This document shows, piece after piece, positions 1-30,034 of a stretch of 30,034 nt of DNA. The notes beneath the pieces were generated by a model that was not told the DNA's origin, searched no databases, and saw only the letters and a program-made list of their open reading frames with translations. Numbering within the stretch: position 1 is the first letter of the stretch; every line of letters begins with the position of its first letter. The translations under genes were made by a program, and so were the position numbers. Source of the stretch: a virus; IMG/VR virus record IMGVR_UViG_3300019758_000021, positions 1 to 30,034 of that record; one strand, written 5' to 3'.

Positions 1-149
1 AAACACCACGTGTAAGCATCATTGATAGTTGTTTTACCTTGACGATTACCACCGGTAATAGTAATGCTTTTTCCTTCTGCGTTTAACTCAAATTCCTTGA
101 TACCTTTAAAATCGCTAATCTTTAAACCTAATAACTTAATAATTCTCAC
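1..149 (-). CDS. SbcC/Rad50-like AAA ATPase, N-terminal part (cut by window edge)
   Basis: This is the first 49 codons of an ATPase, starting at GTG (149-147) after an AGAGGTG ribosome site with about 5 nt spacing. The product opens with RIIKLLGLKISDFKGIKEFE, the usual first strand of SMC/SbcC-type ATPases, and reaches the Walker A motif GGNRQGKTT at about residues 31-39 before the window edge. It starts 2 nt after the stop of the ribbon-helix-helix gene, so the two are co-transcribed. The piece at 28409-30034 lacks this N-terminus but carries the coiled coil, zinc hook and Walker B. I infer that both belong to one gene and that the window edge falls inside it. The family processes DNA ends next to phage recombinases. 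Confidence 0.85.
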   Translation of the reverse strand, partial: MRIIKLLGLKISDFKGIKEFELNAEGKSITITGGNRQGKTTINDAYTWC

Positions 150-151
150 AC

Positions 152-295
152 CTACACCTCTTTCGTTTTCTCAAATACTTCTTTTACTAACTTGTCAATA
201 TACTCATTCATCGGCATATCAGACAAATCTGCCAAATACTTCAGTCTTGCTCTCGTTTCCTTTTTTACCGAAGTATGCAAAACAACTTTTTTCAT
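152..295 (-). CDS. ribbon-helix-helix DNA-binding protein, 47 aa
   Basis: A 47-residue protein beginning MKKVVLHTSVKKETRARLKY. It has the shape of an Arc/CopG ribbon-helix-helix repressor: a short beta strand (KKVVLHTSV), a basic helix A (KKETRARLKYLADLS) and a helix B (NEYIDKLVKEVFEK). I chose the ATG at 295 because it follows AAAGGTGG at good spacing and lies about 20 nt from the predicted transcription start. An upstream in-frame ATG at about 313 would be essentially at the transcript end. It is the first gene of early operon 1, and its promoter contains a short inverted repeat. I infer that it represses its own operon. Confidence 0.72.
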   Translation of the reverse strand: MKKVVLHTSVKKETRARLKYLADLSDMPMNEYIDKLVKEVFEKTKEV

Positions 296-317
296 TGTTT
301 CACCACCTTTCATATGT

Positions 318-346
318 ATTATACCAAACATAGGTATGTATGTAAA
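318..346 (-). promoter_or_regulatory. sigma-A promoter of early operon 1
   Basis: Read on the minus strand, the -35 is TTTACA (346-341) and the -10 is TATAAT (323-318), with exactly 17 bp between. It lies downstream of two terminators and just upstream of the ribbon-helix-helix gene. It should drive that gene, the ATPase, Bet and the MBL-fold gene. Confidence 0.8.
328..343. promoter_or_regulatory. putative operator inside the operon 1 promoter
   Basis: The spacer contains ACATA-GG-TATGT (328-339), followed by a second TATGT half-site at 339-343. Ribbon-helix-helix repressors typically bind short tandem or inverted half-sites like this, and such a protein is encoded immediately downstream. 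Binding here would block RNA polymerase. The regulatory role is inferred. Confidence 0.45.
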
Positions 347-360
347 GTAATATAGCAAAA

Positions 361-397
361 GTTTTTTAAAAAAAGAAAAAGACACCCGAAAGTGTCT
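361..397 (-). terminator. rho-independent terminator upstream of operon 1
   Basis: On the minus strand a 6-bp stem AGACAC/GTGTCT with a TTTCGG loop (397-380) is followed by a long T-rich tract (379-361). It is the second of two terminators closing the late/lysis transcript before the early promoter. Confidence 0.75.
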
Positions 398-433
398 ATC
401 TATATTGGTCTAATGTTTTGTTGAATTAAATAG

Positions 434-466
434 AAAAACCGCCAAAATAAGTAAAGGGCGGTTTTT
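434..466. terminator. hairpin terminator after the holin gene
   Basis: A 10-bp perfect stem AAAAACCGCC (434-443) / GGCGGTTTTT (457-466) with a 13-nt loop. It has T-runs on both sides, so it could work in both directions. It lies about 40 bp after the holin stop and ends the late transcript. The remaining bases between 398 and 504 show no gene. Confidence 0.75.
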
Positions 467-504
467 TCAAGAGTCTTGCACATATAAGAAATATTTTAGG
501 TTAA

Positions 505-708
505 TTACATTGTATCACTTTTCTTTTTGTTTGAAAACAATTTTCCGATAATAAGGTTTAAAGCTCCTATAAGCGCCACTCCGATTTTTTCTCTCATGTC
601 AGGAAATACAAACATGCATACTGATAAAACGCCTATTACAATAAAAATTACAATATTGTCGGTTAATCTTTCAATTACGTCAACAAAAGTAACTTTTTTA
701 TCTTCCAT
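505..708 (-). CDS. holin-like protein with two membrane segments
   Basis: A 67-residue protein with a charged N-terminus, hydrophobic segments at about residues 19-35 (IVIFIVIGVLSVCMFVF) and 43-58 (GVALIGALNLIIGKLF), and a lysine-rich tail ending KKKSDTM. Two membrane helices, small size and a basic C-terminus are typical of phage holins, which make the membrane lesion that releases or activates the lysin. It is the last gene of the lysis cassette, 12 nt after a one-helix membrane protein, with AAAGGA as ribosome site. The assignment rests on topology and position, not on a recognised family signature. Confidence 0.7.
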   Translation of the reverse strand: MEDKKVTFVDVIERLTDNIVIFIVIGVLSVCMFVFPDMREKIGVALIGALNLIIGKLFSNKKKSDTM

Positions 709-720
709 AATGTGTCCTTT

Positions 721-1074
721 CTAAAAATCAACAGCTATTTTCGCTTGTTTTGCCAAGTCTCCATATGTATCTACAAGGCAATCGTATATTTTGTCGTTCT
801 TAACAGCTGTTTTTAAGTTGGTCCTACCTGCTGGTTTTGGAGCTAAAAAAGAAGCAATTTCATTCGCTGAAGTAAACCCTTGACTTTGCAGCGTATTCAT
901 AACAGCAACACCATTTTCTAGCGTAGCATCATACCAACGTTCTTCCTGAAGATTAACCGTTGTGTTTGTTTGAACGACCATCACCAGGATTACAAACAAC
1001 AAAAGGAGTGTTACAAATTCCTTAAAGTTTAGTTTAAACGCTTTTTTAACTTTTTCTGCAATGTCTAATATCAT
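721..1074 (-). CDS. single-pass membrane protein of the lysis cassette
   Basis: A 117-residue protein: a basic amphipathic N-terminus (about 1-19), one strongly hydrophobic segment at about 21-36 (VTLLLLFVILVMVV), then an 80-residue hydrophilic domain probably outside the membrane. Its ATG overlaps the lysin stop in an ATGA, with GGAAGG upstream, so translation is coupled to the lysin. By topology it could be an antiholin, a spanin-like factor or a second holin component. I do not recognise the family. Position between lysin and holin is the only support for a lysis role. Confidence 0.6.
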   Translation of the reverse strand: MILDIAEKVKKAFKLNFKEFVTLLLLFVILVMVVQTNTTVNLQEERWYDATLENGVAVMNTLQSQGFTSANEIASFLAPKPAGRTNLKTAVKNDKIYDCLVDTYGDLAKQAKIAVDF

Positions 1075-1688
1075 AGTTTACCTTCCTTTTTTAATTGTTT
1101 GTGTTGAACAGCCATTGTCTCAGCTCTTGTAATAGGTTCGCTAAATCTTCGTTCATACCATTCGTAACCAGCTTGATTAAGTTCTACAAATATTGGTTCG
1201 GACCATGTTTTGTATTTAATCTTTTGTTGCGGAACTCCAATAATGTTAATCAGCTCGCAAGGGTCCAACTTTTTGCCGTTTCTATCTTCAATTTCAAAAT
1301 GAAGATGTTTGCCGTTAACATCAGGCGGGTCTACGCTTCCTGACCAACCCTGTACGCCTATTTGTTGCCCTACTTTTACATTATCACCAATAGATACTAA
1401 AACATCATTAAGGTGGTAATATCGGCTTTTTCCTTGATAGTTACCAACATGGTCATAATGTTTTAAAACAACAACTTTTCCAGCTGTCTTTGAATATTCA
1501 TCCTGCCATTGTCCGCAAAACTCTACTACACCACTATAACAAGCTGTCACAACGTCATTTTGGATAACAACGTCAATTCCGTTGTGGAACTTCCGTTTTT
1601 TAGTTACAGGGTGAATACGCTCGCCAAACGGACTAGTAAAAATAACATCATCGCCAATCCATGGTTGTATAATTGCAATATTTTTAAT
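1071..1688 (-). CDS. M23-family peptidoglycan endopeptidase (endolysin)
   Basis: A secreted-phase lysin without signal peptide. The catalytic domain begins at FTSPFGERIHPV and holds the M23 zinc ligands: H and D in FHNGID and the HLH of GKHLHFEI. These enzymes cut peptide cross-bridges or stems of peptidoglycan. The last 45 residues (a WYERRF...PITRAE segment) resemble a shortened SLH-type wall-binding repeat; this is a guess from the PITRAE pattern. Start: the near-perfect SD AAGGAGGTGAT ends right on the only canonical codon (GTG at 1697), which overlaps the SD. An ATT at 1688 sits at ideal distance (8 nt), so I prefer it (205 residues). Holin and membrane genes follow. Confidence 0.82.
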   Translation of the reverse strand: MKNIAIIQPWIGDDVIFTSPFGERIHPVTKKRKFHNGIDVVIQNDVVTACYSGVVEFCGQWQDEYSKTAGKVVVLKHYDHVGNYQGKSRYYHLNDVLVSIGDNVKVGQQIGVQGWSGSVDPPDVNGKHLHFEIEDRNGKKLDPCELINIIGVPQQKIKYKTWSEPIFVELNQAGYEWYERRFSEPITRAETMAVQHKQLKKEGKL

Positions 1689-1708
1689 AAATATCACCTC
1701 CTTGTAAA

Positions 1709-1736
1709 ATTATAACATTTATCTAAGAATTGACAA
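1709..1736 (-). promoter_or_regulatory. sigma-A promoter of the lysis cassette
   Basis: On the minus strand TTGTCA (1736-1731), 16 bp, TATAAT (1714-1709). The promoter overlaps the end of the receptor-binding gene, and the TAA stop (1721-1719) lies in its spacer. The predicted transcript would start only a few nt before the lysin SD, giving a very short leader. Confidence 0.68.
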
Positions 1737-2960
1737 AACTTGACCGTCTTGGTCCTGTGACTTAGCGTCGATAGTTACAACTAATTCAGAAGCTTCTTGA
1801 AGTCTTGAAATGTCTGTTGTTGCAAATATGCTTTCCGAAGCACCACCTCCACTTGTTTCGGAACCTACCGTTATTAAAGTTTTTTCTAGTAAATTATACC
1901 TATCAGCGCTTCTCCACTCATCTGATAGCATAGCGCTAGAAATTCTTAAATCGGAAATAGATCCTCTAAAAAAATTATCTAAAGGCGGAGAATTTAAAGC
2001 ACCTATGTCTATTGATGTAGGTTTTGCGCCTGAATAAGTTTCCGTATAAGGTAACGTAGTCGTTAAGTTATTGACGTCCATTTTCGCTGTATCTGTTCCT
2101 TGACTAATAACTGATTGAGTTAAGTTAAATTGATTAATAGGTATTGTTTGGTTAAAAGAAACGTGACCACCACCAGGAGGGAAAGTGTCATAAAATAAAT
2201 AGTTGTTAAATCCTGTAGCGTTTAATATGGCCAAGTTTGCTTGTAAAGTATCAGAGGAACCCCTGTAAGTAATTATTGATTGATTTCCAGACATAGAATC
2301 TTGGTTTATAATAGCTTGTATGGTTGTATCGTGAACGCCTCCTGTATTATCGGTTAAAGTTGCATCGTTTAACGTGATTCTTGATGAACCATTAAAATGC
2401 CTAGCTTTTCCGCTTAATCCGTCAACTATTGTAGTTCCGACATTTGTTCCGTTGTTACCTTTTCCTGTACTATCTATCAGAGACTCCCCTAAGTGGAGAA
2501 CAGCTTCATAATTGCTATTCCAAGTTTGATTTGCGTTACTTTGATCCTCACTAGAGTCATCCCCGTAAACCATACTAAAAACAGTGTCTAGCGAAGAAGA
2601 AACAGAAGGAATATTTACATCGAATACAGCCTTTTGATTTGTTTTGTCAAAAAAAGTTTTTTCAAAAAATAACAAATTATCTAAACCATCTAAAAATCTA
2701 ATGTCATTTCCGTCGTTTCTAACTGAAGAAAAATCAAAGTTTGAAGAATTAAGCTCTACTCTTACTGGATAATTTGTTAAAACAGATCCTATTTTTGACG
2801 AATCTATAGTTATAGGCCTTTCTTTTACGGAAGATGTAGAAATTAAAATGGCTACATTTTTAGAAGAAATACCCTCTCCGTAAGTAACGGTTTTTTCAAC
2901 AGCTCCGTTTATAGATTTACCTGTTCCTGAAAGAAGTCCTTTTGTCATTCCTCTTGCCAT
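1719..2960 (-). CDS. putative receptor-binding tail protein with DUF2341-like and LamG-like domains
   Basis: A 413-residue protein. After a 40-residue virion-attachment N-terminus (begins MARGMTKG) comes a DUF2341-like beta domain (about 60-145: YPVRVELNSSNFDF, NDGNDIRFLDG) and then a concanavalin/LamG-like domain (about 150-350: AVLHLGESLIDSTGKGNNG, RHFNGSSRITL, RGSISDLRISSAML). LamG-like jelly rolls bind glycans, so this is the best candidate for recognising host wall carbohydrate. The last 60 residues form a separate tail domain. It is the distal gene of the tail module. SD GAGGTG. Its N-terminal tetrapeptide MARG is shared with the preceding gene. Confidence 0.7.
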   Translation of the reverse strand: MARGMTKGLLSGTGKSINGAVEKTVTYGEGISSKNVAILISTSSVKERPITIDSSKIGSVLTNYPVRVELNSSNFDFSSVRNDGNDIRFLDGLDNLLFFEKTFFDKTNQKAVFDVNIPSVSSSLDTVFSMVYGDDSSEDQSNANQTWNSNYEAVLHLGESLIDSTGKGNNGTNVGTTIVDGLSGKARHFNGSSRITLNDATLTDNTGGVHDTTIQAIINQDSMSGNQSIITYRGSSDTLQANLAILNATGFNNYLFYDTFPPGGGHVSFNQTIPINQFNLTQSVISQGTDTAKMDVNNLTTTLPYTETYSGAKPTSIDIGALNSPPLDNFFRGSISDLRISSAMLSDEWRSADRYNLLEKTLITVGSETSGGGASESIFATTDISRLQEASELVVTIDAKSQDQDGQVLSILR

Positions 2961-2964
2961 TTAA

Positions 2965-4254
2965 TCACCTCATTAAAATATCAACTTGTTTGTAGTCTCC
3001 GTCAACTCCGTCTTGCGTTGCGACTCCTAATATATTTGACTCCGTAGGACTGACAACTTGAACTAATCCATTCGCAACAACCTTAGTTGTGTTCATTTCT
3101 ATCGGTATTGACTTAACACCCGACGCGGTAGCCATAACAATAAAGTTTTCAGAAAATGTTGCCATAAACGCTTCTGAGTTTCCCGTTGTGTCAATTAACA
3201 ATTCGTCAATAACGTTTATTTGATTTCCGTAAATTTTAACGCATTTAATGAATTGTTGAAATCTAGTTACCAAATTTGCATTGTATAAGTAAACTATCAT
3301 GTTATCTTTATTGATTCTTGACAATGACTTAAAGTTTTGATTAGGCTCATTGTTTCCGCTGGAAACTATTTCTAACCTTTGATCTAAAGTTAGACTAGAA
3401 ATAGAATCCCCTTCTTGCAGCGAATACATAGCTAAAAAACTTCCTATCTTTTCGGATAAAAACATCTTTTTGTTAAACACATCAATTTGCAAGTCTCCCA
3501 CATTGTCGTTTGAAGATAGGTTTAAAATTTCTTGTCCGTCATAAGTTGTATCTGTAAAATTAAGCCTAGCTATTTTGTACGTACTTAATACAAAATCATT
3601 GAATAAGACATAACAAACGCTTCTAGTTCTGGACCAAGCCACACCGACAACGGCATTAATATTAGAAACTGAGTTTCCGTAAGTTAATTCCGAATAACTA
3701 TCAACGTTTCTTTTAAACGCGCTCATTGCTATCGTTCCTGATTGACTATACCCGTGCAATAAAAAATTGCAATCAATAGAAAATTCTAACCTTAGTGAAA
3801 AACTACCGATAGGAACCGTTAAAACTTCTGTTTGTATTTCGAATTGATTCAAAGCACCGTTGTAAATAGCGAATCTAATTTCCGACACTCTTTGCATTGC
3901 CACTCTTAGAGCTCCGTTTTCGTCATACTGCATAGCGATTTGGTTTACGTTATCAGGAAAAACACCCGCTTTATTAACACTTGTAAAAGTTCCATCTAAG
4001 TTGTTTCTAAAAAACTCGATAACTCCGCCTGTTCCTGAGTTAGTAGCCAAAAAAGTTTCGGTAGGATCAAACACACATCGATCAAAACTTGTATTTAGTC
4101 CTGGAGGTTGCGAAGTTGTTAAAAGTCCATAATTTAACTTTGCATGAAACAAATCTCCTTCGGATAAAGTTTGCTTGTAGTTAACTTTCCTTGTGTAAGT
4201 AGGGTTATATTGGTCAACTCCTCCACCGCCTATATTATTAATTCCTCTTGCCAT
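2965..4254 (-). CDS. distal tail protein, probable beta-propeller
   Basis: A 429-residue protein starting MARGINNIGGGG. From about residue 55 to 385 it shows repeated beta blades of about 45-50 residues with FDPTETFLAT, NQIAMQYDENGALRVAM, VGDLQIDVFNKKMFLS and TFSENFIVMATA, the look of a WD40/YVTN-type propeller. The C-terminal 40 residues (VVSPTESNILGVATQDG...) resemble small capping domains of tail fibres. It overlaps the upstream gene by one base (TAATG context) and is 4 nt upstream of the LamG-like gene. It is probably a fibre or tip protein used in adsorption. I cannot name a specific family. Confidence 0.6.
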   Translation of the reverse strand: MARGINNIGGGGVDQYNPTYTRKVNYKQTLSEGDLFHAKLNYGLLTTSQPPGLNTSFDRCVFDPTETFLATNSGTGGVIEFFRNNLDGTFTSVNKAGVFPDNVNQIAMQYDENGALRVAMQRVSEIRFAIYNGALNQFEIQTEVLTVPIGSFSLRLEFSIDCNFLLHGYSQSGTIAMSAFKRNVDSYSELTYGNSVSNINAVVGVAWSRTRSVCYVLFNDFVLSTYKIARLNFTDTTYDGQEILNLSSNDNVGDLQIDVFNKKMFLSEKIGSFLAMYSLQEGDSISSLTLDQRLEIVSSGNNEPNQNFKSLSRINKDNMIVYLYNANLVTRFQQFIKCVKIYGNQINVIDELLIDTTGNSEAFMATFSENFIVMATASGVKSIPIEMNTTKVVANGLVQVVSPTESNILGVATQDGVDGDYKQVDILMR

Positions 4255-4775
4255 TATTGGCCCCCTATAAAAATATCAACCGTATAATCATTTGCAGGTT
4301 GTTGAGTCGAATAAATTCTGATAGATCCTGCAAATGTATCATTTTGTTGAATAATTCCGTCAGCTGTAGCACTTGCTCCGTCAGCTTTATCAAAGTTAAC
4401 TGACCCAAAAGCATCAGCTGTTATTCTTGCGTCGGAATAATCAAAGGTCCAAAAACCAACAGAACTAACATTATCAACCCAACCTGAAGCAGGAATGGAG
4501 ACGTTTCTAATAGTAAAAGATAAATCGCCTTGTATTTCCGTAATTTGTCCATTAATTGTAGTTATGCTTGCTGTGTTCCCGTCAGCAATGTTATGAGCGT
4601 CAACAATTCCTTGTTCTATTTCATTCAACCAACCAACATTAATACTCGTTCCTGGTTCTGTAATTTCCGTGGGTTCGTTAACTAATTCGACGTGAGTTGC
4701 CGTTTCGTTTTGCTTTAAAAATCGATTTAAAGCAGTCCCTAATCTACTAATCCATACATGAGGAGTATAAGCCAT
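4254..4775 (-). CDS. tail fibre/baseplate attachment protein
   Basis: A 173-residue protein. The N-terminal 60 residues (VELVNEPTEITEPGTSINVGW) match the short segment with which many Gram-positive phage fibres dock to the baseplate. A short coiled stretch (about 60-85) follows, then a beta-rich C-terminus (about 90-173: SIPASGWVDN, YTVDIFIGGQ). It overlaps both neighbours by one base, so all distal tail genes are translationally coupled. It is likely an adaptor between hub and receptor-binding proteins. Function is inferred from position and composition. Confidence 0.55.
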   Translation of the reverse strand: MAYTPHVWISRLGTALNRFLKQNETATHVELVNEPTEITEPGTSINVGWLNEIEQGIVDAHNIADGNTASITTINGQITEIQGDLSFTIRNVSIPASGWVDNVSSVGFWTFDYSDARITADAFGSVNFDKADGASATADGIIQQNDTFAGSIRIYSTQQPANDYTVDIFIGGQ

Positions 4776-5254
4776 TAAATCACCGTCCTATCCATTCGAA
4801 CTACATTCATTGTAATGTTTGAGGTTTTTGTAACATCGACATTGATTCGACTAATCATTAAACCTGAATTAGCTTGATCGTTAGCACCTCTGCAAAATAC
4901 ACCAATTTCTCTTATCCTAAAGTTCGCAACAGGCGGAGGAAAAACAGTGATTGCTTGTGTTTCTCCGTTTACCGTTACAACGCTTGTAACTGCCCTTCTA
5001 AACAATTCGTTTTCTAACTGAGTATCATTTATTGTAGCTAGAGTTAAACCGTCGCCAAGAGCGATATAACGTATTCTTAAATCATCAATATCGTAACCTT
5101 TTGCAACTGCTGATCCATCAAGCATTGATTGTCTGTATTCTCTGTTAGCTACCGTTAATTGGTTTTTGATCCAATCGGTATCGCCAATAAATTGACCGTC
5201 TTGAAAAAATTCAAATTTAAAATAACCCTCGCATTTCATTCCTTCTTTATACAG
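4775..5254 (-). CDS. tail fibre-type protein with a GDG...DT.L.NE motif
   Basis: About 159 residues. The middle carries RYIALGDGLTLATINDTQLENELFRRAV and the C-terminus REIGVFCRGA and RINVDVTKTSNITMNV; this pattern is common in phage fibre and collar subunits. The start is odd. The SD AGGAGG (5268-5263) overlaps the GTG at 5263 and is 23 nt from the ATG at 5239. A CTG at 5254 lies 8 nt downstream, the ideal distance, so I take CTG as the likely start. The gene overlaps the end of the hub gene by 8 nt. Residues 1-20 (YKEGMKCEGYFKFEFF) look like a beta strand used for docking. Confidence 0.6.
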   Translation of the reverse strand: MYKEGMKCEGYFKFEFFQDGQFIGDTDWIKNQLTVANREYRQSMLDGSAVAKGYDIDDLRIRYIALGDGLTLATINDTQLENELFRRAVTSVVTVNGETQAITVFPPPVANFRIREIGVFCRGANDQANSGLMISRINVDVTKTSNITMNVVRMDRTVI

Positions 5255-6761
5255 GGTAAGCACCTCCTAAAGTTCCTGATGTCATAGGATCATACAAGTT
5301 AGCATCTGTTGAAGATGCAACAGGGTAAATCGCGTTGTTAAACGCAAATTGCGTTGCTTCTGTAAACTCAATAACTTCTTCGCTGTTAATGTTTTGAATA
5401 ATTATTTCATCCTGCCTTATAGAGAGATTTCTAACGCCTGTAGTTAATGTTTTGATGTCTTGGCCATAGCTTCTTAAAAGGTTTCTGTCTTTTAGTTTTA
5501 CTATAGCTTGTAAGTTTTCTATTGCATTATCAATAATTAATGGTTGAATCTCTCTTTCCGTAATTACAAACTCGCCAACGATTCCAATTTCAGGAATGTT
5601 AAAATTAAATATTGTAGATACACTAAAGTTATCTAAATTATACCCTAATCTTCGCAATTTTGTATTTGTTACTTTTACTTTTATTTCGCCACGTTCTGAG
5701 TCAAAGTTTTCTAACAAGCTATTAGCAAATAAATTAGCATCATTAATCGATTCTAATGCTGGGTTATCTGTCACGTTTTCGATAAGCCCACTAAATCCAG
5801 TTTTTGATGAAATTCTATCAATAGCTTGCGAATTTGTAGCTCGCACCCTTGTTGCAAACTCTCCAAAATAAATAATATCTACATTGTCATTAGCTGATAA
5901 AAAATTACTTTCCGATTTGTAATTAATCGTGTTGCTTCTGTTAGAAAACAAAAAGTAAACTTCGTCATTTGCGTTATCAATACCGTTAATTCCTATTCTC
6001 GAAGGGTCCAATGCAACGTTGTTAACGTTTATATTAGGCTCTTGAATCAAAGGAAACACTGTATTGAAACTATTGTTGTTTCCATCATAAACAAATCGCT
6101 CCGTTTGTTGAGTTGTAACCTGAGTTCCGCCCGTTATTATCTGAACGGTCCTTACGTCCAAATCGGTTGTTTTATGACTGAAGTTAGCAAAAGGAGAAAA
6201 TTCTGTTGTTATTTTCCTATCAAATATACTAAAAGTTTCTTTTTTTATGAATTTAAACACCTTGTCGTTTCCGACGTTCCATATTGCGCCTGATACGTTC
6301 GCCAATTCGGTCAAAACATCGTTTAATGGCAAATCAGGTACAACATACCTTTCAAGCGTAATGTTGCTAAAATCATCGATTTGACCTAATGTTATCCCCT
6401 CCGTAGAGATAAACTGATTAAATATATCAGTAACAACTTGTGTAATATTTTTGCCTTCTTCGGCATAATTAACCAATCTTTTAGAAAGTATATTGTTAAT
6501 GTTTCTGCAATCGAGTGTGTAGATCTTGATGTCGTTTATTGAATTGTAAACTGGAGATTTAGGAGAGCCACAAACACCGACAAAGATTTTATTGTCAGGA
6601 TCCGCATCATCAAATATTTCTACAACGTCGTAAGCTTTTGGTATCTCCTGATTATCAACTTTTACTTGTATAGTTGTTTTTGTGTTGTTCCCGATATGCT
6701 CGGTTATTTTTAACTTTGTAGTAAGTCTATATTCTACACCGTTAATTTCGCATCTAATCAT
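5247..6761 (-). CDS. tail hub/baseplate protein (gp27/Tal-like)
   Basis: A 504-residue protein beginning MIRCEINGVEYRLTTKLKIT, the first beta strands of a gp27-like hub. Features include FVGVCGSPK, TLDCRNINNILSKRLVN (late control/hub fold) and LNDVLTELANVSGAIW, a segment typical of tail hubs. Residues 230-300 (RFVYDGNNNSFNTVF) look like an inserted beta domain. The C-terminal 100 residues are beta-rich and end in a Gly-rich tail. It directly follows the tape measure, where a distal tail (Dit) gene usually stands. SD AGGAGG. It probably forms the cap through which DNA leaves. The fold call is from pattern only. Confidence 0.62.
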   Translation of the reverse strand: MIRCEINGVEYRLTTKLKITEHIGNNTKTTIQVKVDNQEIPKAYDVVEIFDDADPDNKIFVGVCGSPKSPVYNSINDIKIYTLDCRNINNILSKRLVNYAEEGKNITQVVTDIFNQFISTEGITLGQIDDFSNITLERYVVPDLPLNDVLTELANVSGAIWNVGNDKVFKFIKKETFSIFDRKITTEFSPFANFSHKTTDLDVRTVQIITGGTQVTTQQTERFVYDGNNNSFNTVFPLIQEPNINVNNVALDPSRIGINGIDNANDEVYFLFSNRSNTINYKSESNFLSANDNVDIIYFGEFATRVRATNSQAIDRISSKTGFSGLIENVTDNPALESINDANLFANSLLENFDSERGEIKVKVTNTKLRRLGYNLDNFSVSTIFNFNIPEIGIVGEFVITEREIQPLIIDNAIENLQAIVKLKDRNLLRSYGQDIKTLTTGVRNLSIRQDEIIIQNINSEEVIEFTEATQFAFNNAIYPVASSTDANLYDPMTSGTLGGAYPV

Positions 6762-6782
6762 AGTACCTCCTTGAAGAAGAAG

Positions 6783-8726
6783 CTAAAAATAGCTTCTTTC
6801 TTCATCCTCATATTCAATAACTGATCTAGCAATAGTTGAACCATCAAGTTGAAGTATTGCATCAAGTTTAATTGGCTGCATCTGTTTTTGGTTTACGCCA
6901 ATATCAGTAATCATTGACTTTAAAACATTTACAGGGGCAACAACTTCAGGATTAATTGCAGCGTCAGGGTTGTCTCCAACCATTGCTAAGGTTTCTCCAA
7001 AAGCGACGCCACCTTTTGCTAATTTAGGTATCTCGGGAATGTTGAATCCTGCGCCACCAAATCCAGGTACCCATTCAGGTATTTTAATGAGGTTTAACGC
7101 TTTGATAAACATGTTGATACCTTCGATTACTGCATTAAATGGTAGTTTAAAAAACTCAACTAAACCATTCCAAATACCTTGGAATATGCTTAACGCACCA
7201 GTCCATACGCTTTCCCAAACGTTAATAAATGTTCCTGTTAAGAAATCTATTAAACCGGTTACGCTGTCAACAATCCAATTCATAGAGTTTGAAAACCCTT
7301 GCGCTATTGCGTTACCAAGTCTATTCATATCTCTTGAAATCGTTTCCCAATTGCTAGCCAACAATACACCTATCGCAATAACTGCACCAATGGCTATAAT
7401 TGCAAGTCCGATAGGTCCTAAAAGAAATTGAAACGCTGCGCCCAATGCTGTTGTTGCAGCTGTAGCCGTTCCACTTGTAACTGCCCATATAGCAGCTTGA
7501 ACACTTGCTACAGCTTGTTGGATATGATAAGCAGTTACTAAAGCTACTATGGTTCCTAAAACAACTACCATAATTTGACCAACGGTGTCAAAGTCTAAAA
7601 TATGATTAACCATATCGAGCAACCCGTTAACTACCGGTTCTAAAATATCAAAAAACTTAATAGCTATATTTGTAAGTTTATTAAGGGTTTTGTTTAACTT
7701 GCTCTGAACAGTTTCGTCAACTTTTTGAAAAGCGTCGTCAACCACACCTGCAACGTCCCCCATAGCCTGTAAGTTATCGCTATAAGTCTTTGAATTTTCG
7801 CCACTTAATAATAACGCAGCATTGCCAGCTTCAACAGATCCAAACATATCTTTAAGAGAAATACCGTTTTTGTCAGCAGTTCTAGACATGTCGTTTAATA
7901 TCTGATCTACCGACACACCTTTTCTAGTTAAAACCTCAAATGATTCGCCAGCAAATTCGGTATTTTGATATGTTTCGGCTAAAGCTTTGCTTGCCTTTGT
8001 GCCTTCTTTTGAAATTTCCGATAACAATGATCGTAATTGAGTTGCAGCCTGAGAAGTCGGAACACCTTTTGCGGTAATACTTGCCATTGCTGCGCCAACT
8101 TGTTCAAAGCTAAATCCTAAGCTTGCAGCAATAGGGTTAATATTACCCATTACTTTTGAGAGTTCATCAAGTGTTGTTTTACCTTTGTTCTGAGTCTGAA
8201 TAAGTATGCCTTGAACTCTATCTGTTTCTTCTAGCTTCAATCCATATGCATTAAGAACGCTTGTTGTTGCATCGATTGCACTTGTAACGTCCGTAAATCC
8301 AGCCTTGGCAAGTTTTGCGCTTTTTTCCATAAACAACATTGCTTCAGCTGCATCTTCTGTTATAGGAACACCAGCGGACAACGCTTGATACAACCCATCA
8401 CTTAAAGATTTTGCCGTCACTCCCGTAGCGTCAGAAACATCAAGCATTTTTTCTTTTAAGTTGTCCATGTCAACTTCTGTGTCTCCAAACAGCGTTGAAG
8501 CATTTGCTAATGACTGTTCTAAATCACTACCAAATTTTATAGATGCTACACTCATGGCCACAAAGCCAGCAGCAGCTATTTTTGCTGATTTTTTAAATAT
8601 TTCGTTTGATTTCTTACCAAACTTCTCTAAATCCTTTTCGGATTTTTCAAGAGCATCATCCAACGGTTTTTGATCGCCGTCAATATCAATAATAACGCTG
8701 CCGTCAGCGGGTCCCATTGTTGGCAT
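6783..8726 (-). CDS. tail tape measure protein
   Basis: A 647-residue protein of the TP901-type tape measure family. It sets tail length and is ejected ahead of the DNA. The N-terminus has an amphipathic helix region (DDALEKSEKDLEKFGKKSNE), followed by the conserved core at about 60-330 (FGSDLEQSLANASTLFGD, SDATGVTAKSLSDGLYQALS, GVPTSQAATQLRSLLSEISK). Long hydrophobic helices lie at about 385-465 and Trp-rich repeats at about 475-550. Its length suggests a short siphovirus tail, roughly 100 nm by the usual rule of about 1.5 angstrom per residue. It comes after the two chaperone genes. SD GAGGTG. Confidence 0.93.
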   Translation of the reverse strand: MPTMGPADGSVIIDIDGDQKPLDDALEKSEKDLEKFGKKSNEIFKKSAKIAAAGFVAMSVASIKFGSDLEQSLANASTLFGDTEVDMDNLKEKMLDVSDATGVTAKSLSDGLYQALSAGVPITEDAAEAMLFMEKSAKLAKAGFTDVTSAIDATTSVLNAYGLKLEETDRVQGILIQTQNKGKTTLDELSKVMGNINPIAASLGFSFEQVGAAMASITAKGVPTSQAATQLRSLLSEISKEGTKASKALAETYQNTEFAGESFEVLTRKGVSVDQILNDMSRTADKNGISLKDMFGSVEAGNAALLLSGENSKTYSDNLQAMGDVAGVVDDAFQKVDETVQSKLNKTLNKLTNIAIKFFDILEPVVNGLLDMVNHILDFDTVGQIMVVVLGTIVALVTAYHIQQAVASVQAAIWAVTSGTATAATTALGAAFQFLLGPIGLAIIAIGAVIAIGVLLASNWETISRDMNRLGNAIAQGFSNSMNWIVDSVTGLIDFLTGTFINVWESVWTGALSIFQGIWNGLVEFFKLPFNAVIEGINMFIKALNLIKIPEWVPGFGGAGFNIPEIPKLAKGGVAFGETLAMVGDNPDAAINPEVVAPVNVLKSMITDIGVNQKQMQPIKLDAILQLDGSTIARSVIEYEDEERSYF

Positions 8727-8730
8727 TTAA

Positions 8731-9318
8731 TCACCTCGTTTCTGAGAAAGCTATTAATGAGTTCGCTAATTTTCTTAGTTCATCCTGTTCGTTTTGTTCT
8801 TCATCCTCTATTTCTAATCGATATATTAATTTTAACTTTTGCAAATTAACTATTTCTCCTTGGTTGTGCTTATTTGGTACAGGCAAAGGTTTTGTTCTGA
8901 TATCAATTATTTTTTTGATTATCGTTTTTTCTGACAACCCGCCAAACAAAGCTATAAATTTTTCAAAATGCAACTTGTCTTGAAATTCTATAAGATCAAT
9001 GCCGTAGTCTTTATAAAAGCTAGAAAAAATATAATTAGCATCTTGAACAAAGCAAAATGACGGTTTTTTATCGCTTGATGATTTCTTTTGCTGTATCTCT
9101 TTAAAAATAGCGTCTATAACCCTCGATTTCGTCTCCAAATCAACGTTTTTATAGTTCTTGACCAATATGTCATATGCAATATTAATCTTTTCTAAATCAT
9201 CAAAATCATCATCTTTAAATAATTCGTAAACCGACAATATTTTGTTGAAGGAAAAATCAACGCTGAAAGTTTTGCTGTTATATTCGATTGAATCAATCAT
9301 TTTTTCATGAAGAAGCAT
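8731..9318 (-). CDS. Gp15-family tail assembly protein
   Basis: 195 residues starting MLLHEKMIDSIEYNSKTF. Hallmarks of the phage Gp15 family are a first strand region with FSVDFSFNKILSVYELFKDD, then ANYIFSSFYKDYGIDL, LHFEKFIALFGGLSE and IIDIRTKPLP. It sits immediately before the tape measure, where it works with the preceding chaperone in tail assembly. I chose the ATG at 9318, whose frame opens right after the upstream stop (TAATATG), rather than longer in-frame starts that overlap the preceding gene by 80 nt and add unrelated lysine-rich sequence. The local SD is weak, so translation may depend on re-initiation after the upstream gene. Confidence 0.82.
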   Translation of the reverse strand: MLLHEKMIDSIEYNSKTFSVDFSFNKILSVYELFKDDDFDDLEKINIAYDILVKNYKNVDLETKSRVIDAIFKEIQQKKSSSDKKPSFCFVQDANYIFSSFYKDYGIDLIEFQDKLHFEKFIALFGGLSEKTIIKKIIDIRTKPLPVPNKHNQGEIVNLQKLKLIYRLEIEDEEQNEQDELRKLANSLIAFSETR

Positions 9319-9319
9319 A

Positions 9320-9709
9320 TTATTTACCCATGTACTTTTTAGCTTTTTTAAGTTTATTCTTTGTAAACTTTTCGATTTCTGGTTGAATTTCATCTTCAAC
9401 AAAATCCATTAAAAATTCTGCAAAATCAATTTTTTCATCCTGAGTAAAGTCGTTTGCTACTTCTGCTGCTTTTTCTTCTCCTAGAATAAGTATTAGGATC
9501 TCAATACATTGTTCGCCCATTTCTTGATACAACTTTTGCGGATCGTCCTTTAATGATTTCAGTTTGCTCGTTAATCTAATTAGTTGATTATGAGACTGGA
9601 TAAATCTTGATGATACGTTAGAAGGTTTCCACGAATATTCAACAATAGTACCGTCTGATAATTCGATAGAATTTTTAATAGTCTTGTTCTTTTTTACCTT
9701 GTAAGCCAT
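9320..9709 (-). CDS. tail assembly chaperone
   Basis: A 129-residue acidic protein: a beta N-terminus (IELSDGTIVEYSWKPSNVS), a helical middle (LIRLTSKLKSLKDDPQKLYQ, CIEILILILGEEKAAEVA) and a Lys-rich tail. Size, helical content and position between tail tube and tape measure match chaperones of the lambda gpG type, which keep the tape measure soluble. The Gp15 gene begins within 2 nt of its stop. I see no good slippery heptamer at the junction, so a separate downstream start is more likely than a fused product. SD GAGGT. Confidence 0.75.
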   Translation of the reverse strand: MAYKVKKNKTIKNSIELSDGTIVEYSWKPSNVSSRFIQSHNQLIRLTSKLKSLKDDPQKLYQEMGEQCIEILILILGEEKAAEVANDFTQDEKIDFAEFLMDFVEDEIQPEIEKFTKNKLKKAKKYMGK

Positions 9710-9724
9710 TTAATTACCTCTTTC

Positions 9725-9759
9725 TAAAAAAATATAAGGGTGGTAAAAGCCACCCTTAT
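9725..9759 (-). terminator. hairpin with T-run after the major tail protein gene
   Basis: A 10-bp stem (9734-9743 / 9750-9759, core AAGGGTGG/CCACCCTT) with a 6-nt loop is followed on the minus strand by a T-run (9732-9725). It lies between tail tube and chaperone genes. It likely stops part of the transcripts, giving more tube than chaperone mRNA, or protects the 3' end. Confidence 0.75.
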
Positions 9760-9766
9760 TCAATTA

Positions 9767-10483
9767 CTATGCGCTTGTAACTACTGCAATACCAAACTTT
9801 TTAGCTAACCCAGTAGCAGTTGTTTCAGCAATTAAAATTTGCTGTCCTGTAGTTGCTGTGATTTCATCAGTTCCATTCCATGTAGTCAATGCTGATAAAT
9901 CTTGATCGATTACAGGTTGTGATACATTAGCAGCGACTTGATACTTGTAAATATTTCCGCCTTCGATGGTTGGATTCACTTTAATTTCTGTGTCACCACT
10001 TAAAGAACCCGGCGTTGATGTAACAGCTAAATACTCGATTGTATCGCCGTTTGTGATTGTTGGTCGATCGTTGTAATGTAAAACTACACTAAAGTTAGAA
10101 ACATCTGTAGAAGCTCCGTCAACGTCCATGATAGTAGCGATAGTAACAGGAACAACAATGGTTGTAACATTACCGTTGTCTTGTGGTACAAGCATTCTCA
10201 TGTTTGTTTTTCTATCTTCTCCAACTGAATACTTCTTTGAGAGAATGTAGTTTTGCGCCTGATCTTCTAAATCTCTTTTCAATGTCAATGTTGTAACTGG
10301 TGCTTGTCCTGTTACTTCTGATTCAGAGTAACCGCTTTTGTCGAAAAATTGAAATTGTTGAACAACTTCATTGAGAGCTTCAGAAACATTTTCCAACCCT
10401 TTAACCACTAACCATGTAGGTGTTAAGTTAGGTGTCGAATCAATTTCTAAAGTGATTTGATGTTGAATACGTTTTTTTCCCAT
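9767..10483 (-). CDS. major tail (tube) protein
   Basis: A 238-residue beta-rich protein starting MGKKRIQHQITLEIDSTPNL. It has the region ALNEVVQQFQFFDKSGYSES and the strand TGQAPVTTLTLKRDLEDQAQ, the pattern of siphovirus tube subunits in Gram-positive phages. The C-terminal 60 residues (DQDLSALTTWNGTDEITA...) may be a small decorating domain. It stacks as hexameric rings around the tape measure. It follows the tail terminator gene and precedes a strong hairpin, consistent with high expression. SD AGGAGG. Confidence 0.87.
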   Translation of the reverse strand: MGKKRIQHQITLEIDSTPNLTPTWLVVKGLENVSEALNEVVQQFQFFDKSGYSESEVTGQAPVTTLTLKRDLEDQAQNYILSKKYSVGEDRKTNMRMLVPQDNGNVTTIVVPVTIATIMDVDGASTDVSNFSVVLHYNDRPTITNGDTIEYLAVTSTPGSLSGDTEIKVNPTIEGGNIYKYQVAANVSQPVIDQDLSALTTWNGTDEITATTGQQILIAETTATGLAKKFGIAVVTSA

Positions 10484-10494
10484 TCAATTACCTC

Positions 10495-10884
10495 CTAGTA
10501 ATTTAGCAAGCATATTAGCGAGCAACTATAAATTTTCATTCCGTCACTTTGTTGCGTTACAGGAGACGGAGTATTTCCTGTTGTTGCAGTTATCCACTGT
10601 ATACCCGATTCTTCAGGTGGTTGTGGGTAATCTGTCATTTTAGTAAATTCCCTAATGATTTTTTCAAGATCCAATGAAGCATCTGCGTCATATTTCCTTT
10701 TAGATAAGAAAAGCACGCCAATAGGTGTTATTTCCTCTCTATCGAAAAATTCAGAACTCGGAGAGCTTGGCATTGGTCGCATGCTTACGCTTTCTACATT
10801 GTCTTTAAGGGGCGAAAAATTAACGTTAGGTAATTCAGGATTATTGTTTATTAATTCCTGAAGAAACTTATAAAAATCATTCAT
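10495..10884 (-). CDS. tail terminator / minor capsid 3-like protein
   Basis: A 129-residue protein beginning MNDFYKFLQELINNNPELP. It has RPMPSSPSSEFFDREEITPI and an ending MKIYSCSLICLLNY typical of the A118-type third minor capsid protein, thought to cap the tail tube at the head side. It overlaps the preceding gene by 4 nt (ATGA). It is the last gene of the connector group, just before the tail tube gene, as expected for a terminator. The role is inferred from order and general resemblance. Confidence 0.7.
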   Translation of the reverse strand: MNDFYKFLQELINNNPELPNVNFSPLKDNVESVSMRPMPSSPSSEFFDREEITPIGVLFLSKRKYDADASLDLEKIIREFTKMTDYPQPPEESGIQWITATTGNTPSPVTQQSDGMKIYSCSLICLLNY

Positions 10885-11228
10885 CGTTTAAACCCCTTTC
10901 TAATTAATTTATCAAACATAGTTACCCATGTCTTAATTTTAACACTTTTTGCGTATAAAAACCACATCGGCCTAGCATTAGGGTTTACATCCTTGCTGGT
11001 TGTTTCTAAATAATATTGCTTTTTAGCGTAAGGAGTAGACCATATAAGTCTACCATTCTTAAAATCTGAGTTAAGCAAACTAGAAGCAATAAGTAAACCC
11101 GAATCATGTTTAGCGTAATAATTTGAGTCTTTTAATATTTGTTGACTCAGGATTGATATTGCTTCAGCGTTTGACTTTTTCATTTTCTGCTTTAATCTTC
11201 CTGTGTCAAAATTAACTTTAAAACCCAT
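10881..11228 (-). CDS. minor capsid 2-like protein (tail completion)
   Basis: A 115-residue basic protein starting MGFKVNFDTGRLKQKMKKSN. The segments HDSGLLIASSLLNSDF, LIWSTPYAKKQYYLETTSKD and ARPMWFLYAKS fit the family of small minor capsid/HK97 gp10-like proteins that complete the head-tail joint. The N-terminal helix is lysine-rich. The start ATG overlaps the stop of the previous gene by one base (TAATG). It lies third in a four-gene connector cluster whose order is standard for A118-like phages. Confidence 0.77.
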   Translation of the reverse strand: MGFKVNFDTGRLKQKMKKSNAEAISILSQQILKDSNYYAKHDSGLLIASSLLNSDFKNGRLIWSTPYAKKQYYLETTSKDVNPNARPMWFLYAKSVKIKTWVTMFDKLIRKGFKR

Positions 11229-11557
11229 TACACTAAACCTATCTCGTAATGATGCAACCTTTTACCATCATACAAAGATGATATCTCAACAATAGTATGT
11301 TCTTTTCCGTTAAAAACGATAATTTGATCTTTTTCAAATGTTTGATCTTTAGGCAAACTATTTTTAATATCAAAGAACATAATCGATGTGAGCTCTTGTT
11401 CATTGTTGTTTGCGGACTTAACAACCTTGTCGCTAGGGTCAATTCTTACCCTTTTTAAAAAAGTCTCGAGTATGGAGGGCGTTTCGAAATCATTGGTTTT
11501 TGTCTCTACTTTTAGAGTTGCATCATGAATCAATAGATTTTTACGGATTCCTTTCAT
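11228..11557 (-). CDS. minor capsid 1-like head-closure protein (stopper)
   Basis: A 109-residue protein with a beta-barrel pattern: KNLLIHDATLKVET, TFLKRVRIDPSDKV, LTSIMFFDIKNSLP, DQIIVFNGKEHTIVEISSLY and LHHYEIGL. This is the layout of the Minor_capsid_1 family, small head-tail stoppers that seal the portal after packaging. It overlaps the upstream connector gene by 17 nt, with GGAGGTG as SD. An alternative frame at 11239-11442 is a shadow of this gene. Confidence 0.78.
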   Translation of the reverse strand: MKGIRKNLLIHDATLKVETKTNDFETPSILETFLKRVRIDPSDKVVKSANNNEQELTSIMFFDIKNSLPKDQTFEKDQIIVFNGKEHTIVEISSLYDGKRLHHYEIGLV

Positions 11558-11987
11558 TTAGCACCTCCAAGCTATAACAACCTATAGATGAATTCAACAG
11601 TCCTGTATGAAGCAACTTTATGTTGATTAACGGGCTGATCGGTACTCCATCCACAGAAAGCATTTTTGAGCCTTTAAAGTTACCTTGCCCGCTTATTGTT
11701 TCCGAGTATTTACCAATAGATACGGAACCAGCATTTAAATCGCTTTGTCCATACAGTGCATCGATACCGCCATTTTCAAACAAGGTCTTAACTTGATATA
11801 TTGTTGATTCTTTTATTTTTGTTTGCAACGTTTCTGTAAATTCGGAGATACCAAACCCGTCGATTTTTCCGTAAGTACAACGATTAACAATGTTACTGGA
11901 AATGTCCGACAATACATCGAAATCGCTTTGTGCAATATCATCACCAGGAAATAAAGTTTGGTATTCTACTAATGTAATATAAGACAT
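11541..11987 (-). CDS. head-tail connector/adaptor protein
   Basis: A 148-residue mainly helical protein: LVEYQTLFPGDDIAQSDFDV, ISSNIVNRCTYGKIDG and TKIKESTIYQVKTLFENGG, then a loop-rich part GKYSETISGQGN. Helical adaptors of the HK97 gp6/SPP1 gp15 type bind beneath the portal and start with a similar helix pair. It is the first gene of the connector cluster, followed by stopper, completion protein and terminator. SD GAGGTG. The assignment relies on helical pattern and gene order. Confidence 0.72.
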   Translation of the reverse strand: MSYITLVEYQTLFPGDDIAQSDFDVLSDISSNIVNRCTYGKIDGFGISEFTETLQTKIKESTIYQVKTLFENGGIDALYGQSDLNAGSVSIGKYSETISGQGNFKGSKMLSVDGVPISPLINIKLLHTGLLNSSIGCYSLEVLNERNP

Positions 11988-11997
11988 AGATCACCTC

Positions 11998-12345
11998 TTA
12001 ACTTTCAGGGAAAATAAATTCTCTTTCAACAGATATTCCAACAAATGTGTTGTCTGTAGGACCTCGACTAGATGAAACGATATTTATTTCTTCGCCAACT
12101 TCCAAAATTAAGTGAGTTCTTCCAGACGGGGATAATTGAGCGTTTACAGAATGATATAGCGCTAACAATACTTTTCCTGTAGACGTTGTAATTCTTGTTA
12201 TGCCGTTGTTTCCGTCTCCTGATATTAACATTCCTTTTACAATTAATCTTTCATTCGCTGCTGGTTGTATAAATCCATTTAGTGTATTGTCTCCAACAAA
12301 TTCAACAGATTTTCCATCCTCATTACTTAACACAATTTGACCCAT
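11998..12345 (-). CDS. predicted beta-rich head protein, possible decoration
   Basis: A 115-residue protein with regular beta strands (QIVLSNEDGKSVEFVGD, ERLIVKGMLISGDG, GITRITTSTGKVLLALYHSV, HLILEVGEEINIVSSS, NTFVGISVEREFIF). The strand and turn spacing suggests a jelly roll or beta barrel. Its place between capsid and connector genes suggests a capsid decoration or head fibre protein. I do not recognise the family. SD AGAGG. Confidence 0.55.
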   Translation of the reverse strand: MGQIVLSNEDGKSVEFVGDNTLNGFIQPAANERLIVKGMLISGDGNNGITRITTSTGKVLLALYHSVNAQLSPSGRTHLILEVGEEINIVSSSRGPTDNTFVGISVEREFIFPES

Positions 12346-12359
12346 ATTAACCTCTTTTC

Positions 12360-12629
12360 TTATAAAATCTTAGCAATAGTAGCTTCAATAACTTCATCGT
12401 CAAAAAGTTTTTCTAACTCTGATTTGATTTCTTTTGCCGTCATTTCTGCAAAATCAAAATCTAAAGCTTCTGCAAGAATCCTAATTTCGTTTGCTTTTAA
12501 CTCGTAAAGTTTTTTAGGTTCCGACTTAGTTTTTTGTTCTTCAATAACTTCATACCCTTGTGATTTGAATTTTCTATTGTAATCAGCTTCGGAACAAACT
12601 CTATTTATTCCCATTCTTTGAATTAACAT
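12360..12629 (-). CDS. small head-region protein with a C-terminal HeH/LEM-like helix pair
   Basis: 89 residues from the ATG at 12629, which follows GGAGG at 6-7 nt; a longer frame opening upstream runs back through a terminator hairpin and is rejected. The N-terminus (GINRVCSEADYNRKFKSQGY) is the short motif often seen in the gene after the capsid gene in Gram-positive phages. The middle is charged. The C-terminus (ANEIRILAEALDFDFAEMTA...) looks like a helix-extended-helix/LEM-like domain. It may act in head completion. Function unknown. Confidence 0.62.
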   Translation of the reverse strand: MLIQRMGINRVCSEADYNRKFKSQGYEVIEEQKTKSEPKKLYELKANEIRILAEALDFDFAEMTAKEIKSELEKLFDDEVIEATIAKIL

Positions 12630-12640
12630 AAAACCTCCAA

Positions 12641-12674
12641 TAATAAATAAAAGAGCGAATAATAATACTCGCTC
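12641..12674 (-). terminator. hairpin terminator after the major capsid gene
   Basis: On the minus strand a perfect 6-bp stem GAGCGA/TCGCTC (12674-12669 / 12658-12653) with a 10-nt loop is followed by TTTTATTTATT. It starts 13 nt after the capsid stop. It is a moderate terminator that would leave capsid mRNA in excess over downstream connector mRNA. Confidence 0.65.
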
Positions 12675-12686
12675 TTTAGTTTTCAA

Positions 12687-13595
12687 TTATGCTTTTGTGT
12701 GAGTGTAAATACCATCGACTTTGTTTTCAAGAACCCAAAGATCATGATATAAACGCATTTGAAACTTGTAAGCATCTGCGTTTTCGGTAACAGGAGTTCC
12801 GCCTTCTCCATCAGGCGTAAATACTCTAACCTTTGAAAGTTTAACAGCTGGAACTACAGCTGACGGATGAACAATCATAAAGTTTAGGTCTTTTCCTGTA
12901 ACGGCAGTTTTAATATAACCGCCGTTTTCTTGACCGCCTGTTGTTCCGTCATAAAGCGTAATCTCGGAGTAAAAACGAGTTCTTGGAACCTTTACAACTT
13001 TCATGTTGTTGTAAAACTCAAACTTAGTATTAATGTCATTACCTGGCATTAATTGTCTGCTAAAGTTATCAGATTGTTGAATCAATCCATAAACCTCATT
13101 TGAAACATAAAGGATTCTTCCTTCTTCAGGAACGTTTGCATCATCCATAACGGTTTCTGCATCAATAATAGCCTTATCAACAGTCGAGGATGTTAAGTCT
13201 GCTGCAACTGTATTAGCTCCACCAGCTGCCATCTTTGCAAATCGGTAAGCGTCCGTTTCAGGAACAACCTTAGTTCTCATAAAATCGCCACCTAATGCAC
13301 CAAATGCTACACCAGCAGTTTCTAAATTGTCAGCATTGTCAACTTGAATAGATCGACCTCGGTCTTGTGTAAATGTGTGGGTTTCCCATACCAAGGAAGA
13401 AGTACCAGCCACAAAGCCTGTTGCTCTGTCATAGTCAGCTAACGCTTGTGAATCAATCTTAGGGATTTTTACTTCGTTCGCGCTCTGTGCTTCTAAAACT
13501 AAACTCATGTTCATGTTTAAATCAGTGGTTTTTAAACCTTGTTTCCAAACTTCATCCAGCAAAGGAATATACTTAGTAATTAATTCAATAGCCAT
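12687..13595 (-). CDS. major capsid protein
   Basis: A 302-residue protein, placed directly after the scaffold gene. It opens MAIELITKYIPLLDEVWKQG and then has TDLNMNMSLVLEAQSANEVK, followed by the basic loop FTQDRGRSIQVDNADNLETA, corresponding to the E-loop and spine region of HK97-fold capsids. Later parts include GRILYVSNEVYGLIQQSDNF and LNFMIVHPSAVVPAVKLSKV (P-domain and C-terminal strands). The subunit builds the icosahedral shell on the scaffold. The gene is followed by a hairpin terminator, consistent with high expression. SD AAAGG. Confidence 0.9.
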   Translation of the reverse strand: MAIELITKYIPLLDEVWKQGLKTTDLNMNMSLVLEAQSANEVKIPKIDSQALADYDRATGFVAGTSSLVWETHTFTQDRGRSIQVDNADNLETAGVAFGALGGDFMRTKVVPETDAYRFAKMAAGGANTVAADLTSSTVDKAIIDAETVMDDANVPEEGRILYVSNEVYGLIQQSDNFSRQLMPGNDINTKFEFYNNMKVVKVPRTRFYSEITLYDGTTGGQENGGYIKTAVTGKDLNFMIVHPSAVVPAVKLSKVRVFTPDGEGGTPVTENADAYKFQMRLYHDLWVLENKVDGIYTHTKA

Positions 13596-13606
13596 ATTTT
13601 GCCTTT

Positions 13607-14239
13607 CTACTTACTAACCGGTGGCAATCCAACTGTCGCTCTATCTTTGTTGATTTGTTCTAAATCAACTTGCGAAGCCGAGTTTTTTCTATTGCCTGTA
13701 GTAAGATTTTTGTTGTTTCCGACATTGTCGGTGTTGTCAATAAACCATTTAGCATTCTTTTCATCAGCTTTAAAATCATTGAATGCTTCTTCAAACGTCT
13801 TATTTTCATCAACTGATTTGGACAGTTTTTCGGTCAACACGTCCGCCACATCAGGGTCCATGTTGTTTTTAATTGCAAAATTGACGTTTTTAATCAAAGA
13901 GTTTTTAGCTTTTAGCTCGGCATTTTCTTTTTCTAAAGCACTTAACGTTTCAAGTTTCTCGTCTTGCTTTTGCTTATCTGTTTTTGATGACTCGTAAGCT
14001 TCTGACATTGCCTTAAATTCATCAGAATTCTTGTAATCTTTCAAAGCTTTATCAGCTGCTTTACTTTTCCCACCACCAATTAACTTGTCGAGTTCAGCCT
14101 GAGTCATCGTTACTTCTTTTTGAGAAGGATCATCTTTCGAAGGGTCGTTCTTTGGATCTGCTGTTTCAACAGGGTCCGATGGGTCTTTCTCAGAAAATAA
14201 CTGTAAGTTAGGTGTTACTTTAAACATGTGCTTTTTCAT
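13607..14239 (-). CDS. capsid scaffolding protein
   Basis: A 210-residue, very hydrophilic protein. It begins MKKHMFKVTPNLQLFSEKDP, with the short LQLF segment typical of Gram-positive phage scaffolds (DUF4355-like). An acidic Pro/Asp-rich stretch follows (about 17-40), then a long coiled coil (about 45-125) and a C-terminal segment (LTTGNRKNSASQVDLEQINK) likely to contact the capsid protein. It guides shell assembly and is then lost. It begins at ATG 14239 with GAGG upstream, although the methionine at codon 5 is also possible. Its leader contains the tandem 16-bp repeat. Confidence 0.82.
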   Translation of the reverse strand: MKKHMFKVTPNLQLFSEKDPSDPVETADPKNDPSKDDPSQKEVTMTQAELDKLIGGGKSKAADKALKDYKNSDEFKAMSEAYESSKTDKQKQDEKLETLSALEKENAELKAKNSLIKNVNFAIKNNMDPDVADVLTEKLSKSVDENKTFEEAFNDFKADEKNAKWFIDNTDNVGNNKNLTTGNRKNSASQVDLEQINKDRATVGLPPVSK

Positions 14240-14266
14240 AAAAAATCCTCGCTTTCTACATTCCGT

Positions 14267-14306
14267 TTATAGTCCGTATGACGTTACCAGTTATAGTCCG
14301 TATGAC
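14267..14306. repeat. tandem 16-bp direct repeat upstream of the scaffold gene
   Basis: TTATAGTCCGTATGAC occurs exactly at 14267-14282 and again at 14291-14306, a 24-bp period. On the minus strand each copy ends in GACTATAA, so each contains a -10-like hexamer, and each holds a short inverted GTC...GAC. They may be binding sites for a phage late regulator or duplicated promoter cores. Confidence 0.85.
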
Positions 14307-14318
14307 TTGTTATGTATA
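14290..14318 (-). promoter_or_regulatory. candidate promoter for scaffold and capsid genes
   Basis: On the minus strand TATACA (14318-14313), 17 bp, TATAAC (14295-14290). The -35 matches consensus at four of six bases. One copy of the 16-bp repeat forms the -10 region and the other lies around the start site. It lies after the small RNA terminator, so a separate start for the capsid operon makes sense. Confidence 0.45.
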
Positions 14319-14330
14319 TTTTACACAAAA

Positions 14331-14362
14331 AAGAAAAAAACCACAAGTTTTCATTGTGGTTT
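14331..14362 (-). terminator. rho-independent terminator before the scaffold gene
   Basis: A 9-bp perfect stem AAACCACAA (14338-14346) / TTGTGGTTT (14354-14362), loop of 7 nt, followed on the minus strand by a tract of about 10 nt that is nearly all T (14340-14331). It is strong and separates the packaging operon from the scaffold/capsid operon. Confidence 0.85.
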
Positions 14363-14450
14363 CAAGAAAGAAGTATAGGGGGCATCAAAAGTTTTAGGAG
14401 TAAGTACCATGAAAATTTTATCAGTAGCAAGATAAAGAATCAATAACTTT
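14331..14450 (-). ncRNA. candidate phage small RNA of about 120 nt
   Basis: This gene-free stretch has its own strong promoter (14485-14457) and a strong terminator (14362-14331). The predicted RNA is mostly A/U but holds two C-rich single-stranded segments, UUACUCCUAAAA and GCCCCCUAU. The first is complementary to SD sequences of the form UAGGAG. That layout resembles SD-binding small RNAs of Bacillota. An alternative reading is a 19-codon peptide frame (start 14412) that has no SD. Existence as an RNA is inferred from promoter and terminator only. Confidence 0.45.
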
Positions 14451-14456
14451 GTTGTT

Positions 14457-14485
14457 ATTATACCATTAATTTTTTTATCTTACAA
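14457..14485 (-). promoter_or_regulatory. sigma-A promoter overlapping the end of the minor capsid gene
   Basis: On the minus strand TTGTAA (14485-14480), 17 bp, TATAAT (14462-14457), preceded by TGG and so an extended -10. The -35 uses the last codons of the minor capsid gene, and its TAA stop (14477-14475) lies in the spacer. The transcript would reach a terminator after about 120 nt. Confidence 0.7.
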
Positions 14486-15638
14486 CTGCATTTGCTTTAT
14501 TGCTTAAACTGACATCAAAACCATGCACAAATAACCTTGTTTGCTGAGTTCTTCCTGTCTCTTTCATGAAGTTTTCTAGTTCAACTCTGCTTTTTTTAAG
14601 CTTTATTGATTCGTTTTTAAAACCAACTTGATCATTTGTGTAATCAGACAAAACAACACGCCTTTTGTTCTTTACAACATTGCGTTCTAGCCTTCTTTGG
14701 GTTTGTGACTCTTTATAGATAACGTCATTTTCTTCAGCATTGTAATGCTTAAACGTCCTTTCTGATATTCCGGGAACAAACGGATAAAAGAAATGTCTAC
14801 AATTTGCACCTTGAAGTCCAGCAACGTCGCCATAATTGGTAGCTTCGGTTAAATTTCTGTATTTAGAATTGCTACCAACAAGCATATACACATAACCTTG
14901 CCATCGTGCATGGTCGGGTCTTGCTCCAACATGGCTAGAAACCTCAACATGATTGTTTCCGTATTCTCCCATGCGCTCAATTTGCATATCTCCTGTGGTT
15001 TTTACCGTTGGCGACACTATCTCTCGTCTAACGGCTGATTCCATAGAATATCGAATAGTTTTACCGCTATCACTTACATAAGTTTGACCAGTTATGCCAT
15101 AATCAGATAATTGTCTAGTAGCTAATCTAATAGCGCTATTGTAATCTCTGACACCGGTTGAAACTTCGACTTGCACTTTTGAAAGAGTTCTTAAAAATTC
15201 TTTGCTAGATGATTCTATTGCTGACGTTCTAATTAAGTTATAAGCATCATCAGCGTTCTTAATTGACGTTTTAAGAATGTTTAAAACCGCGTTTGACTCA
15301 GTGTAAGGCGTTGGGTTTGCGCTTAACAATCCTTGCCGAACGGCTTTTAAATACGTTTTCTCGTCATGATCCATGGTTTCAAATCCGATCAATTCGTACA
15401 TTTCAGCAATGTCTTTTTTGACTTTTTTTTCATATTTCTTTATTACCTTTAACTGATCTGAGTTTAATTTTTTATTTTTCAAAACCATTTCATCATACCA
15501 CTTAGAAATGTTTGACTCGTTCACATCAATACTGGCATTGAGAAGTTTTGATATATTAATAAGCATGTCCATTTCAATAATGTTAAAATCATCAAATACA
15601 ACGCTCTGTATACTGTTTAATCTGTTGGTATTAATCAT
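14475..15638 (-). CDS. phage minor capsid protein (Phage_min_cap2/MuF-like)
   Basis: A 387-residue protein. The N-terminal half is helical. The conserved part at about 170-290 includes RDYNSAIRLATRQLSDYGIT, the ESAVRREIVSPTVKTTGDMQ segment, EVSSHVGARPDHARWQG and QGANCRHFFYPFVPG, all hallmarks of the Phage_min_cap2 family in A118-like phages. These are MuF-like head proteins found inside or at the portal. The start ATG overlaps the portal stop by 4 nt (ATGA). No toxin or extra enzymatic domain is apparent at the C-terminus, which ends in a lysine-rich helix and a short beta stretch. Confidence 0.87.
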   Translation of the reverse strand: MINTNRLNSIQSVVFDDFNIIEMDMLINISKLLNASIDVNESNISKWYDEMVLKNKKLNSDQLKVIKKYEKKVKKDIAEMYELIGFETMDHDEKTYLKAVRQGLLSANPTPYTESNAVLNILKTSIKNADDAYNLIRTSAIESSSKEFLRTLSKVQVEVSTGVRDYNSAIRLATRQLSDYGITGQTYVSDSGKTIRYSMESAVRREIVSPTVKTTGDMQIERMGEYGNNHVEVSSHVGARPDHARWQGYVYMLVGSNSKYRNLTEATNYGDVAGLQGANCRHFFYPFVPGISERTFKHYNAEENDVIYKESQTQRRLERNVVKNKRRVVLSDYTNDQVGFKNESIKLKKSRVELENFMKETGRTQQTRLFVHGFDVSLSNKANAVVR

Positions 15639-17125
15639 TCATCATCAACCACTTCCATAGTTTGTTCCTGTAGCGTCAGCTTTCTAATATTTATTCTTTT
15701 TACTTTTTCAATCGCTTGTTCTTCTGATAACTTGTAAACTCTCATGAAGTATTCTACATGATCGATAATGTTTGAATTTACTTCTAGCAAAGCCGATCTT
15801 CTTACGCTTTCTGTATCTTCAAAAATTGAATCGTCAAAATTTATAGTTATCCCTTGTTTTTCATCAAACCCACCAATAAAAAGTAAATTTTTTGTCATTT
15901 CGATAAGAACTTGTTCAACGTTTAATTGGTCGCCTTTTACAGTTCTAAATAAAGGGTTTTTGTCGCTGATAACTTCGGTGGCTGTTTTCAACTGACCACC
16001 TTCGAATTTGTAATATCCGTTACCAAACCCGCACATAAAACCTAATATGCTTAACTGAGTATTTAAGGCTTTTTCGCATTGGTCTATTCTCATTTCCATG
16101 TTTATCTCTTTGATAAAGGTTTCTGAATCGCTTCCTAAATCCATTGATTGATAAACTAAATCGTTAGGATCGAATAAAACTTCCAACGCTCCGTTTGTTG
16201 CTTTTCTAGCCATCGTCATTTTGTCATTGACTACAATTCTTTTTTTAGAGAGACTAACTTCATTGTCCATATTGTCAAAAGCGTTATCAACAGCTTCTAA
16301 CGAACTTATAGAATTTGCAAAAATAGAAATTCCGTAACCTGGCTCGTAAGATACATCCTCATACATATTATTGGCAATGGTCGGCTTGAATATTTGAAAA
16401 GGAATCAACCCATCAGGAATCATCACAACATCAGAAACATTTTCGTTGTAAACTTCAGATAATTTCTTACCTTTTTTGTCAAAGGTCAAATCTCTGTTAT
16501 CGACAATATACCCGACATGTTCAGGGTCTATTCCTAATTCGATTCTAGCTTCCGCTATTTCAGGCGTACTCGCTGCATCGTCGATTAGTATAAAAGCTGA
16601 GACGTGATAAATAATGCTATCGTTTTTTTGTTCCGACGAATACAAAACACAATCGGTGATTTGACCATTTATAACTCTTAGCGGAATTATAGAATGAACT
16701 GTGTAATACTCAATAACAGGCTTTCCTTTTATTACAAATTCAGCTAACGCACCCGTACCCAACGCACAGGCTTTTTCAAAAGTTTTTTTAGACTCTGTTC
16801 TAAATCTATTAAATTTTAGCGTTTTGTCGATGTAGCTTTGAGCGTTCTTATCATCAACTGTTATTTTGACCATTTCGTTAAATGTCAACCCAGCTCGATC
16901 TTCGCACATTTTTTTACCCATTCTCAATTGCTTTTTAGTCAAAGAAATTTTCTTTTTACCATTCCAGATGCTATATTTGTGAAAATCTCCTATGCCTTTA
17001 TACCAAGATTGCCAAACGTCAGTCAAAAGAGAATGTTCTTTTATGTTGCAATTTCCATTAATTCCATAACCTAAATTATTCATATAGGTCCTGTTAATAA
17101 AATTGATAATGCTGTCATTTTTCAT
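15635..17125 (-). CDS. portal protein (A118/SPP1 type)
   Basis: A 496-residue portal. It has the N-terminal helix with WYKGIGDFHKYSIWNGKKK, MGKKMCEDRAGLTFNEMVKI, the region AFDNMDNEVSLSKKRIVVND, and LNTQLSILGFMCGFGNGYYK followed by TATEVISDKNPLFRTVKG; this is the A118-type pattern. Portals form the dodecameric ring through which DNA enters and leaves the head. It begins 17 nt after the TerL stop with AAAGGG as SD and is followed by the minor capsid gene with a 4-nt overlap. A very acidic tail ends the protein. Confidence 0.88.
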   Translation of the reverse strand: MKNDSIINFINRTYMNNLGYGINGNCNIKEHSLLTDVWQSWYKGIGDFHKYSIWNGKKKISLTKKQLRMGKKMCEDRAGLTFNEMVKITVDDKNAQSYIDKTLKFNRFRTESKKTFEKACALGTGALAEFVIKGKPVIEYYTVHSIIPLRVINGQITDCVLYSSEQKNDSIIYHVSAFILIDDAASTPEIAEARIELGIDPEHVGYIVDNRDLTFDKKGKKLSEVYNENVSDVVMIPDGLIPFQIFKPTIANNMYEDVSYEPGYGISIFANSISSLEAVDNAFDNMDNEVSLSKKRIVVNDKMTMARKATNGALEVLFDPNDLVYQSMDLGSDSETFIKEINMEMRIDQCEKALNTQLSILGFMCGFGNGYYKFEGGQLKTATEVISDKNPLFRTVKGDQLNVEQVLIEMTKNLLFIGGFDEKQGITINFDDSIFEDTESVRRSALLEVNSNIIDHVEYFMRVYKLSEEQAIEKVKRINIRKLTLQEQTMEVVDDE

Positions 17126-17142
17126 AGATTCAACCCTTTCTT

Positions 17143-18402
17143 TTATTTGCCGTAGTTAACCGACAACTCTATTTGTGACATAACGCTTTCGAACGAGTAT
17201 TCAAAAGCATCAAGTGTATCAATATTGCTGGTGCCATCATCTAAACGTACATCAACCATTTTGGTGTTATCTTCCCAAACAGCACCGCTAAAAGCATCAA
17301 TAGTAATATCGCAACAATCCAAAATATAAAACCGTCGTTTCCCGAACATCATGTTTTCAAACCTTATGCGCTCGTTAATTTCTCGTTTCATAGAATTGTT
17401 AACCTTTATTCCAAAGCCGTTTTTAATTAATGACGATTGCAAACCGTTTTTTAATACTTGTTCGGCGCTATCTGCCCAAACGCCCATTATTTGATACTGC
17501 GGGTAAAATGCACTTATTTGTTTAACGAACTTAATAAATTCTAAGTTTAGTTTATCAGGATCCATTTGTTCCGTTTTACGGTAATCTTTTAACGCGTAAA
17601 TGCGCCTTAAATCACTAGATATAAACGTTGCGTTAAAAGCTTGCCCCGACTTGTTGCCACCAAAGTCAACGCCTATTTGAATAAACCCCTGTTCGCCTTC
17701 AGGTAATTTAGGTATTATAAACTCACTCTTTTTTCTTATAAAATGAGGATAACAAGAACCTTCAGCAGCAACCCATCGACCTAATATAAATCTATCAAAG
17801 TATACAGTTCCTTGATATTCAAGTTCTAAGGCTTTAATAAACTCAGCATCAAGATAAGTGTTGTCATAAATGGTAAATTGTCTCCATGCTAAATCAACAC
17901 CCTTTTGTTCTGATTCTTCTTGCCACTTTTTAAGCCAATGATTAGGAGCATCAGGGTTACACGTCGCATCACAACATGCTTCCTTAGAATCAAGCCTTGA
18001 TTGAAGCATCATAAAAACGTCTTTGTGGTGAGTTGTCAATTCGTCTAGGTATGCGTATATCAATCCGGCACCTTGTATCTTCGTAACAGCTCGCTTGTTA
18101 TCAGCTCCAACAACGCGCATTTTACGACCAAATATATTGCAGTAGTTTATCCCGTCAGAGCCTTTCTTGACCTCGGAAACGTGTTCGTAACCAAATATAC
18201 CGCGCATAGGTTCAAGAACGTTGTACGATAACGTAGAAAGCGTTTTTCCTATCATTATCATATTGCCTTCTGGCAACTCAGCAATGCGGTAAGGAACTTT
18301 AAAATAAGAACCGTGCGTCTTGCCTGATCTAGTGGCCCCATAATCAATATTCCAGCGGTGATGCCTGTCATTGATAGTTTCTATCTGCTTAGGTGTAAAC
18401 AT
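17143..18402 (-). CDS. terL: terminase large subunit, PBSX/Terminase_3 type
   Basis: A 419-residue packaging motor and nuclease. It shows Walker A GATRSGKTH (residues 22-30), a coupling region with RAVTKIQGAGLIYAY, Walker B LIYAYLDE (114-121) and the RNase H-like nuclease with acidic residues in GVDFGGNKSGQ, GVWADSAEQV and NIDTLDAFEYSF. PBSX-type large subunits are usually found in headful (pac) phages. The ATG overlaps the last base of the small subunit stop (TAATG). All catalytic motifs look intact. Confidence 0.94.
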   Translation of the reverse strand: MFTPKQIETINDRHHRWNIDYGATRSGKTHGSYFKVPYRIAELPEGNMIMIGKTLSTLSYNVLEPMRGIFGYEHVSEVKKGSDGINYCNIFGRKMRVVGADNKRAVTKIQGAGLIYAYLDELTTHHKDVFMMLQSRLDSKEACCDATCNPDAPNHWLKKWQEESEQKGVDLAWRQFTIYDNTYLDAEFIKALELEYQGTVYFDRFILGRWVAAEGSCYPHFIRKKSEFIIPKLPEGEQGFIQIGVDFGGNKSGQAFNATFISSDLRRIYALKDYRKTEQMDPDKLNLEFIKFVKQISAFYPQYQIMGVWADSAEQVLKNGLQSSLIKNGFGIKVNNSMKREINERIRFENMMFGKRRFYILDCCDITIDAFSGAVWEDNTKMVDVRLDDGTSNIDTLDAFEYSFESVMSQIELSVNYGK

Positions 18403-18998
18403 TACTTCACCGCCTTGTCAAGAGACTTAATAAGGCTTTCTAAAGCCGACTCTTGATTAACTTTATCGTTAGTTTTTGTTTTCTTTTCAAACTCAAACTT
18501 TTCTCGATCAAGCTTAATTTTTTCTTCATCATATCGATTAAATGGCTTATCCATCCACTTCTCTTTTTGTCGGTTCTTTAACCAAAACGCTTGCGCCCCA
18601 ACGTTGGGAGGTGTATAAACTTCATCAATAGCTTCTATAATTACATCAACCATTATTAATCTACCCATCTTATCGTAAATAAGTTCGTCGTTTTTATCTT
18701 TTAGTGGTTGCCTTACCTTAAAAGCTTTTTTTAGTTGAGTTACATGACCTAAAGCGGTTTTATAAACAGCGTTTTCAACTTCTCGATCAGCTACCTCTTT
18801 TGTATTTTTTAAGACTTCCGAAAATTCCTCATATTCAAGTTTATATTTATTGAAAGATGAATAAGCTATTTTAAGGTTTATAGCAATTTGTTTTTCGCTA
18901 AGACCATCAAGGCACCATGCTTTAATGTCGTTAAATCTTGGTTTTACATGAGTTTCATATTTGTTTTTTCGACCTGATTTCTTTTTACTTTTAGCAAT
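18402..18998 (-). CDS. terS: terminase small subunit with a non-canonical start
   Basis: An open frame of 198 codons. The N-terminal part (SGRKNKYETHVKPRFNDIKA, then DGLSEKQIAINLKIAYSSFN, a helix-turn-helix) is the typical DNA-binding start of phage small terminases. The C-terminal part (AQAFWLKNRQKEKWMDKPFN) is typical of the oligomer and TerL-binding end. There is no ATG, GTG or TTG in frame until codon 111 (18668), which has no SD and would drop the HTH. A strong SD (AGGTGGTGG) precedes ATT at 18998 by 6 nt. An ATG 4 nt upstream (19002) is in another frame and meets TAA after two codons. I conclude either an AUU start or a +1 frameshift. Confidence 0.82.
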   Translation of the reverse strand: MAKSKKKSGRKNKYETHVKPRFNDIKAWCLDGLSEKQIAINLKIAYSSFNKYKLEYEEFSEVLKNTKEVADREVENAVYKTALGHVTQLKKAFKVRQPLKDKNDELIYDKMGRLIMVDVIIEAIDEVYTPPNVGAQAFWLKNRQKEKWMDKPFNRYDEEKIKLDREKFEFEKKTKTNDKVNQESALESLIKSLDKAVK

Positions 18999-19022
18999 AC
19001 ATAACCACCACCTTTCTATTCA

Positions 19023-19031
19023 ATTATAACA
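19023..19031 (-). promoter_or_regulatory. extended -10 promoter of the packaging operon
   Basis: On the minus strand TGTTATAAT (19031-19023), a TGn-extended -10, lies right after a terminator and 20 nt before the SD of the terminase small subunit. The -35 at 17 bp (TTTAGG) is poor. It would start the packaging and head transcript. Confidence 0.55.
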
Positions 19032-19032
19032 C

Positions 19033-19057
19033 AAAAGAAAAACCACCTAAAGGCGGT
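19033..19057 (-). terminator. terminator at the end of operon 3
   Basis: On the minus strand the stem ACCGCC/GGTGGT (19057-19052 / 19047-19042, one G-U pair) with a TTTA loop is followed by TTTTTCTTTT (19041-19033). It closes operon 3, and the packaging operon's extended -10 begins immediately after. Confidence 0.75.
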
Positions 19058-19067
19058 TAATCTAGTG

Positions 19068-19235
19068 TTATTGTTCTTTTCTGCTAAACAAGTTCTTTAA
19101 TCTTCCAAGTACCGACAAAGGCTTAAAATACTTGTCGTTCTTAGATGCTCCGTAAGCGCCAATGTAATTCATCCCAACATTTACTTTTCTGCTTGATCTT
19201 CTAACTTTTTTAGTTAGATGATTTCTGTTTTTCAT
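19068..19235 (-). CDS. small basic protein, 55 aa
   Basis: A 55-residue protein starting MKNRNHLTKKVRRSSRKVNV and ending in LFSRKEQ. About one residue in four is lysine or arginine, so it may bind nucleic acid. It has ATG with AAAGGGTG as SD at good spacing and is the last gene of operon 3, 10 nt before the terminator stem. I do not recognise the family. It is a real gene by SD, spacing and fit between neighbours. Confidence 0.62.
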   Translation of the reverse strand: MKNRNHLTKKVRRSSRKVNVGMNYIGAYGASKNDKYFKPLSVLGRLKNLFSRKEQ

Positions 19236-19250
19236 TATTGTACACCCTTT

Positions 19251-19589
19251 CTAAATAACCATTCCTATTGCCTTAGCTACAGATTGTCTAAACTCACTAA
19301 CATTAAACGCTTTTCTATCGTCGTCGTATCGATTTCGAGCCTTTAAGTCGCATTTTTTAAGTTCCTTTTCGTAAGCATCAAGAATCTTAAAGAAACCATC
19401 TGTGATTGTGGGCGCATTTACTTTGAATACACCCATATTGGTTCCTAATAGCCTTGGTGGATATTCTGCACACTCAAACTTAATGTCGCAGCTTCTAGAA
19501 AATCCAACTGCTTTAATTTGCAAACCTACTTCGTCAATTCTGAATACAAACGGTTTAATCGTCGTTAAATAATCTTTTACACCGCCCAT
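19251..19589 (-). CDS. unknown protein, 112 aa
   Basis: A 112-residue protein beginning MGGVKDYLTTIKPFVFRIDE. It contains strands (GLQIKAVGFSRSCDIKFECA), a Pro-rich turn and a C-terminal helical half (FFKILDAYEKELKKCDLKAR), ending with VAKAIGMVI. Two cysteines are present but no clear motif. Position just before the packaging operon is where late regulators of the ArpU/RinA kind often stand, but I see no helix-turn-helix, so no function is assigned. SD GGAGG. Confidence 0.65.
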   Translation of the reverse strand: MGGVKDYLTTIKPFVFRIDEVGLQIKAVGFSRSCDIKFECAEYPPRLLGTNMGVFKVNAPTITDGFFKILDAYEKELKKCDLKARNRYDDDRKAFNVSEFRQSVAKAIGMVI

Positions 19590-19591
19590 CG

Positions 19592-20038
19592 CTAATCCTC
19601 CAGCACTAAACTTTTAACAAGCTCATTTAACTTAAATTCTAAAGCGTCAATCTGTTCCTGGTAAGTAGAATACTCAACCTTGTTTCTTAGTCCGTTAACA
19701 ATACTTTCTAAATTAAGTATCTCAACCGTAAAATCGTTAATTACAACGTCGCTTTGCAATCCGTCAATAATATCCCAAGCGTTAGACAAACTGTTTTCTA
19801 AATCGTTATTTCGAGCTTCTAACTTCGTTGTTTCACCCTTTAACTTAACGACTTCTGACCGCAAACTAGAAATCATAGACAACAATTGCTGATCTGTTAC
19901 TTGCCGTTCTTCTTTAACTTCGATAGTTTTTTCTTGTAAAACTGCTTCCGACGTTGGAATAGAAGCTAATATCCCAAACGTTAAAACGCTTGTAATAATA
20001 CAAACGATGCCAATAATCAAATAATCATTTCTTTTCAT
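19592..20038 (-). CDS. membrane-anchored coiled-coil protein
   Basis: A 148-residue protein with an N-terminal membrane segment at about 7-27 (LIIGIVCIITSVLTFGILAS) that could be an anchor or an uncleaved signal. A long coiled coil follows from about 35 to 145 with regular Leu/Ile heptads (LLSMISSLRSEVVKLKGETT). The body is probably outside the cell. It starts 2 nt after a small gap holding no clear gene, has SD AAAGGAG, and lies 2 nt upstream of the 112-residue gene. Such proteins occur in phage early regions with unknown roles, such as superinfection exclusion or lysis timing; nothing here decides between them. Confidence 0.7.
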   Translation of the reverse strand: MKRNDYLIIGIVCIITSVLTFGILASIPTSEAVLQEKTIEVKEERQVTDQQLLSMISSLRSEVVKLKGETTKLEARNNDLENSLSNAWDIIDGLQSDVVINDFTVEILNLESIVNGLRNKVEYSTYQEQIDALEFKLNELVKSLVLED

Positions 20039-20149
20039 AATTTTTCTCCTTTAAAATCGTATTTTTTGTATTACTATTTGTTACCAGTAAGTAGCAATTG
20101 TGCTTTAAACTGCGCGTATCTTGATTCTTCATAAACAATTTGTTCTCAT
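20039..20149 (-). other. intergenic stretch with a possible frameshifted microgene
   Basis: Between two genes, an SD (GGTGGAG) and ATG at 20149 lead to only six codons. In the +1 frame an uninterrupted stretch encodes EQIVYEESRYAQFKAQLLL and a few more residues up to TAG. Removing one base after the ATG would join them to a 24-residue peptide. It may be a decayed microgene, a sequence error or chance. Confidence 0.25.
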
Positions 20150-20746
20150 CTACTCCACCACCTTTACAAATCTAAGCTTTTTAAGTTCGGCATCGTTGTT
20201 AAGACAACTAGGACTCCATCCTGTTTCTTTATTTAAAAACATAAGCGTGTTTGAAACTATTTTATACTTCTGACTGGTATAAACGCTAGTATACAAACAC
20301 CCATTTTCCATTTCGTCAAACCCAACCTGAATGACTTCTTCACGTTCCCATACAAGTTCGCCACGATCGTAGACTTTCATGATGTCATAGTCGCTATTTT
20401 CTGTGCGGGTTAAGTCTTTTTTAAACCTTTTGATATGCATGCAACCAAAACCGTTAACAACAAAAATATAATCCCCAATAACAACTCTTTTTTTGTTCGA
20501 TTCATCTTTTGGATTCCTATATTCAATCAGCATCCCATCTTTCAAATCAGCTTTAGTAAAGTCTTTGACTTCTTCGAGTTTGGAAATTTCAAATGCAATA
20601 ATGCGTCCATCTTCAAATTTTACATCAGGTACATTAACATCATTATCAACAACAATACCAACTTTTCCTAAATACTTTCTTTGCCAAGGTTGGATTTCCT
20701 CATATTTAATAATTCTAACCTTCATACCCATTCTAGCTTCTTTCAT
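20150..20746 (-). CDS. unknown phage protein of two beta-rich domains, 198 aa
   Basis: 198 residues from the ATG at 20746, which has GGGGGTAG upstream; a longer frame extends into the membrane microgene and is rejected. Domain 1 (about 1-58) resembles a KOW/SH3-like barrel (PWQRKYLGKVGIVVDN, VKFEDGRIIAFEISKLE). Domain 2 (about 59-198) has the pattern TKADLKDGMLIEYRNPK and DYDIMKVYDRGELVWERE, which I have seen in hypothetical proteins of Bacillota phages. Its role is unknown. It sits in operon 3 after the membrane microgene. Confidence 0.68.
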   Translation of the reverse strand: MKEARMGMKVRIIKYEEIQPWQRKYLGKVGIVVDNDVNVPDVKFEDGRIIAFEISKLEEVKDFTKADLKDGMLIEYRNPKDESNKKRVVIGDYIFVVNGFGCMHIKRFKKDLTRTENSDYDIMKVYDRGELVWEREEVIQVGFDEMENGCLYTSVYTSQKYKIVSNTLMFLNKETGWSPSCLNNDAELKKLRFVKVVE

Positions 20747-20757
20747 TACTCTACCCC

Positions 20758-20850
20758 CTACATAAACATAATCAAAATCAAAACAATAAACAAAATACCG
20801 ACAACTTCTTCTAACTTCTCGCTTTTGCTCTTTTCTTTCCACTTTTTCAT
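20758..20850 (-). CDS. 30-residue single-span membrane microprotein
   Basis: A short frame of 30 codons: a charged N-terminus MKKWKEKSKSEKLEE and then a hydrophobic segment VVGILFIVLILIMFM that ends at the stop. Its ATG overlaps the stop of the PAPS-reductase-family gene (ATGA), and the SD AAAGGAG is at ideal distance. It is followed 11 nt later by the next gene start. Too short for routine gene calling, but the SD, the coupling and a clean membrane segment argue that it is real. Confidence 0.65.
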   Translation of the reverse strand: MKKWKEKSKSEKLEEVVGILFIVLILIMFM

Positions 20851-21575
20851 TGTTTGTCTCCTTTCAAATTAAGTTGCAAACCTTCTCTTTTAAACCTTTG
20901 TTCTAATTCGTCAAGACTTTTGTTTTTCATATTATCGCCAATTTCGCGCTCTAACCATTTTAAATAACTCCATGTTTCGGGCATTTTAAAATAAATGTTC
21001 TTTAATTCTTTCAAGTTTTTGTTTCTACAACACTTACAACTAACTCGATCAAGAATTTCGTACAAACCACCCCAATCAAAACCCATGTCATAACAAAACT
21101 TTAACGCTTCTGACTCAACGATATTCCACTCGTTAAGAGGGTATCGTATTTCCCACTTCTTGTTATTGCCAATGGCTATCCTCTCGGGTTCATCGTGCGC
21201 TATTCCTTGGTATTCGATAATTTCGTTGTTGTATTTTTCTCTAATGTATTTAGAAAAAATATTTTTCTTATACTGAGTACCCCATCTACAAAGACCTCCA
21301 CACCATCCGTAACCTTTAGAACCTTTGTTTTTTCCTTTCTTTTTTTCGTATTCTAGCATGTAATACTCAAAGTCGTGTTCAAATTTAAGTGTTGTAAATT
21401 TGATGTCGTGAAAATTAAGGATTGATTTAACACTTTCAATATGTTTGTACATTTGTGGAAACTCTGCTGTTGTGTCGATAAAAACCACTTCATCAACTTT
21501 CATGCCGTTGGCAAGCATCGTCAAAAGCATTGCTGTGCTGTCTTTTCCGCCACTAAAACTAACTATGTGATTCAA
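20847..21575 (-). CDS. PAPS-reductase-family (PP-loop) protein
   Basis: A 242-residue protein of the adenine nucleotide alpha-hydrolase superfamily. The PP-loop SGGKDST lies at residues 8-14, GIAHDEPERI (125-134) corresponds to the second nucleotide-binding motif, and cysteines C92, C96 and the cluster C180, C182, C183 (CKCC) suggest a metal or Fe-S site as in DndC-like members. True PAPS reductase has a C-terminal redox Cys motif not seen here, so the substrate is open. The start is a TTG directly after the stop of the Cro-like gene, with AAAGGAG as SD. It is the second gene of operon 3. Confidence 0.85.
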   Translation of the reverse strand: MNHIVSFSGGKDSTAMLLTMLANGMKVDEVVFIDTTAEFPQMYKHIESVKSILNFHDIKFTTLKFEHDFEYYMLEYEKKKGKNKGSKGYGWCGGLCRWGTQYKKNIFSKYIREKYNNEIIEYQGIAHDEPERIAIGNNKKWEIRYPLNEWNIVESEALKFCYDMGFDWGGLYEILDRVSCKCCRNKNLKELKNIYFKMPETWSYLKWLEREIGDNMKNKSLDELEQRFKREGLQLNLKGDKQ

Positions 21576-21794
21576 TTACTTGTCTCCTTTCAAAAAATCA
21601 TCAACGCCACACCCAAAGTATTCAGATAACTTAACCGCTGCTTTCATTGTTGGATGCGCTTTGCCATTAACCCACCAAGATACAATTACCTCGGTCATTC
21701 CTACGTCATTAGCAAGTTGCTTCTGAGTAATGTTCTTTTTCTTAATCTGTTTCCTAATGTTCTCAGGAAAATTCTTAACGCTTAATTTTTGCAT
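21576..21794 (-). CDS. Cro/CI-like (XRE) helix-turn-helix regulator, 72 aa
   Basis: A 72-residue protein. The helix-turn-helix at about 24-46 (TQKQLANDVGMTEVIVSWWV) followed by GKAHPTMKAAVKLSEYFGCG is typical of single-domain XRE regulators. The N-terminal SVKNFPENIRKQIKKKNI forms helix 1. No oligomerisation or protease domain is present, so it is more Cro-like than CI-like. It is the first gene of operon 3 with a consensus promoter upstream, and probably controls it. SD AGAGGTG. Confidence 0.88.
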   Translation of the reverse strand: MQKLSVKNFPENIRKQIKKKNITQKQLANDVGMTEVIVSWWVNGKAHPTMKAAVKLSEYFGCGVDDFLKGDK

Positions 21795-21835
21795 TTACAC
21801 ACCTCTTTCTAATAAATTAATTAAATTTCACTTTA

Positions 21836-21864
21836 ATTATAACGCTATTAATTGTTTAAGTCAA
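21836..21864 (-). promoter_or_regulatory. sigma-A promoter of operon 3
   Basis: On the minus strand TTGACT (21864-21859), 17 bp, TATAAT (21841-21836), with an A/T-rich upstream element. It drives the XRE gene. The leader (about 21830-21800) is rich in AATTAATT palindromes that could be operator sites, although this is low-complexity sequence. Confidence 0.82.
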
Positions 21865-21880
21865 CTATAATTCCCAAAAT

Positions 21881-21904
21881 AAAAAAAGAGCGATCAACTC
21901 GCCC
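21881..21904 (-). terminator. terminator at the end of early operon 2
   Basis: On the minus strand a 6-bp stem GGGCGA/TCGCTC (21904-21899 / 21893-21888, one G-U pair) with a 5-nt loop is followed by seven T. It ends operon 2, 8 nt after the last gene and just before the operon 3 promoter. Confidence 0.8.
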
Positions 21905-21911
21905 CTTTAAA

Positions 21912-22073
21912 TCAATCCTTCTTCAAATCAAACTCGTTAACACAAACCGTATACCCTGCCTTAGTCATAACCCTAGCAAAATGAGGGTATAAAGCTATTA
22001 CCTCGCCTTTGATGTACTCTGTTTTCTTGCATTTGTTCGCTACCTTAATTTCTACCTCTTGACCTATTTTCAT
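21912..22073 (-). CDS. small unknown protein, 53 aa
   Basis: A 53-residue protein starting MKIGQEVEIKVANKCKKTEY and continuing IKGEVIALYPHFARVMTKAG. The strand and turn pattern is that of a small SH3/KOW-like barrel, a common phage fold. It has an ATG with AGAGGTG at good spacing, follows the 111-residue gene by 11 nt, and is the last gene of operon 2. Function unknown. Confidence 0.68.
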   Translation of the reverse strand: MKIGQEVEIKVANKCKKTEYIKGEVIALYPHFARVMTKAGYTVCVNEFDLKKD

Positions 22074-22084
22074 ATTTACACCTC

Positions 22085-22420
22085 TTAAAACATACTTAAT
22101 TGCTCGCCGAATTTTATTTGACCTTCAATTTCACATTCGACACCTCTTGACTTCATGTAGCTACAAAACCCGCCATAACTTCCAAATATGTGATTAAACT
22201 TATACTCAGCTATTGGCGATGATGAACCGCCGTTTTTATCGCGCTGTATGTTAATGCCAACATAATAATCACCATCATTAAACTTCTCGGTGGTTACAGC
22301 AAACCTTCCTGGTTCTATCCAAACCTTTGGGTATTCGTGCTGGTTTTGATAACTAAAATATTCTCTTTTTTCTATATGAGATACAATAAACTCATAATCT
22401 GATTTAGTTAATATCGTCAT
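22085..22420 (-). CDS. unknown protein, 111 aa
   Basis: A 111-residue protein beginning MTILTKSDYEFIVSHIEKRE. It has aromatic and Gly-rich strands (YPKVWIEPGRFAVTTEKFND, YYVGINIQRDKNGG) and a C-terminal FGSYGGFCSYMKSRGV. I do not recognise the family. It overlaps the preceding gene by 17 nt, so it is in the same operon. The SD is close (GAGGG just before ATG) or weak (AAGG further up). Confidence 0.6.
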   Translation of the reverse strand: MTILTKSDYEFIVSHIEKREYFSYQNQHEYPKVWIEPGRFAVTTEKFNDGDYYVGINIQRDKNGGSSSPIAEYKFNHIFGSYGGFCSYMKSRGVECEIEGQIKFGEQLSMF

Positions 22421-22616
22421 CCCTCAAAACCTTCCACGTCAAATGCGTCCTCTTATCAACAACCACTATAGCCATAGCCATAGATCGATTAAACTTAATG
22501 TGCAAGTGACTGTTAATCTTGATGCGCTTCTTGACCCACTTATGCACCTTCATGCTTTGCTTGTGCAATGCATCTAGTGACACTTTACCGTCTACTTCGG
22601 TTGTTATTTTAGTCAT
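22404..22616 (-). CDS. small basic protein, 70 aa
   Basis: 70 residues from the ATG at 22616, preceded by GGTAGGTG; a longer frame begins inside the upstream gene and is rejected. The sequence MTKITTEVDGKVSLDALHKQ then KVHKWVKKRIKINSHLHIKF is strongly basic, and TWKVLRDDDIN ends it. It is likely a small nucleic-acid-associated protein, but no family is recognised. Confidence 0.55.
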   Translation of the reverse strand: MTKITTEVDGKVSLDALHKQSMKVHKWVKKRIKINSHLHIKFNRSMAMAIVVVDKRTHLTWKVLRDDDIN

Positions 22617-22623
22617 TTTACAC

Positions 22624-23172
22624 CTACCCTTCAAACTCAGGAAGATTGTCATAATCTTCTTTTTGCATTAGATACGTCTTAATCTTACAACCTTCTAACA
22701 GTTCATTAACATCCTGATACAAAACATCGTTTAAGCACTCTAATTCTAACAGTTCAAATTCTTTGTTGTTTTCTTTATCCCAATTAATTTCTGTTAATTC
22801 TTCAATTACACTTTCAACGGCGTTTGCGTTTGCATCGTAAACAGTTGTTTCAACATCAATTAAAAAATGATTAAAGTTATCGTAAGTTATATTTGAATAG
22901 TTATTATCAAACTCCCAAACCCTAATAACATCTTTTGTAGCTTCGTAAGTTTTCCAGAAATCATTGCAATTTTTCACGCAATAACTTCCGTCTGTGTCTT
23001 TAATGATAAAATCTCCAGTACTGATAGTTATTACAGTGTTTATAGTTTTTACATTCGGATAATTTAAAGAGTTATCAAAATTACCTTGTAAAAATTTTTC
23101 GCATTCCTTATAGTTTTTTCCGTAAAATTGTACCGCTTCAATAACCACTGGTCTTTTTTTAAAATATGCCAT
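22624..23172 (-). CDS. two-domain phage protein with a GDFII-type N-terminal domain
   Basis: 182 residues from ATG 23172, which overlaps the RusA stop (TGATG) and has GGAGG at 7 nt. The N-terminus (YFKKRPVVIEAVQF, ISTGDFIIKDTDGSYCVKNC, FWKTYEA) is a small domain found in many phages of Gram-positive bacteria, of unknown function. The C-terminal half (about 95-182) is very acidic and helical (SVIEELTEINWDKENNKEFE). Many copies of the first domain end near its FxxTYE motif, so the acidic half is probably an added domain. Confidence 0.68.
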   Translation of the reverse strand: MAYFKKRPVVIEAVQFYGKNYKECEKFLQGNFDNSLNYPNVKTINTVITISTGDFIIKDTDGSYCVKNCNDFWKTYEATKDVIRVWEFDNNYSNITYDNFNHFLIDVETTVYDANANAVESVIEELTEINWDKENNKEFELLELECLNDVLYQDVNELLEGCKIKTYLMQKEDYDNLPEFEG

Positions 23173-23711
23173 CACTCAACCTCCAAAATCTCAACAACAA
23201 CCCTTGGATTGTCTTTATCAACATAAAACTTATCTTCAAAACCAACGACGTTTTTCCATCCATCATTGGGTATTACACCAGCTTTAACAAGTCCATCAAG
23301 AATAAACTTCTTGGCAAAAGCAACGTTGTCTAAATCGCGTTTTCGGTTCTTCTCGTACCATCTAAACGTCAACTGAACCTTGGTAAACTTTTGCTTTACC
23401 TGAGTAGCCAACCACTGTACGCGTTCGGTTTCATCTTGTTTCATTTTGTTACCAATATGCCTATTTCGGTTCATTGCAGCAATGTATTCGTTTAAGCTTG
23501 GGAATGTTCCTGGTATTTCTAAAACAACCATTGTTTGAGACTTCTCAAATCTTTTATATTCTTTTTCAGAAACGTACATATCTCCGCCTTCTTCAAGACA
23601 TATATGACATGGACTCATGCAATAATCGATAGTGTAATCTTCTTTTTCAGCTAAGTAATGATTAAAAATACATGTTCGGCATCTACCCACACTATCCACA
23701 GTTTTATTCAC
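23172..23711 (-). CDS. rusA: RusA-like Holliday junction resolvase with N-terminal Cys-rich extension
   Basis: A 179-residue protein. From about residue 62 it matches RusA resolvases: VVLEIPGTFPSLNEYIAAMN, then the catalytic acidic residues in KRDLDNVAFAKKFILDGLVK (D126, D128) and D150 in VIPNDGWKNV. RusA is a dimeric nuclease that cuts four-way junctions. Its first 60 residues are an extra segment with cysteines C11, C14, C31, C35 and C38, arranged as CxxC and CxxxCxxC, probably a zinc site. GTG start (23711) with GAGGTG; it overlaps the preceding Cys-rich gene by 8 nt. Confidence 0.87.
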   Translation of the reverse strand: MNKTVDSVGRCRTCIFNHYLAEKEDYTIDYCMSPCHICLEEGGDMYVSEKEYKRFEKSQTMVVLEIPGTFPSLNEYIAAMNRNRHIGNKMKQDETERVQWLATQVKQKFTKVQLTFRWYEKNRKRDLDNVAFAKKFILDGLVKAGVIPNDGWKNVVGFEDKFYVDKDNPRVVVEILEVE

Positions 23712-23877
23712 AGGCTTTCACCTCGTTTCTTTCACAATGATTACATTCATATTCAGATACAGTTTCGCAAATGTGACATTTGTTATAAAGTCCACAATTT
23801 TTATTGCATTTTTTTTCGTTATATTCAGAATACAAATTGTAACACTTTTCCAAAACCCCAAAATAACATTTAAGCAT
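23704..23877 (-). CDS. cysteine-rich zinc-ribbon-like small protein, 57 aa
   Basis: A 57-residue protein starting MLKCYFGVLEKCYNLYSEYN. It has nine cysteines, including CxxxC at 24-28 and two CxxC pairs (CHIC at 34-37 and CNHC at 45-48), a treble-clef or zinc-ribbon arrangement. ATG at 23877 follows AAGGTGG at 8 nt, and the stop of the upstream gene is 3 nt away. It overlaps the RusA gene by 8 nt. It may bind DNA or another protein; the function is unknown. Confidence 0.65.
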   Translation of the reverse strand: MLKCYFGVLEKCYNLYSEYNEKKCNKNCGLYNKCHICETVSEYECNHCERNEVKACE

Positions 23878-23879
23878 CC

Positions 23880-24080
23880 CTACACCACCTTTTCAACCGA
23901 AACAACATCCATAGACTTAATATACTTATCACCAACAGAAATCCAATTAGCCGTTAAAATCAAGAAACCTTCAACAAACTGAACGCTTTCGCCTTGCTTA
24001 TAGCCTATGCGTACCTTATCTCTGTTAATAAAATCTTCGCCGTTGTGTTCAAGCGTATATACTGCGTTAATAATTGCCAT
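23880..24080 (-). CDS. small unknown protein, 66 aa
   Basis: A 66-residue beta-rich protein (AIINAVYTLEHNGEDFINRD, VRIGYKQGESVQFVEGFLIL, DKYIKSMDVVSVEKVV) with the pattern of a small beta-barrel. Its start overlaps the previous stop by one base. It is one of the short genes of operon 2 and I do not recognise it. Confidence 0.6.
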   Translation of the reverse strand: MAIINAVYTLEHNGEDFINRDKVRIGYKQGESVQFVEGFLILTANWISVGDKYIKSMDVVSVEKVV

Positions 24081-24439
24081 TAGATCACCTCACATAATTC
24101 AATCGGAACAAGTCTACTACCACCCATTCTAAAAAATACTTGGTAGCAATCGACGTAATCGCAACCGCTAACTCTTATATTTTCATAATCTTCATCTTCC
24201 CAATGTCTAGAACATAATTCGTAATATCTAGACTTATAAACAAATTTTTTAGCAACTACAATGCCTTCAAAATCACATTTTTCTACTTTTCTTACTTCTT
24301 GCGACATATCTTCTTCGATTCGTATTCCGCCCATAAATTTAAAATGTTCTGTCGGTTCTTCTCTGTAAGCTGATTCAACATGTTGTGTTTTTACCTTGTA
24401 AAGATACCCGCTACATTTAACTTTTGTTCCTAATTTCAT
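24080..24439 (-). CDS. unknown protein, 119 aa
   Basis: A 119-residue protein starting MKLGTKVKCSGYLYKVKTQH. It is beta-rich with five cysteines (C9, then a pattern of single cysteines in VEKCDFEG, YELCSRHWED, GCDYVDCYQ and ELCEVI). The N-terminal GTKVKCSGYLYKVK resembles an SH3-like barrel. No catalytic motif is evident. It is one base from the next gene and in the same operon. SD GGTGAG. Confidence 0.6.
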   Translation of the reverse strand: MKLGTKVKCSGYLYKVKTQHVESAYREEPTEHFKFMGGIRIEEDMSQEVRKVEKCDFEGIVVAKKFVYKSRYYELCSRHWEDEDYENIRVSGCDYVDCYQVFFRMGGSRLVPIELCEVI

Positions 24440-24775
24440 CTACTCACCATACCTTCCCAAAATCTCAACCAACTTCTCGTTAGTGTTCTTAACCATATCA
24501 AGCAAAGGTTCAAGATGCTGGGTCCTAAGTTCCCAAATCTCAACAGACGTAAAATCGATTGTTTCCGTGTTTCTGTTTACGTCCCTAGTTAACTCTGTAA
24601 GCTCTTTTTGCTGATTGGTCACATAATTAGTCAAAGACTCAATGTTTTCCTGTTGTGCGTTAAATTTGAGCGTTAAATTAATATTCCATGCACCTAGTAT
24701 GATTGTAAAAATCAATAACGCTGTCAAACCAGTAATTAATCGATCGTTTAAAATCTTAAAACATTTATCGTTCAT
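24440..24775 (-). CDS. membrane-anchored coiled-coil protein, 111 aa
   Basis: A 111-residue protein: an N-terminal membrane segment at about 12-33 (LITGLTALLIFTIILGAWNI) and then a long coiled coil at about 35-105 (IESLTNYVTNQQKELTELTR). Its layout is the same as that of the protein at 19592-20038, although the sequences differ. It starts inside the end of the preceding gene (11-nt overlap) with GAGGTG as SD. Probably oriented with the coil outside. Role unknown. Confidence 0.65.
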   Translation of the reverse strand: MNDKCFKILNDRLITGLTALLIFTIILGAWNINLTLKFNAQQENIESLTNYVTNQQKELTELTRDVNRNTETIDFTSVEIWELRTQHLEPLLDMVKNTNEKLVEILGRYGE

Positions 24776-25058
24776 TTTGCACCTCGATTTTATAAATTTC
24801 CATAGCTTGGCTAGTATTTACGCCTACAGTATCTAATCCTAAATGCATTTTCCAATTAAAATAATGGTTGCCTTTTACTCTGCAAATGATTTCGTCCCAA
24901 GACTTTTTATTTTCGTAAACATAATAATGCATTAATTTAGTGCATCCGCCTTGGTCTTGGTGATGCTTGACATAAAAATCAGTCCATTGAACTAATATTT
25001 GATCGTTCTTTTTCAATTCTAAAAATCGTTCGGGCGTTTCTAGTTTTGTAATTTTCAT
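24765..25058 (-). CDS. unknown protein, 97 aa
   Basis: A 97-residue protein beginning MKITKLETPERFLELKKNDQ and containing LVQWTDFYVKHHQDQGGCTK and GNHYFNWKMHLGLDTVGVNT. It is rich in aromatic residues and histidines. No family is recognised and no catalytic set is obvious. It starts 1 nt after the preceding stop, SD GAGGTG. Confidence 0.6.
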   Translation of the reverse strand: MKITKLETPERFLELKKNDQILVQWTDFYVKHHQDQGGCTKLMHYYVYENKKSWDEIICRVKGNHYFNWKMHLGLDTVGVNTSQAMEIYKIEVQNER

Positions 25059-25059
25059 A

Positions 25060-25221
25060 CTACACCTCTTTCTCTAAGCTTTCTAAGTAACGTTCGTATG
25101 CTTCTTCGCAAAATCTACCTTCGCACATTACAGGACTGCCTCCGTAGCAAGCTATTGGTGGACCTTCCCACGGACAAAACTCTTTTAAATCTTCGCATTC
25201 CATTTCTTCAAACTTTTTCAT
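25060..25221 (-). CDS. small acidic cysteine-rich protein, 53 aa
   Basis: 53 residues from ATG 25221, which follows AGAGGTG; a longer frame is rejected because it starts within the loader gene. Sequence features are ECEDLKEFCPWEGPPIACYG and MCEGRFCEEAYERYLESLEK. Five cysteines (positions 9, 17, 25, 33, 38) suggest a small metal or disulfide-linked fold. It lies between the helicase loader and an unknown gene. Confidence 0.58.
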   Translation of the reverse strand: MKKFEEMECEDLKEFCPWEGPPIACYGGSPVMCEGRFCEEAYERYLESLEKEV

Positions 25222-25234
25222 GTTACACCTCTCT

Positions 25235-25768
25235 CTACTCAATCATCTTCACATCAACACTAGAAATCAAAGTTTTCACAGACTCAGGTAATGCCTGCTG
25301 TTCCTTTTCTCTTACCAACTCAGTTTTATAACTTCTCATGAAGTTTGAAGCTACAACGGTTTCAATGCTTGATTTCTCACTTCGCGCCCATTCTCTTAGT
25401 TGCCCTGGGTCGTGGACTACGTTTTGAATAACCTTCGGCAACTTTTCAAACTCTTCCTTGGCATGGTAACTAGAGTTTGTAATAGCCTTGTTAACCAATG
25501 ACCATGCTGCCTGTTCATTCAAAGGTTCTTGACCGCCGTTTAAAATATACTGACACTTCTCAATAACTTCAGCTATGCTTGGTGGCCATTTGCTATTTGA
25601 AATAATAATCTTGATCGATGAAGCAACAACGTCATATTCGTAGTCAGACAACATAAGGTTCCATGTTTCGACCATTTGTCTAAGTTCGTCGCTAGTAACC
25701 TTGTTCGCCCAATTCGGGTATGATGATTTGATCACTGACAAGATTTTGACCGTTTCTCTTTTATTCAT
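25235..25768 (-). CDS. replicative helicase loader/inhibitor (G39P-like)
   Basis: 177 residues from ATG 25768, chosen for the GGAAGG SD just upstream; it overlaps the DnaD-like gene by 8 nt (ATGAATAA). The N-terminal domain (NKRETVKILSVIKSSYPNWA, DYEYDVVASSIKIIISNSKW, PPSIAEVIEKCQYI) matches phage helicase loaders of the SPP1 G39P type, which bind the host hexameric helicase and deliver it to the origin. The rest is helical. It works with the preceding initiator protein, and the phage seems to lack its own helicase. Confidence 0.8.
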   Translation of the reverse strand: MNKRETVKILSVIKSSYPNWANKVTSDELRQMVETWNLMLSDYEYDVVASSIKIIISNSKWPPSIAEVIEKCQYILNGGQEPLNEQAAWSLVNKAITNSSYHAKEEFEKLPKVIQNVVHDPGQLREWARSEKSSIETVVASNFMRSYKTELVREKEQQALPESVKTLISSVDVKMIE

Positions 25769-26600
25769 ATTCCTTCCTTTCTTCTTCTGCATAAATTTCT
25801 TGTAGAGTGTCCATAAAACCGTTAGATTGTTGAACCTTGTTACCGTCTTTTAGTTCAAATACACCTTGCCACCCATTCACTATTGACTGATCGAGTACAG
25901 CTATTTGATAATTAATATCCGCGCTAAGAGAATTTAACTTTTTCAATAATCTCGTTAAAGCAACTTTTGTTAAAGGCTTTTTGATATCCTTACGCATAAT
26001 CGAAAAATCAATCATAGCTTTTTCTAAATCAGGAAGAAGATTAAGAGATTTAATATCCTCGGCAATCTTGGATTGCTTAGTTCTTTTCTCTACTTTCCCT
26101 TTACTTTCTTTTTCCTCTTCTTTACTTTGTGTACCAGTGTTAGCTTTTTTTGAATTAATGTCTACATTTACTTGATTAATGTTAACATTAACGCTAGATT
26201 TATACTTTTCGACTGGATCAATAAGTAAATATTCTTCAATAAATTCAACTTCTTTTCTTCGTTCGGTAGCTGAGCAATAGTTTTCTTGTATGCGTTTCGA
26301 TGTCAATACATCATAACTTTCGTATGCGGTTTTATTAAACAATCCTTTGTTCAAACAATCGTTTAATATTTCATCAAATTGATTAATTTCTATATTGCAA
26401 TCATCAGAAAACAATATCTTAAAATCTTCGTCAATTTCTAAAAAGTAACCGCGCTCTCGGTAAATTTCTTCAAGAAGTCTTAAATACACAGCATACCCAA
26501 CAAGTCCATATTTAGCCTTGATTATTTTAAGTTTTATATCTTGCATCATGTCTACGTCATGACTAAAATAATCAATGCCAACCTTTGCTTGTCTTGCCAC
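25761..26600 (-). CDS. DnaD-like replication initiation protein (Lin1244/DUF4373 type)
   Basis: 279 residues, starting at GTG 26600 (overlap of one base with the upstream stop, TAGTG). The N-terminal winged-helix region (MMQDIKLKIIKAKYGLVGYA, VYLRLLEEIYRERGYFLEID) is the Lin1244/Lin1753-type domain of phage replication proteins. The middle is a linker with SVNVNINQVNVDINSKK and a Glu/Lys-rich stretch; its DNA holds the candidate origin repeats. The C-terminal helical part (LEKAMIDFSIMRKDIKKPLT...YQIAVLDQSIVNGWQGVFEL) is DnaD-like. It should bind the phage origin and hand over to the loader. Confidence 0.82.
   Translation of the reverse strand: MARQAKVGIDYFSHDVDMMQDIKLKIIKAKYGLVGYAVYLRLLEEIYRERGYFLEIDEDFKILFSDDCNIEINQFDEILNDCLNKGLFNKTAYESYDVLTSKRIQENYCSATERRKEVEFIEEYLLIDPVEKYKSSVNVNINQVNVDINSKKANTGTQSKEEEKESKGKVEKRTKQSKIAEDIKSLNLLPDLEKAMIDFSIMRKDIKKPLTKVALTRLLKKLNSLSADINYQIAVLDQSIVNGWQGVFELKDGNKVQQSNGFMDTLQEIYAEEERKEYE
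26155..26191. other. candidate replication origin (iteron-like pair)
   Basis: Inside the initiator gene TTAATGTCTACATT (26155-26168) and TTAATGTTAACATT (26176-26189) lie 21 bp apart, about two helical turns. The second forms a perfect 16-bp palindrome (26176-26191). The flanks are A/T-rich. Origins inside the initiator gene linker are known from lambda-like and Gram-positive phages. The repeats also encode an Asn/Val-rich linker, so part of the pattern may be codon-driven. Confidence 0.35.
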
Positions 26601-26779
26601 TATGTCACCTTCTCTGTCAATCCTAAAAACTCAACGACATCATCAGGATCGATTACCTGATATTCCTTTTTTCCAATAACTCTAACCTTCTCTGTTTTAA
26701 GACCTTTTCTAATCCATTCATACACCGCCGAACGAGTAACGTTAAATTTCTTCGCCGTTTCAATAACTGTCAATTTCAT
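26600..26779 (-). CDS. excisionase/MerR-like helix-turn-helix protein, 59 aa
   Basis: A 59-residue protein of the HTH_17/excisionase-like family: MKLTVIETAKKFNVTRSAVY then EWIRKGLKTEKVRVIGKKEY and the ending DPDDVVEFLGL. The helix-turn-helix is at about 6-25 and the wing at about 33-45. It starts at ATG 26779 after AAAGGTGG. The stop overlaps the GTG of the initiator gene by one base. First gene of early operon 2. Given the inverted repeat in its promoter, it is probably an autoregulator rather than an excisionase, since there is no integrase. Confidence 0.78.
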   Translation of the reverse strand: MKLTVIETAKKFNVTRSAVYEWIRKGLKTEKVRVIGKKEYQVIDPDDVVEFLGLTEKVT

Positions 26780-26801
26780 CGTTTCACCACCTTTCTACAA
26801 C

Positions 26802-26830
26802 ATTATACAATACATGATTGTACATTGCAA
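26802..26830 (-). promoter_or_regulatory. sigma-A promoter of early operon 2
   Basis: On the minus strand TTGCAA (26830-26825), 17 bp, TATAAT (26807-26802). It stands between the terminator of operon 1 and the HTH gene and should drive the replication operon. Confidence 0.78.
26806..26822. promoter_or_regulatory. inverted repeat operator in the operon 2 promoter
   Basis: TACAAT (26806-26811), 5 nt, ATTGTA (26817-26822) is a perfect inverted repeat filling the promoter spacer and touching the -10. Related half-sites (ATTGCAATACA) lie further upstream at 26824-26834. It is the likely binding site of the HTH protein encoded downstream. Confidence 0.5.
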
Positions 26831-26850
26831 TACATTTAATAAAATTAAAT

Positions 26851-26875
26851 AAAAAAATCACCCCTTTCGAGGTGA
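26851..26875 (-). terminator. terminator at the end of early operon 1
   Basis: On the minus strand TCACC/GGTGA (26875-26871 / 26862-26858), 8-nt loop, followed by seven T (26857-26851). It follows the MBL gene stop by about 40 nt and precedes the operon 2 promoter. Confidence 0.75.
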
Positions 26876-26915
26876 CAAAATGTTAGTGTGGTACATCCTT
26901 GTTACGTTGTTGTTA

Positions 26916-27638
26916 CTAAATGTTTATGCTTACACCTGGGGATGCAGCAATCGTTTGCTTTCCTGTTGCTCTTACAACTTCATCAATCATGCTTTGTTCA
27001 TGACTATTACCGTCAGATAAATGAAGAAGCATAATTTTTTTAGTGTTGGTAAGTTTGCAACTGTTTAAAAACTTAATAACGTTATTTAGTCCAAAATGGC
27101 TTTTTAACGTCCTTTTGTACCTCGAAGGGTCAATATTACCCTTGTCAATGTTTCTTTGCAACACATCATCATTATAGTTACACTCAACCATAATTAAATC
27201 AATGTCATTAAATACATACTTGCTATAATAACTATCAGTTATGAATAACACTTGTTTACCACTTGGCGTATGGTAAATCAAAAAGCCTAAAGGCTCTGAT
27301 ACATCGTGTTCTGTGTCAAATGCGTATACCTGAAACTCTGTTCCGACTTTAAAGGTATCATGCGATTTAACAATGTTTGCGTTGTCTAATTTAGAAATGC
27401 CATCAAGTGTACCTTGCGACATATACAAAGGTATTCCATACTGGTTCGATGCTTTTTCGGCGCAACGCTTATGATCGTTATGTTCATGGGAGACAAGACA
27501 ACCGACGGCATTTAAACCGCCGATAGCCTTGATAAAGGTGTCAATTTTAACACCACACTCAATAATTAAACTCTCATTGTCACCAGTAACCACGTACATA
27601 TTACCTTTGGATCCCGAAGCGATTACCTTGACTTCCAT
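26916..27638 (-). CDS. metallo-beta-lactamase-fold hydrolase, putative nuclease
   Basis: A 240-residue protein with the MBL signature SHEHNDH (H51, H53, D55, H56). Further motifs are TDSYYSKYVF (metal-bridging D), KSHFGLNNVI and LLHLSDGNS, which match the YycJ/WalJ-like branch of MBL nucleases. It overlaps the Bet stop (TAAATGG) and is the third enzyme of the ATPase-Bet-MBL set. In this context it may be the 5'-3' exonuclease that supplies single strands to Bet, as no YqaJ or lambda-type exonuclease is present. The nuclease role is inferred. Confidence 0.83.
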   Translation of the reverse strand: MEVKVIASGSKGNMYVVTGDNESLIIECGVKIDTFIKAIGGLNAVGCLVSHEHNDHKRCAEKASNQYGIPLYMSQGTLDGISKLDNANIVKSHDTFKVGTEFQVYAFDTEHDVSEPLGFLIYHTPSGKQVLFITDSYYSKYVFNDIDLIMVECNYNDDVLQRNIDKGNIDPSRYKRTLKSHFGLNNVIKFLNSCKLTNTKKIMLLHLSDGNSHEQSMIDEVVRATGKQTIAASPGVSINI

Positions 27639-28406
27639 TTACTTAAATACATCGGGCATATCTTCGGCATCTTCCAAAGGTATATCCATAGTAGCCTGCA
27701 CTGGTTCTGTTACAACTTCGGCTTCCACAACATCGGCTTGTCTGCTAAAGTTTGGTTGAGCTTGCTGCTGGTTGGCGTTGGTTTCGACTTCTTTTTTTAC
27801 TTCAGAAACAGCATCGTCAACAACTTCTAAGTTTTCATCAGTGTCAATTTCTTCAGAAGTATACATGCCGTTTAAGTCAGACGGAAAAGCTTCGCGCATA
27901 GCCTGAACAATCGCTACTTTTCTAATCATTGTCGTTGGTTTCTGCAACCATGTGCTTTTACCAGTTGTATATTCATCAAACGGAACTTGTGATATTGTTG
28001 GGTACTTTCTATCAGATCGATAAACCTTGGCCCATGCACCTAATAACACATCATCTTTTAACTTAAAATTGCCTTCGGTATGAATAACTTCGTTATTTCT
28101 TAAAACAATTAAACCAGCTTCAAAGCCTTCGTAACACTTGTTTGTTTCGGCACGTCTCATAAACGCGCCTTTTCCAACAATAATGTTTGCATCTTGACCA
28201 AACTTAACAACATAAGCTTCGTTTAAAAACGGATTCAAACGCTGAGTTTTGCAAAGCATCATAAACATTGTGATTTCTTGATCCGTTAAATCCTTGTTAC
28301 CTCTCTTCAAATACTTTGTGACAATAGCAGGGCTTAACTTAATTTCTTCGCCGTTAACCGAGTACGTCATACTTCTTTTTTCTTGCTCCATTACCTGATT
28401 ACTCAT
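27639..28406 (-). CDS. bet: single-strand annealing protein (Bet/RecT family)
   Basis: 255 residues. The Bet-type core lies at about 15-185: KLSPAIVTKYLKRGNKDLTD, LCKTQRLNPFLNEAYVVKFG, IVGKGAFMRRAETNKCYEGF, VPFDEYTTGKSTWLQKPTTM and IRKVAIVQAMREAFPSDLNG. This is the lambda Bet/RecT superfamily; it anneals complementary single strands in recombination-dependent replication. The C-terminal 70 residues are acidic and disordered (DTDENLEVVDDAVSEVKKE). It lies between the ATPase (2 nt) and MBL genes. SD AGAGGT. Confidence 0.91.
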   Translation of the reverse strand: MSNQVMEQEKRSMTYSVNGEEIKLSPAIVTKYLKRGNKDLTDQEITMFMMLCKTQRLNPFLNEAYVVKFGQDANIIVGKGAFMRRAETNKCYEGFEAGLIVLRNNEVIHTEGNFKLKDDVLLGAWAKVYRSDRKYPTISQVPFDEYTTGKSTWLQKPTTMIRKVAIVQAMREAFPSDLNGMYTSEEIDTDENLEVVDDAVSEVKKEVETNANQQQAQPNFSRQADVVEAEVVTEPVQATMDIPLEDAEDMPDVFK

Positions 28407-28408
28407 TC

Positions 28409-30034
28409 TTATACCTCTTTCTCTGCACCTAACTTAGCACCCTCAACCATCTTTAACCTAATGGTTTGAAGTTCATTATCCTTTAACAACATACCAGTTT
28501 CCACAGACTCAGCGAAGTCCATAAATACAGGAAGTTGTAACTGGTTATACTTACTTAACACGTTTAATACCTCTAATTGAGCGTTAACCTTCGATTCGTG
28601 GTTAATAGAGTTAAACTCAACACCATCAACAGTAATTACACAACACGGCTCTGTTCCACCGTTAATTAACTCGTTGATTAACTTAAAGTTACAGAATTTA
28701 AAATATTTAGATTGCTTGTTGTCAACGTAGTTCATTTTGTACTTAACAAACTCGTCACAACGGAATAACACGTTTTTAATCTCAGCAAGTTTCTTGCCTT
28801 TTTCTTCGTGTTCTTCTTTGAAATCATCGATTGTTTTCTGAACTTCGGTATAATGATGAAGTTCTTTAACAAGATCCTCAATTTCTTTAGAAACTTCGCC
28901 CAACTTAACTTTAAGATCGCTTAACTGCTGCTTTGAAACCTCAAATTTATCTTCGGTATCTTTTGATAGTTCTTTAGTTAACTTAGTGCGAAGGTCCAAT
29001 AACTCAGCGTTCTTGCTTTTCCACTCCGCATTGTCGCTGTACACTGGTTGAGGTGGTTCGCCTGGCGTTGTAGAAGATATCAATTCTTGCAACTTTTCTT
29101 TTTCAATTGATAACGATGATCTGTGCTCTAATACAAGATTCTGAAGCTTTTTAATTTCATTATTGTTAGCTTCAATAACTTTTTCTAACTCAGAAACTTC
29201 TTTTTTGATGTCGGCGCCTTGATTTTCAAATCTTTTTAACTTTTCAACTTTGCAAGAATTGAAATCATTAGCTAACTTATCAACTTGATCCGCTGGTAAA
29301 CCTTGGCCACAAGTCGGACAAGTTGCAGCATGTCGGTCAAATTCTGATTTATTAGCTTCCTTCCATCTATTAGCTAATTCGTCTCTTTCTACGCTGCAAG
29401 TGTTAATTCTATTTTGGTTGAACTTAATAGAATTTTCAAAGCTACGAATAGACTCTTCGTTAACGTTAACGTCGCTTTGTAAACCTCTAATAACTCGCTC
29501 CTGGTCATTAATCTTAGATACATGAGAAGATGCAAGATCCTTAATGCGCTGACATTCGCTTCGGTAGTCTGCGTTAATTTGCGACTCGTAAGCCGACATT
29601 TCACTTTCAACATTGCGAATGTTTCTCTTGATGTTGTCAACTGCTTCGTTAACGTCACCTTTTGCAATTTGCTTAGTAAGTTCTGTAATCTCAGTTTCGA
29701 TTGTTGATTTCGATGCTCTTAACTTGTCGATGTCCGCTTGTGTTGCTGGTGTTTCGCTCAATGATTCTTTAGCAGCTGTAATCTTCAAAGGAATGTCTTT
29801 AACTGCTTTTGATAGGTTGGTAAATTCTTGTTGTTTAACCTTGCGGAAATTGTCAAAACCCTTTTCGCTAAACGCTTCTAGCAAATCGTCAAAACCACCA
29901 CTTACAGCCATATCAGCATCACTAGGAATACCAATAACACCAGCAATAATACTATATTGTTCATCCCATTTGAGGTTAGTAAAAGCGCCTGTACTTGAAA
30001 GAAGCTTCATAGTGTCGTTGTCAACCTCGAATAA
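28409..30034 (-). CDS. SbcC/Rad50-like AAA ATPase, C-terminal part (cut by window edge)
   Basis: The frame is open to the window end, giving 541 codons; the ATG at 30010 is not a real start because the Walker A half is missing. Numbering from that methionine: FTNLKWDEQYSII is the segment typical of phage SbcC-like ATPases at about 10-23, then long coiled-coil arms at about 85-225 and 240-400 flanking the zinc hook CPTCGQG (231-237). The C-terminal domain has GVEFNSINHESKVNAQLEVL (signature region) and Walker B LPVFMDFAES. These ATPases process DNA ends. The start of the gene is at 149-1. Confidence 0.88.
   Translation of the reverse strand, partial: LFEVDNDTMKLLSSTGAFTNLKWDEQYSIIAGVIGIPSDADMAVSGGFDDLLEAFSEKGFDNFRKVKQQEFTNLSKAVKDIPLKITAAKESLSETPATQADIDKLRASKSTIETEITELTKQIAKGDVNEAVDNIKRNIRNVESEMSAYESQINADYRSECQRIKDLASSHVSKINDQERVIRGLQSDVNVNEESIRSFENSIKFNQNRINTCSVERDELANRWKEANKSEFDRHAATCPTCGQGLPADQVDKLANDFNSCKVEKLKRFENQGADIKKEVSELEKVIEANNNEIKKLQNLVLEHRSSLSIEKEKLQELISSTTPGEPPQPVYSDNAEWKSKNAELLDLRTKLTKELSKDTEDKFEVSKQQLSDLKVKLGEVSKEIEDLVKELHHYTEVQKTIDDFKEEHEEKGKKLAEIKNVLFRCDEFVKYKMNYVDNKQSKYFKFCNFKLINELINGGTEPCCVITVDGVEFNSINHESKVNAQLEVLNVLSKYNQLQLPVFMDFAESVETGMLLKDNELQTIRLKMVEGAKLGAEKEV

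Follow-up and report, generated by a model that had tools for sequence, protein, structure and literature searches.

AUU initiation limits the level of protein made from E. coli infC and pcnB. A conserved near-cognate start behind an extended Shine-Dalgarno sequence (SD) has been shown by ribosome profiling for the S. aureus chromosomal genes cvfC1, ccpN and infC, and in cvfC1 and ccpN reporters AUU or AUA starts with an extended SD give about 10% of the AUG level (PMC13009471, which also cites the AUU start of pcnB). Among phage genes, which are not represented in the S. aureus set, terS (orf28) of the Streptococcus thermophilus phage TP-J34 was annotated from AUU by its authors, and the region was resequenced in TP-J34 and TP-EW (PMC3952083). 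AUU initiation is already known, then, from infC, pcnB, the recent S. aureus work and, singly, the terS genes of TP-J34 and O1205, and the terS gene described here very probably joins these examples. A literature search, with subscription journals mostly outside its coverage, returned no report that near-cognate starts recur in terS, and this recurrence appears to be unreported within the literature searched.

The stretch of DNA analysed here (the window) comprises 30,034 bases of an IMG/VR virus record with 35% G+C, and its packaging, head and tail genes lie on the minus strand. The gene order terS-terL-portal was confirmed, with terL directly after terS. We also observed a phosphoadenosine phosphosulfate reductase-like gene (PHROG 424) at 20847-21575, upstream of the packaging module. 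The features around the terS start, including those shared with a close relative that we designate L002, are as follows.

17143..18402, minus strand: terL, large terminase subunit, with an ordinary ATG start.
18402..18998, minus strand: terS, small terminase subunit, 198 aa; PHROG 309 profile match, E 1.4e-38.
18405..18446, minus strand: C-terminal tail ALESLIKSLDKAVK, shared with the otherwise unrelated TerS of L002 (sequence comparison).
18979..18998, minus strand: start region common to the window and L002, the rest of TerS differing (sequence comparison).
18991..19002, minus strand: out-of-frame mini-ORF ATG TAT TGC TAA (M-Y-C-stop) over the AUU start, a possible decoy (direct reading).
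18996..18998, minus strand: ATT, putative AUU start codon of terS; the only plausible in-frame start, aligned with the initiator Met of homologues.
19006..19015, minus strand: Shine-Dalgarno sequence AAAGGTGGTG, in the register common to L002 (AAAGGCGGTGAT).
19023..19031, minus strand: extended -10 promoter-like sequence TGTTATAAT, read by eye; conserved in L002.
19041..19058, minus strand: intrinsic terminator 5' of terS, found computationally; conserved in L002.

The terS frame runs from ATT(18998) GCT AAA AGT to TAA at 18404-18402 and is intact over 198 codons. The original prediction held that this frame encodes a small terminase, that no canonical start occurs before codon 111 and that a strong SD lies 6 nt before the ATT, and all three points were borne out. 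The PHROG 309 (terminase small subunit) match covers the 198-aa product from residue 3. In frame, no ATG, GTG or TTG precedes codon 111, an ATG at 18668, from which only 88 aa would be made, without the conserved N-terminal half. The SD, AGGTGGTGG, has one mismatch and ends 6 nt 5' of the ATT. Across the start the minus strand reads AGAAAGGTGGTGGTT-ATG(19002)TATTGCTAA, and the bases before terS are AAAGGTGGTGGTT-ATG-T-ATT-GCT-AAA. With the GGAGG-equivalent core as reference, the spacer to the ATT is 9 nt, near the long limit, versus 5 nt to the out-of-frame ATG; L002, scored in the same registers, likewise gives 9 and 5, and the spacers to the start in relatives are 7-9 nt. Reading the window in genetic code 4 (TGA as Trp) opens only a GTG 48 nt upstream, within the terminator, and this code was rejected; TGA ends 7 of the 41 listed window genes, which counts against it. 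A promoter scan of the region upstream of terS found no sigma-70 -35/-10 hexamer pair, and the extended -10 sequence suggests a putative terS leader of only about 20 nt. Folding of the leader RNA gave a stability no greater than that of shuffled sequences.

The alignment of the start region that had been proposed with the original prediction placed the initiator Met-Ala-Lys of the homologues exactly on the ATT-GCT-AAA of the window, and the ATT is kept in relatives. The closest homologue within the phage collection, from Fusobacterium phage Funu2, also has ATT (GAGGTGATAACA-ATT-GCT-AAA); its record places the terS start at an ATG 5' of the SD. The ATT is retained in five related Fusobacterium-type TerS sequences. 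A direct search of viral contigs for close relatives of the window TerS found none, and a search for the exact leader pattern gave L002 as its single match.

In its flanks, L002 (IMGVR_UViG_3300019766_000007) is 98% identical to the window downstream and 95% identical upstream, and its terS belongs to a different family (PF03592/PHROG 51, versus PHROG 309 in the window). Despite this unrelated TerS body, L002 has the identical ATGTATTGC start. Its start region is AAAGGCGGTGATG-ATG-T-ATT-GCA-AAT-AGC-AAA-AAG, the terS frame being closed by a TGA two codons 5' of the ATT, and the shared start differs from that of the window at three bases, each of them the third base of a codon in the ATT frame. 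Because the same ATT start is present in these two divergent genomes, a sequencing or assembly slip is ruled out. The two genomes thus differ by an exchange of the TerS body (window 18402-18998, L002:3435-4001), in which the middle was replaced and the leader, the first 7 codons and the 14 C-terminal residues (ALE[SG]LIKSLDKAVK) were kept. A comparable swap was seen between TP-J34 and SW15/20617.

In TP-J34, with its O1205 and Sfi11 relatives, the terS AUU stands behind AAGGAGGTGG. The ATGTATTG arrangement and a terminator just upstream are as in the window, whereas TP-J34 TerS belongs to PHROG 51 and the leaders are otherwise unrelated. The TP-J34 start reads AAGGAGGTGG-ATGT-ATTGGGCTAAAT. Across nine S. 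thermophilus phages AAGGAGGTGG and ATTGGGCTAAATCAACGAC, which contains the ATT, are invariant, and the four intervening bases are ATGT, ATTT or ACAT. An ATG precedes the ATT in TP-J34, Sfi11 and SW15; in O1205, P4761, CHPC676, CHPC577, 20617 and SW20, ATTT or ACAT replaces ATGT and the ATT is kept. Since the ATG varies while the ATT is invariant, the ATG is dispensable and the ATT is not.

Further PHROG 309 TerS sequences have an ATT, ATA or ATC start (L042, L086, L125, L158, L160, L176, L205, L351, L366 and L411), and one has CTG (L070). In a FastTree phylogeny covering 162 TerS sequences, near-cognate starts require 10 changes, at least five of them forced by well-supported branches. Starts were called by a single rule, in which canonical codons received a bonus of 3-4 kcal on top of the SD strength. 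Among the PHROG 309 TerS recovered with peptide patterns, a near-cognate start with a strong SD, at or below -10, was present in 8 of 158, versus none of the 149 TerL in those loci, after false calls, for TerL internal ones, had been discarded by eye. The automatic non-canonical calls for L068, L102, L050, L077, L085 and L155 were dropped in this way, an ATG being adjacent or the site internal. For PHROG 51 TerS found by profile in prophages of Bacilli the count was 10/73 (ATT 4, ATC 3, ATA 2, CTG 1), with ATG in only 34; the TerL of this set had ATG in 55/65 and a near-cognate start in 0-1/65, the sole ATT call being internal to the frame. A further PHROG 309 set gave 1/27, from the same genome as L125, and 0-1/23 for TerL. 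Pooled, AUU, AUC, AUA or CUG with a strong SD stood at the homologous start of 19/258 TerS, versus 0/237 or 2/237 for the adjacent terL (Fisher p 4e-6, or 2e-4 with the two doubtful TerL cases counted, related sequences being treated as independent). In one group of prophages a near-identical leader, GGTGAtGGAAA, is followed by ATG, GTG, TTG, CTG, ATA or ATC and then by the conserved TerS N-terminus.

An 80-locus PF03592 sample of viral contigs contained no clear near-cognate start, indicating that the pattern is concentrated in Bacillota- and Fusobacterium-type phages, and no match came from a pattern search covering seven genomes from a single streptococcal genus. With ATG as the control, pattern scans did not reveal TerS specificity: 42 of the 68 start-like ATG matches in the control scan were themselves TerS. 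Because MAKxKY is itself TerS-typical, such scans are uninformative on this point, and specificity rests on the TerL comparison and the profile-found sets. Near-cognate starts also appear outside terS. A 472-aa phage gene in L523, L532, L584 and L606 has an apparent ATA start behind AAGGAGGTGGCCATC, and a 131-aa gene in L523 and L532 has an apparent ATC start. Two Lachnospiraceae TerS, in L098 (about 1489-1504) and L167 (about 1444-1459), have AGG at the homologous start (AGG GCA AAA GGA AAR TAT), shortly after a TGA and with no usable near-cognate codon. In a Tissierella TerS (L169, 1480-1520) the SD and the ATG, which have six A between them, are out of frame by a single base; slippage or a homopolymer change is the probable cause.

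The original prediction had offered either an AUU start or a +1 frameshift, in which translation would begin at the 19002 ATG and ribosomes would slip into the terS frame by skipping one base at UGC-UAA. A short frame stops just before the main frame, as it does in prfB, and the ATG, 5 nt from the SD, is at a good distance and is conserved in L002, TP-J34, Sfi11 and SW15. However, unlike in prfB, the slip site is not conserved in terS and relatives lack the AUG, so that the zero frame does not show a conserved start, slip codon and stop together. The zero frame of L002 from the upstream ATG is AUG UAU UGC AAA UAG, without UGC-UAA; the six S. thermophilus phages with ATTT or ACAT in place of ATGT still keep the ATT; and L042, L176 and L411 combine a near-cognate start and a strong SD with no AUG between the two. 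Judged from these alignments, AUU initiation is much better supported, with the homologous start position, the SD, L002, the Fusobacterium and S. thermophilus phages and the TP-J34 annotation on its side, and we regard the frameshift as highly improbable. It is just as hard to credit that the ATT arose from an ATG only recently, by an inactivating mutation or a sequencing error. Although the two differ by one substitution, the identical ATT is found in the divergent L002 and in phages of both Fusobacterium and S. thermophilus, one of them resequenced, and behind it the differences are all third-position and the frame is unbroken.

Packaging sites are often located in terS. This, together with the conservation of the leader and first codons where TerS bodies have been swapped, raises the question of whether a different constraint, such as a packaging site, holds the start-region DNA constant and the AUU is a side effect. 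We consider this very unlikely, because the start codons alternate among ATG, GTG, TTG, CTG, ATA and ATC at the same place behind the same SD, and base identity is thus not fixed as a binding site would need. A different reading accepts the AUU start as real and makes the overlapping AUG mini-ORF functional, either as a decoy that competes for ribosomes or as a termination-reinitiation device. AUGUAUUG recurs in the window lineage, upstream of TerS genes of both families (PHROG 309 and PF03592), and some S. thermophilus phages have it too. Both members of the window lineage retain the AUG; L002 has a counterpart of the mini-ORF (ATGTATTGCAAATAG), and one is present in some of the S. thermophilus phages and missing from others; and L125 and L160 likewise have an out-of-frame ATG 5' of the ATT. 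Yet the AUG is missing from most other near-cognate terS starts, and in some an SD ending in GGTGATG yields an ATG by itself. A function for the mini-ORF is therefore conceivable but rather unlikely.

We conclude that TerS of the window is, with high probability, translated from the AUU at 18998, where a strong SD combined with an inefficient codon would give low TerS relative to TerL. The strong SD would position the ribosome at the AUU, which the initiator tRNA would read inefficiently; because the AUU would be read by this tRNA, TerS should begin with fMet-Ala-Lys. The low yield relative to TerL would keep the DNA-recognition subunit scarce and would probably be sensitive to IF3. In the window lineage, the out-of-frame AUG 4 nt upstream may divert more ribosomes into a three-codon dead end. 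The IF3 made from E. coli infC feeds back on the expression of its own gene, whereas no such loop is expected for TerS. The S. aureus starts were established by ribosome profiling and those of terS are read from sequence. The pairing of a near-cognate start with an extended SD in terS is most likely a form of translational throttling, and a lowered TerS level fits the S. aureus AUU/AUA reporter data.

Gene finders usually take only AUG, GUG and UUG, so that terS starts of this type end up cut short, lengthened or overlooked. In public records the terS annotation is shifted for Funu2 and Sfi11 and truncated for P4761, CHPC676, SW15 and 20617 (loci L009, L620, L622, L623, L625 and L626), apparently through failure to recognise the AUU start.

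More broadly, the evidence tips towards a general pattern in which start-codon throttling of terS would recur across two or more TerS families and several groups of hosts. An extended, strong SD would be paired with AUU, AUC, AUA or CUG, or with the milder UUG or GUG, and the codon, often swapped, would act as an evolutionary dial of TerS dose; packaging might then be sensitive to IF3 or to the translation state of the host. If this pattern is true, phage DNA packaging would be controlled at a conserved point by the dose of TerS, which the strength of the start codon would set.
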